Shown here: piece by piece, positions 1 to 64,000 of the stretch
Position numbering within the stretch: position 1 is the stretch's first letter
How the letters are laid out: every line of letters starts with the position of its first letter
Assembly: GCA_029226975.1 (NCBI GenBank)
Contig: JAQXZB010000006.1
Location: 1 to 64,000, forward strand
Reading direction: 5' to 3'
Source: Clostridiales bacterium
Lineage (GTDB): Bacteria > Bacillota > Clostridia > UBA1381
DNA length: 64,000 nucleotides
Translations under genes and position numbers: made by a program
The notes under the pieces: model-generated
The model's input: the letters and a program-made list of their open reading frames with translations, nothing else
What the model was told of the DNA's origin: nothing
The model's database searches: none

Positions 1-177
1 AGATTTTGCGAAAATGAACTCGTAGGCGTACGAGGGTACGGTAGAGTTTATTTTCGCAAAAAGTGCATACCAAAGGCATTCCTCGATGGAATGCCTTTGG
101 TAATATTAAGAGATTATATTTTTGTTTTTGATTTAAAATCCCGCACGGTCTGACCAATTTGTCGACGGTCTGAAACG
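1..177 (+). repeat. Modular intergenic repeat, copy 1 (cut by window start)
   Basis: Nearly the same sequence occurs inverted at 32634-32826 and in shortened form at 44968-45038. It contains hairpin A (arms 8-21 and 44-57, 14 bp with one G-U pair in the + strand RNA), hairpin B (perfect 15-bp arms 68-82 and 88-102, loop TCGAT) and a 48-bp block C (130-177) identical in copies 1 and 2. Block C ends at the base of an intrinsic terminator. The 5' block seen in the other copies lies mostly upstream of base 1. By analogy with the other copies, a + strand gene should end just before the window. Function unknown. Confidence 0.9.
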
Positions 178-206
178 AGGACGATTGTAAAAGTCCTCGT
201 TTTTTT
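173..206 (+). terminator. Intrinsic terminator after repeat copy 1
   Basis: Perfect 10-bp stem (173-182 with 193-202) followed by a T run through 206. It points in the + direction, so it should end the transcript of a gene upstream of the window. The convergent amylase gene stops only 3 bp further on. Confidence 0.85.
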
Positions 207-208
207 AG

Positions 209-2140
209 TTAGCAGCACTTAAATATCTTTACTCCGTAGGACTGTATATCTATATAGAAGATACCGTCCTTTCGCTCATGCCGTTCATCGCATCCGGCAA
301 CCACCCCGGTCAGCCGCTTTACGCCAAACCTTGCCGCGTCAAGCCTTATATGCGCTTCGGTCTGGGCGGCGTTTACGACAACGATAAATATCTCATCTTC
401 CCAATAGCGAATAAAGCTGTACACATGACCGCTCTTGTAAAGGCTTTCAAACTCGCCTATGGAAAACGCCTTTGAGCCGTTTCTTAAAGCAATCATTTTC
501 CTGTACCGGCTCCGCACCGTACCGCCTTCATCAATTTCGTCCTCTCTGCCCCATGGGAAGGTGCGGCGGCAGAACGGGTCGCCGTAGCCTTGAATACCTA
601 TTTCATCACCGTAGAATATGCAAGGCACACCCGGCAGGGTCATTTGCAGAGCAAGAATAAGCGTTGCGCGCGCCCTTGCCATCTCCAAAGCATAACCGTC
701 AAGCTTAAACTTCGCCTGATATTCCCTGTCAACCTCATGCCGCGTGGGCGCACCGCCCATAAGCGTCATTATTCTTTCAACGTCATGGCTTGAAATTATA
801 TTCAAAAGCGAATAATATGCCTCCCGCGGATAGTTTTCCTTAATGCTCATGAGCCGCTCGTCAAACTCAACCGCGTCAATTCTTCCCAAAGCCATATCTA
901 TAAGCGCGTCACGCATGGGATAATTCATTACCGAATCCAGCTCACTGCCCAAAAAATATTCTCTGCGCTCGCCGTAGGCAATTTTATTTGATGCGTCCTC
1001 CCAGACCTCGCCGATAATCACCGCGTCCTCGTCAACGCTCTTTACGTTTTCCCGAAGCTCCTTTACAAAGAAGTCCGGCAGCTCGTCCACCACGTCAAGC
1101 CGCCAGCCCGACGCGCCGTTTCTTATCCATTTTTTTACAATCGCGTCCTTGCCTGAAAGCAGGTATTCCCGAAAGGCTTCGCTGTTTTCCTCGCATTGGG
1201 GAAGTGTGTTCATTCCCCACCAGGACTCGTAAACCTTCGGCCACTCGATAAAGCGGAACCAATCATAATAGGGCGACTCCTTTGACTGATACGCGCCCAC
1301 GCTGTCATATTCGCCGTATTTGTTGAAATATTGGCTGTTGTCGCCGGTGTGATTAAATACGCCGTCAAGGATTATGCGTATTCCCCGCTCTTTTGCCTTT
1401 TGGCACAGCTCCTTAAAGGTTTCCTCATCACCGAACATCGGGTCTATTTCCTCATAGCTGCCCGTATCGTATTTGTGGTTTGAATATGCCTTAAAAATCG
1501 GATTTAAGTAAATTACCGACACGCCCAGTTCCTCAAGATAGGGAAGCTTTTTTATAACTCCCTTGAGGTTTCCGCCGAAGAAGTCGTTTGCTTTATATGT
1601 GCCGCCGAACTGCTCCGCCTTGTAATAGGGCGTATCGCTCCATTCCCGCTTTATAATGTCCTCTCTGCCGCCGAGAAATTCTCCGTCCTCGTTTCCGTTA
1701 TAAAATCTGTCGACAAATATCTGATAGGCTATTCCCTCCTTAAACCAATCGGGAGTTTTATAGCTTTTGTCATAGACCGTTATTTGAAAAGCGTGAGAGG
1801 GCTTTCCGAAGGCTATCTCGCCCCTGCCGCCCAGCTGTCTTGAATTGTTGCCGTAATACACTATGCCCTGGTTGGTGTCAAGCTCGAAATAATACCATAC
1901 AAGCCCGGTTTTGGCAGGCATTTTCACCTCAACCGAATAGATGATATTATCATCCACCTCAAATATATACGGCATATCAACCTTTTTTTCCTCGCCGCCG
2001 TCCTCAATATATACAAGACGTATCGCATTGGGTATACCTACGCCCTCAACGGAGAGCCTTATTCTGACCTCCGTTTCGCACTCCACCGCGCCGAAGGGGC
2101 TGCGGTAAAACAATGCTCTCGAATTATGCTCTATTTTCAT
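209..2140 (-). CDS. GH13 alpha-glycosidase (neopullulanase/maltogenic-amylase-like)
   Basis: 643-residue glycoside hydrolase family 13 enzyme, expected to hydrolyse alpha-1,4 (and perhaps alpha-1,6) bonds in maltodextrins or glycogen. An N-terminal beta-sandwich-like region (about 1-120) precedes the (beta/alpha)8 barrel. Conserved regions are visible: DGVFNHTG near 259-266, GWRLDVVDE at 345-353 (nucleophile D349), GEVWE at 377-381 (acid/base E378) and SHDVER at 451-456 (D453). No signal peptide is seen, so it should be cytoplasmic. The ATG is preceded by AAAGGAT. It lies 100 bp downstream of glgP, with a hairpin between them, and may share that transcript. The role in intracellular glycogen breakdown is inferred from this context; exact specificity cannot be read from the sequence. 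Confidence 0.9.
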   Translation of the reverse strand: MKIEHNSRALFYRSPFGAVECETEVRIRLSVEGVGIPNAIRLVYIEDGGEEKKVDMPYIFEVDDNIIYSVEVKMPAKTGLVWYYFELDTNQGIVYYGNNSRQLGGRGEIAFGKPSHAFQITVYDKSYKTPDWFKEGIAYQIFVDRFYNGNEDGEFLGGREDIIKREWSDTPYYKAEQFGGTYKANDFFGGNLKGVIKKLPYLEELGVSVIYLNPIFKAYSNHKYDTGSYEEIDPMFGDEETFKELCQKAKERGIRIILDGVFNHTGDNSQYFNKYGEYDSVGAYQSKESPYYDWFRFIEWPKVYESWWGMNTLPQCEENSEAFREYLLSGKDAIVKKWIRNGASGWRLDVVDELPDFFVKELRENVKSVDEDAVIIGEVWEDASNKIAYGERREYFLGSELDSVMNYPMRDALIDMALGRIDAVEFDERLMSIKENYPREAYYSLLNIISSHDVERIMTLMGGAPTRHEVDREYQAKFKLDGYALEMARARATLILALQMTLPGVPCIFYGDEIGIQGYGDPFCRRTFPWGREDEIDEGGTVRSRYRKMIALRNGSKAFSIGEFESLYKSGHVYSFIRYWEDEIFIVVVNAAQTEAHIRLDAARFGVKRLTGVVAGCDERHERKDGIFYIDIQSYGVKIFKCC

Positions 2141-2175
2141 ATTTTATCCTTTCAGCCGCTGCTGTACGCAAAACT

Positions 2176-2220
2176 CGGGACTTGCCGCGCAAATCATATC
2201 TTGTTTACGCAGCAGTCCCG
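2176..2220 (-). terminator. Strong hairpin between glgP and the GH13 gene
   Basis: In the minus-strand RNA, 7 bp (CGGGACT/AGTCCCG), a bulge and about 10 further pairs form a long stem. Two of the inner pairs are G-U on this strand only, which points to minus-strand RNA structure. Only four Ts follow on the minus strand, so it could terminate glgP partially or act as a processing/stability element before the amylase gene. Confidence 0.55.
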
Positions 2221-2240
2221 TTTTTAAATTAGAATTTAAT

Positions 2241-4715
2241 TTATTTTATCGGAGTAAGATGCCAAATCTTGTCACTGTACTCCCTGATTGTTCTGTCACT
2301 GGAGAAGAAGCCTGCCATTGCGGTGTTCATGATTGCCATGTGCAGCCACTTTTCCTTATCCTGATAGTCCGCGGAAATCTTTTCCTGCGTTCTCATATAT
2401 TCCTCGAAATCGCGAAGTACCATATAGGTATCGGGATAGCCGTAATCGCCGAAGAGCAGCGTCTGGTACAAATCCTTAAACAGGTTGTTTGCACCCGGAA
2501 CTATTGAACCGTCAACCAACTGTTCAAGGGCGCGGCGAAGCTGGGTATTTGTGGAATAAATATCCTTTACCTCGTCATCACCGGGGTAACGCAGTCTTGC
2601 GGCAACCTCGTCTGCCTTTAAGCCGAAGATATAGATATTGTCGCTGCCCACCTGGTCAAGCATTTCAACGTTTGCACCGTCAAGTGTACCGCAGGTAACC
2701 GCGCCGTTTAACATGAACTTCATGTTGCCCGTTCCCGAAGCTTCCTTGCCGGCTGTTGAAATCTGCTCCGATACATCTGCCGCAACGATAAGCTTTTCGG
2801 CAATGGATACGCTGTAGTTTTCAAGGAATACAACCTTTATCTTGCCGTTTATTCTCCCGTCATTGTTAATCATTGTGCCGACGGAGTTTATAAGCTTAAT
2901 GATAAGCTTTGCTCTGGTATATCCCGGAGCAGCCTTTGCGCCGAAGAGATAGGTCTTGGGATAATAATTATCCAGATATTCCTTATCCTCCAAGCATCTG
3001 TTGTACTCGGCAAGAATATGCAGCACATTCATCATCTGACGCTTATACTCATGCAGTCTTTTTGACTGTACGTCAAATATCGAATCGGGATTTACCTCAA
3101 TGCCGTTGTTTTCCTTGATATACTCGGCAAGACGAATCTTGTTGTCATGCTTAATCTTTGCAAATGCCGCCTGGAAGTCCTTATCATCGGCATATTTTGC
3201 AATTCCTGCAAGCTCGTCGGCATTCTTTAACCATGAAGTGCCTATCTTCGAGTTAATAAGCTCGGTAAGAGCCGGGTTGCAGTTTGCAATCCATCTTCTG
3301 AAGGTAATTCCGTTGGTAATCGCAAAGAAGCGGTCCTTGTTCATTCTGTAGTAATCGGCGAAAATATCGTCCTTTAATATCTGCGTATGCAGCTGCGAAA
3401 CGCCGTTTACCGCAAAGCAGCTTGCAAGGCACAGATTTGCCATATACACCTGATTATCTGCCAAAACAGCCATCCACTTATGCTTTGCATGGTCGCCGGG
3501 ATAAAATTCCTCCAAACCGATCATAAGGCGTCTGTTTATCTCCTCAACGATCATATAAATTCTCGGCAAGATCTTTCTGAACATATCAATCGGCCATCTT
3601 TCGAGAGCCTCGCTCAGTACCGTATGGTTGGTGTAGGCAAAGGTATGGGTTACAATTTCCCATGCAGCGTCCCAGCCAAGACCCTTTTCGTCCATGAGTA
3701 TTCTCATCATTTCGGGTATTGCAAGGGTCGGGTGCGTATCGTTGATGTGAATAACAATCTTTTCGGGCATCATTGCATAATTGTTGCCGTATGCCTTTTC
3801 AAATTCCTTAAATATCCACTGCAGTGTTGCGGAGGAAAGGAAATACTGCTGCTTTAATCTCAGCTCCTTGCCCTCTGTGGAGGTATCATCGGGATAGAGA
3901 ATATTTGAAATATTCTCGGCAAGCAGTCTTTCCTCTACAATCTTTTCGATTTTGCCGCTTACGTTTGTGTCGGTCGCCTTTGCGCTCCAAACTCTTAATT
4001 TATTTACAATCTTTGAATCATAGCCGCAGAGCGGTATGTCATAGGGAACGGCAAGAATTGTCTGCGCACCCTCGGTTTTGCAGATCATGTTGCCGTCCTG
4101 CCACTGTGTCGAAACATAGCCGCCGAATTTGACCTCAACGGTTTCTTCCGGTCTTGCAATCTCCCATGCGTTTCCATGCTCAAGCCACGGGTCGGGAAGC
4201 TCTATCTGGTATCCGTCTATAATCTTCTGCTTAAACAGACCGTACTGATAACGGATTGAGCTGCCGTATGCGGGCAGGTCAAGAGTTGTCAGCGAGTCTA
4301 TAAAACAGGCGGCAAGTCTGCCCAGACCGCCGTTGCCCAGACCCATATCGTTCTCCAGCTCTGCAACCTCGTTAATCTCATAGCCCAAGCTTCTTAAAAC
4401 GTTTTCATACGTTTTTGTCTGCATAAGGTTTAAGATATTTGTGGTAAGCATTCTGCCCATAAGAAACTCAAACGAAAGATAGTAAAGCTTCTTGGAATGT
4501 TCCTTCTTTACCTCCTTATGCGACACTGTCCACTTTGCCATTATCTGATCTCTCGCGGTAAGCGCGCAGGCAGTGTAAATCATCTGAGGAGTCGCATCCT
4601 CTATAACCTTACCGAAGTGTCTGGAAACCTTGCCTATTATTTCCTTTTTTAAGGCCTCCTCCTGTGCGGTAAGCTTGTTAGCCGCCTTTTTCGTTGTTGT
4701 CTTTGTTTGTGCCAT
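2241..4715 (-). CDS. glgP: Glycogen/maltodextrin phosphorylase
   Basis: 824-residue GT35 phosphorylase that releases glucose-1-phosphate from the non-reducing ends of alpha-glucans. The hallmark segment EASGTGNMKFMLNG is present at about 657-671, with the PLP-binding lysine near 666, as is GNGGLGRLAACF near the N-terminus. Length is normal for the family (about 800-830). The start follows an AAGGGGA ribosome site. Its stop-to-start gap from glgA is 22 bp, so the two are almost certainly co-transcribed. The N-terminus (AQTKTTTKKAANK) is lysine/threonine-rich and resembles in composition the unusual C-terminal tail of the neighbouring GlgA. Whether this is more than chance is unknown. Confidence 0.97.
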   Translation of the reverse strand: MAQTKTTTKKAANKLTAQEEALKKEIIGKVSRHFGKVIEDATPQMIYTACALTARDQIMAKWTVSHKEVKKEHSKKLYYLSFEFLMGRMLTTNILNLMQTKTYENVLRSLGYEINEVAELENDMGLGNGGLGRLAACFIDSLTTLDLPAYGSSIRYQYGLFKQKIIDGYQIELPDPWLEHGNAWEIARPEETVEVKFGGYVSTQWQDGNMICKTEGAQTILAVPYDIPLCGYDSKIVNKLRVWSAKATDTNVSGKIEKIVEERLLAENISNILYPDDTSTEGKELRLKQQYFLSSATLQWIFKEFEKAYGNNYAMMPEKIVIHINDTHPTLAIPEMMRILMDEKGLGWDAAWEIVTHTFAYTNHTVLSEALERWPIDMFRKILPRIYMIVEEINRRLMIGLEEFYPGDHAKHKWMAVLADNQVYMANLCLASCFAVNGVSQLHTQILKDDIFADYYRMNKDRFFAITNGITFRRWIANCNPALTELINSKIGTSWLKNADELAGIAKYADDKDFQAAFAKIKHDNKIRLAEYIKENNGIEVNPDSIFDVQSKRLHEYKRQMMNVLHILAEYNRCLEDKEYLDNYYPKTYLFGAKAAPGYTRAKLIIKLINSVGTMINNDGRINGKIKVVFLENYSVSIAEKLIVAADVSEQISTAGKEASGTGNMKFMLNGAVTCGTLDGANVEMLDQVGSDNIYIFGLKADEVAARLRYPGDDEVKDIYSTNTQLRRALEQLVDGSIVPGANNLFKDLYQTLLFGDYGYPDTYMVLRDFEEYMRTQEKISADYQDKEKWLHMAIMNTAMAGFFSSDRTIREYSDKIWHLTPIK

Positions 4716-4737
4716 ATTTCGTACATCCCCTTATAAA

Positions 4738-6468
4738 TTATTTGCTTGTTCCTTCCGCCTTTTTGGCTGTTTTCTTTGTCCCGGCAGCGGGCTTTTTACG
4801 CGTTGCGGGAGCTTTTTTTGCCGCGGTTTTTTTTGCGGTCTTTTTGGGTGCCGCGGTTTTTTCCTCCCCAAAAGGATCGGGAACCTCTACCTTGTCGGGC
4901 TTTGTGAGCTTCTTTGCAAGCTCCTGCTCCGATTTATCCGCGTCTTTTTTTAGCTGCTCCTCAAAATTTCCTCCCTTTTTCGGAGCTGCCGGCTTTTTTG
5001 CCGGTTCGGGCTTTTTTTCGGGCAAATCGTATATTCCCGTAAGCTGCTGATACATTCTTATATACTTATCGGCGCTTACATCCCATGAATAGTCCGCCGC
5101 CATGGCGTTATCCATGATTTTTCTCCATTCCTCGGGACGGTCGTAGTAAATCCTTAAGGCATAATATATTATGCCGAGCATCTCGTCCGCGTTATAGTTG
5201 GCAAAGGAGAAGCCGTTGCCCTCGCCGGTAAACTCGTTATAGGGAGTAACCGTATCCTTAAGTCCGCCGGTTTCGCGTACTATGGGAAGAGTGCCGTATC
5301 TTAAGCTTATCAGCTGCGAAAGTCCGCAGGGCTCAAACAGCGACGGCATTAAAAACGCATCGCTTGCCGCATAAATCTTATGTGACATCTCGTTTGAGAA
5401 ATAAATCTGTGCGCTTAATTTTTCCGGGTACTTCCATGCATAGTGCCTGAAAAGATTTTCATACTTTTCATCGCCCGTACCCAAAATGACAATCTGAATA
5501 TTTGCCGCCAAAAGCTCTTCAAGCTTATACGCCACCAAATCGAAGCCCTTTTGGTCGGTAAGACGCGAAACAATGCCTATCATAATCTTGTTCTCGTCCA
5601 CAGGAAGTCCCAGCTGCTTTTGCAGCTCCGTCTTATTCTTTGCCTTTTTCTTATGCACGCTCTTTGCGTCATAATTTTGGTATATCATCTTATCCGTCTT
5701 GGGATTCCAATCGGTATAGGAGATACCGTTTACTATGCCTATAAGGTCATTTTGCCTTGCCGCAAGCAGCCTGTCCAGACCCTCGCCGTACTGAGGCGTT
5801 GTAATCTCACGGGCATATGTATCGCTTACGGTGGTAATCTTGTTTGCGTATACCATTCCGCCCTTTAAGAGGTTTGCGTCCTTATAGTATTCAAGCTTGT
5901 CGGACGTGAAGTAGTAATCGCTTATTCCCATAGCGTCCTTTATTCCCTTAAAGTCCCATCTGCCCTGGAATTTAAGGTTATGAATTGTCATAACGGTCTT
6001 TATGCCGCGGAAGAACGGGTTATCCTGAAAGGTGTCAAGAAATACCGGAATGGGTCCTGTCTGCCAGTCATTGCAGTTTATAACGTCCGGTCTGAAATTC
6101 AGCGTGGGCAGCAGAGAAAGCACAGCCTTTGAGAAAAAGATGAATTTCTCGCAGTCCAGATGAATATAGTCATACGGCTTGTCACCGTTAAAGTAAAACT
6201 GATTATCGACAAAATAGAATATGCAGCCGTTGTATTCCATTTCAAACACTCCGGCATACTGTTTTCTCCATGCCATATCGATATAGATATGCGCAATGTA
6301 GCGCATCTGATCCTTATACTGCTGCGGTATACAGCGGTACAAGGGCATTATTACCCTCGCGTCAACGCCCTTTTCTCTTAAAACGGCGGGCAGCGAGCCG
6401 ACTACATCTCCAAGACCTCCCGTCTTGGCGAACGGAGCGGCTTCCGAGGTTGCGAACAAAACTTTCAT
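4738..6468 (-). CDS. glgA: Glycogen synthase with Lys/Ala/Pro-rich C-terminal tail
   Basis: 576-residue GT5 enzyme that elongates glycogen from ADP-glucose. KTGGLGDV at 15-22 (ADP-glucose binding), SRLTDQKG at 301-308 and the FEPCGLSQ segment at 378-385 (conserved glutamate) are intact. Bacterial GlgA is usually about 475-490 residues. Here residues about 485-576 form an extra low-complexity tail with KKTAKK/TAAKK/KKPAA repeats around a more acidic middle part, reminiscent of histone-H1-like bacterial tails. The tail is in frame up to a stop 22 bp before glgP, so it does not look like read-through into another gene. The gene has its own sigma-A promoter and an AGGAAAGGA ribosome site. Confidence 0.97.
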   Translation of the reverse strand: MKVLFATSEAAPFAKTGGLGDVVGSLPAVLREKGVDARVIMPLYRCIPQQYKDQMRYIAHIYIDMAWRKQYAGVFEMEYNGCIFYFVDNQFYFNGDKPYDYIHLDCEKFIFFSKAVLSLLPTLNFRPDVINCNDWQTGPIPVFLDTFQDNPFFRGIKTVMTIHNLKFQGRWDFKGIKDAMGISDYYFTSDKLEYYKDANLLKGGMVYANKITTVSDTYAREITTPQYGEGLDRLLAARQNDLIGIVNGISYTDWNPKTDKMIYQNYDAKSVHKKKAKNKTELQKQLGLPVDENKIMIGIVSRLTDQKGFDLVAYKLEELLAANIQIVILGTGDEKYENLFRHYAWKYPEKLSAQIYFSNEMSHKIYAASDAFLMPSLFEPCGLSQLISLRYGTLPIVRETGGLKDTVTPYNEFTGEGNGFSFANYNADEMLGIIYYALRIYYDRPEEWRKIMDNAMAADYSWDVSADKYIRMYQQLTGIYDLPEKKPEPAKKPAAPKKGGNFEEQLKKDADKSEQELAKKLTKPDKVEVPDPFGEEKTAAPKKTAKKTAAKKAPATRKKPAAGTKKTAKKAEGTSK

Positions 6469-6533
6469 GAGCTCTCTTCCTTTCCTGAAATATTAAACAC
6501 CGCTGCTTTGGCAGCCTAACCTTCTTTGGAAAT

Positions 6534-6562
6534 ATATTATCCCAAATTACGGAATTTGTCAA
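6534..6562 (-). promoter_or_regulatory. Sigma-A promoter of glgA-glgP
   Basis: Minus-strand TTGACA (6557-6562), a 17-bp spacer and TATAAT-like TAATAT (6534-6539). The leader of about 60 nt contains a small GCTGC/GCAGC hairpin. The promoter separates glgAP from the upstream glgBCD unit. Confidence 0.85.
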
Positions 6563-6642
6563 TCATAAGATGAAAAAACAGTCTTTTTCACTATGAAAGC
6601 ACTTGTTTGACAGCGGCGATTTATATATTTATTACCATGATT

Positions 6643-6677
6643 TTAGCATATGTAAAAAATTATTTTACATACGCTAA
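6643..6677 (-). other. 15-bp inverted repeat in the glgD-glgA intergenic region
   Basis: Arms 6643-6657 and 6663-6677 with a 5-nt loop. The single mismatch becomes a G-U pair only in minus-strand RNA, suggesting an RNA hairpin in the 3' UTR of the glgBCD transcript. No T run follows, so it is not a typical terminator. A DNA operator remains possible. Confidence 0.6.
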
Positions 6678-6709
6678 ACTTTCTTTGAATGACAAATCTT
6701 AATTCAGCA

Positions 6710-6740
6710 CGGCATACGCACCCCGAGAGTGCATATGCCG
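6710..6740 (-). other. Hairpin directly after glgD
   Basis: 11-bp stem (6710-6720 with 6730-6740), loop of 9 nt, with one pair that is G-U only in minus-strand RNA. It starts about 10 bp beyond the glgD stop codon and lacks a T run. It is more likely an mRNA stabiliser or a weak terminator than a strong terminator. Confidence 0.6.
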
Positions 6741-6750
6741 CACAATGTTA

Positions 6751-7872
6751 TCAGATAATCGTTCCCTTTGCTATTGCAAGCGGATAGCTTTCCTGACCTA
6801 TGAGCTTTCTGCCCTTTGTGATTACGACCTCCTTGTCGAATACAACATGGTCAATCTCAACTCCCTCTTCAATCACGCTGTCCTGCATGATGATTGAGTT
6901 CTTGACAACCGCGCCCTTTTCAATCTTAACTCCTCTTGAAAGAACGCTGTTTATAACCGTTCCGTCAATCTGGCAGCCGTCTGAAATAAAGCTGTTCTCC
7001 ACCTCGGCATCGGCGCCGTATTTGGTCGGGCTTTGGTCCTTGGTCTTTGTGTATATGGGTCTTTCGGGGTTGAACATTTCGGCTCTGAACTCCGCGTCCA
7101 AAAACTTCATATTGTTCTGATAATACGACTTCATCGTATCAATCTTGGACGCAAAGCCCTTGTGCTCTGCCGCATATACTCTCATACCATCCATCTTCTT
7201 TATGAGTGCGTCTTTAACGAAATCGCTGTCGCCCCTTGCGCTGCATTCGTCTATTATGCTTTCCAAAAGCGCCTTTTCCATTACATAAATATCCATGCCC
7301 GCATTGGCTGTCTTGGGGTAATAGGGCTGTACCTCTATGTCGGTAACTCTGCCTTCATCGTCAATTTCAAGCAGGTTGTATCTTTGAAGCTCCGACTCCT
7401 CTGCTCCCGCAAGGTTTTTATAAAGCACCGTCACATCTGCCTGGCTTTCTATATGCTGTTCGATAACCTGCGCAAAGTCGATGTTGTATATCTCATTTCC
7501 CAAGGAAAGTATAACATAGGTCTGCTGGCTCTTTAAGATAAAATCTCTTATACCGGCAAGCATATCTATATTACCCTTAATCTGTCCGTAGGACACCTTT
7601 TCCATACTCGGCGGGAGAATATTAAGTCCCCAGTTCTTTCTGTCCAAATCCCAGGGCTTTCCGGATTTTAGGTGATCCATCAGCGAGGAATAGTTGGATT
7701 CCGTCGCAACGCCTATGTTTGTAATTCCCGCATTTGACATATTTGACAGGACAAAGTCAATAATTCTGTATCTTCCCGCTATCGGCAGCGCGCTGTTTGC
7801 TCTGATGTCGGTAATGGGGGGAATTTGATCCTTGCTTATAAGGATAATTCCCATTGTATCATATCTTTTCAT
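6751..7872 (-). CDS. glgD: GlgD, regulatory subunit of ADP-glucose pyrophosphorylase
   Basis: 373-residue GlgD-type subunit. It shares the nucleotidyltransferase fold with the neighbouring GlgC (ALPIAGRYRIIDFVLSN near 28-44) and a C-terminal left-handed beta-helix. It lacks the glycine-rich GGxGxRL nucleotide loop at its N-terminus, where the sequence is instead ILISKDQIPP. Loss of this loop is typical of GlgD, which in Firmicutes forms a heterotetramer with GlgC and modulates it. The start lies 20 bp after the glgC stop, within the glgB-glgC-glgD operon. It is followed by two hairpins and then a separate promoter for glgA. Confidence 0.95.
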   Translation of the reverse strand: MKRYDTMGIILISKDQIPPITDIRANSALPIAGRYRIIDFVLSNMSNAGITNIGVATESNYSSLMDHLKSGKPWDLDRKNWGLNILPPSMEKVSYGQIKGNIDMLAGIRDFILKSQQTYVILSLGNEIYNIDFAQVIEQHIESQADVTVLYKNLAGAEESELQRYNLLEIDDEGRVTDIEVQPYYPKTANAGMDIYVMEKALLESIIDECSARGDSDFVKDALIKKMDGMRVYAAEHKGFASKIDTMKSYYQNNMKFLDAEFRAEMFNPERPIYTKTKDQSPTKYGADAEVENSFISDGCQIDGTVINSVLSRGVKIEKGAVVKNSIIMQDSVIEEGVEIDHVVFDKEVVITKGRKLIGQESYPLAIAKGTII

Positions 7873-7892
7873 CGTAACACTCTCTCCTTCCC

Positions 7893-9101
7893 TTATAAGA
7901 CTTCAACCATGCTGCCCTTGGGTATGTCCTCATTGACGTCAACCTTAGCCGAGCCTTCTATCAATACTATTCCGTGCGTACACATCTTTGAAGCATACTT
8001 ATTGTCCTCCGTTTCGCTCACGCCCACTCTTGCGCCGTCCTCAATAACGGCATTGGGGCCTATAACGGTCTTTTCAATAGTAACGTTTTTGCCTATAACC
8101 GCACCCGGCATAACTACCGAGTCCTTAACGCTTGAGCCTTCTCCGATGCTCACGCCGCCGAATATAACGGAGTGATCTACCGAGCCGCTTATGGAGCAGC
8201 CCTCTGTTACGGTTGAATTTGTAATCTTGGCACCCTTGCCCACATAATGAGGTGCGAGAGCAAAGTTCCTCGAATATATAATCCATTTTCTGTCATTTAT
8301 GTCAAATTTGGGCGGATCGTCTATAAGGTCCATATTCGCTTCCCACAGGGACTGAATTGTTCCCACGTCCTTCCAATAGCCCTCGAAGCGGTAGCTTACC
8401 ATCTTCTCGCCGTTTGCAAGCATTGCCGGGATAATATTCTTTCCGAAATCGTTGGAGGATTCGGGATCTCTTTCATCATCGGTAAGATACTTCTTAAGTG
8501 CCTTATAATCAAAGATATATATACCCATCGAGGCAAGATTGCTCTTTGGCTCTGCGGGCTTTTCCTCAAACTCCACAATATTTCCCTCTGCATCAACATT
8601 CATAATACCGAACCGGCTTGCCTCCTCCCAGGGAACGGGCATTACCGCAATGGTTGCCGCCGCACCGGTTTCCTTATGACGCTTTAGCATCTGACCGTAG
8701 TGCATTTTATAAATATGGTCGCCGGAAAGAATAAGCACATTCTTGGGGTTAAAGCCCTCCAAAAAGCCCAAATTCTGATATATGGCGTTCGCCGTACCCT
8801 TGTACCACTCGCCCACCTGTGCGCTCTGGTACGGGGGCAGCACATACGCACCGCCGTGGCTTCTGTCCAAATCCCAGGGATTGCCGTTGCCTATATAGGT
8901 ATTTAACTCCAGCGGCTGATACTGAGTAAGTACGCCGACCGTATCAATTCCCGAATGAACACAGTTGGAAAGCGGGAAATCGATAATTCTGTATTTGCCG
9001 CCGAAGGGCACCGCCGGCTTCGCGACATTCTTTGTTAAGGCTCCGAGTCTGGAACCCTGTCCGCCTGCAAGAATCATTGCAACGCAGTCTTTTGATACCA
9101 T
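7893..9101 (-). CDS. glgC: Glucose-1-phosphate adenylyltransferase, catalytic subunit
   Basis: 402-residue enzyme making ADP-glucose from ATP and glucose-1-phosphate, the committed step of bacterial glycogen synthesis. The catalytic loop [13 protein letters not shown] is near the N-terminus, followed by [20 protein letters not shown] beta-helix with repeated hexapeptides makes up the C-terminal third. An ATG nine bases upstream exists (9110), but it directly abuts the AGGAG ribosome site. The ATG at 9101 has a spacing of 9 nt and is preferred. It sits 53 bp after glgB and 20 bp before glgD in one operon. Confidence 0.96.
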
Positions 9102-9154
9102 TTCTATCATCTCCTATAATTATTTGTATAAAGCTGCCGTATAACCCGGCAAAA

Positions 9155-11071
9155 TTATTTCTTGGTTTCCTTTTTCCTCTTCAGATACATAACCGAGTTT
9201 GCATCCAGATAAACCTCAATCGACTGTTCCATGCCGTCATAGGGAGTGTTTTTGGACTTATAGGTTTTCTTGCCTATGCGCCTTGACCCTCCGTACTTGG
9301 ACGAGTTGGAATGGAGCACCACCTCATATGCTCCCTTAAGATTGACACCTATGCGGTATACGGGTCTGTCCATGGGTGTAAAGTTTGCGATAACCACAAT
9401 ATCCTCCTCGGGGGTTCTTCCCTTTCTTATATAGGAATAAACCGAGTTTTCGTTATCGTTTCCGTTTATCCACTCAAAGCCCTCGCTTCTTGCGTCATAT
9501 ATCCACATCGCCTCGTTTTCCAGATAGAAGCGATTAAGGTCCTTTACATATGCGGCAAGCTTTTTATGCCTGTCATTTTCGAGTATATTCCATTCAAGCT
9601 GGTCGTCAAATCTCCATTCGAGGAATTGTCCTATCTCTCCGCCCATGAACATAAGCTTTTTTCCGGGAATTGTCATATAATATCCCAAAAGCGTTCTGTA
9701 GGCGTCGAACTTCTCCTCATAGGTACCGTACATTTTGTCTATAAGCGACCTTTTGCCATGTACCACCTCGTCATGGGAAAGGGGGAGAATATAATTCTCC
9801 GAATATGCATACATCATGACGAAGGTCAAAAGATTGTGATTTCCGCTCCTAAAGAACGGGTCCATGGAAGCGTATCTTAAAGTATCGTTCATCCAGCCCA
9901 TGTTCCATTTAAAGTTAAAGCCCAAACCGTCATATTCGGACGGAGCCGTAACCTTGGGCCATGCGGTGGATTCCTCCGCAATCATCATAAGCCCCGGGAA
10001 CTCCATATTCATTGTCTTGTTAAGCTTTCTGAAGAAATCAACAGCCTCAAGATTTCCGTTTCCTCCGTATTTATTGGCAACCCATTCCCCGTCGTTTCTC
10101 GAATAATCCCGGTAGAGCATTGACGAAACCGCGTCAACCCTCAGTCCGTCTATATGGTACTCGCTTGCCCAAAAATACGCCGATGACATAAGGAAGGATA
10201 TTACCTCGCCCTTTGAATAGTCAAAGACCATGGTGCCCCAGTCCTTATGCTCGCCCATTCTCGGGTCGGCATATTCATACTCCGGTGCTCCGTCAAACAT
10301 CCGAAGCCCGTGAGCATCGCGGGGGAAGTGTGCCGGAACCCAGTCCATGAACACCGCTATGCCCTCGCTGTGGCATTTGTTTATAAAGTATTTTAAATCC
10401 TCGGAACTGCCGTAGCGCGAGGTTGCGGCAAAATATCCCGTAACCTGATAGCCCCAGGAGCCGTCATAGGGGAACTCCGTAAGAGGCATAAGCTCTATGT
10501 GAGTATAGCCCATGTCCTTTACATAGGGTATCAGCTCGTCTGCCAGCTCCCTGTAGTTATAAAAGCTTCCGTCCTCATGGATTTTCCATGAGCCGGCGTG
10601 TACCTCATAAATGTTCATCGGCGATTCAAAGTTATTTACCTTTGCGCGCCTGTTAAGCCATCTTTTATCACTCCAGCGGTATTTTTTATTTTCTCTGACC
10701 ACAGAAGCGGTTCCGGGACGAAGCTCACATTCAACCGCATAAGGGTCGGTTTTGATATATTCTTTTCCGTCTGCGCCGTCGATGGCGTATTTATACAGCC
10801 AGCCCTCCTTTATATCAGTGAAAAATCCGTACCATATGCCGGTGCTGCCTATCGGCTCAAGCTTTTTGTCATGTCCGCTCCAGCCGTTGAACTCACCGAC
10901 AACCCTTACCGCCTTGGCATTGGGCGCCCATACCGAGAATCTCCAGCCTTTTTTGCCCTGTTCCTCCAGCTTATGCACGCCGAGCATTTCGTAACTTTTA
11001 AAATTATCGCCCATGTTAAACAAATAGGCTTGAAATTCGCTTATGCCCGCCCAGTTTTGCTCGTTTGCCAT
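9155..11071 (-). CDS. glgB: 1,4-alpha-glucan branching enzyme
   Basis: 638-residue GH13 branching enzyme that introduces alpha-1,6 branches into glycogen. An N-terminal CBM48-like domain (FSVWAPNAKAVRVVGEFNGW) precedes the barrel. The catalytic regions DGLRVDAVSSM (nucleophile Asp), MMIAEES (acid/base Glu) and LSHDEVVHGK are all present. The open frame extends 7 codons further to a TTG at 11092, but the ATG at 11071 has an AGAGGAG site at 7-nt spacing, so I chose it. First gene of the glgBCD operon, with its own promoter at 11133-11161, divergent from rny. Confidence 0.97.
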   Translation of the reverse strand: MANEQNWAGISEFQAYLFNMGDNFKSYEMLGVHKLEEQGKKGWRFSVWAPNAKAVRVVGEFNGWSGHDKKLEPIGSTGIWYGFFTDIKEGWLYKYAIDGADGKEYIKTDPYAVECELRPGTASVVRENKKYRWSDKRWLNRRAKVNNFESPMNIYEVHAGSWKIHEDGSFYNYRELADELIPYVKDMGYTHIELMPLTEFPYDGSWGYQVTGYFAATSRYGSSEDLKYFINKCHSEGIAVFMDWVPAHFPRDAHGLRMFDGAPEYEYADPRMGEHKDWGTMVFDYSKGEVISFLMSSAYFWASEYHIDGLRVDAVSSMLYRDYSRNDGEWVANKYGGNGNLEAVDFFRKLNKTMNMEFPGLMMIAEESTAWPKVTAPSEYDGLGFNFKWNMGWMNDTLRYASMDPFFRSGNHNLLTFVMMYAYSENYILPLSHDEVVHGKRSLIDKMYGTYEEKFDAYRTLLGYYMTIPGKKLMFMGGEIGQFLEWRFDDQLEWNILENDRHKKLAAYVKDLNRFYLENEAMWIYDARSEGFEWINGNDNENSVYSYIRKGRTPEEDIVVIANFTPMDRPVYRIGVNLKGAYEVVLHSNSSKYGGSRRIGKKTYKSKNTPYDGMEQSIEVYLDANSVMYLKRKKETKK

Positions 11072-11132
11072 GCCATTTCTCCTCTCTGTCAAAAAATTTA
11101 TATATCTTCCGTATATATTTAGATATATAACT

Positions 11133-11161
11133 ATTATACCACACTTTTTTTTGGTAGTAAA
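11133..11161 (-). promoter_or_regulatory. Sigma-A promoter of glgBCD
   Basis: Minus-strand TTTACT (11156-11161), a 17-bp spacer and perfect TATAAT (11133-11138), about 60 bp upstream of the glgB start. Confidence 0.8.
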
Positions 11162-11299
11162 GACCTACTTTTAAATAAAAAAAAAATATTTATTTGTGCA
11201 TAGTGACATTTTTTGCTAAATCTTAGCCTTTTTTTACATATTTATATTAAATTTTCCTTTCAAAACGATTTACATACCATGACATTTTATCTTTTGTCC

Positions 11300-11328
11300 T
11301 TGACAAATCGCCTTAATTTGTGTATAAT
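11300..11328 (+). promoter_or_regulatory. Consensus sigma-A promoter of rny
   Basis: TTGACA (11300-11305), a 17-bp spacer and TATAAT (11323-11328): both hexamers perfect. It lies about 250 bp upstream of the rny start, implying a long structured leader. Confidence 0.9.
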
Positions 11329-11334
11329 ATATAT

Positions 11335-11578
11335 TGCTTAATGTTCTTTAAAAATTCAGTTTTCTGTAAAGTAAACTTATACGGCGCAAATATGGGCGCC
11401 GGTATAATGATTTTGTATATGTAATCCCATACTTAAAATGGAGCTGTCATATGACTGCTCTTCATGATTACATTTATGAGCGTGCCGAATACCTGCAAGA
11501 CGGGTGCGCTTCATTATTTATAGAAAGCAGTCATTTTAAGAAGCCCCTTTTGCAGGTTTGGGAAATCCAAAAAAATGA
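11335..11578 (+). other. Long structured 5' leader of rny
   Basis: About 244 nt between the promoter and rny. It contains a CGGCGC/GCGCCG hairpin (11382-11401) and two long-range complementarities. ATGACTGCT (11451-11459) matches AGCAGTCAT (11526-11534), and ACCTGCAA (11491-11498) matches TTGCAGGT (11550-11557). The two cross each other, so they form either a pseudoknot or alternative folds. The second ends about 20 nt before rny, which itself has only a poor ribosome site. Autoregulation by RNase Y is one possible reading (inference). Confidence 0.55.
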
Positions 11579-11615
11579 ATGGGGTGTATTACTATTACTA
11601 CATGGATTGTTGTAA
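11451..11615 (+). CDS. Possible 54-aa upstream ORF overlapping rny
   Basis: ATG at 11451 preceded by GGAG at 7-nt spacing. It encodes 54 residues with no recognised domain, ends in a hydrophobic [10 protein letters not shown] segment and overlaps the rny start by 37 nt in another frame. Its start codon lies within a leader arm that can pair with 11526-11534. It could be a translated leader ORF coupling rny translation or a chance ORF; no coding evidence beyond the ribosome site is visible. Confidence 0.3.
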
Positions 11616-13147
11616 TTATAGCGGCAGTTGTCTGTGCCGCCGTAGGCGTATTGTCCTTTAAGGCGGGAGAAAATCACAGAATTAAGACTGCCGAGGCATT
11701 GTTCGGCAGTGCCGAGGAAAAGGCAAAGTCCATTGTTTCCGACGCTGAGTCGAAGGCGGCGACGAAAAAGCGGGAGATGACCCTTGAAGCAAAGGAGAGC
11801 ATCCAAAAGCTTCGCCAGGACTTCGACAAGGAGGTTAAGGAGCGCAGAAATGAGCTTAACCGCCAGGAGCGCAGACTTAACCAAAAGGAGGAAACCTTAG
11901 ACAAAAAGACAGACAATCTCGAGAGAAAGGATCAGTCGCTTACGGCAAGGCTTAAATCTCTTGAGAAGAAAGAATCTGAAATAACAGAAATTAAAAACAA
12001 ACAGGTGGCAGAGCTTGAAAAAATTTCAGGCATGACCCGCGAGGAGGCAAGGGATATTCTGCTTAAGGATATCGAGAGCCAGACCAGACACGAGGCTGCC
12101 ATTATGGTTAAAGAAATTGAGCAAGAGGCAAAGGAGAATGCGGAAAAGAAGGCAAAGAACATTGTTGCTCTTTCCATTCAGAAGGTTGCGGCAGACCACG
12201 TTGCCGAAACAACGGTTTCCGTTGTAAATCTTCCCAATGATGAAATGAAGGGAAGAATTATCGGCCGCGAGGGACGCAATATCCGTACTCTCGAAACTTT
12301 TACGGGCGTTGATTTGATTATTGACGATACTCCCGAAGCTGTGGTTATTTCCAGCTTCGATCCGGTACGCCGCGAGGTTGCAAGAATAGCTCTTGAGAAG
12401 CTTATAACCGACGGGCGCATACATCCGGCGAGAATTGAAGAAACGGTCGAAAAGGCCCGCAGAGAGGTTGAAAACATAATTAAGCAGGAGGGCGAAAGCG
12501 CTACCTTTGAAACAGGTGTTCACGGCCTGCATCCTGAGCTTATAAAGCTTTTGGGCAAGCTTAAATACAGAACAAGCTATGGTCAAAATGTCCTAAAGCA
12601 CAGCGTTGAGGTGGCTCATCTTGCCGGAGTAATGGCAGGCGAGCTGGGCGTGGATGTTAATTTGGCAAAGCGCGCGGGACTTCTGCATGATATAGGCAAG
12701 GCTGTAGACCACGAGATTGAAGGCTCGCACGTTACCATAGGTGCGGATATCGCCAAGAAATTCCATGAGAACAAGGATGTTATTCATGCTATCATGGCCC
12801 ATCACGGCGATGTTGAGGCGCATACGATTATAGCCTCGCTTGTACAGGCGGCAGACGCCGTTTCGGCGGCAAGACCCGGTGCAAGACGTGAAAATCTTGA
12901 AACCTATATTAAGCGTTTGCAGCAGCTTGAATCGATTGCCAATGAATTTGAGGGTGTTGAGAAATCCTTTGCAATTCAGGCAGGCAGAGAAATCAGAATT
13001 ATGGTCAAGCCCGAGGTGGTTAATGACGAGGGAATGATTATGGTGGCAAAGGATATTGCAAAGCGCATTGAGGACGAGCTTGAATATCCCGGACAAATCA
13101 AAGTCAGCCTGATTCGTGAAACGAGAGCTGTCGATTACGCAAAGTAA
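11579..13147 (+). CDS. rny: Ribonuclease Y
   Basis: 522-residue membrane-anchored endoribonuclease that initiates mRNA decay in Firmicutes. An N-terminal transmembrane helix (about 8-26) is followed by a long charged coiled coil (about 35-205), a KH RNA-binding domain with [10 protein letters not shown] at 225-234, and an HD phosphohydrolase domain with the metal-binding HD pair at 370-371. Length and domain order are typical. The ATG lacks a good Shine-Dalgarno sequence, so translation may depend on leader structure or on the upstream ORF. ymdB follows 219 bp downstream, the usual rny-ymdB neighbourhood, although it has its own promoter here. Confidence 0.97.
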
Positions 13148-13303
13148 ACCTCACAAGAAAAGCAAAAGATGGAATGATCCGAAAACAGAGATTACGGTAT
13201 TCTCCACACTGCGCTAAAGGCAGTGCGGACGGTATCCGCAGTCTGCTTCTACCTGTTTTTGCGGTTGTTCCTTTTTTTTGTAATATTTTTAAAGGTGTAT
13301 ATA

Positions 13304-13332
13304 TTGACAAAACCTTAAAAATACTGTAGAAT
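13304..13332 (+). promoter_or_regulatory. Sigma-A promoter of ymdB
   Basis: TTGACA (13304-13309), a 17-bp spacer and TAGAAT (13327-13332), about 35 bp before the ymdB start. The preceding 13148-13300 stretch has only weak GC-rich hairpins and a T-rich patch, so rny termination is not clear. Confidence 0.75.
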
Positions 13333-13366
13333 ATAACCCGAAATATCTTTAAGGAGATTATATAAT

Positions 13367-14146
13367 ATGAAAATACTCGCTGTAGGCGACGTTGTCAGCG
13401 CAGTCGGACGCGAAATGCTTTTCCGCTGTGTTGACGAGCTTAAATATAAAGAAAATATCGATTTGTGCATAGCAAACGGCGAAAACTCCTCCCATGGCCG
13501 GGGCATGACCCGCTCTACCTACTCGGAAATGAGCCGCGCCGGAGTGGACGGCTTTACTCTCGGAAACCACACCTGGGGCTCAAAGGAAATCACGCCGATA
13601 CTCGAACGGGAGGATAACGTAATCCGTCCCGCAAACTACTCCCCCGCCTGCCCCGGCAAGGGACTTATGCTTTTAACCGCACCCTCCGGCAAAAAGGCGG
13701 CTGTTATAAACCTGATAGGTCAAACCTATATGCTCCCCTGCAACAATCCCTTTGAGGCGGCAGAGGAGCTTGTTAAAAAAGCAAAACAGCTTACGAATAT
13801 AATATTGGTTGATTTTCATGCCGAAGCCACCAGTGAAAAGCTTGCAATGGGCAATTTCCTTGACGGCAAGGTCAGCGCCGTTTTCGGCACCCACACCCAT
13901 ATCCAGACCGCCGACGAGCGCATACTCCCCGGCGGCACAGGCTTTATATGCGATTTGGGCATGACCGGCGTTGAGGATTCGGTGCTGGGCATGAACAAAA
14001 AAATCATAACAGACCGTTTTGTTACGGCAATGCCCCAGAAATTCGAGCTTGCAACGGGCAAGGGAATGTTCAACGGCTGTATCTTTGATATAGACGAGGA
14101 CAACGGGCTTTGCACCGCCGTAAAACGGCTTTATATAAGAGAATAG
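13367..14146 (+). CDS. ymdB: YmdB-family metallophosphoesterase
   Basis: 259-residue member of the TIGR00282/YmdB calcineurin-like family. Bacillus YmdB is a cyclic-nucleotide phosphodiesterase affecting biofilm and RNA turnover. Metal-binding motifs are visible: GDVV near 7-10, NGENSSHGRG near 38-47, GNHTWG near 67-72, DFHAEATSEK and GTHTHIQTADE. AAGGAG precedes the ATG. The stop TAG is directly followed by the complementary stop of malQ, so the two genes converge with no gap and no separate terminator. Substrate assignment comes from the family only. Confidence 0.93.
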   Translation: MKILAVGDVVSAVGREMLFRCVDELKYKENIDLCIANGENSSHGRGMTRSTYSEMSRAGVDGFTLGNHTWGSKEITPILEREDNVIRPANYSPACPGKGLMLLTAPSGKKAAVINLIGQTYMLPCNNPFEAAEELVKKAKQLTNIILVDFHAEATSEKLAMGNFLDGKVSAVFGTHTHIQTADERILPGGTGFICDLGMTGVEDSVLGMNKKIITDRFVTAMPQKFELATGKGMFNGCIFDIDEDNGLCTAVKRLYIRE

Positions 14147-15643
14147 CTATTCCCTCGGACAGCGTCCGTAGGTTATTGTAATATCTTTTAGTTTTCTTGC
14201 AAGAGCGGTTGTGAACACACCCTTTTTCGCTCTCCACTGCCAGTTTCCGGCGGGCGTTGAGGGGGTGTTCATTCTTGCACCCTCCCCAAGCTCCAAAATA
14301 TCCTGAGCCTGAATTATAACAGTGTCGGCAACGCTTGCAAAGGCGGTTTTTATAAACTTCCACACAAGCGTTGAATTGCTTTTATCCTTCGGGTCAATAT
14401 CCAGATACCGGCGGCAGAATTTCATAGTTTGAGCGTCCATCTCCTTTGACCAGCCGATTATGGTATTGTTATCATGGGTTCCTATGTAGCAAACGCAGTT
14501 TTTATCGTAATTATAGGGCAGATAACTGCTCTCCTCTCTCGGGTCAAAAGCAAATTCCAAAACCTTCATGCCCGGAAAACCGCTTTCCTTGAGCATCATC
14601 AGCACCGACGGCGTAAGAAAACCCAAATCCTCCGCAATTATCGGCAGCTTGCCCAAACGCGCTTCCACAAATCGGAAAAATTCTATTCCCGGACCGGGTA
14701 GCCAACGGCCGCCCTCGGCTGTTTTATCACCGTAGGGAATTGCATAATACTCGTCAAAGCCCCTAAAATGGTCTATTCTCACCATATCAAAAAGCTTAGC
14801 CGAGGCTTTTAAGCGGTCAATCCACCAGGAATAATCCGTTTCCTTATGCCGCTCCCATTTATAAAGCGGATTTCCCCATAGCTGACCCGTAGGCGAGAAC
14901 GCGTCCGGCGGACAGCCGGCAACCGCTGTAGGCACTAAATTCTCATCCAACTCAAACAAGTCCGGGTACACCCACACCGCCGCCGAATCGAGAGCCACAT
15001 ATATGGGTATATCCCCGATAATTTGAATACCCTTTGAATTGGCGTACTCCTTAAGGGCGTTCCACTGCTCGAAAAACTTAAATTGTACAAACTCCCAAAA
15101 CCGCACCTCGTCCTCATGCATGGACTTAAAGCGCCACAGGGAATGGGGGTCGCGGCAGCGAAGCCCCTCCTCCCATTCGAGCCAGCACTTCCCGCCGTTT
15201 TCCTCCTTAATGGTCATAAACAGGGCGTAATTTGAAATCCAGTTTTCATTTTCCTCCAAAAACATCTCAAAGGCGCTCTGGGGTGTCTGCTTAAAATTTT
15301 CATAGGCGATTTTAAGCACATCAAAGCGTCTGTAATAAAGGTTTGCGTAATCAACCTTTTCCTCGTCCCATACCCATTCAAACTGAGCATAATCGCTCTT
15401 TTTTAACAGCTTTTCATCCTTGAGCATATCAAAATCGATAAAATATGGATTGCCCGCATGGGTAGAAAAGGACTGATAAGGCGAATCGCCGTAGCTTGTG
15501 GGACATATGGGAAGCACCTGCCAGTAGGTCTGTCCCGATTTTACAAGAAAATCCACAAATTTATACGCTTCCCTGCCCAATGTTCCCACTCCGTACTCCG
15601 AGGGCAGTGATGAAATGTGCATTAAAACTCCGCTTGCTCTCAT
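14147..15643 (-). CDS. malQ: 4-alpha-glucanotransferase (amylomaltase)
   Basis: 498-residue GH77 disproportionating enzyme that transfers maltodextrin segments and releases glucose. The N-terminal GVLMHISSLPSEYGVG, VRIDHFRGFDEY (nucleophile Asp), EDLGFL (acid/base Glu) and THDNNTIIGW motifs are present. The frame opens 4 codons earlier, but the ATG at 15643 has GGAGG at 5-nt spacing and overlaps the upstream HAD gene stop as ATGA, indicating translational coupling. It would recycle short dextrins produced by GlgP and the GH13 enzyme of the nearby cluster (inference). Confidence 0.96.
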   Translation of the reverse strand: MRASGVLMHISSLPSEYGVGTLGREAYKFVDFLVKSGQTYWQVLPICPTSYGDSPYQSFSTHAGNPYFIDFDMLKDEKLLKKSDYAQFEWVWDEEKVDYANLYYRRFDVLKIAYENFKQTPQSAFEMFLEENENWISNYALFMTIKEENGGKCWLEWEEGLRCRDPHSLWRFKSMHEDEVRFWEFVQFKFFEQWNALKEYANSKGIQIIGDIPIYVALDSAAVWVYPDLFELDENLVPTAVAGCPPDAFSPTGQLWGNPLYKWERHKETDYSWWIDRLKASAKLFDMVRIDHFRGFDEYYAIPYGDKTAEGGRWLPGPGIEFFRFVEARLGKLPIIAEDLGFLTPSVLMMLKESGFPGMKVLEFAFDPREESSYLPYNYDKNCVCYIGTHDNNTIIGWSKEMDAQTMKFCRRYLDIDPKDKSNSTLVWKFIKTAFASVADTVIIQAQDILELGEGARMNTPSTPAGNWQWRAKKGVFTTALARKLKDITITYGRCPRE

Positions 15644-16311
15644 ATTAACCTCCATTCCGCCGTTACTATTTTTACAATATCCGACGGCTCGCTTATTATG
15701 TAATCCGCCCCGGCGCTTTCAAGCTCCGCCCTGTCGCGGAAGCCCCAAAGAACTCCGATTGAGTCAACACCCGCATTTTTTGCGGTAAATATATCCACAT
15801 TGGTATCGCCTATAAAGACGGTATCCTCCCGCGAAACACCCAGCTTCTCCATTATACGAATCGCCCCGTCCGGCGCGGGCTTTGTGGGAAGCTCCGGCAA
15901 AGCCCCGGCAACAAAATCAAAGCCGCCGCCGAAAATCGTGTGCACAACATCACCCACAACATTGTCGGGCTTATTTGAGCAGACCGCAGTTTTTATTCCC
16001 AATTCCCCAAGCCGGGCAAGCATTTGTCGTATACCCTCGTAAGCGTCTGTTTTATACATGGGGTCCGCTTCATAATAAAAATCATACACCCGCCGCGTTT
16101 TTTCAAAATTTTCCTCAGTATCAAGACCGAAGCAGTCAAGCATACGGTGGATAAGCTTATCCCTGCCGTCACCGACCAACTTTTTATATCTTTCCTTATC
16201 GATAGGCCCAACGCCCATAGCCTCACGAAGCGCCGTATTCCCGAAATGCGCAATCGCGGTAATAGTATCGGTAAGAGTCCCGTCCAAATCAAATATACAA
16301 AGCTTTTTCAT
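15640..16311 (-). CDS. HAD-family phosphatase, phosphoglycolate-phosphatase-like
   Basis: 223-residue HAD hydrolase with motif I DLDGTLTDT (residues 8-16; nucleophile D8, acid/base D10), motif II in AVCSNKPDN and motif IV GDTNVDIFTA. An alpha-helical C1 cap lies after motif I, as in Gph/PGP proteins. The likely reaction is dephosphorylation of a small phosphosugar or phosphoglycolate; the exact substrate is not deducible. It is co-transcribed with malQ (ATGA overlap), which may hint at a sugar phosphate, although Gph-like genes pair with many partners. AAAGGAG site 7 nt before the ATG; own promoter at 16343-16371. Confidence 0.85.
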   Translation of the reverse strand: MKKLCIFDLDGTLTDTITAIAHFGNTALREAMGVGPIDKERYKKLVGDGRDKLIHRMLDCFGLDTEENFEKTRRVYDFYYEADPMYKTDAYEGIRQMLARLGELGIKTAVCSNKPDNVVGDVVHTIFGGGFDFVAGALPELPTKPAPDGAIRIMEKLGVSREDTVFIGDTNVDIFTAKNAGVDSIGVLWGFRDRAELESAGADYIISEPSDIVKIVTAEWRLI

Positions 16312-16342
16312 ATGCCCGCTCCTTTTTTACAAATTCCAATAT

Positions 16343-16371
16343 ATTATATACCTTTTTTCGTTTTATGTCAA
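16343..16371 (-). promoter_or_regulatory. Consensus promoter of the HAD-malQ operon
   Basis: Minus-strand TTGACA (16366-16371), a 17-bp spacer and TATAAT (16343-16348), about 30 bp before the HAD start. Confidence 0.9.
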
Positions 16372-16441
16372 CAAAAACCGTAAGCGGCGGGGTCAAAAAA
16401 AGCCTTTTATGAAAAAAATCGAAAAAATTTTAAAAAAGGTG

Positions 16442-16470
16442 TTGACAAACGCCGAATAATATGGTATTAT
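16442..16470 (+). promoter_or_regulatory. Promoter of tRNA-Lys
   Basis: TTGACA (16442-16447), a 17-bp spacer and TATTAT (16465-16470), 39 bp upstream of the mature tRNA. Confidence 0.88.
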
Positions 16471-16509
16471 ATTATGCGTGGCTTGAGGAAAGCACATAAG
16501 CAATAATAC

Positions 16510-16585
16510 GCGTGATTAGCTCAGTTGGTAGAGCACCTGACTCTTAATCAGGGTGTCCAGGGTTCGAGCCCCTGATCGCGTACCA
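16510..16585 (+). tRNA. tRNA-Lys (anticodon CTT)
   Basis: 76-nt cloverleaf with acceptor stem GCGTGAT/ATCGCGT (G1-U72 wobble), D-arm TAGCTCAGTTGGTAGAGCA, anticodon loop CTCTTAA with anticodon CTT at 34-36, T-loop TTCGAGC and an encoded CCA end. It is a single tRNA unit with its own promoter and terminator. Confidence 0.97.
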
Positions 16586-16590
16586 GAAAA

Positions 16591-16620
16591 AACAAGCATG
16601 GCGTTCATGCTTGTTTTTTT
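16591..16620. terminator. Bidirectional terminator between tRNA-Lys and the GDPD gene
   Basis: Perfect 10-bp stem AACAAGCATG/CATGCTTGTT (16591-16600, 16606-16615) with T runs on both strands. It ends the tRNA on + and the SLH-GDPD gene on -. Confidence 0.92.
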
Positions 16621-16622
16621 GT

Positions 16623-18323
16623 TTAAAAGGGCAATATGGAATTTGTTGTTATGCCGGTTACTCCCATGGCTATAAGCTCCTGCGCCTTGGCGTAATCGTC
16701 CACCGTCCATGCCTCCACATCAAAGCCCGCATTGTTCATAAAGCTTACATAATCGCTGTTTAAATACCGATAATCCACATCTAATCCAACCCGGTTTTTT
16801 GCGTTCTTTAATGCCGCAAGCTTCCATTTCAGGGAATAATCCTCCACCGAAACCACATACAACATTCTCAGATTTTCCACCTGCGATACGCTCTTTATTG
16901 TTTCAAGGGCGGAATAATAGCTGCTTATCCAGGTTATTCTCTCCTCCATGCCGTACATTTCGGCAATTCTCATAAGCCCCTTTGCCCGCTGTTGGGTGAA
17001 GCTTTCGCCGTCATAAATCTCCACATACGGGTGTATTCCCCGCCTTTTGCACACCTCCATAAGCTCCTCGAAGCTTGCGATTTTTGTGCCGCTGTAACGC
17101 GCTCCCTTGTATGAGCCGAAATCATATTGCCTTACATCGGCAAAACTCATGGCGCTTAATACTCCCGTTCCGTTTGAAACCGCGCTTATGGTTTTATCAT
17201 GCAGTATCACCGCAAAGCCGTCACTTGTCCAGCGCACGTCACATTCAATATGCTCATAGCCCCTATCCGCGGCAAGTTCAAATGCCGGGATTGTATTTTC
17301 CGGTGCATCCGCCGAGCAGCCCCGATGGGCTATTGTTCTCAGCTCCCTGTACGGCTCCTGTGCCGAGGGCGTGTAATCAAAGCGCACCGCGCTCTTTTTT
17401 GCAAGCTCTATGGGCAAATCCCCCGTATACGCCGATACTATGCGGTAACAGCCCGCAGGCAGATAAACCTCATTTCCCCTCCAGCCGGAATTATAGGTAA
17501 AGGAACGCAGACCGTCCTCACTGTAGTGTATGAACGCAAGGCGCATATCCGGATCCGTATGCACTACACAGGCCGGCGTGTAAAAATAATCGGTGCGTAT
17601 GCGCAAATCCGTATCATACGGGTTTCCCTCATCATCTATTGAGCCCTGCTGCCACAATGGTCCGCAGCCCTTTGACATAAACGCCGCAAACTGCGCCCTC
17701 GTAATCGGAGCGTTAATTCTAAGCGTTGCGTCCTCAAAGCCGTTTAACAGCCCGTTCTCCACCGCCGCCGCCATATACGCGCGGTTTTGCGGCTCGATGT
17801 TTTCCCAGTCCGAAAATCGGTAAAGCACCGATGTATCAGCACCCGACACATTCATGCCTGTGCTGTTCATTACGGCTATAACCGCGTCATTCCTTGTGAT
17901 ATACACCTCCGGCTCGAAATATTCGCCGTAGTCGGGAATTACCCCGTATGCCTTGTTGATATTCACATAGGGTGCATACCATGAGTGTAGCTCGGCATCC
18001 GTATAGCAAAAGCCCTGCGCCGACGGAAGATCGTCGCCGTACAGATACGAGTATACCACCCTTGCCGCCTGGGCGCGGGTTGTGCTTTGTTCGGGATTGA
18101 AGCAGCCGTTTTCATCGCCGCCGAACCAACCCTTTACCGCCGCTTCAGTCACATATTCATTGTACCATGCGCTCTCGCTTACGTCCGCAAACGCCGCATT
18201 GACAGTTTTTATACCAAAAAATGTAAAAAGTATCCCTATAATGACAGCTGCTCCGGTCACTGTGACCGGAGCAGTGTTTTTAATTTTACAGCTCAACGAT
18301 TGTTTCCACCTCAAGCAAAACAT
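16623..18323 (-). CDS. Exported SLH-domain glycerophosphodiester phosphodiesterase
   Basis: 566-residue surface protein. A signal-anchor-like segment (about 20-44) is followed by three SLH repeats (about 45-215), which in Firmicutes bind pyruvylated wall polymers. After a linker comes a GDPD domain from about 328, with HRG (333-335), ENT (342-344), E360, D362 and HD (375-376) as expected catalytic and metal residues. It likely hydrolyses glycerophosphodiesters or teichoic-acid-like polymers outside the cell. The start is uncertain. ATG 18323 has AAGG with no spacing; TTG codons 4 and 10 have better-spaced AAGGA or GGTGG sites and still keep the signal peptide. The 5' end overlaps ridA by about 38 bp, so it is likely in the same transcript. 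Confidence 0.9.
18248..18274. other. Perfect 12-bp hairpin inside the 5' coding end of the GDPD gene
   Basis: CTGCTCCGGTCA/TGACCGGAGCAG with a 3-nt loop, 12 bp beyond the ridA stop. On the minus strand no T run follows, so it is not a good terminator there. On the plus strand a short T run follows, but no + gene precedes it. It may be an mRNA element between ridA and the GDPD gene. Confidence 0.6.
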
Positions 18324-18657
18324 CCTTAGGAAGCCTTGCCACCTCGACGCAGGAGCGCGCCGGATACGGCTCGGTAAAATATTCGGCGTAAATCTCGTTA
18401 ATTTTGCCGAAATCCTCCATATTCTTTATAAACACCGTTGTCTTAACCACATTATCTATTGATGCACCGGACGCTTCGATAAGGTTTTTGACATTGTCAA
18501 ACGCCTGTCTTGCCTGTGCCTCAACACCCTCGGGAATTTCTCCCGTTGCCGGGTTAATGGGTATCTGTCCCGATGTAAAGAGAATATTCCCGGCGATTAT
18601 CGCCTGTGAATAGGGTCCTATTGCCGCGGGGGCATTGTTTGTTTTAATTTCCTTCAT
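18286..18657 (-). CDS. ridA: RidA-family enamine/imine deaminase
   Basis: 123-residue YjgF/YER057c/UK114 protein that hydrolyses reactive 2-aminoacrylate and related imines from PLP enzymes. It shows [12 protein letters not shown] at the N-terminus, [10 protein letters not shown], and [20 protein letters not shown] with the conserved arginine that holds the substrate carboxylate. Normal trimer-subunit length. A GAAAGGA site precedes the ATG, and the upstream membrane-protein gene stops 22 bp before it. The downstream SLH-GDPD frame overlaps its 3' end. Confidence 0.96.
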
Positions 18658-18679
18658 AATTTATCATCCTTTCGTATCG

Positions 18680-19543
18680 TCATGAAAGACGAATTAAATA
18701 ACATATTATTGAAACAATAATGAAAAATCCCACCATCATCGAATACATAACGCTCGTACTGCTTTGGGAAATCCATTCCGAACGCAGTGCCTCATAGGTA
18801 AGGGCAATCATGGCTGTTGCGCCGCAGACAATCATTATTGCCAAGGTCGTGGACGAGATAAGCCCGAACACACAGCCTATTATGCATATAAGCGTAAAGG
18901 GAACGGAGGTTAAAATCATTCTTTGCGAGAAGTTCCAAAATCCCGAACGCCGTTTGAAGATATAACGGTTAATCAGGTAGAACACTCCCGAATAAATCAC
19001 AAAGAATACCACACCGCCCAGCGCGCCGCTCACTATTGTCATAAGCATCCACAAAAGCGAGCTTGCCTTGCCCGGATTTATCGTGATTATGGACATCATC
19101 AGTCCAAAGGGCGACCTTACAATCCCGGTCCTTAAAAAATACATACACAACCAGATAACCGCGCCCTGTATCATTGCCAGAAGCACTATTGACGCGCGGC
19201 TTATATAACGCGGATTGGTTACTGCGTTTACCGGCGCCTTTATTGTGTTTACAAAGCTCTGCCATATATCGTCCCATACGCCCGTATTGCCGTTTTTGGC
19301 TCTTGCCCGTTTTTTTGCCCGGTGCTTTTCCCATGCGTGCTTTATAGCGTTTTCGCGCTTTGTGTAGCCGGTATGATAGGTATTGCTTTGCTGATTTGTG
19401 TATTGATAACCAGTTTGCTCTTTGCCGCTCTCATTTGGCTGTCCCTGTGCCGCCTCACGTGCCCGCCTGTGCGCCTGCGCTTGGGGACAGCTGCATTTTT
19501 CGTCCTTTTCCAGCTCTTTGCCGCAGTATATACAGCTTCTCAT
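18680..19543 (-). CDS. Zinc-ribbon polytopic membrane protein (Yip1-like), function unknown
   Basis: 287 residues. The N-terminus carries CIYCGKELEKDEKCSC, a CxxC...CxC zinc-ribbon-like element. A Gln/Asn/Lys-rich hydrophilic region follows to about 95, then about five hydrophobic helices between about 115 and 285. This layout resembles Yip1/DUF1282-type membrane proteins of Firmicutes, but I do not recognise a specific family. AAAGGAG precedes the ATG. It sits between a GT-C-like gene and ridA, all on the minus strand with short gaps. No enzymatic motif is visible. Confidence 0.75.
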   Translation of the reverse strand: MRSCIYCGKELEKDEKCSCPQAQAHRRAREAAQGQPNESGKEQTGYQYTNQQSNTYHTGYTKRENAIKHAWEKHRAKKRARAKNGNTGVWDDIWQSFVNTIKAPVNAVTNPRYISRASIVLLAMIQGAVIWLCMYFLRTGIVRSPFGLMMSIITINPGKASSLLWMLMTIVSGALGGVVFFVIYSGVFYLINRYIFKRRSGFWNFSQRMILTSVPFTLICIIGCVFGLISSTTLAIMIVCGATAMIALTYEALRSEWISQSSTSVMYSMMVGFFIIVSIICYLIRLS

Positions 19544-19640
19544 ATATAAACTACTCCTTTGTCAACTATATTGATTTACTATTACATATATTGTATAACT
19601 TATACTGCCGGCTGTCAATTATGTTAATGTAAACAAATTG

Positions 19641-21278
19641 TTAATTATTGACCGAATCTGCCAGATATGCATTGTATCTCCTTAAAAATTCGGCCTTTTC
19701 AACGGGTGTAACCTTGCGGACGCGGCGGTAAAGCTTATAAGTAACTCCGTTTATTGTGGTTTCGGCATCGAACTGCTCCTCATACGCCGCGGCAATGTCG
19801 CTGTAGAGCGAGAAGCTTTCCAAGGCCGTTTCAACAATCATCTGATTGGGGCTTACCGTCTGAAGCGGGTATGCGGCAAGTATATAGCTTGCATTGCAAA
19901 GCGGCGAAATATCAAGCTGAGGCGAGTCAAAATAAGGAATTGTCCGCGCAATATAGTCACCTCGGCTCGGTTTTATATTCAATGACGGCTCAAGATTTCT
20001 CAAAAGCTCATCGTTCATCGCGTCCGAATAAGCAAGCACTCCCAAATATTCGCCCTGTGCCACGCGTTCGTCAAGCATTGACTTTAGGCTTAAAAGCTCG
20101 CCTATATCATCGCGCTTTTGTGGGCGCAGGGAAAAGCTGTTTACAAGCGCCGGACGTTTTATCTCCTCAATGCTTCCGGGCTGCTTCCATGGCAGAAATA
20201 TATTTATTGTCTGCAAAAGCGCCAAAATCAGCACCGCCGCAAGAAGCCTTTCTTTGGATATATAGCGTATGCACAAGGTGAGCAGCACAATTACCGCCGG
20301 AGCATACATGAGCATATGTCCCTGCCCGTGCAGCCGCGCTGCCGTAAAAATCAGATAGCACACCGCCGCCTGCACCCATGCAAATATCATTCCCCGTTCC
20401 TTCTTTTTTATAAATATGACAATCGAGTCGATTATCACAAACAAAAGAAGCAGCAGACCGAAATACCGAGTGAGCATATGCAGATTATCCCTCACCCTAA
20501 AATCCAAATTGCCCTGTCCGAATACGGAAACAAGCTGCGAAAGCACAAAGCCCTCAAAAAATCTTGCCAGCAGAGCCGCCATTGTACACAGGGTAATAAC
20601 GGGTATATACCAGGGCTTTTTAAGCACTATCAAATCCGCCGCCATTGCGGTAAGAAAGGATACGGCAAAGAAAATATACCATGAATTCCACAGGGTCATA
20701 AGCGCCAAAAGCGCGCCCATTGCAATACCCTTCCACCATTTCGCTTTTCCGTAATACAGGCAAAAGCAACCCAGGCACATGACAAAGCCGCCTATCTCAG
20801 AAAAGCCGTTTAAGGTCAGATAAACCGGCATGGGGAGCATGAAAATCGTTATGCCCCAGGTGATTGCCGGAGCCTTGCCTATCTTTTTGGCAAGGCGGTA
20901 TATAAGCCCGTAAGAGGGCAGTAAAGAGCAGTTTACAAGGCTTAGAATGTATACCGTATGCGATGCGCCGAAAAGGCGCATAAACAGTGCCGAGGGCAGT
21001 GCGCTTAGGTAATTGAAGCTTTGATTTATAATCGAATCGTATACGCTTTTCCACAGGGGCGAAACCCCTCCGCCCGCAATTTCCGCCGCCATATTATAGC
21101 CTATGGCGTTATCCCAGTAATATACCTCCCTTGACAGCCTTGTAAAAAGCACTGCCAAAAGATTAAAAAGGAGGATAAACAAAAGTACAAACAGCGTTTT
21201 TTTCGTGCGGGGACCAAGCTTTAGCCCGGTACGCTCTCTTATCTCATCCTCATCGGCAAGAATGGCTTTGTATTTCAT
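19641..21278 (-). CDS. Polytopic membrane protein, probable GT-C-type glycosyltransferase
   Basis: 545 residues with about 10-11 hydrophobic helices (about 27-395) and a soluble C-terminal domain (about 400-545). After the first helix, the extracytoplasmic loop reads REVYYWDNAIGYNMA. An acidic residue at this position is typical of GT-C enzymes (PMT/ArnT type) that use lipid-linked sugar donors. The assignment is from topology and this motif, not from a recognised family. The start has GGGAGGAG upstream and lies 24 bp after the helicase stop. The polysaccharide exporter in the same strand run makes a role in surface glycan assembly possible (inference). Confidence 0.65.
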   Translation of the reverse strand: MKYKAILADEDEIRERTGLKLGPRTKKTLFVLLFILLFNLLAVLFTRLSREVYYWDNAIGYNMAAEIAGGGVSPLWKSVYDSIINQSFNYLSALPSALFMRLFGASHTVYILSLVNCSLLPSYGLIYRLAKKIGKAPAITWGITIFMLPMPVYLTLNGFSEIGGFVMCLGCFCLYYGKAKWWKGIAMGALLALMTLWNSWYIFFAVSFLTAMAADLIVLKKPWYIPVITLCTMAALLARFFEGFVLSQLVSVFGQGNLDFRVRDNLHMLTRYFGLLLLLFVIIDSIVIFIKKKERGMIFAWVQAAVCYLIFTAARLHGQGHMLMYAPAVIVLLTLCIRYISKERLLAAVLILALLQTINIFLPWKQPGSIEEIKRPALVNSFSLRPQKRDDIGELLSLKSMLDERVAQGEYLGVLAYSDAMNDELLRNLEPSLNIKPSRGDYIARTIPYFDSPQLDISPLCNASYILAAYPLQTVSPNQMIVETALESFSLYSDIAAAYEEQFDAETTINGVTYKLYRRVRKVTPVEKAEFLRRYNAYLADSVNN

Positions 21279-21302
21279 ATAAATCTCCTCCCTTCGTTTT
21301 TA

Positions 21303-24300
21303 TTATTCAAACAATGATATAATTTCTTCATTGGTCAGACTTGCAAAGGCGTCCGGCGAAACCTTTATAATATCATCGGCAAGGGAACGCTTTGCGTCCT
21401 GAAGCCTTGTTATTTTTTCCTCGATTGAGTCCTTGGACACAAGACGTATAACCTGCACATCCCGCGTCTGACCTATTCGGTAGGCTCGGTCGCTTGCCTG
21501 ATCCATTGCCGCCGGATTCCACCAGGGGTCGTAATGGATTACCGTATCCGCACCTATCAGATTAAGTCCGGTGCCGCCGGCTCTTAGGGATATTAAAAAC
21601 ACGCTTCTCTCGCCGCTGTTAAATCTGTCCGACATTTCAAGACGCTCATATGAGGGCGTCTTTCCGTCCAAATAAAAGCTCTTTATCCCCTTTTCGTTAA
21701 GGACGGAACGGATTATTTCAAGCATGGACGTGTACTGGGAAAATATCAGTATACGATGTCCCGAATCCATGGCGCTTGTTACCAGTTCGCAAAGCAGCTT
21801 CAGCTTTCCGCTTTCGCCGTTGTAATTCTCGTCAAATAGAGCCGGATGACAGCATATCTGCCTTAAACGCATCAAAAGCGTTAAAATCTGCATTTTTCCC
21901 TTTCCGCCCTCGCCCAAAAGCGACATTGTCTTAGAGCGCGCTATGGCAAGATAGGTCTGATACATCTTCCGCTGCTGCGGCACAAGCTCCGCATACATTG
22001 TGTACTCTAACTTTTCGGGCAGTTCCTCTAAAACGTCCTTTTTCATTCTTCTTAAAATAAATGGCTTTATTCTTGCGCGCAGCGACAACAGCGCGCTCTC
22101 ACTGCCCTCTTTTACAATGGGTATCTCATATTCCTCGCGAAATTTGGCAAGCCCGTACAAATACCCGCTCATAATAAAATCAAATATGCTCCAAAGCTCT
22201 GTAAGCGAATTTTCTATGGGCGTACCGGTAAGGGCGAATTTATGCTCGGCATTTATTCTCTTTACACAGCGCGCGTTCATGGTTTTCGGATTTTTTATAT
22301 ACTGCGCCTCGTCTATGAAGCAGTAGGAAAAATCAAGCTTTTTATAGCGTTCTATATCCCGCCTTAAAATCGGGTAAGAGGTTATGACAAACTCGTAATC
22401 CGAAACCGTTTCTATAAGCCTTGCACGCTCATCGCGCACTCCGTCTATAATAAGAGCCGACGCATCTGGGGCAAAGCGCATTATTTCATTATACCAGTTA
22501 TAAGTAAGCGCGCTGGGAACAACGATAAGCGCAGGCTTTTTTGGCTTTTCGCCATGAACAAAGGCTATAACCTGCAGCGTCTTTCCCAAGCCCATATCGT
22601 CCGCCAGTATTCCGCCAAAGCCCAAATCACTAAGCTGCTTTAACCACTTTACTCCGTCACGCTGATAAAAGCGCAGCACTCCCTCTAAATTTTCGGGAAT
22701 TTTCGGCTCTATCGCGCGTATCTTCTCTATATAATCGACAAAGCTTTGATCCTTCCCCACATCGTCCAAAGCGTTTAAGTAAAGGGCGTGATATTTCGGA
22801 AGAAATTTGCGCCGCACCGAAAGCTCACTGTCCGAAAATTCCAGACGGTCTATCAGGTCAAGCATATACCGGGGCTTTGAATCGTCCAGGTCAAAAAAGC
22901 TTCCGTCCTTCATTCGGTAAAAGGTCTTTTTAAGACGTATGGCATTTAATATCCCCTGCATTTCCTCAAGGGGCAACTCCGTTGTGAAGTTTGTTTCCAA
23001 AAGGTCTGTTTCTGTGTTGTATCTGACCGCCGCGCTCACAGACACCTGCGCACTTTGACGGAAGCGGTCAAAGGTGTCTGTGGTAAGCACCCTTGCTCCG
23101 CGAGAAAGTCTCGGCAGCATTACTCTTAAAAAATTATATAGCTTTTCCTCGTCAAAGAGCCGAAACTCGCCGTTTCTTTCCTCAAAATCGGCAAAGAACG
23201 AAAGAATATTTTCCTCCGCCTCCCGGTCATGGAGAATTATTTTTTCATTATTCATATCAGGGTGGGGCAAACGGCAGGAAACGCTTCCGTACCTTGCCAC
23301 AACAACCGCCTTTATTCCGTTGCCTACACTGTCGAAATACACTTCAAACAGCGGTTTTTCGTTTATGATAAGCTCGTCTATTCCGCGGGTTACCACACCA
23401 TGTCTGCCCTTTAGGGCGGGCAGCACATGAGCCGCAAAAAGCGTTTTGTTTTCGCCCTTAAAGGAAATCTGTGTTCTTCCGTCCGAAAGCAGTGCATTGT
23501 AAATGGGAACAAAATACTCGCGCCATTCCTGTGAGGTATGATAAATTATCCCGTCATAGAGAAAATACGCTCCGTCGGGAGTGATGAGGTTTCCTCTTTC
23601 GCTTACCGACAGACATATTTCACCGTCATAAGCGTCCACATCCACAATTACATCCGGGTCCTCCTCCAAAATACGCACATCCGACATATTTATTCCGTCA
23701 AAAACCAGTGAAAAGCCGGTATTCTTCAAAAGCCCTAAAATGCGCTTGGCCGTAGAGGGTCCGAACTGCAGCTGATGCGCCTCATTCACATGGAAAAGCG
23801 AGTCTGCGCTTCGGTTTTCATAGGTTTCGGTCAGAATGTCCATTATCTCCGACTGGGGATAGGGAAATTCCGTAAGCCGGGGATTCAGCTTTGCTTTTGT
23901 GCCGAGGGACTGTGAATATTTATCCAGAACCGACCGGGTGTCATAATGCGCGCCCTGCATATCCGTTATATCAACGGACATGGCAAAAATCGGACACAGC
24001 GCGCGGGTGGGTGTAACATAGAGCGTAAAGCCCGCATAAAGCACACGCCGCTCCTCCTCGCGCCCTGCAAACTCGGTGCAAAGCCGCCCGGCAAGACGGT
24101 CATTCTCGTCCTTAAAATTCTCTCCCTCCTCAAGCTCCGTCTGCCGCTGCTTCATTGCCGCGACTATATGCTTGCAGGTTGAGCCCATGGTTTCAAAATA
24201 CGGACAGGTGCAGAATTTATCCTTTATATGCTCCTCGTCAAAGCTGACCATAACATTATAAAGGCTCTCTCCGTCAACAACCGCTGTTATTAAATTGTCA

Positions 24301-24404
24301 GTACGCTTTTTTAAACGCACCCTGCCCTCCTTGAAATATTCCATACCTCTGCGGTAAATGGTGGAGGAGCAGGATTTTCTTATAAGTGAATCGGTTATCT
24401 TCAT
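21303..24404 (-). CDS. SWIM zinc-finger SNF2-family helicase
   Basis: 1033-residue Swi2/Snf2 ATPase. An N-terminal SWIM finger (CTCPYFETMGSTCKH, near 65-79) is followed by a large middle region. The SNF2 core has Walker A ADDMGLGKT near 600-608, DEAQ (box II) near 698, and a C-terminal helicase domain with SLRAGGTGLNL and DRAYRIGQ. Bacterial members (YqhH/RapA-like) are thought to remodel protein-DNA or RNA-polymerase complexes; the exact role is unknown. The frame opens 8 codons earlier, but only the ATG at 24404 has a GGGAG site at proper spacing. A promoter is visible at 24457-24485. Confidence 0.93.
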   Translation of the reverse strand: MKITDSLIRKSCSSTIYRRGMEYFKEGRVRLKKRTDNLITAVVDGESLYNVMVSFDEEHIKDKFCTCPYFETMGSTCKHIVAAMKQRQTELEEGENFKDENDRLAGRLCTEFAGREEERRVLYAGFTLYVTPTRALCPIFAMSVDITDMQGAHYDTRSVLDKYSQSLGTKAKLNPRLTEFPYPQSEIMDILTETYENRSADSLFHVNEAHQLQFGPSTAKRILGLLKNTGFSLVFDGINMSDVRILEEDPDVIVDVDAYDGEICLSVSERGNLITPDGAYFLYDGIIYHTSQEWREYFVPIYNALLSDGRTQISFKGENKTLFAAHVLPALKGRHGVVTRGIDELIINEKPLFEVYFDSVGNGIKAVVVARYGSVSCRLPHPDMNNEKIILHDREAEENILSFFADFEERNGEFRLFDEEKLYNFLRVMLPRLSRGARVLTTDTFDRFRQSAQVSVSAAVRYNTETDLLETNFTTELPLEEMQGILNAIRLKKTFYRMKDGSFFDLDDSKPRYMLDLIDRLEFSDSELSVRRKFLPKYHALYLNALDDVGKDQSFVDYIEKIRAIEPKIPENLEGVLRFYQRDGVKWLKQLSDLGFGGILADDMGLGKTLQVIAFVHGEKPKKPALIVVPSALTYNWYNEIMRFAPDASALIIDGVRDERARLIETVSDYEFVITSYPILRRDIERYKKLDFSYCFIDEAQYIKNPKTMNARCVKRINAEHKFALTGTPIENSLTELWSIFDFIMSGYLYGLAKFREEYEIPIVKEGSESALLSLRARIKPFILRRMKKDVLEELPEKLEYTMYAELVPQQRKMYQTYLAIARSKTMSLLGEGGKGKMQILTLLMRLRQICCHPALFDENYNGESGKLKLLCELVTSAMDSGHRILIFSQYTSMLEIIRSVLNEKGIKSFYLDGKTPSYERLEMSDRFNSGERSVFLISLRAGGTGLNLIGADTVIHYDPWWNPAAMDQASDRAYRIGQTRDVQVIRLVSKDSIEEKITRLQDAKRSLADDIIKVSPDAFASLTNEEIISLFE

Positions 24405-24456
24405 GCCCACATCTCCCATGCATTGCAATTCTCATAGGTTGTTATTACATCTTATT

Positions 24457-24485
24457 ATTATATCACAGCTTTGCGAAATTTACAA
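24457..24485 (-). promoter_or_regulatory. Promoter of the SNF2 helicase gene
   Basis: Minus-strand TTGTAA (24480-24485), a 17-bp spacer and TATAAT (24457-24462), in the 86-bp gap after the M16C peptidase. Confidence 0.7.
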
Positions 24486-24490
24486 TATAT

Positions 24491-27400
24491 TTAATGAGAT
24501 AAAATGTTAACGGTTTTTGAGGTCTTGTCATACTCGACCGCAAAGCCCAATTTTTCAAGCACCGATGCCGGAATCATTGCGGTATCGCTGCTTACCGAAA
24601 CCGCCGCTTCAAGCAAAATTTCCCCGCCGTTAAAAACGGCTTTGTCGGAGTTTGGTGAAAATAACAGCTCGTTATCTCCCTTTTTGGCAATTATGGTTTT
24701 TAAATTATTATCCCACTCCACAAAAAAGCCTATCTCTTCAAGCACTGCTCTTGCCGGTACAAGCAGTGCATTGTCCGAATTTGGCAGGTCAACCTCGGTA
24801 TAAAGCTGTTTTCCGTTTACGAAAACTCTTATCTCGTCTATCGAGAAGGGATTTAATATTATGCCGAAGCGGTGAGCGTTTTCTCTTATATCTGACGCAT
24901 TGCCCGCTGTTGCGGCAGCGCCCTTTTCCCAAAGAGCGCGATAAACCCCGGCATAGCCCTTTACGTCCTCCACGGTGGTTTGTAAAAATTCCTCCAAACG
25001 TTTCATGTTATCCGCGTCCGAATTATACACAAGCCTCGCAAGATAATTCCACGCCCCGTCAAGCTCTCCGTTTTTTCTTGCATACGCCGCAAAGGCGGAC
25101 ATGATATAATTGTCCAATTCCTCCTGCCCAAGCTCCGTATTCTCCAAAAGCTCCGGCAATGCCGAGAAAAATTCATAGGTCGAGTCTATCTGCGGATCGC
25201 GGTAGGTGCCTATATACATTCCCTGCTCGTTTACCGAATACAGCGTTGTGTAAGCGCCCTTTGAATGTCTTAAATAAGGCAGAGCAAAGAGATTATTTAC
25301 AAGACGTTCGGTTACAATAAGCTGTCCGCTTCTGTCCGCACCGCATTCGTCAAGACCGCAGAATATAAAATTATAATTCACATCGGAGTCCGCAATAAGT
25401 GCTTCGTTGTCATAGGGACGGGGTATTTCATGGGAGGGTCCCTCATGCTCTGAATTGGGCAGTTTGTCAAAAAACGCCCTTGCACCCTTGTCATTTTCCT
25501 CTAAGCCCTCCCTGTCCCCGGCATATATGACCGAGGCGTTATAGCTGTTTTTAATAAGGCTCTGCACCCTGTTAAGCTCCGACAAGACCTCATCGGGATT
25601 ATCCTCAAGCTTGTTTACCACATCGCGCAGGAATTTATAAAAGTCCAAGCCCTCCATATAGGAGTAATACGCCGCGCTGTCGCTAAATCGCGCCATCATG
25701 CGCCCAAGCATAAGCGAATAGGGCGAGGAATTGCTCTCAAACTGTGTACACAGCCTTCTTGCCTGTGAGGATATTTCCTTAGCGTCCTCAAATTTTGTTT
25801 CAAACAACAGTTCATACAGCACGTCATAGGTTATCCTTGCGTCCTCGTTTAAGGGATACCAGGAAAGCATATAGTATAATGCTTCCGGCGCGGCAAGCAG
25901 CTTTGTGTCATTGGTCAGATACCTCAGAGCCTTATTGCCCGCCTGCGCGGCAGAGCTTGTGCGGGTGGGAAGCTTTCCTATGAGATTGTCATACAATTCA
26001 AAATACAAAAGCTGTTTTGTGCTAAGCTGTGAAATATCCAGATATATCCGCGCTTTTCCTATGCCCTTACCGCTTGTTTCGCTGCTCAAGAACCTTACGC
26101 CGTTTATCCTCTCGTCCTTTACCTCATATTCCGGCTCGGCATAATTTGAAAGCTCTGCTCTTAACTCCTCCTTTGAGGACACATTAAGATAAGCGGCAAG
26201 GCTTTTGGCAAGTCCGCCGTCATCTGTTTTTTGGGGATTATTTGTTTTCTCAACCAATTCCCGTATTTCCTCTTCGCTCATAAGCTCCTTTTCCTGTTTA
26301 AGTCTTTTTTTAAGGGCTTCGCTTCGCACCTCGGAAAAGTTCGGCTCATTTACATTTGTAACAAGCGCGCTTTTTTCGGGTGAAAGCAGATAGGTCTTTA
26401 CCGCGTTTTCAAGCTCTCCGCTGTTGATATGCCTATCAAGCTCCGTTAAATAATCCGCATAGTCAAAATATGCCATGGGGTCTGAGGTATACGCCCACAG
26501 CTGATTTAACGTTCCCAGCATTGAAACGCCTATATTGGAGGAGGAGCTGTTTTCCGTTGTCAGAAGCGCGTTTCGCTTTGCCGAAGCGGCAAAGGCGTCC
26601 GTCAGTTCCTTTGAAAAGCCCTTTTCGGCAATTTCCGAAAGCGCCGAATCAATTACGCTCTTAAAGGACAGCGCCCCAAATCTGCTTATATTCTGTGTTG
26701 AAAAAAGTATTGTCGGCTCTGTTGCATAGGCGTTTATGCTTACCGAAAAGCCCGCACCGGGAAGGGATTTCTTAACCGCCTCGCTCAGTCCCGACCCGTC
26801 TGATGCCAGTACGCCTGCCAGAAGCTGAAGCGCGAAATAATCCTCCCGGCTCTTTGCCGGGCAGGCAATGGCATAAATCACCGTTGCCTGCATGGGGTCG
26901 GTGCCGGGAATTGTATAAAGCCCTCTTGCAAGCCCCTCTACAGGCTCATATTCCTTATCCGAAAAATCTGCCGTTTTTCTATCGTATTGGGAAAAATATT
27001 CGTCCGCAAGCTTCAAATATTCCTTATAATCCGCCTTGCCGTAAAGGGTGATGAGCGCATTTGAGGGAATATAGTATTCCTTGTGGTAGTCCTTAAGCTC
27101 CTCATAGCTGAGAAGCGGAATAACCTCAGGGTCGCCGCCGGCTGTCTGTGAGCCGGTGCTTCGGGGGTAAAGTGTGCTTAAAGTATTAAAATATGCCCGC
27201 GAAAAGGGCGTAAAACTTCCCTTCATCTCACTGTAAACAGTGCCGTTTAAGGTCAGCTCCCCATTCGCGTCAGCAAGCTCATACCGCCACGCTTCTCTGT
27301 CAAAAATGCTTTTATCCTCGGTTATGAGAGGATGAAACACTCCGTCAAGGTAATAATCCGCAAGCTTTAAAAGCTGTGCGTCCGATACGGAGGAGCAGGG

Positions 27401-27811
27401 GTATGAGGTGGCGTTCATATAGGTATGGGCGTTCATGTAGGTGTTTACCGTCTGTGAACTTAGAGTAAACATCAAATCCGCCGGATATTTTTTCGAGCCG
27501 CCAAGCGCCGTATGCTCGAATATATGGGAAACCCCGGTATCGTTGGCAGGGGTTTTAAAGGCAATGTCAAAGGTGCGGTTTGTATCATCGTTGGACACGA
27601 AAAGAAACCGGCCGCCGGTTTTTTCATGCTCAAAGAGCACAATCTCGGCATTATAAACAGAGCTTTCCCGTCTTTGAACGGTCTTAAATCCGCACACACC
27701 CTCCCCGACCGAGGGCAGCTCGGACACTGCCATTGCCGCCGGACAAAGCGGTATAAATACCGCAAGCAAAACAAAAATACTTGTTATTCTTTTTTTCATT
27801 CTTGTGACCAT
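24491..27811 (-). CDS. Secreted M16C metallopeptidase with copper-amine-oxidase-like C-terminal domain
   Basis: 1106 residues. A signal peptide (about 1-28, ending near AMA) is followed by a presequence-protease/insulinase-type body. The inverted zinc motif HIFEH sits at 96-100, and the acidic EAWRYEL segment near 173-179 probably gives the third ligand. The body contains the usual duplicated M16 halves. The last ~120 residues (VFVNGKQL..., LVPARAVLEEIGFFVEWD, MIPASVLEKLGFAVEYD) match the copper amine oxidase N-terminal-like module common in clostridial surface proteins, probably a wall or matrix stalk. It likely degrades peptides outside the cell. AAAGGAG lies only 3 nt before ATG 27811; an ATG at 27799 is the alternative. 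Confidence 0.9.
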   Translation of the reverse strand: MVTRMKKRITSIFVLLAVFIPLCPAAMAVSELPSVGEGVCGFKTVQRRESSVYNAEIVLFEHEKTGGRFLFVSNDDTNRTFDIAFKTPANDTGVSHIFEHTALGGSKKYPADLMFTLSSQTVNTYMNAHTYMNATSYPCSSVSDAQLLKLADYYLDGVFHPLITEDKSIFDREAWRYELADANGELTLNGTVYSEMKGSFTPFSRAYFNTLSTLYPRSTGSQTAGGDPEVIPLLSYEELKDYHKEYYIPSNALITLYGKADYKEYLKLADEYFSQYDRKTADFSDKEYEPVEGLARGLYTIPGTDPMQATVIYAIACPAKSREDYFALQLLAGVLASDGSGLSEAVKKSLPGAGFSVSINAYATEPTILFSTQNISRFGALSFKSVIDSALSEIAEKGFSKELTDAFAASAKRNALLTTENSSSSNIGVSMLGTLNQLWAYTSDPMAYFDYADYLTELDRHINSGELENAVKTYLLSPEKSALVTNVNEPNFSEVRSEALKKRLKQEKELMSEEEIRELVEKTNNPQKTDDGGLAKSLAAYLNVSSKEELRAELSNYAEPEYEVKDERINGVRFLSSETSGKGIGKARIYLDISQLSTKQLLYFELYDNLIGKLPTRTSSAAQAGNKALRYLTNDTKLLAAPEALYYMLSWYPLNEDARITYDVLYELLFETKFEDAKEISSQARRLCTQFESNSSPYSLMLGRMMARFSDSAAYYSYMEGLDFYKFLRDVVNKLEDNPDEVLSELNRVQSLIKNSYNASVIYAGDREGLEENDKGARAFFDKLPNSEHEGPSHEIPRPYDNEALIADSDVNYNFIFCGLDECGADRSGQLIVTERLVNNLFALPYLRHSKGAYTTLYSVNEQGMYIGTYRDPQIDSTYEFFSALPELLENTELGQEELDNYIMSAFAAYARKNGELDGAWNYLARLVYNSDADNMKRLEEFLQTTVEDVKGYAGVYRALWEKGAAATAGNASDIRENAHRFGIILNPFSIDEIRVFVNGKQLYTEVDLPNSDNALLVPARAVLEEIGFFVEWDNNLKTIIAKKGDNELLFSPNSDKAVFNGGEILLEAAVSVSSDTAMIPASVLEKLGFAVEYDKTSKTVNILSH

Positions 27812-27831
27812 TAACTCCTTTCACAAAAGCC

Positions 27832-27940
27832 GTTTGAGAGAAATGCTCTAAGCAGGTCGTGTTTTTCGGCGGGCGAGACTATACTTTGTGTATGCGAGTC
27901 CGACGAAAGACGCGAGATGCGACGAGCATTTCTTTCAAAC
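27832..27940 (-). other. Large inverted repeat between holA and the M16C gene
   Basis: 17-bp arms (27832-27848 and 27924-27940, one mismatch) bracket about 75 bp that is itself partly self-complementary. In the minus-strand transcript it would form a big hairpin starting directly after the holA stop and ending about 20 nt before the M16C start. It lacks a T run, so it is not a classic terminator. A small mobile or REP-like element, or an mRNA processing structure, are both possible. Confidence 0.65.
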
Positions 27941-27941
27941 T

Positions 27942-28967
27942 TTACTTCCACACATACAAACATTCAGTAACATACTGCTCCAAAAGTGTCCATTCATCGC
28001 CCATACCCCGCTTTATATCAAGGTCTATCTCAGGTATGCGCACAAGCATTTTTATAAGCAGCGGTTCGTCAAACCTTCTTGCCGACTCAATATATTTTCT
28101 TGCAATAAATGATCCGGTACCTATGGCTTTTGCAATACTGTCCGCACTCTCGCCCTGCATAAGCTTTGTCTTTAAAAGCTTTGAAGCGTTTGAGTAAATG
28201 AGATAGAGAATTGGAAAGGCACTTTCGTTTCTTGTTTTTAAATCGGCGAGTATTTCCATGGCCTTTGAAGCGTCATGCTCCATTATTCCGTTTGTCAGCT
28301 CAAAGGCACTTACGTTAATTCCCTTGGAAACCACGCGGTCAATATCTGTTTTGGTTATTTCATTACCGCAGTAATCAAACAGCTTTTCAAGCTCGTTTAC
28401 CAAATTCATCATGCCCTCGTCACAGCGGCTCACAAGATATGCCGCAAGGCTTTTATCAAGCTTTTTCCCCGCCTTAAGCGCTCTGCCGGTGACATAGGTC
28501 ACAAGCTCGCTCTCGTCACGATAGCAAAATTCCACCGCTATGCCGTTTTTTACCGCCGTTTTATACAGTACGCTTCTTTTATCCACGCTGTCCTCGCAAA
28601 AAATCACCACAGTATCCTCTGCTGTTCTTTGAAGCTTTTCCTGCCAAAACGCCTTTGTTTCCTCGTTGGGACCGTTTTTTATTTTAAAAATATTGCTGTT
28701 TTTTATAACCACAAGCCGCCTTGGCGCCATCATGGGAAAGCTTTCCCAAACATCGTCAAGCTCCGACAGGGGAGCTGCCCCGTCAACGGTTATATGGTTA
28801 AAATCCTCAAAGCCGTTATCAGGTATCTTATCAAGAACTGCCTTTATATAGTGTTCCTTAAGATACGTTTCCTCTCCGTAGAAAATATACAGCCTTTCAA
28901 ATACGTCCTCCTGTATCTGACGTTTAAGCTTCGGCAACTCAGTATTTTTCTTTTTGGCAAAGGCCAT
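27942..28967 (-). CDS. holA: DNA polymerase III delta subunit
   Basis: 341-residue clamp-loader delta subunit, which opens the beta sliding clamp during replication. It shows the family start (ERLYIFYGEETYLKEHYIKAVL), a degenerate AAA+ fold, and the C-terminal EIDLDIKRGMGDEWTLLEQYV segment typical of HolA. Its ATG shares one base with the TGA of the ABC-transporter gene upstream (TGATG), so the two are translationally coupled. The M16C peptidase gene follows after a 130-bp structured gap. Placing a core replication gene in an export operon is a matter of layout only. Confidence 0.93.
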   Translation of the reverse strand: MAFAKKKNTELPKLKRQIQEDVFERLYIFYGEETYLKEHYIKAVLDKIPDNGFEDFNHITVDGAAPLSELDDVWESFPMMAPRRLVVIKNSNIFKIKNGPNEETKAFWQEKLQRTAEDTVVIFCEDSVDKRSVLYKTAVKNGIAVEFCYRDESELVTYVTGRALKAGKKLDKSLAAYLVSRCDEGMMNLVNELEKLFDYCGNEITKTDIDRVVSKGINVSAFELTNGIMEHDASKAMEILADLKTRNESAFPILYLIYSNASKLLKTKLMQGESADSIAKAIGTGSFIARKYIESARRFDEPLLIKMLVRIPEIDLDIKRGMGDEWTLLEQYVTECLYVWK

Positions 28968-30226
28968 CAGTCCACAACCTCCATCTCCTTAAGCTCTATA
29001 TCCCCGAACAATCTCGGCTTCCAGTCGAGAGAGGATTTTTTAACCCGATCAAATATCAGTCCCGGCCAGACCGCGTCCGCGTCAAACACGCTGCCCAGCT
29101 CGTCCGACTCGTACATTGCCATAAGCACCTTATACTCGCCGCCGCTTAACGGCTCAACGTCCATTTCAAAATCCCGCTCATAGGTTTTGCCCTTTGTGCA
29201 GCTCATAAAGTCCGGACACACCGCGGTTGCAATGGGGCTTTGGTCAAAGTTATGTATCATCATTCTCAAGGACAGCTTTTCTATGTCCTCATTGGCGCGA
29301 AAGCGCAGTCTAAAGCGCACTTTTTCACCGTCATTGTAAACACAGCCCTCGTTTCCCAGTACCTCTAAGCTTTCCATAAACACCTTATCGGTCATAAAGT
29401 CCGGACGGCGGCGTTCTTTAAAGTCATAAAGCCTTTGCTTATTCATTTTGGCATTGTTTAAATACAGCGAGATAGCGCCCTCGGTTTCTCCGTCATAAAT
29501 CACCCTGCCCTTGCTCAAAACAACACCGCGGCTGCAAAGACGGCGGATTGTGTTCATGTTATGGCTTACATAAATAATCGTTCTGCCCGAACGTGCCACA
29601 TCAAGCATTTTATCTATACATTTTTTCTGAAAAGCCATATCCCCGACGGCAAGCACCTCGTCCATTATCATTATTTCATTATCCAGATGCGCCGCCACAG
29701 AAAAGGCAAGCTTTACAAACATTCCCGAGGAATAGCGCTTTACCGGCGTGTCGATAAACTTTTCACATTCGCTGAATTCCACAATTTCGTCAAGCTTTTT
29801 ATCAACCTCGCGCCGTTTCATACCCAACAGCGCACCGTTTAAATACACGTTCTCCCTGCCGGTAAGCTCCGGGTGAAAGCCCGTCCCCACCTCAAGCATG
29901 CTTGCAACTCTGCCCTTTATATAAATCTCGCCCGCCGTAGGAGCCGTAACCCGGGACAAAAGCTTTAGAAGCGTTGATTTGCCCGCTCCGTTCGTACCCA
30001 CAAGACCAAGGGTTTCACCTTTTTTAATTTCAAGAGAAACATCGTCAAGGGCAAGGAATTTTTCGTTCTTTTTATATGCTTTTGAGCCGATTTTGGAGTT
30101 GGGATCCTCTTTGCCCCGCACTCTTGCCCACCAGCTTTGCAAATCGCCCTGAAGCGTTCCGCCGCCTATTGTGCCCAGTCGGTACTGCTTTGTTACATGG
30201 TCTATTTTAATTACCGTATCGCTCAA
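28967..30226 (-). CDS. Polysaccharide/teichoic-acid ABC exporter ATPase (Wzt/TagH type)
   Basis: 419-residue ATP-binding subunit of an ABC-2 polysaccharide exporter. It has Walker A GTNGAGKST (near 85-93), the signature YSSGMFVKLAFS and Walker B IMIMDEVLAVGD. The C-terminal ~150 residues form an extra domain like Wzt_C, which in O-antigen transporters recognises the capped end of the glycan. The start is a TTG at 30226 with GGGGG 8 nt upstream; no nearby in-frame ATG fits. It follows the permease by 16 bp. No glycosyltransferase cluster adjoins it, so the cargo is unknown. Confidence 0.92.
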   Translation of the reverse strand: MSDTVIKIDHVTKQYRLGTIGGGTLQGDLQSWWARVRGKEDPNSKIGSKAYKKNEKFLALDDVSLEIKKGETLGLVGTNGAGKSTLLKLLSRVTAPTAGEIYIKGRVASMLEVGTGFHPELTGRENVYLNGALLGMKRREVDKKLDEIVEFSECEKFIDTPVKRYSSGMFVKLAFSVAAHLDNEIMIMDEVLAVGDMAFQKKCIDKMLDVARSGRTIIYVSHNMNTIRRLCSRGVVLSKGRVIYDGETEGAISLYLNNAKMNKQRLYDFKERRRPDFMTDKVFMESLEVLGNEGCVYNDGEKVRFRLRFRANEDIEKLSLRMMIHNFDQSPIATAVCPDFMSCTKGKTYERDFEMDVEPLSGGEYKVLMAMYESDELGSVFDADAVWPGLIFDRVKKSSLDWKPRLFGDIELKEMEVVD

Positions 30227-30242
30227 CTTTTTATCCCCCTTA

Positions 30243-31088
30243 TCATACAGTGTCCATAAAGGTTTTCTCTATTCTCGAAAACAGTATTATTCCGAAAAAT
30301 ACAACCACCGCGGTAAACGCCGCGCTCATGCACCACCATTTTATCTCCGGCTGTCCGCAGCCCAAAAAGGCATAGCGGAAATTGTTTACAATGGGAGCCA
30401 TGGGGTTTAGCATTATTATTTTTCTCAAAAAATCTGGCACCTGAGAAAGCGGGTAAACTATGGGAGTTGCATACATCCAAAGCTGCACCCCAAATCCCAC
30501 AAGCACCGATAAATCCCTGTACTTTGTGGTAAGAGAGGATATAATAATTCCTATTCCAAGACCCAAAAGCGCCATATTCAAAACCATGAGCGGCACTGTC
30601 AAAATCCATGCGTTCGGATGCACCGCCTCACCGCGTCCGAAGGTAAAATATACCATGAGAATGAGCATCAGGCAAAGCTGTATGCAAAAGGACAAAAGCG
30701 AATATATCACCGTTGTAATGGGCGATATAAGCCGCGGAAAATACACCTTTCCGAACAGGTAGGCGTTTGAGGTGAAAGTAGACGCCGTTGCCGTTAGGCA
30801 TGACGAGAAGTAAGACCATGCGGTATTTCCCGCCATGTAAAACAGAAACTGCGGAACTCCGTCCGTAGAAATTTTTGCAATCTGTCCGAACACCACCGTA
30901 AACATGGACGAGGTCATAAGCGGTGTTATCAAAAACCATATGGGACCCAGTATGGTCTGCTTATACGCGCTTGTAAAATTGCGCTTTAAAAACATACGAA
31001 TAAGATCTCTGTATTCAAGAATTTCTTTTAAATTTATATCAAGCCAGCCCGTTTTGGGCTTTATAACGGTTGTCCATTCTTCTTTCAT
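30243..31088 (-). CDS. Polysaccharide/teichoic-acid ABC exporter permease (Wzm/TagG type)
   Basis: 281 residues with six hydrophobic helices in the ABC-2 permease arrangement. An N-terminal amphipathic cytoplasmic stretch (DLIRMFLKRNFTSAYKQTILGPIWF) is typical of Wzm/TagG. It should form the membrane channel with the adjacent Wzt-like ATPase and move a lipid-linked polymer outward. It starts 2 bp after the stop of the unknown membrane-anchored protein and ends 16 bp before the ATPase, so the three genes form one operon. Confidence 0.93.
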   Translation of the reverse strand: MKEEWTTVIKPKTGWLDINLKEILEYRDLIRMFLKRNFTSAYKQTILGPIWFLITPLMTSSMFTVVFGQIAKISTDGVPQFLFYMAGNTAWSYFSSCLTATASTFTSNAYLFGKVYFPRLISPITTVIYSLLSFCIQLCLMLILMVYFTFGRGEAVHPNAWILTVPLMVLNMALLGLGIGIIISSLTTKYRDLSVLVGFGVQLWMYATPIVYPLSQVPDFLRKIIMLNPMAPIVNNFRYAFLGCGQPEIKWWCMSAAFTAVVVFFGIILFSRIEKTFMDTV

Positions 31089-31090
31089 AA

Positions 31091-32443
31091 TCAGCCTCCC
31101 TGAAATATCAATGCTTTGCCAAGCTCGGCAAAATCGCTCATGTCCAGCTTATCCAACGGATATGCTTCCTTTTTCGGCACCTCAATATCGGTATAATCGG
31201 AAATTTCTATAACCGCACTTCCCTTTTCGGTGCCGTTTAAGGCAAAGCGCGAAACGTTTATTGTATCCTTTTGGGGCGTTATCGACGCGGTATATTCTAT
31301 TTCCGCGTCCGAATTGCCTAAAATTTCACTCTTTACGCTTATCTCTCCGCTTCTTTCCTCCTCGGAGCCGGTTTCATTCCTTGAAAGCTCCAGTACCTTT
31401 ATGTCCGCAAGAGTAATCTTTAGCTTTTCATTTGCAAAAAGCGGCTCCTGTGCATGGAAGCGGTTTCCCTCACAGGAATATTCTAAATTAAGCTTTGCGG
31501 ATTTTGTTTCGTAATCAAATGATGCGCTATAGTTATCCAAGAGCCTTGCCGACTTTGAGCCGTCTATTAAAATATCGGTTCCGCCCCCGTCAGTGAAGTT
31601 TATCCTTGTATGGATTTTTACAATATGTGAATTTCTTTGAAGCATCGAAATTGTTACGGTTTCGTCGGTATTTAATGTGTCTATTTCCTCAAGCAGCGTA
31701 TCGAGTACCGAGGAATCAATATCAATTCCCCACAGCTTTTTTATAAGCGCTGAGCCTCCCCCGTCAGACTGCGAGCTTTTTACAAGGCGCACAATTTCTT
31801 TCATTCCGTTTTTAAAGCTCTGCGAATTTACGCTAAGCAGCACCTCGCCCTTTTCGGAGCCTTTTTTAAGGCTTGCTTCATTAAGCATATTTGAAATGCA
31901 AAGATAAAGCTCATGGGTATCAACGCCGGTGCTTTCCTTTAAAATGTCCAAAGACAGGCTCATTTTATCGCTTACCCGAAAGGGCAAAACCCTTGACGCA
32001 AGACTGTTATTATACGCCTCGCCGAAGTTTTCCGTAGGCAGAGTGAAGTACACGTCCATAAGCTCCGGCAGGCATATTCCCGTTTCCTGCTCCTGTATAT
32101 AGCCCTCAAAGGCTATTTTATCATATGTTCCCGAAGCATAAAGCTGCGGCGTTGTTTTATTGTAGAGGGCGGTTATATCAGCCGTTTTATCCCCCGCCGA
32201 CAGATTTATATGAGTAGTGTTGCTGTCCCTGATGCTTCTGTAACGGGGATACACTGAAGAAACGGTTTCCTGTTCCCCCTCTATTTCCTTTACGGTCTTT
32301 GCAAGCATTGACGAAACATAGATTTTCGGAGCAAAGCGCATCATGATAAGGTCTATATTAAACACGACAAGCACAATTACAACCGCACACGCGCTCAGTA
32401 TTCCCAAAAGCTCCGGCAAGAAATTCTTTTTATTTTTTTCCAT
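31091..32443 (-). CDS. Membrane-anchored extracytoplasmic protein of unknown function
   Basis: 450 residues. One N-terminal transmembrane helix (about 12-34) is followed by a hydrophilic extracytoplasmic part rich in beta-strand patterns. No family is recognised. The open frame extends 12 codons upstream, but ATG 32443 has AAAGGAT at proper spacing. It is the first gene of the operon unknown-Wzm-Wzt-holA, with 2 bp to the permease, so it may be an accessory factor of the exporter (inference). Its leader carries a promoter and a terminator-like hairpin. Confidence 0.8.
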   Translation of the reverse strand: MEKNKKNFLPELLGILSACAVVIVLVVFNIDLIMMRFAPKIYVSSMLAKTVKEIEGEQETVSSVYPRYRSIRDSNTTHINLSAGDKTADITALYNKTTPQLYASGTYDKIAFEGYIQEQETGICLPELMDVYFTLPTENFGEAYNNSLASRVLPFRVSDKMSLSLDILKESTGVDTHELYLCISNMLNEASLKKGSEKGEVLLSVNSQSFKNGMKEIVRLVKSSQSDGGGSALIKKLWGIDIDSSVLDTLLEEIDTLNTDETVTISMLQRNSHIVKIHTRINFTDGGGTDILIDGSKSARLLDNYSASFDYETKSAKLNLEYSCEGNRFHAQEPLFANEKLKITLADIKVLELSRNETGSEEERSGEISVKSEILGNSDAEIEYTASITPQKDTINVSRFALNGTEKGSAVIEISDYTDIEVPKKEAYPLDKLDMSDFAELGKALIFQGG

Positions 32444-32490
32444 ATTAAATCCTTTCCAAGCCCAAACAAAGCCGGGCATATATATTTAAG

Positions 32491-32526
32491 ACAAAAACAC
32501 GGTGCAAAGCCCCAGCCCTACACCGT
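32491..32526 (-). terminator. Terminator-like hairpin in the leader of the exporter operon
   Basis: In minus-strand RNA, ACGGTG and CACCGT form a 6-bp stem around a GC-rich 16-nt loop, followed by GTTTTTGT. It lies between the promoter (32552-32580) and the first gene (start 32443), so it could be an attenuator. The stem is short, so confidence is moderate. Confidence 0.4.
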
Positions 32527-32551
32527 AACCCTATTTATATGTATTTACTGT

Positions 32552-32580
32552 ATTATACCATATTCTTACGATAAAATCAA
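32552..32580 (-). promoter_or_regulatory. Promoter of the unknown-Wzm-Wzt-holA operon
   Basis: Minus-strand TTGATT (32575-32580), a 17-bp spacer and TATAAT (32552-32557). Confidence 0.75.
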
Positions 32581-32613
32581 GAGTGGATATACATAATTTT
32601 CACCTAAAATCCA

Positions 32614-32637
32614 AAACGGATGCCGGAGCATCCGTTT
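32614..32637 (-). terminator. Intrinsic terminator after repeat copy 2 (rpiB-like gene)
   Basis: Perfect 10-bp stem (32628-32637 with 32614-32623), 4-nt loop, followed on the minus strand by TTTGGATTTT. It ends the RpiB-like transcript after the repeat. Confidence 0.85.
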
Positions 32638-32826
32638 CAGACCGTCGACAAATTGGTCAGACCGTGCGGGATTTTAAATCAAACACAAAAATATAATCTC
32701 CTAATATTACCAAAGGCATTCCATCGAGGAATGCCTTTGGTATGCACTTTCCGCGAAAATAAACTCTACCGTACCCGCGTACGCCTACGAGTTCATTTTC
32801 GCGAAATCTGACTCAATTTCTCGCAG
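32634..32826 (-). repeat. Modular intergenic repeat, copy 2 (complete)
   Basis: Full copy in minus orientation: 5' block (32804-32826, beginning CTGCGAGAAATTGAGTCAG), hairpin A (32753-32802), hairpin B (32708-32742, 15-bp arms, loop TCGAT on the minus strand) and block C down to 32634. It starts 14 bp after the RpiB-like stop codon and ends exactly at the base of that gene's terminator, so it lies wholly in the 3' UTR. It differs from copy 1 at only a handful of positions, all outside block C. Confidence 0.92.
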
Positions 32827-32840
32827 TCTGCTTTCTTTAA

Positions 32841-33479
32841 TTATTTTACCAATGTTTCAACATAAGCCTTGATTTTGTCGCACTTCGCATTTTTAAAGAA
32901 CAAATCCTTAAACTGCGCGCCCGCAACGGCTCCCTTTACAAGCTCAGGATCAAGGTTTGGCAGAATGTCAAGCAAATCTCTGTGAGTTACCTTCTTTACC
33001 TCGTTTAAAATCTTTGCGTTTCTCTGCTCGGGAACTGCTCTCTCCTTCGGGTATCCGCCGCCCCATTCCTCTACGAACAGCTTCTCGAATACATACTGCA
33101 AATTAAGCTCAGCGCCCCAGCCCCAGCCCTTTGCAAAAGGCATTGCTATACAGTTTCCGTTGTTTACCTGGGTAAACTGGTAAGCGTCCGTCGGGTCAAC
33201 AACATGTCCGCACAGAACTCCGGGGAATGCGTTGCAGGCAAGACATGCACCCTCGCCGGTTCCGCAGCCTGTAATTACAAGGTCTGCCGCTCCCGAATTT
33301 AACAGTATTGCCGCAAGAATACCTATCTGAACATATGTAAGCTGTGCCTCGTCCTCGGCGGTATACATACCGTAGTTGTATACCTCATGTCCCAAAGGCT
33401 CAACAACCTTTCTTAAGGTCTGTTCGATAACAGCGTTCTTTGCTGCCTGGCTGTTTTCGTTAATTAAAGCGATTTTCAT
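32841..33479 (-). CDS. RpiB/LacA/LacB-family sugar-phosphate isomerase
   Basis: 212-residue member of the RpiB/LacAB fold, which isomerises pentose or hexose phosphates. The N-terminal MKIALINENSQAAKN and the ITGCGTGEGACLACN motif (around 68-82) correspond to the catalytic-cysteine loop of RpiB, although RpiB itself is about 150 residues. The extra C-terminal part (about 140-212, with AVPEQRNAKIL) marks the longer clostridial subfamily. The substrate is not certain. GGAGG precedes the ATG, and it has its own promoter. The 3' UTR carries the modular repeat and a terminator. Confidence 0.85.
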   Translation of the reverse strand: MKIALINENSQAAKNAVIEQTLRKVVEPLGHEVYNYGMYTAEDEAQLTYVQIGILAAILLNSGAADLVITGCGTGEGACLACNAFPGVLCGHVVDPTDAYQFTQVNNGNCIAMPFAKGWGWGAELNLQYVFEKLFVEEWGGGYPKERAVPEQRNAKILNEVKKVTHRDLLDILPNLDPELVKGAVAGAQFKDLFFKNAKCDKIKAYVETLVK

Positions 33480-33512
33480 TTTAAATTACCTCCAAAAAAT
33501 TTATACATATGT

Positions 33513-33541
33513 ATTATAACATAGTTTTTCCCTATTTTCAA
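33513..33541 (-). promoter_or_regulatory. Promoter of the RpiB-like gene
   Basis: Minus-strand TTGAAA (33536-33541), a 17-bp spacer and TATAAT (33513-33518). Confidence 0.82.
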
Positions 33542-33553
33542 CCGTTTTTACAT

Positions 33554-34612
33554 TTATTTTTCATCTCTGTCCTTTGTAACGTCAAATCCGCGCATAATTT
33601 CCTTTCTGCGCTTTGACGCATACTGCGCATAGTAGCGGTGGGTCACGTCAATATTCTTGTGTCCCATAAGCTCCGCCACCATTTTTATATCCACTCCGTC
33701 GGCGATCATGTTGCAGGCAAAGGTTCTTCTAAGAGCATGGGGGCGGGTTTTGTCGGGATGCTCGATTCCTACCGTCATGCAGTATTTTTTTAATACCTTT
33801 TCCACACCCTGAGCGCTCATGCGCTTTCCCTGGCGGTTTATGAAGAATGCCTTGGGATCCTTTAAATTTTCCATTTCCCTTCTGTGCTGCCAGTAAGAAA
33901 ACATTTCATTTTCAACCTGCACCGGCATAAAAATCTCCTGTTGGTCGCCGCCCTTTCTGGTTACCACAAAGGAGGAGGTATCAAAGCATATATCGTCAAC
34001 ATCTATATTTATAAGCTCGCTCACACGACAGCCCGTACCCAAATACGCGGTAAAAAGCGCAATATCCCTTTGCTTTCTGCGCTCATACTCCGTCAAATCG
34101 CGCCCGGTATAGTATTTTTCGCCGTTGTAGATAACATCCAAAAGCCTTACCGTTTCCTGTGAGGTAAGGGGCTTTTTTATTTTCTGATGCAGCTTTTTAA
34201 AATCAAGCTTTTCTGTTACGTTTTGCGAGATTAAATCGTTTTTGTAAAGATACGAAAACAGTCCCCGTATGCCGGAAAGCTTGCGGTTAATTCCGAAAGC
34301 GCTGTTTTTGCGTATTCGGCGCACCGTCTTGCCGGTCGGCGATACGGACTCGGTTTCATATTCCTGTAAATATGCCATAAAGGAGGTGAGATCTCTTAAG
34401 GTTACCTGCTCCATGTGCTTGGGCGTAAAATCCTCCGTATTTTCAATATCCCTGAATTTAAACCGCTTTAAATATTCAAAAAAAGTTTTAATATCGATAC
34501 TGTAGCCTATTTGGGTGTTTATGCTCTCGCCCGTATAGGCAATTTCTATGTAATCATATACAAAATCGGGAAGCCTTGACAAAAACTCCCGAAGCATGGT
34601 GCGCTTGCTCAT
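33554..34612 (-). CDS. XerS-like tyrosine recombinase
   Basis: 352-residue integrase-family protein with a SAM-like N-terminal core-binding domain and a catalytic domain. Expected catalytic residues are R196 (GTGCRVSEL), K220, H292 and R295 (HALRR), H318 (GHKN) and Y327 or Y328. Length and N-terminal layout resemble the single-recombinase XerS of streptococci more than the ~300-residue XerC/XerD. The frame extends 21 codons upstream, but ATG 34612 has GGGGAGG 5 nt upstream and the promoter covers the earlier part. It sits among core genes with no phage or transposon neighbours, which favours chromosome-dimer resolution over element integration (inference). Confidence 0.88.
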   Translation of the reverse strand: MSKRTMLREFLSRLPDFVYDYIEIAYTGESINTQIGYSIDIKTFFEYLKRFKFRDIENTEDFTPKHMEQVTLRDLTSFMAYLQEYETESVSPTGKTVRRIRKNSAFGINRKLSGIRGLFSYLYKNDLISQNVTEKLDFKKLHQKIKKPLTSQETVRLLDVIYNGEKYYTGRDLTEYERRKQRDIALFTAYLGTGCRVSELINIDVDDICFDTSSFVVTRKGGDQQEIFMPVQVENEMFSYWQHRREMENLKDPKAFFINRQGKRMSAQGVEKVLKKYCMTVGIEHPDKTRPHALRRTFACNMIADGVDIKMVAELMGHKNIDVTHRYYAQYASKRRKEIMRGFDVTKDRDEK

Positions 34613-34637
34613 ACCGTCCTCCCCGTAAAAAAGCTTC

Positions 34638-34669
34638 TTTTTGGAAATTATACTATATTTTCCGACAAA
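34638..34669. other. Candidate dif-like site overlapping the xer promoter
   Basis: A 21-bp near-palindrome (34643-34663, arms GGAAATTATA and TATATTTTCC around a central C, one arm mismatch), flanked by T- and A-rich ends. It contains ACTATATTTTCC, close to the ACTATAATTTTC core I recall for streptococcal difSL. It coincides with the spacer and -10 of the recombinase gene's promoter. It may be a recombination site, an autoregulatory operator, or just AT-rich promoter symmetry. Confidence 0.4.
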
Positions 34670-34675
34670 TTTCAA
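34647..34675 (-). promoter_or_regulatory. Promoter of the XerS-like gene
   Basis: Minus-strand TTGAAA (34670-34675), a 17-bp spacer and TATAAT (34647-34652). It supports the downstream start at 34612. Confidence 0.8.
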
Positions 34676-34718
34676 CCCCCGATTCGGATAAATACCTTAA
34701 AAAAACATCGGTTTGATA

Positions 34719-34747
34719 TTGCTTTTGCGGACATTTTATGATATAAT
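34719..34747 (+). promoter_or_regulatory. Promoter of asp23-fakA-recG
   Basis: TTGCTT (34719-34724), a 17-bp spacer and TATAAT (34742-34747), about 70 bp before the Asp23-family start. Confidence 0.7.
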
Positions 34748-34815
34748 AAAGCAAATTACAGTAAATTTCCGAAACGGGAATTTCAATCGGTACGGCTAAG
34801 GAAAGGAAGATAGTT

Positions 34816-35184
34816 ATGATACTCAAATCAGACGGAGCATCGGGCGATGTATTTATATCCAATTCCGTAGTGGCACAGGTTGCCGGCGCTGTTGCGTCAA
34901 AATGCTACGGAGTTGTCGGCATGGCTTCAAGAAGCAGAAAGGACGGCTTTGTAAGCCTGCTTAAAAATGATACCATGACCAAGGGCATAAATATAAACGT
35001 TGAGGACAGCGGAGTTTCGGTAGAACTTCACATTATTGTTGAATACGGCGTGAATATAAATACGGTCTGCAAAAGCATTGTAAACCGTGTGCGCTACACA
35101 ATCGAGAATACTCTCGGTCTTAAGGTAAATAAGGTTTTGGTGCGCGTAGAGGGTGTAAGAGTAGACGAACAGGAGCAGATATGA
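34816..35184 (+). CDS. Asp23/Gls24-family envelope stress protein (YloU-like)
   Basis: 122-residue Asp23/Gls24/DUF322 protein. It contains the family pattern ISNSVVAQVAGAVASKCYGVVGM and a C-terminal VNRVRYTIENTLGLKVNKVLVRVEGV. Members are membrane-associated envelope-homeostasis proteins, and a YloU-type copy usually precedes the fatty-acid kinase gene, as here. GGAAAGGA precedes the ATG. Its TGA overlaps the ATG of the next gene (ATGA), indicating coupled translation. Confidence 0.93.
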   Translation: MILKSDGASGDVFISNSVVAQVAGAVASKCYGVVGMASRSRKDGFVSLLKNDTMTKGININVEDSGVSVELHIIVEYGVNINTVCKSIVNRVRYTIENTLGLKVNKVLVRVEGVRVDEQEQI

Positions 35185-36842
35185 TCAATACATTAGACGG
35201 TATGACCTTTGCACGGATGATTATATCCGGGGCAAACAATTTATATAACAACAAACAAACGGTTGACGAGCTTAACGTATTTCCCGTTCCCGACGGTGAC
35301 ACCGGAACGAATATGTCCCTTACGGTTACGGCAATGTCCGCGGAGCTTGAGAATAAGGCAGCTACGTCGCTTGCCAAGACAGCGGAGGTTATGTCCTTTT
35401 CCACTCTTCGGGGCGCAAGGGGCAATTCCGGCGTTATATTGTCGCAGTTTTTTAGGGGCATTTCCAAATACCTAAAGGGCAAGGACGAGTGCGATGCGGC
35501 TGAATTTGCCGCCGCCCTTGAGGCAGGCTCCGCCGCCGCTTACAAGGCTGTTATGAAGCCTACCGAGGGAACTATTTTGACCGTTGCAAGAGAAGCCGCC
35601 ACCGGCGCGTCTTTGCAGGCTCAGACAAGCTCCGATATAGAGGAGGTTTTGGGCGCGGCGGTTGAAAGAGGAAACAAGGCTCTTAAGAGAACCACACAGC
35701 AGCTTCCCGCCCTTTCACAGGCGGGAGTGGTAGACGCAGGCGGACAGGGCTGGATGTTCGTTCTTGAGGGTGCGCTTTACTTTTTACAAAACGGCAAGCC
35801 CGTTATAAAAGAAGCGTCCGAGGAGCCGCAGCTTCAAAAACCCAAGGCGGCTCAGACAAGCGTTGACACAAAGGATATAAAATTCAAATACTGCACAGAA
35901 TTTATAATAGAAAAACACACACCCGGCGAAAGCGTTGACGCCTTTAAAAGCGCCATTTCGCCAAAGGGTGACTGTATGCTGGTTATAGATGACGAGGATG
36001 TTGTTAAGGTACATATCCATTCAAACCATCCCGGCTTCGTAATCGAGGAGGCTATAAAGTTAGGCGAGCTTATAAACCTTAAAATAGATAACATGAAGCA
36101 TCAGCACAAAAGCATTATTGACAAGGGTCAAAAAAAGCCCGCAAAGGCCCCCAAGGAAAAGAAGCCCGTTGAAATAAAGAAATACGGCTTTGCGGCGGTA
36201 AGTGCCGGAAAAGGCTTTTCCAATATTTTAAAGGATATGGGCATAGAGAAAATAATCGAGGGCGGTCAGACGATGAACCCCTCCACCGACGATATTTTAA
36301 GGGCAATAAAGCGCATTAAGGCACAGACCGTTTTTGTTTTCCCCAACAACAAAAACATAATCATGGCGGCACAGCAGGCAGCACAGCTTGCCAATGATAA
36401 AAGGGTAATCGTTATTCCCTCAAAATCCGTACCCCAGTGCATAAGCGCAATGCTTGCATTTAACGAGAAAAAAGAGCCGGAGGCAAACGAGAAAGCAATG
36501 TCAAGGGCAATATCAAGGGTAAGCTCCGGACAGGTAACCTATGCGGTACGCGATACGGAGCTTGACGGAGTTGAAATTAAAAAGGACGATATACTGGGCA
36601 TAAAGGAATCGGATATAGAGCTTGTCGGTCATAACCCCTCCGATGTCTTAGAGGAGCTTACAGCTTCAATGGTTGACGAGGACAGCGAGTTTATAACGAT
36701 ATACTACGGCCGCGACATCAAAAAGCCCGAAGCGGCGGCAGTGGCGGCAAAGCTTGAGGCAAAGTATGCCGATGAGGAAATCGAGGTTTCCTTAAAGAAA
36801 GGCGGACAGCCGGTATATTACTATGTTGTAAGCGTGGAATAA
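35181..36842 (+). CDS. fakA: DAK2-domain protein, fatty acid kinase ATP-binding subunit
   Basis: 553-residue YloV/FakA protein. The N-terminal DhaL-type kinase domain (about 1-200) has the Mg-ADP loop FPVPDGDTGTNMS and GARGNSGVILSQ; a large C-terminal domain follows after an Ala/Lys-rich linker (about 300-335). FakA phosphorylates fatty acids bound by FakB (DegV-family) proteins for incorporation into phospholipid; no fakB lies in this window. ATGA overlap with the Asp23-family gene, and the recG ATG follows its stop with no gap, so the three are one operon. Confidence 0.93.
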   Translation: MINTLDGMTFARMIISGANNLYNNKQTVDELNVFPVPDGDTGTNMSLTVTAMSAELENKAATSLAKTAEVMSFSTLRGARGNSGVILSQFFRGISKYLKGKDECDAAEFAAALEAGSAAAYKAVMKPTEGTILTVAREAATGASLQAQTSSDIEEVLGAAVERGNKALKRTTQQLPALSQAGVVDAGGQGWMFVLEGALYFLQNGKPVIKEASEEPQLQKPKAAQTSVDTKDIKFKYCTEFIIEKHTPGESVDAFKSAISPKGDCMLVIDDEDVVKVHIHSNHPGFVIEEAIKLGELINLKIDNMKHQHKSIIDKGQKKPAKAPKEKKPVEIKKYGFAAVSAGKGFSNILKDMGIEKIIEGGQTMNPSTDDILRAIKRIKAQTVFVFPNNKNIIMAAQQAAQLANDKRVIVIPSKSVPQCISAMLAFNEKKEPEANEKAMSRAISRVSSGQVTYAVRDTELDGVEIKKDDILGIKESDIELVGHNPSDVLEELTASMVDEDSEFITIYYGRDIKKPEAAAVAAKLEAKYADEEIEVSLKKGGQPVYYYVVSVE

Positions 36843-38879
36843 ATGGATAAGGATATTCGCTATCTTAAAGGAGTCGGAGAAAAGCGGGCGGAGCTTTTTA
36901 ACAAAAAGGGCATATACACCGTTTCCGACCTCCTTTACTTCTTCCCCCGCACCCACGAGGACAGAAGTGAATTTAAAAAAATTGCAGACTGCGCGCCCGG
37001 AGAAACGGTATGTCTTGACATTACCGTTTTTTCACCTGTCAGGGAAAGCCGCATAAAGGGTAAAAGAATAATATCGAGCATGGTGGCTTGTGATGATTCC
37101 GGGTCTGTTTCGGTTATATGGTACAATAACAAATATGTAAAAAACCAGTTTCATACAAATGAGCACTATATCCTCTACGGCAAGATTGATGAGGGACGCT
37201 ATCATAAAAAGGAAATGATAAATCCCATTGCCGAAAGAAAGGATAAACAGCGCTTTACCGGAATGATTGTTCCCATCTATCCTCTTACCGAAGGTCTTAC
37301 CCAGAAGCTTGTGCAGTCGGCAATGGAGCAGGCAATAAAGGAATACGGGAATATCAGCGAGTACATTCCCGATGATATACGCGAAAAATACAAGCTGGCG
37401 CAGATAAATTACGCCATGAAAAATATACACTTTCCCGAAAGCTTTGAAAGCTATACAATAGCAAGACGGCGGTTTGTGTTTGAGGAGCTTTTGACTCTTT
37501 GGCTTGCCCTTTCCCAAAGGAAAGCGTCCTCTAAAGCAGCGGCGGCGCCGGTGTTTGAAAACGCCGCCGGGATACGGGAATTTACAAATTCTCTGCCCTT
37601 TCCCTTAACGGGTGCGCAAAAGCGCGTAATAAACGAAATATGCACCGACACAAAAAGCGGCCGCGCAATGAATCGCTTAGTTCAGGGTGATGTGGGCAGC
37701 GGAAAAACGGCGGTTGCGGCGGCGGCAATTTACCTTGCCGTAAAAAACGGCGCACAGGCGGCAATGATGGCTCCCACAGAAATCCTTGCCGCACAGCATA
37801 AAGAAAGCATGGACGAATTTTTTAAGGATTTTGGAATAAATACGGTCTTGCTCACCGGCAGCATGAAGGCTGCCGAGAAAAGAGAAGCGCTTTTGCAGAT
37901 TGCCGACGGCAGAGCGAATGTGGTCATAGGAACTCACGCTCTTATTGAGGACAGAGTTGAATTTAAGTCCCTCGCCCTTGCCGTAACCGATGAGCAGCAC
38001 CGTTTCGGGGTCGGGCAAAGAGCCAAGCTTTCGGCAAAGGGCGACGGCGTGCATATACTGATAATGTCGGCAACCCCAATACCTCGAACACTTGCGCTTA
38101 TTCTCTACGGTGATTTGGACGTTTCGATAATCGATGAGCTTCCTCCGGGAAGAAAGCCGGTAAAAACCTATGCCGTAGGCGAAAAAATGCGAAAGCGGGT
38201 TTATGGCTTTGTGGAAAAGAATGTGAGTGAAGGCTCACAGGTATATATCGTATGTCCTCTGATTGAGGAAACCGAAGCAAGCGATTTAAAAAACGCGGCG
38301 GAGCTTTCTCAAAAAATACAGCAAAGCTTTCCAAAGCTTTGCGTCGGGCTTATTCACGGCAGAATGAAGCCCAAGGAAAAGGACGCGGTAATGAGCAGCT
38401 TTGCAAAAGGGGAGATTGACATTCTCGTTTCCACAACGGTAATCGAGGTGGGCGTAAATGTTCCCAATGCAAATCTCATGGTAATAGAAAACGCCGAACG
38501 TTTCGGTCTTTCGCAGCTGCATCAGCTGCGGGGCAGAGTGGGCAGAGGAAACAAGCAGGCAAGCTGTATTCTTATCGCTCACGGAAACAGCGAGGTGACA
38601 AAAAAGCGCATGGAAACCATGTGCATATCAAACGACGGATTTTATATAAGCGAACAGGATTTAAAGCTTAGAGGTCCCGGAGATTTCTTCGGCACAAGAC
38701 AGCATGGGCTTCCGGAAATGAAGATTGCAAACCTGTTTTCCGATACGGATATACTGCTTGACGTGCAAAAGGCGGCGGCGGATATACTGACCCAAGACCC
38801 CCGCCTTGAGAGCAAAAAATACGAGCCTATAAAAAAACGCTGCGAAAGTCTTATACCGCCGGATATTGTTTTAAACTAA
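36843..38879 (+). CDS. recG: ATP-dependent DNA helicase RecG
   Basis: 678-residue RecG, which reverses stalled replication forks and processes Holliday junctions. An N-terminal OB-fold wedge domain precedes the helicase core, with Walker A GDVGSGKTAVAAAA near 280, DEQHRFGVGQR, SATPIPRTLAL, LRGRVGRGNKQASC and the C-terminal LKLRGPGDFFGTRQHG region. Normal length (about 680). Its ATG immediately follows the fakA stop, so expression should be coupled. A YloU-YloV-RecG order is common in Firmicutes. Confidence 0.97.
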   Translation: MDKDIRYLKGVGEKRAELFNKKGIYTVSDLLYFFPRTHEDRSEFKKIADCAPGETVCLDITVFSPVRESRIKGKRIISSMVACDDSGSVSVIWYNNKYVKNQFHTNEHYILYGKIDEGRYHKKEMINPIAERKDKQRFTGMIVPIYPLTEGLTQKLVQSAMEQAIKEYGNISEYIPDDIREKYKLAQINYAMKNIHFPESFESYTIARRRFVFEELLTLWLALSQRKASSKAAAAPVFENAAGIREFTNSLPFPLTGAQKRVINEICTDTKSGRAMNRLVQGDVGSGKTAVAAAAIYLAVKNGAQAAMMAPTEILAAQHKESMDEFFKDFGINTVLLTGSMKAAEKREALLQIADGRANVVIGTHALIEDRVEFKSLALAVTDEQHRFGVGQRAKLSAKGDGVHILIMSATPIPRTLALILYGDLDVSIIDELPPGRKPVKTYAVGEKMRKRVYGFVEKNVSEGSQVYIVCPLIEETEASDLKNAAELSQKIQQSFPKLCVGLIHGRMKPKEKDAVMSSFAKGEIDILVSTTVIEVGVNVPNANLMVIENAERFGLSQLHQLRGRVGRGNKQASCILIAHGNSEVTKKRMETMCISNDGFYISEQDLKLRGPGDFFGTRQHGLPEMKIANLFSDTDILLDVQKAAADILTQDPRLESKKYEPIKKRCESLIPPDIVLN

Positions 38880-38929
38880 AAATTAGAAAAGATTTTTGCC
38901 TCACCGACATTACAGAAAGGAGCCAATTT

Positions 38930-40339
38930 ATGAAAAAGCTTGCGTCATTTTTTCTTTCACTTGCGCTTTTGTCCACAGCGGCATACGCTGCGGATTTAAG
39001 CGACTGGGCGCAGGAGGAATTTTCTCTTGCGGGAGTGAATAATCTCATTCCCTACAGTCTTATGACCGAGGATTTGGGCGGGGATATTACCCGGGAGGAA
39101 CTGTGCGAGGTCATTATGCGTGCCTACACCTCCATTACAAACGAGGAATATATACGGGCATATTCGCCCTTTGAGGATACGGACAACGAAGCTGTTGTTG
39201 CGGCATACGCTTTGGGAATAACTGAGGGTACCTCGGACACAACCTTTTCCCCCGCGGCGGGAGTAAGTCGTCAGGCAATGACAAAAATGCTTGTAAGCGC
39301 CCTTTGCGCCGCGGGCTGTCCCGTATACATGACAGATGATGAGTCAATCATAAGCGGCTATGAGGACAGGTCCCAAATGGCGGACTGGGCTGTGGATTAC
39401 ATAAAAACCGCCATCAGCACAGGCATCGTTTACGGCACCTCCGACAACCGTTTCTCGCCCCTGTCGCCGGTGACAAGAGAACAGGCACTCATTATTGCGG
39501 TGAGAATGCTTGACACCTACGGAACGGCCAAGGACGGAAGTGTTCCCGTTATCGAAACGCCCGAGGACGATGAGGTCAAAGACGGTGATGTAACCATAAG
39601 CTGGAGCGGTATTAACGAAGCAAACGATTACAGACTTATCATAAAATCCGATGATAAGCTTTTAAAGGCGTTTGACTTAGGCGGCGCATCCTCCTTTACC
39701 CTTTCCAAATCGGAACTTGGCAGCGGCAGCTACAGTGCGTATGTGCTTGCCAATACCGGTGAAAGCGAGGTATATTCCCTGCCGGTTGACTTTACAATAC
39801 AGGGTCAAACCTCTGTAGAGCCTAACGCAAACCTTACCCGCGCTCAGAAATTTGAAAGAATTTTCGGCAGTGCGGACAATACCTATAAAACGCCCGAGGA
39901 GGCAAGGAAGCACATTGTTGCGGTTGAGGTACCCGTATGGAAAATGAAATCCGACGGCAGTAAATACCAATCCTCTCTGACCCTTGAGGTAAACGAAATT
40001 CTCGCCGGGGAGGTCAAGGCTATTTTTGAGGAAATATTCAATGACAGCTCCCAATTCCCCATATACGAGGGCGGCGGATATTCCTGGCGCATGACCAACG
40101 CCACCGCCCGCAGTGAACATTCCTACGGCACCTGCATAGACCTAAACGTCAACGAGAATTATCAGATAAAGAACGGAAAAATACTTTGCGGAAGCCTGTG
40201 GAAGCCCTATGAAAATCCCTATTCCTTCCCCGAGGACGGAATAGTGGTCCGCACCTTTGCCAAATACGGCTGGGCATGGGGCGGAAACGCATGGCGCTCC
40301 AGCAATGACTATATGCATTTTAGCTATCTTGGATATTGA
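38930..40339 (+). CDS. Exported SLH-domain D-Ala-D-Ala carboxypeptidase (peptidase M15)
   Basis: 469 residues. The signal peptide is likely cleaved after AYA (residue 20). Three divergent SLH repeats (about 21-190) and a fibronectin-III-like module (about 210-285) precede a C-terminal VanY/M15-type peptidase. Zinc ligands fit the HxxxxxxD...H pattern: H397 and D404 in SEHSYGTCIDLN, and H463 in YMHFSYLGY. It likely trims peptidoglycan stem peptides while bound to the wall. AAAGGAG precedes the ATG. It lies 50 bp after recG and 11 bp before the DUF2264 gene, inserted within the housekeeping run. Confidence 0.9.
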   Translation: MKKLASFFLSLALLSTAAYAADLSDWAQEEFSLAGVNNLIPYSLMTEDLGGDITREELCEVIMRAYTSITNEEYIRAYSPFEDTDNEAVVAAYALGITEGTSDTTFSPAAGVSRQAMTKMLVSALCAAGCPVYMTDDESIISGYEDRSQMADWAVDYIKTAISTGIVYGTSDNRFSPLSPVTREQALIIAVRMLDTYGTAKDGSVPVIETPEDDEVKDGDVTISWSGINEANDYRLIIKSDDKLLKAFDLGGASSFTLSKSELGSGSYSAYVLANTGESEVYSLPVDFTIQGQTSVEPNANLTRAQKFERIFGSADNTYKTPEEARKHIVAVEVPVWKMKSDGSKYQSSLTLEVNEILAGEVKAIFEEIFNDSSQFPIYEGGGYSWRMTNATARSEHSYGTCIDLNVNENYQIKNGKILCGSLWKPYENPYSFPEDGIVVRTFAKYGWAWGGNAWRSSNDYMHFSYLGY

Positions 40340-40350
40340 GGTGATTTTTA

Positions 40351-42039
40351 ATGCTTAATACAAAAAAAGATTTTACGGCACTGCTTTTTAAGCTTATTGA
40401 TCCGCTTAAGGACAAGTACAGCAAAAAACACGCATTTCTTGATGTGGGCAGCCACCGTACCTGGTACGATGAGCAGGCGGCAAGAATGGAGGCCTTCGCC
40501 CGTCCCCTTTGGGGACTGGTCCCCTTCTGGACAGGGGGACAGGAAAACTCCGATTTTGAAAAAATATATACAGACGGTATAGCAAACGGCACAAATCCCC
40601 AAAGCGGCGAATACTGGGGCTTTTGCCGGGACAACGATCAGCGGTTTGTGGAAATGGCGGCAATTGCCTACGGGCTGCTTTTGTGTCCCCAAAAGCTGTG
40701 GGAGCCTCTTTCCCCCGCTCAAAGAGAAAATCTGTCACTTTGGCTGTATTCGATAAATGTCCACAGGGTAGGCGACAATAACTGGAGATTCTTTAGAGTG
40801 CTTGTAAATTCCGCCTTAAAAAAGCTGGGTCAAAAATACGACAGTGAAAAAACCGAGGAGGACTTTGCAAAAATCGAGTCATGCTACCTCGGCGAGGGCT
40901 GGTACAAGGACGGGCCTGAGGGTCAAAGGGATTATTATATATCCTTCGCCTATCATTTTTACGGGCTTATTTACGCTCATACAATGGCGGACGAGGATGC
41001 AAAGCGGTGCAAAATATTTAAAGAACGCGCCGAGGTCTTTGCAAAGACCTTTATTTATTGGTTTGCCGATACCGGCGAGGCTGTTCCCTACGGCCGTTCC
41101 CTTACCTACCGATTTGCACAGGTGGCATTTTGGAGCGCTTGTCTGCTTGCGGATGTAAAGCCTTTTAGTGTCCCTGTTATAAAGGGAATTATTGTGCGGC
41201 ATTTGGAAAGCTGGTTTGGGGACAATAAAATTTTCGATAACGGAAATGTACTGACTGTAGGATATAAATACAATCAGCTTACCATGGCGGAAAATTACAA
41301 TGCGCCCGGCTCACCCTACTGGGGACTTAAGGTTTTTGCCTTTCTTGCTTTAGATGATAATCATGAGTTTTGGACGGCACGCGCGGCAAAGCTTCCGCTT
41401 TTGGAGGATTTAAAAATGATTAAACCGGCACAAATGCTTGCCGCCCGCTACCGAGGAAGCGTTACCATATATCCCGCCGGAATGCAGAATGATTTTTCCT
41501 GCGGTCAAATACCTGCAAAATACACAAAGTTTGCATATTCTACGCTTTTTGGCTTTAGTGTCCCCAAAGGGAACGTAAGCCTTAGTGAAGCGGCGTGTGA
41601 CAGCACTCTTGCTTTTGAACTGGACGGGCTTATCATGACAAGACTGCACAGCAAAAGCTTTGTTTTAAATGAGGATAGTCTTACGATATACTGGTCGCCC
41701 TTTACGGGAATAGAGGTTGAAACGAAAATCGTACCCAAGGAATACGGGCATATAAGAAAGCACAAGGTTATTTCCGATTATGAATGTAAAGCATATGACT
41801 GCGGCTTTGCGGTTTCCTGCACTGACAGCGCAAAATGCACTCATAAGGCGGACAGCACAAGCGCCTGTGCCGAAAATGTCAACTCAAAATGCACCGTACA
41901 GTCGGATACCGGCAGCGGCGAGATAATAAACGCCGTACCTAACACGAATTTAGTGTCCCCGAAAACGGTTATTCCGGCAATAAAATATTTGATAAAAAAA
42001 GGAACGAATATATTTACAACTTATATCTACGAGGTTTAG
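40351..42039 (+). CDS. DUF2264 protein, putative (alpha/alpha)6-fold carbohydrate enzyme
   Basis: 562-residue member of DUF2264, recognised from GSHRTWYDEQAARMEAFARPLWGL, the GDNNWRFFRVLVN segment and GWYKDGPEGQRDYYISFAYHFYG. The family has an alpha/alpha-barrel-like N-terminal domain often found in polysaccharide-degradation loci, but its activity is not established. No signal peptide, so cytoplasmic. GAGGTGA precedes the ATG. It ends 3 bp before mutL, taking the position mutS often occupies. A role on imported uronic-acid or rhamnose oligosaccharides is speculation. Confidence 0.85.
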   Translation: MLNTKKDFTALLFKLIDPLKDKYSKKHAFLDVGSHRTWYDEQAARMEAFARPLWGLVPFWTGGQENSDFEKIYTDGIANGTNPQSGEYWGFCRDNDQRFVEMAAIAYGLLLCPQKLWEPLSPAQRENLSLWLYSINVHRVGDNNWRFFRVLVNSALKKLGQKYDSEKTEEDFAKIESCYLGEGWYKDGPEGQRDYYISFAYHFYGLIYAHTMADEDAKRCKIFKERAEVFAKTFIYWFADTGEAVPYGRSLTYRFAQVAFWSACLLADVKPFSVPVIKGIIVRHLESWFGDNKIFDNGNVLTVGYKYNQLTMAENYNAPGSPYWGLKVFAFLALDDNHEFWTARAAKLPLLEDLKMIKPAQMLAARYRGSVTIYPAGMQNDFSCGQIPAKYTKFAYSTLFGFSVPKGNVSLSEAACDSTLAFELDGLIMTRLHSKSFVLNEDSLTIYWSPFTGIEVETKIVPKEYGHIRKHKVISDYECKAYDCGFAVSCTDSAKCTHKADSTSACAENVNSKCTVQSDTGSGEIINAVPNTNLVSPKTVIPAIKYLIKKGTNIFTTYIYEV

Positions 42040-42042
42040 AAA

Positions 42043-43983
42043 ATGGGAATTATAAATATACTGCCCTCCGAAATATCCAATAAAATTGCGGCGGGCGAGG
42101 TGGTGGAGCGTCCGGCAAGCGTTGTAAAGGAGCTTGTGGAAAACTCCATAGACGCGGGCGCAACCGTTATCACGATTGAAATAAAAAAAGGCGGCACCCA
42201 ATATATACGCGTCAGCGACAACGGCTGCGGCATGAGCGCGCAGGACGCGGCAATATGCTTTTTGCGCCATGCCACAAGCAAAATCCACGATGAAAATGAC
42301 TTAGACGCGATTTATACACTGGGTTTTCGCGGCGAAGCGCTCTCAAGCATCGGCGCGGTAAGCGAGGTATCGCTTTACACCAAGCGCGAGGACAGCGACG
42401 GAATATGCGTCACCTGCAAGGGCGGCGAAATCCTTTCCTCCGAGGAGGCGGGAATACCCAACGGCACAACCGTTGTTGCCGAAAATCTGTTCTTCAACAC
42501 CCCTGCGCGGGCAAAATTTTTAAAGAAGGATCAAACCGAGGCGGGCTATATAACCGACATTGTAACCCGCTGTATTTTCGCTCACCCGGAAATCTCCTTC
42601 AGGCTCATTATAAACGGCAAGGACACACTTCACAGCCCCGGCGACAACAGTCTTGAAAGCTGTGTATACACCGTCTACGGCAAGGATTATGCAAAGGGCA
42701 TTTTGGAGGTTTGCTATGAGGAGGGCGCTGTCAAAATAAGCGGAGTTATCGGCAAGGGTACGCTTTCGCGCCCCAACCGCAATTACCAAAGCTTTTTCGT
42801 AAACAAGAGATATATAAAAAGCGCAATGCTAACCAAGGCTCTTGAGGAGGCTTATAAAAATCAGATTATGATAGGCAAGCATCCCATGTCCGTTTTAAAC
42901 ATCGAGATAAACCCGGAGCTTATCGACATAAACGTACACCCCACAAAGTTAGAGGTAAAATTTTCCGATGACAGGCAGATTTATCAATGCCTTTACTATG
43001 CGGTCAAAAATACCCTCTATGAAATCCCCAATGTTCCGCAGATTGAGCGGACAAAGGAGGAGCCGCAGTTTTTGGGAATACCCATAAAGGACTTAAAAAA
43101 GCCCCAAAGCGCCTTTGAACGGGATAAAAGCACAGCAAAAACACCGACCTTTGACCAAGTAATAAAAGAACGGGATAAAAGCGCGCCAAAGCCTCCGGTA
43201 TTTAACGAGGCAACAAAACGACCCGATGCCCCTGCGGTAAAAACGCCGGACTTTGACGAGGTTATAAAGCCCAAAGTTCAGGGCGTAACGCCGCAGCTTC
43301 CGGAATTTATGACGGCGACAAATTTGTTTTTTTCGGACGTAGCGGACATTTCAGAGCCACAGCCCCAAAAAACCGAGGAAAAACCCGCCGAGGAGGAATA
43401 TATCGAGCCGTATTTTAAAATTATCGGTCAGCTCTTTAACTCCTATATCATCGCCCAAAACGACAGCGAAATGCTGCTTATCGACCAGCACGCCGCCCAT
43501 GAGCGGTTAAAATACGAGGAGCTTTTGGAGGAAATGCAAAACACGAGCATCATGTCACAGATTTTGATTGAGCCGGAAACGGTGCGCCTTTCTCCCGTTG
43601 AGATGGCGGCATATATCCAAAACCGCGATACCATAAACGCTTTAGGCTTTGACAGCGAGGAATTCGGCGACGATACCGTCATTGTAAGAAGCGTGCCGGG
43701 CGATTTGGAGCCGGGCGAGGTAGAGGGACTTATGATTGAGCTTGTGACCCAATGTGCGTCTTTAAAGAATGAACTGATAAGCCAAAGGAACGAACGGCTT
43801 ACCTATACGATTGCCTGCAAGGCGGCGGTCAAGGCAAATACGGCAATGAGCCAAGGCGAGATGGAAACCCTTGTGCGACGTGTACTGCGCCTTAAAAATA
43901 TCAACACCTGCCCCCACGGCAGACCTATAATTATTACAATGACAAAAAAGGAAATAGAAAAGGAGTTTAAGCGAATTGTCTGA
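42043..43983 (+). CDS. mutL: DNA mismatch repair protein MutL
   Basis: 646 residues. The N-terminal GHKL ATPase shows ELVENSIDAGA, DNGCGM and GFRGEALSSI. The C-terminal domain keeps the nicking-endonuclease motif DQHAAHERLKYE (about 486-497) and CPHGRP near the end, so this MutL should have its own endonuclease, as in bacteria without MutH. The linker (about 345-425) contains three degenerate ~17-residue repeats of the RDKSxxKxPxFxxxIK type. mutS is not adjacent. The start is 3 bp after the DUF2264 stop, and miaA overlaps its 3' end by 8 bp. Confidence 0.97.
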   Translation: MGIINILPSEISNKIAAGEVVERPASVVKELVENSIDAGATVITIEIKKGGTQYIRVSDNGCGMSAQDAAICFLRHATSKIHDENDLDAIYTLGFRGEALSSIGAVSEVSLYTKREDSDGICVTCKGGEILSSEEAGIPNGTTVVAENLFFNTPARAKFLKKDQTEAGYITDIVTRCIFAHPEISFRLIINGKDTLHSPGDNSLESCVYTVYGKDYAKGILEVCYEEGAVKISGVIGKGTLSRPNRNYQSFFVNKRYIKSAMLTKALEEAYKNQIMIGKHPMSVLNIEINPELIDINVHPTKLEVKFSDDRQIYQCLYYAVKNTLYEIPNVPQIERTKEEPQFLGIPIKDLKKPQSAFERDKSTAKTPTFDQVIKERDKSAPKPPVFNEATKRPDAPAVKTPDFDEVIKPKVQGVTPQLPEFMTATNLFFSDVADISEPQPQKTEEKPAEEEYIEPYFKIIGQLFNSYIIAQNDSEMLLIDQHAAHERLKYEELLEEMQNTSIMSQILIEPETVRLSPVEMAAYIQNRDTINALGFDSEEFGDDTVIVRSVPGDLEPGEVEGLMIELVTQCASLKNELISQRNERLTYTIACKAAVKANTAMSQGEMETLVRRVLRLKNINTCPHGRPIIITMTKKEIEKEFKRIV

Positions 43984-44920
43984 AATACCCCTTATAGTTA
44001 TTGCCGGCCCCACCGCCTGCGGTAAAACGGCCCTTTCCTTGGGACTGGGCCTGGACGCGGAGCTTATCGGCGCGGACAGTATGCAGATATACAAGTACAT
44101 GGACATCGGCACCGCAAAGCCCACCCCGAAAGAGCGAAGCATGGCAGTGCATCATCTTATTGATTTTGTCGAGCCGACAGCCGAATTTTCCGTTGCCGAC
44201 TATTGCGCTCTTGCCCATGATGTCATCGCGGACATAACCGCCCGCGGCAAGCTTGCGGTCATGGTCGGAGGAACGGGGCTTTATATAAACAGCGTGGTAA
44301 ACGATGTGGATTTTACCGAGGTAAAAACCGACTATGAACTAAGAGAATACTATACGGAGCTTGCACGCCGGGAGGGAAACGAGCGCCTTATCGAAATTCT
44401 TTCGGAGTTTGACCCAAAAAGCGCAAAAAAACTTCACCCCAACAACGTCAAAAGGGTTGTGCGCGCCATTGAGTTTTACAAAACCACCGGCATACCCATT
44501 TCCGAACACCAGGAGAAAACAAAGCTTAAAAAAAGCCGCTATTATCCGATAATGCTCATGCCCGATTGGGATAGGGAAATATTATATGACAGGATAAACA
44601 AGCGCGTTGATATAATGCTTGACGAGGGGCTTGTCGATGAGGTTAAAAGGCTTCGGGACATGGGCTGCACACGAAGCTTAAATTCAATGCAGGGCATAGG
44701 CTACAAGGAAATATTCGATTATTTGGAGGGCAAATGCACCCTTAAAGAGGCGGCAGAGCAGATAAAGCAGGCTTCCCGCAATTACGCAAAGCGTCAGCTC
44801 ACCTGGTTTAGGCGTGATGAACGCATAATCCGCCTTAATCCCGAACCGAACATGGCAGACAGGGCGCGGGAAATTATCGAACGTGAATTGGAAAGTTTAA
44901 ATGGCAGAGCAAATTTTTAA
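43976..44920 (+). CDS. miaA: tRNA dimethylallyltransferase
   Basis: 314 residues. MiaA prenylates A37 of tRNAs reading UNN codons. The P-loop GPTACGKTALS is near 11-21, then DSMQIYKYMDIGTAKP, the VGGTGLYI segment and the C-terminal RRDERIIRL. The start is a TTG at 43976, with AAGGAG 10 nt upstream, overlapping the end of mutL. No in-frame ATG would keep the P-loop. mutL-miaA linkage is widespread. Its 3' UTR holds repeat copy 3 and a terminator. Confidence 0.95.
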   Translation: MSEIPLIVIAGPTACGKTALSLGLGLDAELIGADSMQIYKYMDIGTAKPTPKERSMAVHHLIDFVEPTAEFSVADYCALAHDVIADITARGKLAVMVGGTGLYINSVVNDVDFTEVKTDYELREYYTELARREGNERLIEILSEFDPKSAKKLHPNNVKRVVRAIEFYKTTGIPISEHQEKTKLKKSRYYPIMLMPDWDREILYDRINKRVDIMLDEGLVDEVKRLRDMGCTRSLNSMQGIGYKEIFDYLEGKCTLKEAAEQIKQASRNYAKRQLTWFRRDERIIRLNPEPNMADRAREIIERELESLNGRANF

Positions 44921-44967
44921 ACTGCTTGCCCTCAGCGCGCGGACAAACTTGTCTGCACGTTGGCATA

Positions 44968-45038
44968 CTGCGAAAAATTGAGTCGGATTTTGATTTAAAA
45001 TCCCGCACGGTCCAACCAATTGTCAACGCTCTGAAACG
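44968..45038 (+). repeat. Modular intergenic repeat, copy 3 (lacks hairpin module)
   Basis: Starts CTGCGAAAAATTGAGTCGG, matching the 5' block of copy 2, then passes directly to block C (GATTTAAAATCCCGCACGGT). The ~115-125 bp with hairpins A and B is missing. Block C here carries several substitutions relative to copies 1 and 2. It lies 48 bp after miaA in the same orientation as that gene and ends at a terminator. Confidence 0.88.
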
Positions 45039-45039
45039 G

Positions 45040-45066
45040 AAAAGCAGGTTTTTAAGCTGCTTTTTT
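45040..45066 (+). terminator. Intrinsic terminator of miaA after repeat copy 3
   Basis: Stem AAAAGCAG/CTGCTTTT (45040-45047, 45057-45064) with a T run through 45066. Its sequence is unrelated to the terminators after copies 1 and 2. Confidence 0.8.
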
Positions 45067-45169
45067 ATGCGGTTGTTTATTCTTAACAAAATATACAAAA
45101 TTTATTCATGCATTATCAATCTTTTAATGCTATAATTATTCAGAAATTGTATACAAGGAGGTACGGATT

Positions 45170-46144
45170 ATGATTGAAGTCAGCGGACTGACCAAAAAAT
45201 ACGGCAGTCACACCGCAGTAAATAATCTTTCCTTTTCCATTGAGGAGGGACATATTTACGGCTTCCTCGGCCCAAACGGCGCCGGGAAATCCACAACAAT
45301 GAACATCATCACCGGTTGTCTGGCGGCAACCTCCGGGCAGGTCAAAATTGACGGCTTTGACATTTTTGACTCACCCGTAGAAGCAAAAAAGCGCATAGGG
45401 TATCTTCCCGAACAGCCGCCGCTGTACCCGGACATGACACCGGAGGAGTATCTGCTTTTCGTGGCGGAAGCAAAGGGCGTTAAGGACGCAAAGGCACAGG
45501 TTTTTGACGTAATGGAAAAAACTCAGATTACGGACGTTTCCAAACGGCTTATAAAGAACCTGTCAAAGGGCTATAAACAGCGCGTTGGCATCGCGCAGGC
45601 GCTCATAGGCGACCCGTCCGCGATTATCCTGGATGAGCCTACAGTCGGTCTTGACCCTAATCAGATAATCGAAATACGTTCGCTTATAAGCGAGCTGGGC
45701 AAAAAACACACAATTGTGCTTTCAAGCCATATACTTTCCGAGGTGCAGGCGGTATGCGACAGAGTAATGATTATTTCAAAGGGTAACCTTGTCGCAAACG
45801 ATACCCCCGAAAAGCTTGAAGCCCTCTTTGCCGGCAGAAGCACTCTTGGCATCTGCGCAAAATGCTCTGCAAATCAGGCAAAAGAAATTCTTTCGGAAAT
45901 TGACGGAGCAAGCGGCGTAAGCTGCCGCGATACAGGCGGACTTGCCATTGCGTCGGTTGATTTTTCACCGGAGGAGCCGATTGCGGAGAAGGTATTTTTT
46001 GCCTTTGCCGACAAGCGCATACCGATTTTGAGCATGAACACCGAACGCGCAAGCTTAGAGGACATCTTTATTGAGCTGACCGGCTCGGACGATACGGTGC
46101 CGGAAGAGGAAAATAACACGGAAAGCGAGGAAAACACATTATGA
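45170..46144 (+). CDS. ABC-2 transporter ATPase (GldA-like)
   Basis: 324 residues with Walker A GPNGAGKSTTMN (near 36-47), signature LSKGYKQRVGIAQAL, Walker B AIILDEPTVGLD and an acidic Glu-rich C-terminal tail. First gene of a four-gene set whose other members are an ABC-2 permease, a GldG-like auxiliary protein and a DUF4340 protein. This set is widespread outside gliding bacteria and its cargo is unknown. ACAAGGAGG precedes the ATG. Its TGA overlaps the permease ATG (ATGA). Confidence 0.93.
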   Translation: MIEVSGLTKKYGSHTAVNNLSFSIEEGHIYGFLGPNGAGKSTTMNIITGCLAATSGQVKIDGFDIFDSPVEAKKRIGYLPEQPPLYPDMTPEEYLLFVAEAKGVKDAKAQVFDVMEKTQITDVSKRLIKNLSKGYKQRVGIAQALIGDPSAIILDEPTVGLDPNQIIEIRSLISELGKKHTIVLSSHILSEVQAVCDRVMIISKGNLVANDTPEKLEALFAGRSTLGICAKCSANQAKEILSEIDGASGVSCRDTGGLAIASVDFSPEEPIAEKVFFAFADKRIPILSMNTERASLEDIFIELTGSDDTVPEEENNTESEENTL

Positions 46145-47004
46145 AGGCTATTATAAAGCGTGAGCTGCACTCGCTGCTTACGGGTGTGAGCGGATATATA
46201 TTCTGCGGCTTTATTCTGCTGTTTGCCGGAATTTACATGACGGTTATAAACCTCAAATCCGGCTCGGCAAATTTTGAATATGTTCTGGGCAACATGGCGT
46301 TTATTTTCCTTGTTGCCATTCCCATACTTACAATGCGCTCCTTCTCGGAGGAGAGAAGACAAAAGACCGATACGCTTTTATATTCCCTGCCTGTGAGCAT
46401 GACGAAAATCGTTTTGGGCAAGTATATTGCGATATTGATATTCCTTGCCCTTCCCATTGTAATCATCGGCTTGTATCCGCTGATACTGAGCTTCTTCGGC
46501 AAGGTTTATCTTCCCGCAAGCTACGGTGCGCTTTTGGGATTTTGGTTTTTGGGCGGCGCTTTGGGTGCGATAGGTCTGTTCATATCGTCACTGACGGAAA
46601 ATCAAGCGGTTTCGGCGGTTGTATGCCTTATCGTACTGCTTGTTAATTATTTCCTTTCGTCCATTGCATCTTATGTTTCGTCATCGGCGCAGGCGTCATC
46701 TGTGGCGTTTATCGTTTCATTTGTCATTATCGGCGCGCTTTTGTATTTTATGACAAAAAACCCGGTTCTTTCCGGCGGTGTTGTCATAGCCGGAGCGGCG
46801 GCGGCAATAATTATAAACGTTATTTCCCCCGCTTCGATAGAGGGACTGTTCCCGAAAATTTTAGGCAAGCTTTCTCTTTTTGACCGCTTCTTCGTTTTCC
46901 CCAACGGTGAATTCAGTCTGTCAAGCCTGATTTACTTTGCGGTTGTGGCTGCGGTATTTATATTCTTTACTGTGCAGTCAATGGAGAAAAGGAGGTGGAG
47001 CTGA
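46141..47004 (+). CDS. ABC-2 permease of the Gld-type system
   Basis: 287 residues with six hydrophobic helices. The N-terminal helix is preceded by IIKRELHSLLTGVSGYIF, typical of ABC-2 permeases with GldF-like topology, and an RSFSEERRQKTDTLLYSLPVS loop follows helix 2. It should form the membrane part with the ATPase it overlaps. Its TGA overlaps the GldG-like ATG as TGATG. Confidence 0.92.
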   Translation: MKAIIKRELHSLLTGVSGYIFCGFILLFAGIYMTVINLKSGSANFEYVLGNMAFIFLVAIPILTMRSFSEERRQKTDTLLYSLPVSMTKIVLGKYIAILIFLALPIVIIGLYPLILSFFGKVYLPASYGALLGFWFLGGALGAIGLFISSLTENQAVSAVVCLIVLLVNYFLSSIASYVSSSAQASSVAFIVSFVIIGALLYFMTKNPVLSGGVVIAGAAAAIIINVISPASIEGLFPKILGKLSLFDRFFVFPNGEFSLSSLIYFAVVAAVFIFFTVQSMEKRRWS

Positions 47005-48431
47005 TGAAGCTTAAGGATAAATTCAATAAGTGGTTTGGCACAAAGGACTTTAAGCTTGGCGGCTACAGTGCCGCGGCGGCAGTTATCGTTGCGGCCATAG
47101 GCGTGGCGGTTGTTATGATGACAGACGCTCTGCCCTCAAGCTATACTTCCTTTGATATGTCGGGAAAAAATCTTTACAGTATTTCCAATGAAACGAAAAA
47201 CATCGTAAAGGGACTGGACAAGGAGGTAAATATTTATCTGATTGCCCGCGAGTCGGACAAGGATACCATAACCGACCGTATGCTGCAAAAATATGCGTCA
47301 TTGAGCGGAAATATCAAGTATTCCGTTCAGGACCCGGCTAAAAATCCGAATTTCACCAAGCAGTATACCGATGAAAAGGTTTCGCAAAACAGTGTAATCG
47401 TAGTCTGCGGCGATAAGAGCCGGTATATAAGCAGCAGCGATATTTACAACACCCAATACAACAGCGACTATTCCCAGACAACGGAGTTTGACGGTGAAAA
47501 CTGCGTAACAAGCGCAATAACCTATGTTACAAGCGATGATACGCCAAAGCTTTATACCCTCTCCGGTCACGGCGAGGCGGCTTTGGATTCAAGCTTTAAG
47601 AGCCTTACCGAGGACAAGAACATAGAAAGCGCGGACTTAACCCTCATAGACAAAGACGCCGTTCCCGAGGACGCGGACTTTGTTCTCATAAACGAGCCCC
47701 AATCCGATCTGTCCGAACAGGAGGTTTCGCTGCTTAAGCAATACGGCGAAAAGGGCGGAAATATAATTGTTGTTTCGGGATATATTCAAAAAACGCTCCC
47801 CAACCTCAACACCCTGCTTAACGCATACGGCTGTGAGCTTGAAGCGGATATGATAATCGAGGGCGACCGCACAAAGTGCATCCAGGGCTACAACTATTAT
47901 CTTGTTCCCTCCATAAGTTCCCACGACATAACCTCGCCCCTTATAGACGAAAACTATTTCGTGCTTGCGCCTTTGTCGGTAAACATCAAGCATACAGACG
48001 GCTCGGACGCGAGTGTTACGGATATTCTAAAAACCTCCGACAAGGCGTATGTAAAGGCTGATGCCGCAAATGCCCAGTCCCTTGAAAAGGCTGACGGCGA
48101 CAAGAGCGGACAGTACACCGTAGGCGTTGTGTCAACAAAGGGAAGCTCTGACAAGGAATCAAAGCTGCTTCTTGTAAGCGCGTCACAGTTCTTGACAGGG
48201 CAGTCAAACATGATAGTTTCCGGCGGAAACGGCGATTTGTTCTTAAACGCCCTAAGCTGGATGAGCGGAAGAGAGGAAGGCATAGCTATTCATGCCAAAT
48301 CATTAAGCTCCGAGAAGCTTACTATTCCCGACACCGCATCGGGTACTTTAGGCTTTGTGGTTATCTTCCTTATTCCGGCAGCGGTTATCGCATTGGGCGC
48401 ATATGTGCTTGTAAAGAGAAAAAGAAGATAA
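47004..48431 (+). CDS. GldG-like ABC auxiliary protein
   Basis: 475 residues. An N-terminal helix (about 20-40) and a C-terminal helix (about 447-468) bracket an extracytoplasmic ABC_transp_aux-type domain, with motifs such as SGKNLYSISNETKNIVKGLDKEV and LYTLSGHGEAAL. These proteins accompany GldA/GldF-type transporters. The frame opens at a GTG 9 bases earlier, but the ATG at 47004 has AGGAGG at 8-nt spacing. It is 15 bp upstream of the DUF4340 gene. Confidence 0.9.
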   Translation: MKLKDKFNKWFGTKDFKLGGYSAAAAVIVAAIGVAVVMMTDALPSSYTSFDMSGKNLYSISNETKNIVKGLDKEVNIYLIARESDKDTITDRMLQKYASLSGNIKYSVQDPAKNPNFTKQYTDEKVSQNSVIVVCGDKSRYISSSDIYNTQYNSDYSQTTEFDGENCVTSAITYVTSDDTPKLYTLSGHGEAALDSSFKSLTEDKNIESADLTLIDKDAVPEDADFVLINEPQSDLSEQEVSLLKQYGEKGGNIIVVSGYIQKTLPNLNTLLNAYGCELEADMIIEGDRTKCIQGYNYYLVPSISSHDITSPLIDENYFVLAPLSVNIKHTDGSDASVTDILKTSDKAYVKADAANAQSLEKADGDKSGQYTVGVVSTKGSSDKESKLLLVSASQFLTGQSNMIVSGGNGDLFLNALSWMSGREEGIAIHAKSLSSEKLTIPDTASGTLGFVVIFLIPAAVIALGAYVLVKRKRR

Positions 48432-48446
48432 AAGGAGGGATTTAAT

Positions 48447-49061
48447 ATGTCAAGAGGTAAAAAGCTGGGTATTCTGCTTGTGGTGATGGTTGTTGCATTC
48501 GCCGCCTTCTTCGGGGCAAGGAAGCTTGCCGAAAGAGCCGAGGACGCGGACAAAACAAGCGTTATGAATATCGCGGCAAAGGATATAACAGGACTTAAAT
48601 GGACCTACGAGGGCGAAACAATCACTCTCGTTAAGGCGGACGGAAAATGGAGCTGTGAAGGTGACAGTGAATTTGTCGTAAATGACAGCAAAGCACAGGA
48701 GCTTGCCGAAACGGTGGCAAATCTAAAGGCGGCGCAGGTAATCTCCAAGGAGGAACAAAGCGGCAGCTACGGACTGGACGAGCCGACCTCGGAAATAGTT
48801 GTTTCCACCGCCACCGCCGACACAACCTATTCGCTGGGTGACTTAAACGATACCACCAACGAATATTATCTTAAGGTAACGGGCAGTGAAAACGTTTTCA
48901 TGGTACCCCAAAGCTTCGGCTCTGCCTTCGAGCTGAGCCGCGACGCGGTTGAGGCAACGCCCACACCCGCTCCCACAGACACCCCGGCACCGACAGAATC
49001 GGCAGAGTCCCAAGCCTCCGCCGAGCCGGAAGCAACCCCGACACCGGAGCAAAGCGAATAA
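48447..49061 (+). CDS. DUF4340 exported protein
   Basis: 204 residues. An N-terminal signal anchor (about 6-22) is followed by a DUF4340 domain (about 30-165, with TGLKWTYEGETITLVKADGKW and TYSLGDLNDTTNEYYLKV). A Pro/Thr/Glu/Ala-rich tail (about 168-204) looks wall-spanning. DUF4340 proteins regularly follow GldG-like genes, so it probably belongs to the ABC complex. Last gene of the operon; a strong bidirectional terminator follows. Confidence 0.88.
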   Translation: MSRGKKLGILLVVMVVAFAAFFGARKLAERAEDADKTSVMNIAAKDITGLKWTYEGETITLVKADGKWSCEGDSEFVVNDSKAQELAETVANLKAAQVISKEEQSGSYGLDEPTSEIVVSTATADTTYSLGDLNDTTNEYYLKVTGSENVFMVPQSFGSAFELSRDAVEATPTPAPTDTPAPTESAESQASAEPEATPTPEQSE

Positions 49062-49083
49062 ATAAAATATAGATTTTTGTCAA

Positions 49084-49125
49084 AAAAATCCCGCTGTTAT
49101 AATTCCCAATAACAGCGGGATTTTT
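49084..49125. terminator. Bidirectional terminator between the DUF4340 and esterase genes
   Basis: Perfect 17-bp stem (49084-49100 with 49109-49125) with A/T runs on both sides, between convergent genes. Confidence 0.95.
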
Positions 49126-49134
49126 ACGGCAATG

Positions 49135-49896
49135 TCACAGCATCCAGTCAAGCACATACTGTATATACTCGTCCCAAAATGCCCACGAATGTGCGCCCGG
49201 AGACTCCCGGTATGTATAGTCATAGTCCAGTTCCTCAAACTTTGCCTTTAATTTGAGGTTATCCTCATAAAGAAAATCCTCCGTTCCCACACCCATGAAT
49301 ATTCTGGGCTTTAAGGGATTGGTGTTTTGCTTTTCGGCAAGGTAGAACAGATTTTCCTCCTTGGGTACTTCAAGCTCCTCTCCCACAATAGGAATTGCGG
49401 TATCACGAAACAAGGTCTTTAACTCGTTTTCAATATCCGCAACGGAGGACAGCCCCGCCGCGGCGCAAAAACGCTCACATTCCTTTAATCCGATTTTCAG
49501 CGCCCCGTAACCGCCCATTGACAGCCCAGCAATAAAGTTATCCTCCCGCTTGTCCGATACGTTGAAAAACTCCGTAATGATTTTGGGAAGCTCCTTTGCG
49601 ATATATGTATAGTATTTACTTCCGTATTTCATGTCAGTATAGAAGCTTTTCGCGCCGAAGGGCATAACCACGCATATGCCGCGCTCCTGGGCATATCGTT
49701 CTATGGAAGTACGTCTTAACCATATTGTATGGTCATCACTTAATCCGTGCAAAAGATACAGACATTTGTATTTTTTATCGTCCGCACCGCCCTTTATGCC
49801 TATTTCGCCGTCCGCGCTTTTTTGGGGCATTACAACGTAAACCTCCGTCTGCATACCCAATGCTTCACTGAAAATATGTAATTGAACAAAAGCCAT
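49135..49896 (-). CDS. Esterase D/FrmB-like alpha/beta hydrolase
   Basis: 253-residue serine esterase of the EstA/tributyrin-esterase type. It has YLLHGLSDDHTIWL (oxyanion region), nucleophile elbow GLSMGG near 140-145, acid in VGTEDFLYEDN and His in SPGAHSWAFWD. No signal peptide, so intracellular. Related enzymes remove acetyl or other short acyl groups from sugars or act on small esters; the substrate is not deducible. GGAGG precedes the ATG. The promoter overlaps the terminator of the upstream SLH gene. Confidence 0.88.
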   Translation of the reverse strand: MAFVQLHIFSEALGMQTEVYVVMPQKSADGEIGIKGGADDKKYKCLYLLHGLSDDHTIWLRRTSIERYAQERGICVVMPFGAKSFYTDMKYGSKYYTYIAKELPKIITEFFNVSDKREDNFIAGLSMGGYGALKIGLKECERFCAAAGLSSVADIENELKTLFRDTAIPIVGEELEVPKEENLFYLAEKQNTNPLKPRIFMGVGTEDFLYEDNLKLKAKFEELDYDYTYRESPGAHSWAFWDEYIQYVLDWML

Positions 49897-49927
49897 TTTT
49901 TCTCCTCCGATTCATTTCTTTTACTAC

Positions 49928-49956
49928 AATATACCACAAAAGCGTCCCTATGTCAA
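49928..49956 (-). promoter_or_regulatory. Promoter of the esterase gene
   Basis: Minus-strand TTGACA (49951-49956), a 17-bp spacer and TATATT (49928-49933). The -35 sits in the loop of the upstream gene's terminator hairpin. Confidence 0.8.
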
Positions 49957-49965
49957 GGACGCTTT
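49939..49965 (-). terminator. Terminator of the large SLH gene
   Basis: AAAGCGTCC/GGACGCTTT stem (49939-49947, 49957-49965), just downstream of the SLH gene stop. Only TTTT follows on the minus strand, so it may be partial. Confidence 0.65.
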
Positions 49966-49984
49966 CGCGAAAGAATTTTCGGTT

Positions 49985-51661
49985 TTATTCGTTCTTCTTT
50001 ATAATTCTGAATGTATTGCCGGTAAAAATTATCATCTCACCGTCATCGGTAAACATTAACTGTCCCTTAATTCCGGGAACACCGTCCCGTACAGCTATGT
50101 CGGCTGCCTCTATTCCAACCTTTTCCGCACCGGAAAGATTGTATTTCTCTATGTCACCGTTAATCGTCAATTTGTAAATAAAGTCATTATATAATGCACA
50201 AGAGTGGGCTGTACGCCAACCATCTATTATTCTATTATCATTTCCTACCAGATCATTGACATAAAAATAAGCTGCATAATTATAATCGTCAGTACAACGC
50301 GTTTCATAATACAATACATCATTCAGATAATATACATTTCCTGCTTTGCTTAATGATATACTGCTTATTTCTTTTCCCGACTCTGCGTCATATATATATT
50401 TCTCACTCACAAGTCTGTCATTTGGAAGAGACGCACAAAAACGTGATACATGCTCTGCACCTTGCATAATTCGTTCAAGCTTCCCGTCTGTAATCGTATA
50501 AAAGAAATACTTTCGGGGCTGCTTCAGATAAACCGTCAAAATCATTCTGCTTCTTTCGCAATCGTAAAATGCCTGTTCCAGCTCACAGCCGTTCATATAA
50601 ATATTATCACTGTCGCTTTCCGGGTCATCTTCATCGGACATACGCTTAATTTCGTCATTAACATTTATAAGCGTTTCCTCCTCGCCGGTGTCAATATTAA
50701 GCTTTTTGATATTGGTTTGCTTATCCGCATAGTAAATATCTCTGCCGCTTAAAGTATAATACGGCCGTTCAAATAATGCATTCTTACTGTCACTTCCCAT
50801 CATATCCACCGTTGCAATGGAATCGATATAATAGGGCTTTGGTGTGGGAGTCGGTTCGGGAGTAGGTTCTTCGGTAGGCTCCGGTGTCGGCTCTGCAGTA
50901 GGCTTTGCTGTCGGCTCTGCAGTAGGCTTTGCTGTCGGCTTAGCTGTCGGTTTAGCTGTCGGCTTTGCAGTCGGTTTTGCGGTTGCGGCGACCGTAGTCC
51001 GGGGCTGCTGTGCAGTCACCGGGGTGTCGGCAACCTTATTATCATTTCCGTAACGGAACGCTCTGCACAAAAGTGCGGCCGCTTCCGCTCTTGTCAGCGT
51101 AGCCTGTCCGCGGAAGGTATTGTCCTCAAAGCCGTCTATCAAGCCCTTCTCAACAGCTACGGCAACGTATTTTTTCAGGTCGTTGGATATTGAATTGGCA
51201 TCCGTAAACTGATTTAAATATGAATAATCCACATTGCTTATGTCATAACCTTTAAGCTTTACCATGCTGACCGTTACGTCCTCCCTTGCCGCCGCCTGGT
51301 TGGGCTTAAAGGAGCCGTCTGAATAAGATGCAAGATAATTTGCCGCTGCGTTTACATAGGTATTCGCCCAATGTCCGCGCATATCCTTAAAGTATATGAT
51401 ATCATCATCAGGCACTAACCCCGCGGCAAGCACCATAATCTTTGCCCATTCGGCGCGCGTTACTATACTGCCAGGCTTAAAAGAGCCGTCATCATAACCC
51501 TCGATAACACCCTTATCCACAAGCTCCGCAATCTCGCCGAAAGCCCAGTGATCCTTCGGCACGTCCCAAAAGCTTTGCGAATAGCTATTAGTTTCAGCCG
51601 CAAAAGCCGCCGTACCCATGAGCATTGCAATTGTTAATAGAATTGACGTTAGTTTTTTCAT
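49985..51661 (-). CDS. Exported SLH-domain protein with PT-rich linker and beta-propeller-like domain
   Basis: 558 residues. A signal peptide (about 1-22, AFA|ET) is followed by three SLH domains (about 30-205) and a tandem KPTA/EPTP linker (about 225-277). The C-terminal ~280-residue domain is rich in YY/ID motifs (ALFERPYYTLSGRDIYYADK), like DUF5050-type propellers that often sense or bind surface ligands. No catalytic motif is visible. Its signal peptide and ribosome-site region are nearly identical to the SLH protein at 52618-53250. Probably anchored to secondary wall polymer; function unknown. Confidence 0.88.
   Translation of the reverse strand: MKKLTSILLTIAMLMGTAAFAAETNSYSQSFWDVPKDHWAFGEIAELVDKGVIEGYDDGSFKPGSIVTRAEWAKIMVLAAGLVPDDDIIYFKDMRGHWANTYVNAAANYLASYSDGSFKPNQAAAREDVTVSMVKLKGYDISNVDYSYLNQFTDANSISNDLKKYVAVAVEKGLIDGFEDNTFRGQATLTRAEAAALLCRAFRYGNDNKVADTPVTAQQPRTTVAATAKPTAKPTAKPTAKPTAKPTAEPTAKPTAEPTPEPTEEPTPEPTPTPKPYYIDSIATVDMMGSDSKNALFERPYYTLSGRDIYYADKQTNIKKLNIDTGEEETLINVNDEIKRMSDEDDPESDSDNIYMNGCELEQAFYDCERSRMILTVYLKQPRKYFFYTITDGKLERIMQGAEHVSRFCASLPNDRLVSEKYIYDAESGKEISSISLSKAGNVYYLNDVLYYETRCTDDYNYAAYFYVNDLVGNDNRIIDGWRTAHSCALYNDFIYKLTINGDIEKYNLSGAEKVGIEAADIAVRDGVPGIKGQLMFTDDGEMIIFTGNTFRIIKKNE
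50836..50985 (-). repeat. Tandem 12-nt repeats encoding the KPTA/EPTP linker
   Basis: About a dozen degenerate 12-nt units inside the SLH gene encode alternating KPTA, EPTA and EPTP tetrapeptides. Such repeats can expand or contract by slippage. Not CRISPR: there are no spacers and the frame is coding. Confidence 0.85.
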
Positions 51662-51714
51662 TTTCGTTCTTCCTTTCCGAATTTATTTTACTTAAATATC
51701 AATTACAAGCTGCT

Positions 51715-52512
51715 TTAATCAGCCTGTATATATACTGTGTTTGTATTTCCGTCCCATGTCACCTCAGCACCGAAGGCTTCCGAAACCGCACGAACCGGAA
51801 CCATTGTATTGCCGCGATACAGTACCGGTGCCACATCCAATTCCACGGTTTTCGTATTTTCCGGAATGTTTATATCCAAAACCCTCATATACGGATAGGT
51901 TATTCTAATATAAATTTCTTTATTATTATCCGAAGCGGTAACAGAAAGCCTTTCGCCATCCCATGTAACGGTTTTTCCCAAAGTTTCAAACATTGCCCGC
52001 ATAGGAATCATAAGCCTGTCATTTATCATTATCGGATTTTGCTCAAATTCCATTTTTGTTCCGTTAAATATTACCGAAGCATTACTCTCGCTTATCGTCC
52101 TGTATCGGAAATAAGGATTAGTCAGGAAGTCGCCGAATACAGATGTAACCGTCTGCGACTGTATTTGCTGTGATGTCCAGTCATACCATATACCGTTATC
52201 ACATAATGTAAGTGTAATTTCGCCTTTCATACGCACTGTGCCTATTGATTCGGTATCCCAGTCTTCATCATATGCCGCATAAACCTTATTACCGCTTACT
52301 GACGCATTATTTATTTCTATATCAAACTGACCTTTTCTGAAAACAAAAGAAGCTGTATTCGAGTTAACGCTTGTAATATCAACAACAGCACCGTCATTGC
52401 TGCTCCAAAGGCATTTGTAGCATGAATAATCAATCTCTTCCGCCGATGCAAAAACCGATGTCAAGCCCAGCATCAGCGTGATTACCAGCAAAATTGATGT
52501 GAGTTTTTTCAT
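51715..52512 (-). CDS. Exported protein with copper-amine-oxidase-like C-terminal domain
   Basis: 265 residues. The signal peptide (about 1-23, FASA|EE) opens with MKKLTSILL, as in both flanking SLH proteins. The N-terminal part is unrecognised. Residues about 155-265 contain two stalk-type modules (MINDRLMIPMRAMFETLGKTVTWDG and NTMVPVRAVSEAFGAEVTWDG), the copper amine oxidase N-terminal-like domain of clostridial exported proteins. No metal or catalytic motif is apparent. It lies between two SLH paralogues on the same strand. Confidence 0.87.
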   Translation of the reverse strand: MKKLTSILLVITLMLGLTSVFASAEEIDYSCYKCLWSSNDGAVVDITSVNSNTASFVFRKGQFDIEINNASVSGNKVYAAYDEDWDTESIGTVRMKGEITLTLCDNGIWYDWTSQQIQSQTVTSVFGDFLTNPYFRYRTISESNASVIFNGTKMEFEQNPIMINDRLMIPMRAMFETLGKTVTWDGERLSVTASDNNKEIYIRITYPYMRVLDINIPENTKTVELDVAPVLYRGNTMVPVRAVSEAFGAEVTWDGNTNTVYIQAD

Positions 52513-52617
52513 TTTCGTTCTTCCTTTCCCGATTTTATCCGCCGCAAGGTCAAGCCCCTGCGGTTTTTATAATATATACTTATCCGCTGCCCTTATATCC
52601 TAATTAAAATAATTATC

Positions 52618-53250
52618 CTATTGACCGAGCTTTAACGCTCTGCACAACAGCGCCGCCGCTTCTGCCCTCGTTACCGGATTACGGGGCTTAAACGAGCCGT
52701 CGTCATAGCCGTTTACAATACCCTCCTTTACCGCTCCGGCAATATACGCGGGTTGTCCTATATCTTTGCTGTCGCTAAATTGTTGGATAATCGACACATC
52801 CGAGGAAGCATATCCTTTGAATTTAGCAAGACTTACCGCAACCTCCTCTCTCGTTGCCGCGTCATCGGGACGATACATTGTAGCCTCATTTTTCATCTCC
52901 GGTGCCAAATAGTCTTTTACCGATACCATATAAAGCGCCGCCCAATGCCGCTTGCTCATATCGCCGCTGTTTTCCAAAGCAAGATGTATATACTTGGCTT
53001 CGGGTACATTCCCTGCCGTAAACAGCATTTTTGCCCATTCTGCTCTTGATACAGCACCGTACGGGTCAAAGGAGCCGTTATCATAGCCCTCGATAATACC
53101 CCTGTTCACAAGCTCCGCAATCTCGCCGAAAGCCCAGTGCTCCTTCGGCACGTCCCAAAAGCTTTGCGAATAGCTCTCCGTTTCAGCCGCAAAAGCCACC
53201 GTACTCATAAGCATTGCGATTGTTAATAGAATTGATGTTAGTTTTTTCAT
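52618..53250 (-). CDS. Short exported SLH-domain protein
   Basis: 210 residues consisting only of a signal peptide (about 1-22) and three SLH domains. It is a paralogue of the N-terminal part of the 558-residue protein; SQSFWDVPKxHWAFGEIAELV is shared apart from one residue. Without another domain it may be a pure wall-binding module or a truncated derivative of the larger gene. First gene after the divergent promoter shared with the XRE regulator. The 105 bp separating it from the next gene hold only a weak GC-rich hairpin. Confidence 0.9.
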   Translation of the reverse strand: MKKLTSILLTIAMLMSTVAFAAETESYSQSFWDVPKEHWAFGEIAELVNRGIIEGYDNGSFDPYGAVSRAEWAKMLFTAGNVPEAKYIHLALENSGDMSKRHWAALYMVSVKDYLAPEMKNEATMYRPDDAATREEVAVSLAKFKGYASSDVSIIQQFSDSKDIGQPAYIAGAVKEGIVNGYDDGSFKPRNPVTRAEAAALLCRALKLGQ

Positions 53251-53304
53251 TTTTGTTCTTCCTTTCCGAATATAATTTATGCATTGTTCATACTTGTATA
53301 TATT

Positions 53305-53333
53305 ATAATATCACATTTATTTCCGTTTGTCAA
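53305..53333 (-). promoter_or_regulatory. Promoter of the SLH/exported-protein cluster
   Basis: Minus-strand TTGACA (53328-53333), a 17-bp spacer and TATTAT (53305-53310). The -35 hexamer lies in the left arm of the palindrome at 53329-53365. Confidence 0.8.
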
Positions 53334-53365
53334 TATACCTAACATTAAAAGTTATGTATATTGAC
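53329..53365. promoter_or_regulatory. Palindromic operator candidate between the XRE gene and SLH cluster
   Basis: 37-bp palindrome: perfect 10-bp arms GTCAATATAC/GTATATTGAC plus inner TAAC/GTTA. The left arm covers the SLH-cluster -35. The right arm contains TTGACA on the + strand just upstream of the XRE gene, although its spacing to TATAAT (11 nt) is not canonical. Likely binding site of the adjacent XRE regulator (inference). Confidence 0.65.
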
Positions 53366-53407
53366 ATACTTATAATATATAATTAAAGCAAAAAGAGGTA
53401 TTGCAAT

Positions 53408-53686
53408 ATGATACATGAACGAATTAAAATGCTGCGGGAACAGTACAATTACAGTCAGGCAGACTTAGCGAAGAAGCTTGGTATTGCCAGAACCAGTGTG
53501 CTGGCATGGGAGAATGAAACCTCCGTACCGTCAATGAAGCATATTATTGAAATGTCGAAGCTGTTTCGCGTAACCACCGATTATCTTCTTGAAGTGGATA
53601 CAAAACGCACCATATGCCTTGACGGTCTTTCCGATGAGGAGATAAATTTAATATGCGCTATGCTCAATTATTTCGACAAGCACTAA
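53408..53686 (+). CDS. XRE-family transcriptional regulator
   Basis: 92 residues. A Cro/CI-type helix-turn-helix covers about 5-60 (YSQADLAKKLGIARTSVLAWENE), followed by a short C-terminal helix (LSDEEINLICAMLNYF). Divergent from the SLH cluster with a shared palindrome, so it probably controls those genes and itself. GAGG lies 8 nt before the ATG. The stop is immediately followed by the A run of the argJ terminator. Confidence 0.93.
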   Translation: MIHERIKMLREQYNYSQADLAKKLGIARTSVLAWENETSVPSMKHIIEMSKLFRVTTDYLLEVDTKRTICLDGLSDEEINLICAMLNYFDKH

Positions 53687-53690
53687 AAAA

Positions 53691-53709
53691 GGAGAGCCAT
53701 CGGCTCTCC
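53691..53709 (-). terminator. Terminator of argJ
   Basis: GGAGAGCC/GGCTCTCC stem with a 3-nt loop (53691-53698, 53702-53709) and six Ts on the minus strand, directly after the argJ stop. Confidence 0.9.
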
Positions 53710-53715
53710 GCAAAT

Positions 53716-54954
53716 TTACGATCTGTAATCACCGTTTATTTTTACATAATCATAGGTTAAATCACAGCCCCATGCCTTGGCGCTTGCCTTGCCTATGTTG
53801 AGGTTTATGTTTATGAATATTTCGTCGGCGCTTAAAATCTCTGACGCTTTATCCTCGTCAAAGGGTATGCCCGCGCCGTTTCGGCATACGGGAAGCACTC
53901 CGAATTTTGATGAGAGGTCAACGTCCGTTTTATCTATGTCAAATTCCGCGTCCGCGTAGCCTATGGCGCACAGAATACGTCCCCAGTTGGCATCCTCGCC
54001 GAACATTGCGCATTTTAACAGTGATGAGCCGATAACGCTCTTTGCAACCGTTATTGCCGTATCAAGGTCGGGTGCGCCCGCGCAGGTACATTCCAGAAGC
54101 TTTGACGCTCCCTCTCCGTCCTTGGCAAGCATTTTTGTCATTTCGCTCATAACGATATAGAGCGCCTTTTTAAACACCTCATAATCGCCGCCCTCTGCTT
54201 CGATAGGAGGATTTTCTGCCATGCCGTTTGCCATTACGCACACCATATCGTTTGTTGAGGTGTCACCGTCCACGCTCAGGCAGTTATATGTAACCTTTGT
54301 TATTTCCCCAAGGGCTTTTTTTAGCATTTGGGCGCTTATATCCGCGTCTGTCGTGATAAAATTAAGGGTTGTTGCCATATTCGGGTGAATCATGCCGCTG
54401 CCCTTTGCCATGCCACCCATGCGGCAGACTCTGCCGCCTAAGGAAAATTCAACGGCAACCTCCTTTTTTACTGTATCTGTTGTCATAATGGCATTTGCCG
54501 CGCTGCCGTTGCCCTCATAATTAAGCCCTGCCGCAAGGGCGTCTATGCTTTCTTCGATAGGCTCGATGGGCAGTATCTGACCGATAACGCCGGTTGACGC
54601 TACGATAACCTCCTCAGGCTTTATCCCTGCCGCTTCGGCTGCCAAAACGCACATTCTCCTTGCCTTTTCGATACCGTCTATATTGCAGGTATTGGCGTTT
54701 TTCGAGTTTGCTATGACCGCTCTTGCGTGATTTTGGGTCTTTTCAAGATTTTCCTTTGTGACCGTTATGGGCGCGCCCTTTACCTTGTTTTGGGTATAGA
54801 CCGCCGCCGCGTTGCAGAGTGTATCGCTTAAAACCATGCACAGGTCATTTTTGTTTTTATCGGGGTTTAAGCCGCAGTTTAAGCCATTGGCTTTAAAGCC
54901 CTTTGCGGCGCATACGCCGCCGTCTGTATATTTATAGCCCTCGTAATTTTTCAT
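53716..54954 (-). CDS. argJ: Bifunctional ornithine acetyltransferase / N-acetylglutamate synthase
   Basis: 412-residue ArgJ of the arginine pathway. It transfers acetyl from N-acetylornithine to glutamate and may also use acetyl-CoA. The self-cleavage site is visible in AKGSGMIHPNMATTLNF: cleavage before T195 generates the alpha and beta chains and the nucleophile. Normal length. GAGGAG precedes the ATG. No other arg gene is adjacent, so it is a stand-alone unit. Its promoter carries an inverted repeat that may be an operator but does not look like an ARG box. Confidence 0.95.
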   Translation of the reverse strand: MKNYEGYKYTDGGVCAAKGFKANGLNCGLNPDKNKNDLCMVLSDTLCNAAAVYTQNKVKGAPITVTKENLEKTQNHARAVIANSKNANTCNIDGIEKARRMCVLAAEAAGIKPEEVIVASTGVIGQILPIEPIEESIDALAAGLNYEGNGSAANAIMTTDTVKKEVAVEFSLGGRVCRMGGMAKGSGMIHPNMATTLNFITTDADISAQMLKKALGEITKVTYNCLSVDGDTSTNDMVCVMANGMAENPPIEAEGGDYEVFKKALYIVMSEMTKMLAKDGEGASKLLECTCAGAPDLDTAITVAKSVIGSSLLKCAMFGEDANWGRILCAIGYADAEFDIDKTDVDLSSKFGVLPVCRNGAGIPFDEDKASEILSADEIFININLNIGKASAKAWGCDLTYDYVKINGDYRS

Positions 54955-54976
54955 TTCGCTTCTCCTCGTAAATAAA

Positions 54977-55022
54977 ATTGCAAAGTGATTATATCTCTTT
55001 GCAGATTATACCACTTTGCAAT
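54977..55022. promoter_or_regulatory. Inverted repeat around the argJ promoter
   Basis: Perfect 11-bp arms ATTGCAAAGTG (54977-54987) and CACTTTGCAAT (55012-55022) bracket the -10 region. Within it the minus strand shows a tandem near-duplicate (TGCAAAGTGGTATAATC, TGCAAAGAGATATAATC), so a second TATAAT follows the first. Possible repressor operator. Confidence 0.6.
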
Positions 55023-55033
55023 TATAATGTCAA
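55005..55033 (-). promoter_or_regulatory. Promoter of argJ
   Basis: Minus-strand TTGACA (55028-55033), a 17-bp spacer and TATAAT (55005-55010). The -35 overlaps the last codons and stop of htpG. Confidence 0.88.
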
Positions 55034-56865
55034 TATATTTTACTCAAAAGCATATTGGATCTTTCAATAAATTTAGTCATCTGCTCCGGCGTTAAGGGGC
55101 TGTGGCTTATTCTTGCCAAATCATATATTTGGTCAATCACAATACCCGCGTCCTCATCGTTCAGATTGTCAAGCTTCTTTACAAGCTCGTTTTCGGAGTT
55201 TATGACAAGGGTAAATTCATCCTTGAACATTCCTGCCATGCCCGCCATCTGCGCGCCGTAGGAACGGTACATATCCTTCATACGTCTTGATTCCTCGCTC
55301 AAAAGCAGTATTGCCGGGGCGGGGGTGTCCTTTAGCGCCTTGACTTCAAGCTTTAATGCCTCGTCATTTATTCTTGCCTTGAATTTTTCTTCAAGCTTCT
55401 TATCTCTTTCCTCGTCCTTTGCGCCCGCATCCTCCTCCTGGGAAAGCACAGAGTCAATTCTTTTAAACTTCACCTCGGAGTTCTTCATTTCCATAAAGGA
55501 TATAAAATGCGTATCCATCATGGACAGCAGCTCAACCGCATCAAGACCCTTGTCCTTAAACATCTTTACATACTGGGACTGCATCTTAGGATCATTTACA
55601 TAGTAAACCTCTTTTTTGTCCTTGCCCTCCAAATACTCGTCAAGGGTCATGTACTTGCCGTCGGTGGTCTTGTAGAGAATTACGTCCTTTACCTTATCAT
55701 AGAACTTGTCATCTCTTAAACAGCCGTACTTGATGAAAATATCAATATCATCCCAATACTTCTCGTAATTTTCTCTTTCATTCTTAAACAGACTGCAAAG
55801 CTTGTCGGCAACCTTTTTGGTAATATGCGCCGAAATCTTCTTTACATATCCGTCATTTTGCAAAAAGCTTCTGGACACGTTAAGGGGAAGATCCGGGCAG
55901 TCGATAACACCCTTTAAAAGCATCAGAAATTCCGGGATTACTTCCTTTACGTTATCCGCAACGAACACCTGATTATTATAGAGCTTTATCTGTCCCTCCT
56001 GAGCCGCAAACTCGTGGTTAATCTTGGGGAAATAGAGTATTCCCTTTAGGTTAAACGGGAAATCGACGTTTAAGTGAATCCAAAACAGCGGCTCGTTAAA
56101 GTCCATAAACACATTTGTGTAAAATTCCTTGTATTCCTCGTCCGTACACTCCGAGGGCTTCTTCATCCACAGGGGATTGGTGTTGTTTACGGGCTTGGGA
56201 GCTTCCTCTTCCTCGTCCTTTTTTTCGTCCGTCTTTTCCTTTGCTACCTCCAAATATACCTCTGTGGGCAGGAATGAGCAGTATTTGTTAAGAATTTCTC
56301 TTATGCGCATTTCCTCCAGAAATTCCTTGCTGTCCTCGGCGATATAGAGGGTTATCTCCGTACCGCGCTTATCCCTTGTTCCCTCGGACATATCAAATTC
56401 CATACTTCCGTCACATTCCCAGCGCGCCGCCTTTGCGCCCTCAACATAAGAAAGCGAGTCGATAACAACCTTATCGGCAACCATGAACGCACTGTAAAAT
56501 CCCAAACCGAAGTGACCTATAATCTGTGAGCCCTTGTCCTCCTCGTCCTTGTACTTTGCCAAAAAGTCGTTTGCACCCGAAAATGCTATCTGATTTATAT
56601 ACTTGTCAATTTCCTCGGCACTCATGCCTATACCGTTATCGCTAACGGTCAGAGTTCCCTTTTCCTTGTCAAGCTTTACGGTTACTCTGTAACCCTCCTC
56701 ATCAGCCGGCGCCTCGCCTATGCCGGCAAGCTTTTTAAGCTTTGTAACCGCGTCACAGCCGTTTGAAACCAACTCTCTTAAAAAAATATCCTTATCGGAA
56801 TAAAGCCATTTCTTTATAATAGGAAAAAGGTTTTCCGAATCTACTGAAATATTACCCTTTGCCAT
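55030..56865 (-). CDS. htpG: Hsp90-family chaperone HtpG
   Basis: 611-residue bacterial Hsp90. The N-terminal GHKL ATPase has ELVSNGCDA, DNGIGM and GHFGLGFYSAF; middle and C-terminal dimerisation domains follow. An acidic/Lys-rich stretch near 215-235 (KTDEKKDEEEEAPK) sits between N and middle domains; such a charged linker is more usual in eukaryotic Hsp90, though short ones occur in bacteria. The frame opens 6 codons earlier, but ATG 56865 has AAAGGA at 9-nt spacing. A perfect CIRCE element and a sigma-A promoter lie upstream, indicating HrcA control. Confidence 0.95.
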   Translation of the reverse strand: MAKGNISVDSENLFPIIKKWLYSDKDIFLRELVSNGCDAVTKLKKLAGIGEAPADEEGYRVTVKLDKEKGTLTVSDNGIGMSAEEIDKYINQIAFSGANDFLAKYKDEEDKGSQIIGHFGLGFYSAFMVADKVVIDSLSYVEGAKAARWECDGSMEFDMSEGTRDKRGTEITLYIAEDSKEFLEEMRIREILNKYCSFLPTEVYLEVAKEKTDEKKDEEEEAPKPVNNTNPLWMKKPSECTDEEYKEFYTNVFMDFNEPLFWIHLNVDFPFNLKGILYFPKINHEFAAQEGQIKLYNNQVFVADNVKEVIPEFLMLLKGVIDCPDLPLNVSRSFLQNDGYVKKISAHITKKVADKLCSLFKNERENYEKYWDDIDIFIKYGCLRDDKFYDKVKDVILYKTTDGKYMTLDEYLEGKDKKEVYYVNDPKMQSQYVKMFKDKGLDAVELLSMMDTHFISFMEMKNSEVKFKRIDSVLSQEEDAGAKDEERDKKLEEKFKARINDEALKLEVKALKDTPAPAILLLSEESRRMKDMYRSYGAQMAGMAGMFKDEFTLVINSENELVKKLDNLNDEDAGIVIDQIYDLARISHSPLTPEQMTKFIERSNMLLSKIY

Positions 56866-56900
56866 GTTAATCATTCCTTTCAAAAACTTATCATAAATAT

Positions 56901-56929
56901 ATAATAATACTCTTTTTGCAAAAAGTCAA
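56901..56929 (-). promoter_or_regulatory. Promoter of htpG
   Basis: Minus-strand TTGACT (56924-56929), a 17-bp spacer and TATTAT (56901-56906), 7 bp downstream of the CIRCE element. Confidence 0.8.
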
Positions 56930-56936
56930 GAGTAAA

Positions 56937-56963
56937 TTAGCACTCAACGGCTGTGAGTGCTAA
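56937..56963. promoter_or_regulatory. CIRCE operator (HrcA binding site) of htpG
   Basis: TTAGCACTC-N9-GAGTGCTAA with both arms identical to consensus. It lies in the 120-bp gap between birA and htpG, upstream of the htpG -35 rather than downstream of the transcription start. Confidence 0.95.
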
Positions 56964-56985
56964 CAATTTACATTTTATTCATAAT

Positions 56986-57939
56986 TTATACATATCCCAG
57001 CAAGCCTCTTACGCTTACCTCGCCGGAGCTTACGGCGTTAATTTTACCGTCCGTTTCAACGAGAATACAGCCGTTATCGTCAATGCCCACGCAATTTCCG
57101 ACCTTTTCGGCTCTGTTTACAATAATGCGCACAGTCCTGCCTATATTGATACAGCGGCTGCGGTATTCATCGATAAAGCTTGAAATGCCGTTTTTAATAA
57201 ATCCGTCATAAATATCCTCAAACTCCTCCATAACGCGGCGCACAATGGGCGCACGACAGTGTTTTTCCCCGGTTTCAATAAAGAGCGAGGTTGCCTTATC
57301 CGAAAGCTCCGGGGGGAATGAGGGAGTATTTACATTTATGCCTATACCGCACATAACATAGTTTACTGCGTCAATCTCGGCGGAAAGCTCCGTTAAAATC
57401 CCGCAGACCTTTTTTTTATTCATCACTATATCGTTGGGGTATTTTATCATGGCAGAGTCCGAAATGGCTCTGCACACCGCAAGCCCCGCCGCAAGGGTAA
57501 TCTGTGAAATGCACTGCGGCGTTATATCGGGCTTTAGCAAAACCGACATCCATATTCCCTCGCCGCCCGGTGAGCTCCACGCTCTGCCCAGTCTGCCCTT
57601 GCCGCCGGTCTGAATATCGGCAATAAAGAGCGTTCCGTCCGGCATATCGCAATGCCGCTTGGCAAGATTGTTGGTGGAGTCGGTTTCATCGCGGTATACG
57701 ATATTTTGGGCGATAAAGCGGGTATTTAACCCGTCCTTTATTTCATTGGGGCTTAAAATATCGCTTGCCGAGAGCATATAACCGCGGTTTGTCACAGAGG
57801 TTATGTTATAGCCCTCTTCCTTTAAGCGCTTAATATGCTTCCAGACAGCGTTTCTTGAAATACCGAGAGCTTCGCTGATTTTTTCGCCGGAGGTATAGCC
57901 CTCGGCGGATTTTAATATATCGAGAATTTTTGTTTTCAT
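56986..57939 (-). CDS. birA: Biotin-protein ligase / biotin repressor
   Basis: 317 residues. The N-terminal winged helix (SGEKISEALGISRNAVWKHIKRL) marks the bifunctional repressor form. The ligase domain has DSTNNLAKRH, the biotinyl-AMP loop GGKGRLGRAWSSPGGEGIWMS, the KYPNDIVMNKKKVCGILTE segment and a C-terminal SH3-like cap. It charges biotin carboxyl carrier proteins and may repress biotin genes. The ATG lies 12 nt after the carB terminator, with AAAGGAT between, so there is no room for a separate promoter there; expression may come from read-through or from inside carB. Confidence 0.95.
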   Translation of the reverse strand: MKTKILDILKSAEGYTSGEKISEALGISRNAVWKHIKRLKEEGYNITSVTNRGYMLSASDILSPNEIKDGLNTRFIAQNIVYRDETDSTNNLAKRHCDMPDGTLFIADIQTGGKGRLGRAWSSPGGEGIWMSVLLKPDITPQCISQITLAAGLAVCRAISDSAMIKYPNDIVMNKKKVCGILTELSAEIDAVNYVMCGIGINVNTPSFPPELSDKATSLFIETGEKHCRAPIVRRVMEEFEDIYDGFIKNGISSFIDEYRSRCINIGRTVRIIVNRAEKVGNCVGIDDNGCILVETDGKINAVSSGEVSVRGLLGYV

Positions 57940-57951
57940 TTTAATCCTTTG

Positions 57952-57989
57952 AAAAACCCGAACCGGGCTTTCGCCTTGTCCGGGTTTTT
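57952..57989 (-). terminator. Terminator between carB and birA
   Basis: Perfect 9-bp stem (57952-57960 with 57981-57989) with a T run on the minus strand. An alternative register (AACCCGG/CCGGGTT) also pairs. It ends carAB only 12 nt before the birA start. Confidence 0.8.
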
Positions 57990-57993
57990 ACTG

Positions 57994-60900
57994 TCAGTGA
58001 ATATCCGCAAGGGATATGATGTTTACGTTGTCCGTAGTGTAACGCTCCTCCATTACGTCAACAAGCGCGCCCACAGTGTCAAGGCTCGTCATAAGCGAGA
58101 TTGAACATTCTATGGCGGTACGTCTTATCTTGAAGCCGTCGGAGTTTACGTCATTGCCCTTTTTGGGAATGTCGATAATCAAATCAACAACTCCGCTTCT
58201 TATAATATCGAGGACATTGGGTACTCCCTCGGAAATCTTCTTTACCGTCTGTACGGGTATATCGTTTTGCTCCAAAAGCTTTGCCGTACCGCTTGTTGCG
58301 ATAAAGCCGCAGCCGCAAGCGGCAAATCTCTTGGCAATGGGCAGGAAGTTCTCCTTATCCAAATCCCTTACGGTAACGAGTATGGTTGAGCCGGGCTTGG
58401 GAATTGTTGTTCCGGCAGCCACAAAGCCCTTGTACATAGCCTCAAGATAGGTTTTGCCCACACCCAAAACCTCGCCTGTTGACCTCATTTCAGGTCCTAA
58501 GGAAACCTCTACCATGGGAAGCTTTTCCGTTGAGAATACGGGAACCTTTATGGCAACGGTATTGGTCTTTGGCGCAATGCCCGTTGAATAGCCCATATCC
58601 TTTAAGGTTTCACCAAGCATTATCCTTGTTGCAATGTCTATTACCGGCACATTGGTAACCTTTGTGATATAAGGAACGGTACGGCTCGAACGGGGGTTTA
58701 CCTCGATAATATACAGCTCGCCCTTAAACTCGATAAACTGAATGTTTATCATACCGATAACCTTAAGCTCTATTGCAATTCTGTAGGTTACGTCCTTAAT
58801 CTTTTCGATAATATCGTCCGAAACGTGCTGAGGCGGATAAATCGAGATACTGTCGCCGCTGTGTACGCCGGCTCTCTCCAAATGCTCCATTATACCCGGA
58901 ATAAGCACATCACTGCCGTCGCATATAGCGTCAACCTCCAGCTCTCTGCCGCCCAAATAACGGTCGATAAGCACCGGGTTGTGCTTGTCCTTTTGGAATG
59001 CGTCCGTAAGGTAGCGAACCAGGTCAACCTCGTTTCTTGTAATCTCCATGCCCTGACCGCCCAAAACATACGAAGGACGCACAAGCAGCGGATATTCCAG
59101 CTTGTTTGCTTCCTCAATGCCTTCCTTGACGCTCCATACAGCCTTGCCCTTGGGGCGCTTTATATCAAGCTTTTCAAGCATTTCGTCAAACTTTTCTCTG
59201 TCCTCCGCCTCGTCTATATACTTAGGCTGAGTTCCCAAAACCGGCACATTCATGTCCGCAAGGAAGTTTGCCAGCTTTATCGCTGTCTGACCGCCGAACT
59301 GAAGTATAACTCCGTCGGGCTTTTCAAGCTCGATTATATTATACACGTCCTCCTCGGTAAGCGGCTCAAAGTACAGCTTGTCCGAGGTGTCAAAGTCCGT
59401 AGAAACCGTTTCGGGGTTGTTGTTTATAATAATCGTTTCAACATTTGCCCGCTCCAGTGACAGTACGCTGTGTACCGAGCAGTAGTCAAATTCGATACCC
59501 TGACCTATTCTTATGGGTCCCGAACCGATTACGATAACCTTTTTGCGGCCGGAGGGAGAGGACTCGCTCACCTCGTCATAGGTGGAGTAATAATAGGGGG
59601 AAACCGCCTCGAACTCGCCCGCACAGGTATCAACCATTTTATATACCGGCTTTATTCCCAATTCAATTCTTCTGTTGTAGACCTCGTCGCCGCCGACACC
59701 TATAAGCTCTGCGATACCCTTATCACTAAATCCCATCTTCTTGTAACGGCGCATTGTGTCATAGTCAATATCCTCAAGCTTATAGCCCTTAAGCTCCTCC
59801 TCTGCATCCACGATATTCTTTATATGGTGCAGGAAGAACAAATCCATACCGGTAATCTCGGCAAGCTTATCAAGATTATAGTTTCTTCTTATCATTTCCG
59901 CCAGATCGAAAAGTCTTTCGTCATCGGGGATAATAACTCTTTGCTTAAGCTCCGCCATTGTTCTCTTTTTCGAGGATTCGCGCTCTAAGGTATACTGCTT
60001 TATTTCAAGCGAACGCACACCCTTTAAAAGCGAGCTTTCAAAGGTGTTGCCTATAGCCATAATTTCACCGGTAGCCATCATCTTTGTGCCCAAATTTCTC
60101 TTTGCGCCGAAGAATTTGTCAAAGGGCCACTTGGGGATTTTGGTTACCACATAGTCTATTGCCGGCTCAAAGCAGGCGTAGGTCTTGCCGGTTACGGCAT
60201 TTAATATTTCGTCAAGATTATACCCCAAAGCAATCTTTGCGGCAATCTTTGCAATGGGATAGCCGGTCGCCTTTGAAGCAAGTGCCGAGGAACGGCTCAC
60301 ACGTGGGTTTATCTCGATTACGGCATACTCGAAGCTGTTGGGGTTTAGTGCAAACTGAACGTTGCAGCCGCCCTTAATCTCAATGGAGTTGATTATATCT
60401 ATTGCAGCTTTTCTGAGCATCTGATATTCCTTATCAGCCAGTGTAAGCGCCGGAGCGACAACTATGGAGTCGCCGGTGTGTACGCCTACCGGGTCTACGT
60501 TTTCCATGGAGCATATGGTGATACAGTTTCCCGCACCGTCACGCATTACCTCGAACTCTATCTCCTTCCAGCCCTTTATGGACTTTTCCAAAAGAACCTG
60601 TCCTACTCTCGAAAGGTGAAGTCCCTGGGAAAGAATTGTGATAAGCTCCTCCTCGTTTTCGGCGATACCGCCGCCGGTGCCGCCCAAGGTGTACGCCGGG
60701 CGCACTATTACCGGGTAGCCTATCTTTTTGGCAAAGGCAATTCCGCTCTCCACATCGGTAACGATTTCCGAGGGGGCAATGGGCTGATTTGTTCTTTCCA
60801 TAAGGCGCTTAAAGCTGTCGCGGTCCTCGCCCTCCTTGATTGAGGGAATGGACGTTCCTATTACGTTTACGCCGTATTTGTCAAACACGCCCTTATCGTA

Positions 60901-61206
60901 AAGCTCACAGGCAAGGTTTAAGCCCGTCTGTCCGCCCATGCCGGCAATAACCGAGTCGGGACGCTCGCGCTTTATGATTTTTTCCAAATATTCCGCGGTA
61001 AGCGGCTCTATATAGGTGTTTGTAGCCATGCCGCGGTCGGTCATGATTGTAGCCGGGTTTGAGTTTACGAGGATTACCTCTATTCCCTCGTCCTTTATTG
61101 CCTGACATGCCTGAGTGCCTGAGTAGTCAAACTCCGCCGCCTGACCTATGATAATGGGTCCCGAGCCTATTACCAGGACCTTTTTAATTGATTTGTTTAA
61201 AGGCAT
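57994..61206 (-). CDS. carB: Carbamoyl-phosphate synthase large subunit
   Basis: 1070-residue synthase making carbamoyl phosphate for pyrimidine and arginine synthesis. The two homologous ATP-grasp halves are both visible ([21 protein letters not shown] near the N-terminus and [19 protein letters not shown] mid-protein), followed by the C-terminal MGS-like allosteric domain ([21 protein letters not shown]). Normal length. Its ATG is 1 bp after the carA stop, and its AAAGGAGG site lies in the carA end. A terminator follows. Confidence 0.97.
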
Positions 61207-61207
61207 T

Positions 61208-62260
61208 TTACTTTACCTCCTTTAAAAATCTGTCGAACACATACGCCGTATCCAAGGGTCCGGGCGATGCCTCCGGGTGGAACTGAACACTCTGTATGGG
61301 AAGCGTTTTATGTCTTATTCCCTCGCAGGTGCCGTCGTTTACGTTTACAAAGGTTTCCTCAACCCCGTCGGGATAATCCGATACTATATAATTGTGATTT
61401 TGCGAGGTTATATATACATTCCCCGTTTCCAAATCCTTTACCGGGTGGTTTCCGCCGTGGTGACCGAACTTAAGCTTTTTGGTTTTGCAGCCCAGTGCAA
61501 GACCGATTATCTGATGTCCCATGCAAATTCCGCATATGGGGAACTTTCCTATTAAAGCCTTTACCGTATCAACCGTTCCGGGAGCGTCCAAGGGGTCGCC
61601 GGGGCCGTTTGACAAAAATACCAAATCGGGGTTTATCGCCTCAATATCCTCAGGCTTTGTATCAGCCGGGAAAACGGTAATGGCACAATCACGCTTTGCC
61701 AAATCCCTTATTATTCCCTGCTTTGCGCCCATGTCGATAAACGCAACCTTTACTTTTCCCGGCTCGTTTACCGTATAAACCTCCTTTGCGGTGGTTTCCA
61801 TTATAACATTTTTATTGTTAAGGGTTTCCATGAGGCTCTTTACCTCCTCATCAGTGGGATTGCCCTTCATAATAACACCGTTCATTACGCCGTGCTCACG
61901 AATAATTCGCGTTAAGGCTCTCGTGTCCACGCCCTCAAGACCCACAACGCCCTGCTCCTTTAAGAAGTCGTCAAGGTTCATTTCGTTTCTGAAGTTTGAG
62001 GGATAATCCGCCTTTTCTCTTACCACAAAGCCCTTCAGATTGGTATGCTTTGCCTCGTTATCCTCAAGATTTATACCGTAGTTTCCTATTAACGGAAATG
62101 TCATTGTTACGATTTGTCCGGCAAAGGACGGGTCGGTCAGAGTTTCCTGATAGCCTGTCATACCGGTGGTAAACACCACTTCTCCGGCAATCTCCTTATC
62201 CGCTCCGAAAAGTCTGCCCTCAAAGCGTACGCCGTTTTCCAGAATTAACTGCGCTTTCAT
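61208..62260 (-). CDS. carA: Carbamoyl-phosphate synthase small subunit
   Basis: 350-residue glutaminase subunit that supplies ammonia to CarB. An N-terminal CarA-specific domain is followed by a class I amidotransferase domain with catalytic C246 (CGICMGHQ) and H328/E330 (HPEASPGP). GAAGGGAGA precedes the ATG. The leader (62261-62433) contains a leader peptide ORF and an intrinsic terminator, indicating transcription attenuation. With only carAB in the operon, control is probably by pyrimidines and/or arginine. Confidence 0.97.
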
Positions 62261-62300
62261 GCCTTATCTCCCTTCGTTCATCTTATACCTATAAATTTAC

Positions 62301-62330
62301 AAAAAAAAATGACAACTTTCATTGTCAATT
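62301..62330 (-). terminator. Attenuator terminator in the carAB leader
   Basis: In minus-strand RNA: TGACAA/TTGTCA core stem with outer A-T pairs, loop TGAAAG, and a 9-T run (62309-62301). It lies about 40 nt before carA, and its 5' arm begins at the leader-peptide stop codon. Confidence 0.75.
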
Positions 62331-62406
62331 AAAAACAAAAACACCAAACAGAGGCAACCATACCGGCCGCTTTACCCTTTAATTTTGCGGTATACAGCAT
62401 ATTCAT
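62329..62406 (-). CDS. 25-aa leader peptide of carAB
   Basis: ATG at 62406 with AAGGAG at 8-nt spacing, only about 30 nt after the predicted transcription start. It encodes MNMLYTAKLKGKAAGMVASV followed by WCFCF and TAA. No run of one amino acid is seen, so it does not look like an amino-acid-sensing attenuator. The last codons are U-rich (TTTTTGTTTTTAA), and the stop enters the terminator's 5' arm. This fits a model in which RNA-polymerase pausing at low UTP lets the ribosome block the terminator, as in E. coli pyrBI. Confidence 0.65.
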   Translation of the reverse strand: MNMLYTAKLKGKAAGMVASVWCFCF

Positions 62407-62439
62407 TTCTGCCACTCCTTGCGCTTGCTTATTTCTTTT

Positions 62440-62468
62440 ATTATACCACCCAAATCGATTTTTGTCAA
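62440..62468 (-). promoter_or_regulatory. Consensus promoter of carAB
   Basis: Minus-strand TTGACA (62463-62468), a 17-bp spacer and TATAAT (62440-62445): both perfect. Confidence 0.92.
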
Positions 62469-62576
62469 GATTAAGGCTGAATTTTTAATACTTTGTTAAT
62501 TTTTTATAAATTTCGTTTTTTGTCGGCTATGTGATTTGATAAGTTGCATAAAGATAATTTTTTTCATAAAATTTCC

Positions 62577-62605
62577 TTGACAATCCAAAGACCTTGCAGT
62601 ATAAT
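62577..62605 (+). promoter_or_regulatory. Consensus promoter of glnB-amtB
   Basis: TTGACA (62577-62582), a 17-bp spacer and TATAAT (62600-62605): both perfect. It is divergent from the carAB promoter. Confidence 0.92.
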
Positions 62606-62636
62606 AACAGCATATTAAGATTGATTTAGCACAAAG

Positions 62637-62676
62637 GCGTGTTTGCTGAGGATGAGCTCGGCAGATGCGTTTTTTT
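62637..62676 (+). terminator. Terminator hairpin in the glnB leader (attenuator candidate)
   Basis: GCTGAG/CTCGGC (62645-62650, 62657-62662) with a 6-nt loop continues into an outer 8-bp helix (62637-62644 with 62663-62670, several G-U pairs), followed by TTTTTTGTTTT. It lies between the promoter and glnB, so it should abort transcription unless relieved. Confidence 0.72.
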
Positions 62677-62740
62677 GTTTTATATCGGTCTTGTAAATAA
62701 AATTACGGCGGATAGCTTCCGCATGAAAGGGGTTTTCGAT

Positions 62741-63091
62741 ATGGAAGAAATGACAAAAATCGAAATTATCACCAGACAAAGCAAGCTCGAAGAGTTAAAG
62801 CTCGCTTTAAACGAAATCGGTATTAACGGTATGACCGTCTACAATGTACTCGGCTACGGCACCCAGAAAGGCCAGAAGCACAAGTACAGAGGCGTGGAGT
62901 ACAGCGTTGACCTTCTCCCCAAGGTAAAGATAGAGATGGTAGTATGCACCGTCCCCGTACAGAAGGTTATCGATACCGCGCTTAACATTCTGCGTACAGG
63001 CGAGATTGGTGATGGTAAGATTTTCATTTCACCCGTAACTCACGTTATTAAGGTAAGAACGGGCGAGGAAAACAAGGAAGCGCTTCTTTAA
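62741..63091 (+). CDS. glnB: PII nitrogen regulatory protein
   Basis: 116-residue PII signal protein. The T-loop (YGTQKGQKHKYRGVEYSVDL) has tyrosines at both the usual 46- and 51-like positions; PVQKVIDTALNILRTGEIGDGKIF matches the C-terminal signature. Binds 2-oxoglutarate and ATP/ADP. The open frame runs upstream to 62639 without a stop, but the ATG at 62741 has GAAAGGGG at 8-nt spacing and gives the normal length. It lies 32 bp before amtB, so it is GlnK-like by context and probably gates the ammonium channel. Confidence 0.95.
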   Translation: MEEMTKIEIITRQSKLEELKLALNEIGINGMTVYNVLGYGTQKGQKHKYRGVEYSVDLLPKVKIEMVVCTVPVQKVIDTALNILRTGEIGDGKIFISPVTHVIKVRTGEENKEALL

Positions 63092-63123
63092 AAGCGGTTT
63101 CTTACAGGAAAGGATGATTGATT

Positions 63124-64000
63124 ATGGATTTTGATGTTATAAACACAATGGTGGATTGCTTCTGGCTGTTCTTCGGCGGAGTATTGGTATTCTTCATGCA
63201 GACCGGTTTTACAATGGTTGAAGCAGGCTTTACAAGGAGCAAGAACACAGGTAATATTATTATGAAGAACATAGTTGACTTTATGTTCGGTTCGATTATT
63301 TACTGGGTTATCGGTTACGGCCTTATGTACGGCGAGGGCAACGGCTTTGTAGGTATTCCCTTCGGCGATATGTTCATGAACGGTCTTTCAACCGATGCCA
63401 ACATGGACTATACGGCGCTGTTCTTCCAGACAGTATTCTGCGCAACCTCGGCAACAATCGTTTCCGGCGCAATGGCTGAGAGAACAAACTTCAAGGCATA
63501 CTGCATTTACTCGGCTGCGATTTCGCTCTTTATCTATCCTGTAGCAGGTCACTGGGTATGGGGCGGCGGCTGGCTCTCGGAGCTGGGCTTCCACGATTTC
63601 GCCGGTTCGGCAATCGTACATATGCTCGGCGGTACTCTTGCTTTTGTGGGCGCTACAATCTTGGGTCCCCGTATCGGCAAGTACACAAAGGACGGCAAAG
63701 CAAAGGTTATTCCCGGCCACAACATACTTATCGGCGCGTTGGGCGTATTGATTTTGTGGGTAGGCTGGTTCGGCTTTAACCCGGCTTCAACCGGCGGTCT
63801 TTCGGACGGCGGCGTTGAGGTTGCGGCTAAGGTATTCATTACAACAAACCTGGCTGCCTGCGCAGCTGCAATTACAACAATGTTCTTTACATGGATAAGA
63901 TACGGAAAGCCCGATGTGTCCATGACCTTAAACGGTATTTTGGGCGGTCTGGTTGCCGTAACGGCTCCCTGTGACGTTGTAACTCCTTTTGCTTCGGTTA
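63124..64000 (+). CDS. amtB: Ammonium transporter (3' end beyond window)
   Basis: At least 292 codons of an Amt/Mep/Rh channel, truncated by the window end. The start is ATG 63124 after AGGAAAGGATGATTGATT. The N-terminus begins MDFDVINTMVDCFWLFFGG without an obvious signal peptide. Conserved segments include ATSATIVSGAMAERTNF, the pore histidine in AGSAIVHMLGG and GWFGFNPAS. It is the membrane partner of the upstream PII protein in a glnB-amtB operon. Confidence 0.96.
   Translation, partial: MDFDVINTMVDCFWLFFGGVLVFFMQTGFTMVEAGFTRSKNTGNIIMKNIVDFMFGSIIYWVIGYGLMYGEGNGFVGIPFGDMFMNGLSTDANMDYTALFFQTVFCATSATIVSGAMAERTNFKAYCIYSAAISLFIYPVAGHWVWGGGWLSELGFHDFAGSAIVHMLGGTLAFVGATILGPRIGKYTKDGKAKVIPGHNILIGALGVLILWVGWFGFNPASTGGLSDGGVEVAAKVFITTNLAACAAAITTMFFTWIRYGKPDVSMTLNGILGGLVAVTAPCDVVTPFASV

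Follow-up and report, generated by a model that had tools for sequence, protein, structure and literature searches.

What controls carAB in this Clostridiales bacterium, where the operon is preceded by a short open reading frame (ORF) that ends at a transcription terminator? The textbook case of UTP sensing through coupled transcription and translation is pyrBI of E. coli, Firmicutes are taught as users of PyrR for their pyr genes, and the standard example of "runaway" transcription uncoupled from translation is B. subtilis. An earlier reading of the 64,000-nucleotide stretch analysed here (the window) proposed that the carAB leader is a UTP-sensing attenuator of the pyrBI type; we refer to it as the original prediction. 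From the comparison of sequences, we give a probability of about 0.6 to a translation-coupled transcription attenuator of this type, in which a U-rich tract would set the timing according to UTP and a helix, P1, would lock the ribosome site of the leader.

The features of the leader are summarized in Table 1. Most of the anatomy foreseen by the original prediction is present: the consensus promoter before carAB, the 25-codon leader ORF with its ribosome site, and the U-rich tract followed by a terminator with a run of nine T were all located. The claimed overlap between the leader stop codon and the 5' arm of the terminator is true for most relatives, in which the stop lies inside the arm, but not for the core stem in the window, where 1 nt separates the TAA from the 7-bp core stem downstream and the overlap is limited to a weak A/U extension of that stem. 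The proposed CCGC/GCGG pause hairpin fared worse. The repeat is present, but no hairpin upstream of the U tract is conserved, and the folding z-score is about 0 on average over the relatives.

Table 1. Positions of the carAB leader features and of the genes behind them in the window
Feature	Position	Strand	Details
carAB promoter	62440..62468	-	TTGACA-17-TATAAT, 12/12 consensus, TG before -10
Helix P1, 5' arm	62408..62427	-	Holds the leader Shine-Dalgarno AAGGAG; predicted duplex with the U tract
Leader Shine-Dalgarno AAGGAG	62420-62415	-	8 nt 5' of ATG
Leader ORF	62329..62406	-	25 codons + TAA, MNMLYTAKLKGKAAGMVASVWCFCF
Helix P1, 3' arm (anti-Shine-Dalgarno)	62338..62358	-	Overlaps the start of the U tract
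U-rich tract inside leader ORF	62332..62349 (approximate)	-	Forms the end of the ORF
TTNTTT motif in U tract	62338-62333	-	Here TTGTTT
Intrinsic terminator	62301..62327	-	TGACAAT-GAAA-GTTGTCA (62327-62310) + T9 (62309-62301); part of model R1
carA	61208..62260	-	Basis: ORF list and relatives
carB, carbamoyl-phosphate synthase large subunit	57994..61206	-	1070 aa; assigned from sequence and position, ORF list

Next to the leader, divergent PII (glnB-like) and ammonium-transporter genes with a perfect promoter were noticed at 62577-62742 (+). After this promoter and before the PII gene comes a hairpin that resembles a terminator and has a run of T (62633-62680, +), possibly a second, separate attenuator.

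To what extent is this arrangement kept among relatives? From carA upstream regions of mostly uncultured assemblies we parsed 38 leaders (the window and 37 others) in 10 genera, with 37 in the window's family (nine genera) and one in a genome labelled uncultured Monoglobus. The start position is fixed, as the distance from the -35 box to the start codon is 57–64 nt in 37 of 38 leaders. The leader ORFs have 23–42 codons, and the frame set at the start stays open as far as the terminator in every leader (38 of 38), while the other two frames do so in 9 and 5. The commonest stop is the TGA of TGACAATG, at or in the 5' arm or the loop of the terminator. Generally, the stop codon falls within a zone from 12 nt before the 5' arm to the 3' arm (37 of 38). 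In a single species (L132), the leader ORF extends past the terminator. Dinucleotide shuffles keep the leader frame open with a mean probability of 0.27 per leader, and the product of these probabilities, one per genus, is about 8e-7, which is indicative only, as related species are not fully independent.

The leader peptide itself drifts (pooled pN/pS 0.68), and indels in the ORF between close relatives are mostly multiples of three, indicating that translation rather than the peptide sequence matters. No codon run or conserved peptide was found across the leaders, in agreement with the expectation that the peptide has no regulatory amino-acid run. The alignment of relatives that the original prediction called for thus spoke for its central claim, a coupling of leader translation to termination: ORF, stop position, U tract and terminator are all kept across the 10 genera, which belong to a group of Clostridia of gut type.

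A detector of this anatomy was positive in 35 of 56 carA upstream regions of the family, versus 10 of 1,586 control stretches. Three loci outside the family were also positive, one of which (L039) is in fact a further family member. Moreover, model R1, a short leader model with rough E-values, matched beyond chance at carA leaders only, and its search of the class (391 genomes) found the leader only in the window's family. Two matches outside the family are both at the chance level for 391 genomes, and one of them (L238) lies inside coding sequence. R1 missed the Monoglobus leader, indicating that diverged members are not detected by it. In the other pyr operons of the leader genomes the same leader was not found, and the pyrR operons there have short 5'UTRs.

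The genus g9 has carA without this leader. In its loci L020, L023 and L030 no leader ORF was found upstream of carA. What these members of the family have before carA is an AT-rich inverted repeat (TTATTATTCAAA...TTTGAATAATATATTTTTTT) as well as a GCC...CGGCAGAAAGG region that is conserved, possibly another type of control. Upstream of a divergent carA (L138, genome G016), a strong GC-rich terminator (AATGGTGCTTGGGTGTTGACCCGGGCACCGTTTTTTTT) lies directly before the gene, again with no leader ORF. Outside the window's family, the gap between a purA-like gene and carA in Ca. Ventricola intestinavium (L102) contains an ORF, MKRTAWVNGAAQGRLFPFSIFAFSAV, with a Shine-Dalgarno, a pyrimidine-rich end and a terminator overlapping the stop. 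A separate promoter stands before carA after this terminator, and the similarity in anatomy is perhaps due to chance.

Could the leader be a PyrR attenuator after all? No PyrR RNA (RF00515) was found in the window, in its genome or in any leader-bearing genome, nor was a consensus loop found in the leader or the genome of the window, and PyrR attenuation by this leader was rejected on these grounds. RF00515 occurs in 22 of 95 genomes of the order, all of them in genera g3, g7 or other families, and in the pyr operons of those leaderless relatives carA is often downstream of the PyrR RNA. The original prediction had set the locus apart from the PyrR control usual in Firmicutes; at carAB this is upheld, with neither a PyrR-binding motif nor an antiterminator in the leader, but the picture was incomplete, as the window's genome has pyrR at the head of an operon, pyrR-pyrB-pyrC-pyrF-pyrK-pyrD (names from sequence), with a 5'UTR of about 25 nt that contains no attenuator. 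The pyrR operons of the other leader genera are alike, with short 5'UTRs. The pyrR gene is kept in most leader genomes with no recognisable RNA target, while in the leader-bearing genera g4, g11 and g16 pyrR was not found (some of these genomes are incomplete). In Clostridium sp. RGIG3074 (L041), outside the family, the segment GTCCTGTGAGGCCAGAAAGG upstream of carA resembles a PyrR-binding loop by eye, and this species seems to keep PyrR control of carAB.

Other RNA-based schemes were considered too. The best upstream complement to the 5' arm of the terminator is no better than chance (mean z +0.55), and an antiterminator was therefore rejected. An amino-acid leader attenuator of the trp/his type was rejected, as there is no regulatory codon run and no competing antiterminator. 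The search of Rfam families gave no credible match in the window and its relatives.

The U-rich tract is the part of the leader where UTP could act. The mean U fraction over the leaders is 0.49 in the tract versus 0.275 in the first ORF codons, and it reaches 0.59–0.66 at -30 to -10 from the terminator arm. Phenylalanine codons in the tract are TTT rather than TTC at a ratio of 92:6 (27:22 in carAB of the window), so the preference for U acts on the RNA; this bias is partly due to pairing with the purine-rich ribosome site and is therefore not independent evidence for UTP sensing. Of the 38 leaders, 34 have the motif TT[ACG]TTT in the tract, compared with 15.3 expected from shuffles. In B. subtilis, NusG-dependent pausing uses this TTNTTT-type motif through the NusG residues N81 and T82, and the motif alone is insufficient for such pausing according to the same review (PMC12288461). 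In the NusG of the window's genome, aligned to the solved NusG u142179 (8ehq), the positions of N81 and T82 are likewise occupied by N and T.

A second property of the tract was not mentioned in the original prediction: the U tract and the Shine-Dalgarno region of the leader co-evolve. The tract begins with sequence that can pair with the leader 5'UTR, Shine-Dalgarno region included. So that pairing could be told apart from purine-pyrimidine composition, we exchanged 5'UTRs and tracts between 14 groups, which are related, and this should make the test conservative. Native pairs are stabler than row and column effects predict, with a residual of -2.42 kcal/mol (permutation sd 0.55; z -4.4, P ~2e-5). 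The swap controls, namely the first codons, promoter DNA, post-terminator sequence and the reversed tract, gave nothing significant in the same direction. By predicted folding, about 87% of the Shine-Dalgarno core is paired. The ribosome site is predicted to have an openness of 0.55 as long as the transcript lacks the tract and of 0.28 once the tract has been added, compared with 0.36 for a shuffled tract, so that P1 is just moderately stronger than composition predicts, and it is weak in Monoglobus. In 12 of 14 groups, the predicted closure of the site is stronger with the native tract than with shuffled ones. P1 and the terminator do not overlap, and hence both could form together, giving the off state. 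In pyrL of E. coli K-12 (L207), the minimum-energy fold also pairs the Shine-Dalgarno (CGGGAGGA) with the U-rich tract (UUCUUCCCG), but shuffled tracts pair at least as well.

How would these parts work together? A pyrBI-like logic, in which the ribosome blocks the terminator, is well supported for the carAB leader by the comparative sequence data, with the leader ORF presumably being translated. In E. coli, a ribosome at a stop codon a few bases from a terminator represses that terminator (PMC4824070), and the position of the leader stop in these genomes gives the same stop-near-terminator geometry. For pyrL, tight coupling over the leader is required for suppressing its terminator (PMC5021804). 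The device is likely a kinetic lock, in which the ribosome site remains open behind a slow polymerase and is closed by the U tract behind a fast one. With ample UTP, RNA polymerase would cross the U tract quickly. P1 would shut the ribosome site ahead of ribosome loading, or the ribosome would fall behind; the terminator would then fold and carAB would be off. When UTP is scarce, polymerase would pause in the tract, perhaps helped by NusG at TTNTTT, and the ribosome site would stay open for a ribosome to load and translate the leader to its stop codon. There it would cover the 5' arm of the terminator, and carAB would be transcribed. The tentative assignment of UTP as the sensed signal is based on gene identity, U content and the exclusion of PyrR; UTP would be the most economical signal, because the leader model is beyond chance at carAB alone, PyrR RNA is absent and the tract prefers U.

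The rival explanations differ mainly in what they assign to P1 and to UTP. In plain pyrBI-type attenuation, the ribosome simply trails a UTP-slowed polymerase, and P1 is non-regulatory, e.g. stabilising the short terminated RNA. The conserved ORF, U tract and stop-terminator overlap fit this explanation, and E. coli pyrL works with no known P1, its tract pairing with the Shine-Dalgarno only as well as shuffles. However, 5'UTR and tract co-evolve here with null controls, and the predicted closure of the ribosome site exceeds that by shuffled tracts in most groups, so we consider it unlikely that P1 has no regulatory role. Another explanation leaves P1 or the leader to a trans-acting factor or another metabolite (PyrR at a novel site, some unknown RNA-binding protein, arginine or a carbamoyl-phosphate product) instead of UTP-dependent polymerase speed. 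The retention of pyrR with no recognisable RNA target and the fact that carAB also supplies arginine synthesis are in its favour. Set against the presence of the leader in genera where pyrR was not found, the lack of a PyrR consensus or Rfam match, and the lack of any conserved RNA loop or amino acid of the peptide that a ligand could recognise, it appears improbable.

The leader might also sense general translation capacity, or shield pyrimidine-rich RNA from Rho, with no role for UTP. In B. subtilis, RNA rich in C and U is the preferred target of Rho during runaway transcription (PMC13323073), and the leader peptide is not specific. But R1 is beyond chance before carAB alone, which is ill-suited to a general sensor, and an intrinsic terminator follows immediately; we regard this explanation as very improbable. 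Finally, an ordinary terminator preceded by a chance ORF would be conceivable for a single leader, given the shuffle probability of about 0.27, yet it is contradicted by the comparative data, that is, by open frames in all leaders, the fixed start and the stop overlap over 10 genera, and by the rarity of the anatomy in the control stretches, which leaves it hardly any credibility. The attenuator with a UTP-timed tract and the P1 lock is thus the reading that we prefer.

It is tempting to go one step further, though at somewhat less than even odds: a clade of Clostridia may have swapped PyrR-RNA attenuation of carAB for a two-part kinetic switch, in which the extent to which a U tract slows polymerase depends on UTP (with NusG pausing) and the same tract, once made, locks the ribosome site. 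If true, a pyrBI-like device that replaces PyrR RNA elements in Clostridia would show independent evolution of the logic. Closure of the leader ribosome site by a timing tract would enable attenuation where ribosomes trail polymerase loosely, and a bacterium whose transcription normally outruns translation could still use translation-coupled attenuation. In our literature search there was no report of such a carAB leader in Clostridia, and leader-peptide systems were hardly known in Firmicutes according to one survey (PMC2965389).

Compared with known systems, we rate the carAB leader, as judged from its sequence features, as a variant of pyrBI-type attenuation rather than a confirmed family member. 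Among the defining features of pyrBI, the ORF, the terminator placement, the U tract and an irrelevant peptide with no antiterminator are found in the carAB leader, and the pause hairpin is not. Like E. coli pyrBI (pyrL), it has its own promoter, a short non-conserved leader ORF, a U-rich tract and an intrinsic terminator that would be blocked by the translating ribosome, all before a pyrimidine operon. In contrast to pyrBI, it would control carAB, in Clostridia, has no conserved pause hairpin, has an ORF that in most cases does not run through the terminator but stops at its 5' arm, and combines TTNTTT enrichment with a helix in which U tract and ribosome site co-evolve. PyrR-dependent pyr attenuators (RF00515) likewise act by attenuation on pyrimidine genes, within the same clostridial order, but the carAB leader has no PyrR-binding loop, antiterminator or anti-antiterminator and occurs in genera where no pyrR was found. 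In E. coli, the same operon carAB has promoters P1 and P2, and its pyrimidine response is exerted by UTP at promoter P1 (PMC6245113); control there is at initiation (UTP-dependent reiterative initiation, ArgR), with no leader ORF and terminator. The Polynucleobacter carA motif (SRC-12-1, PMC8632094) is likewise a candidate RNA regulator directly before carA; it comes from beta-proteobacteria, forms an imperfect hairpin that is believed to act at the level of translation, and has no ORF-terminator anatomy. Leaders of the tlrB/vmlR type in B. subtilis share a Firmicute leader ORF and a T-rich pause motif that buys time for leader translation (PMC12288461), but they answer antibiotic-stalled ribosomes, not pyrimidines.
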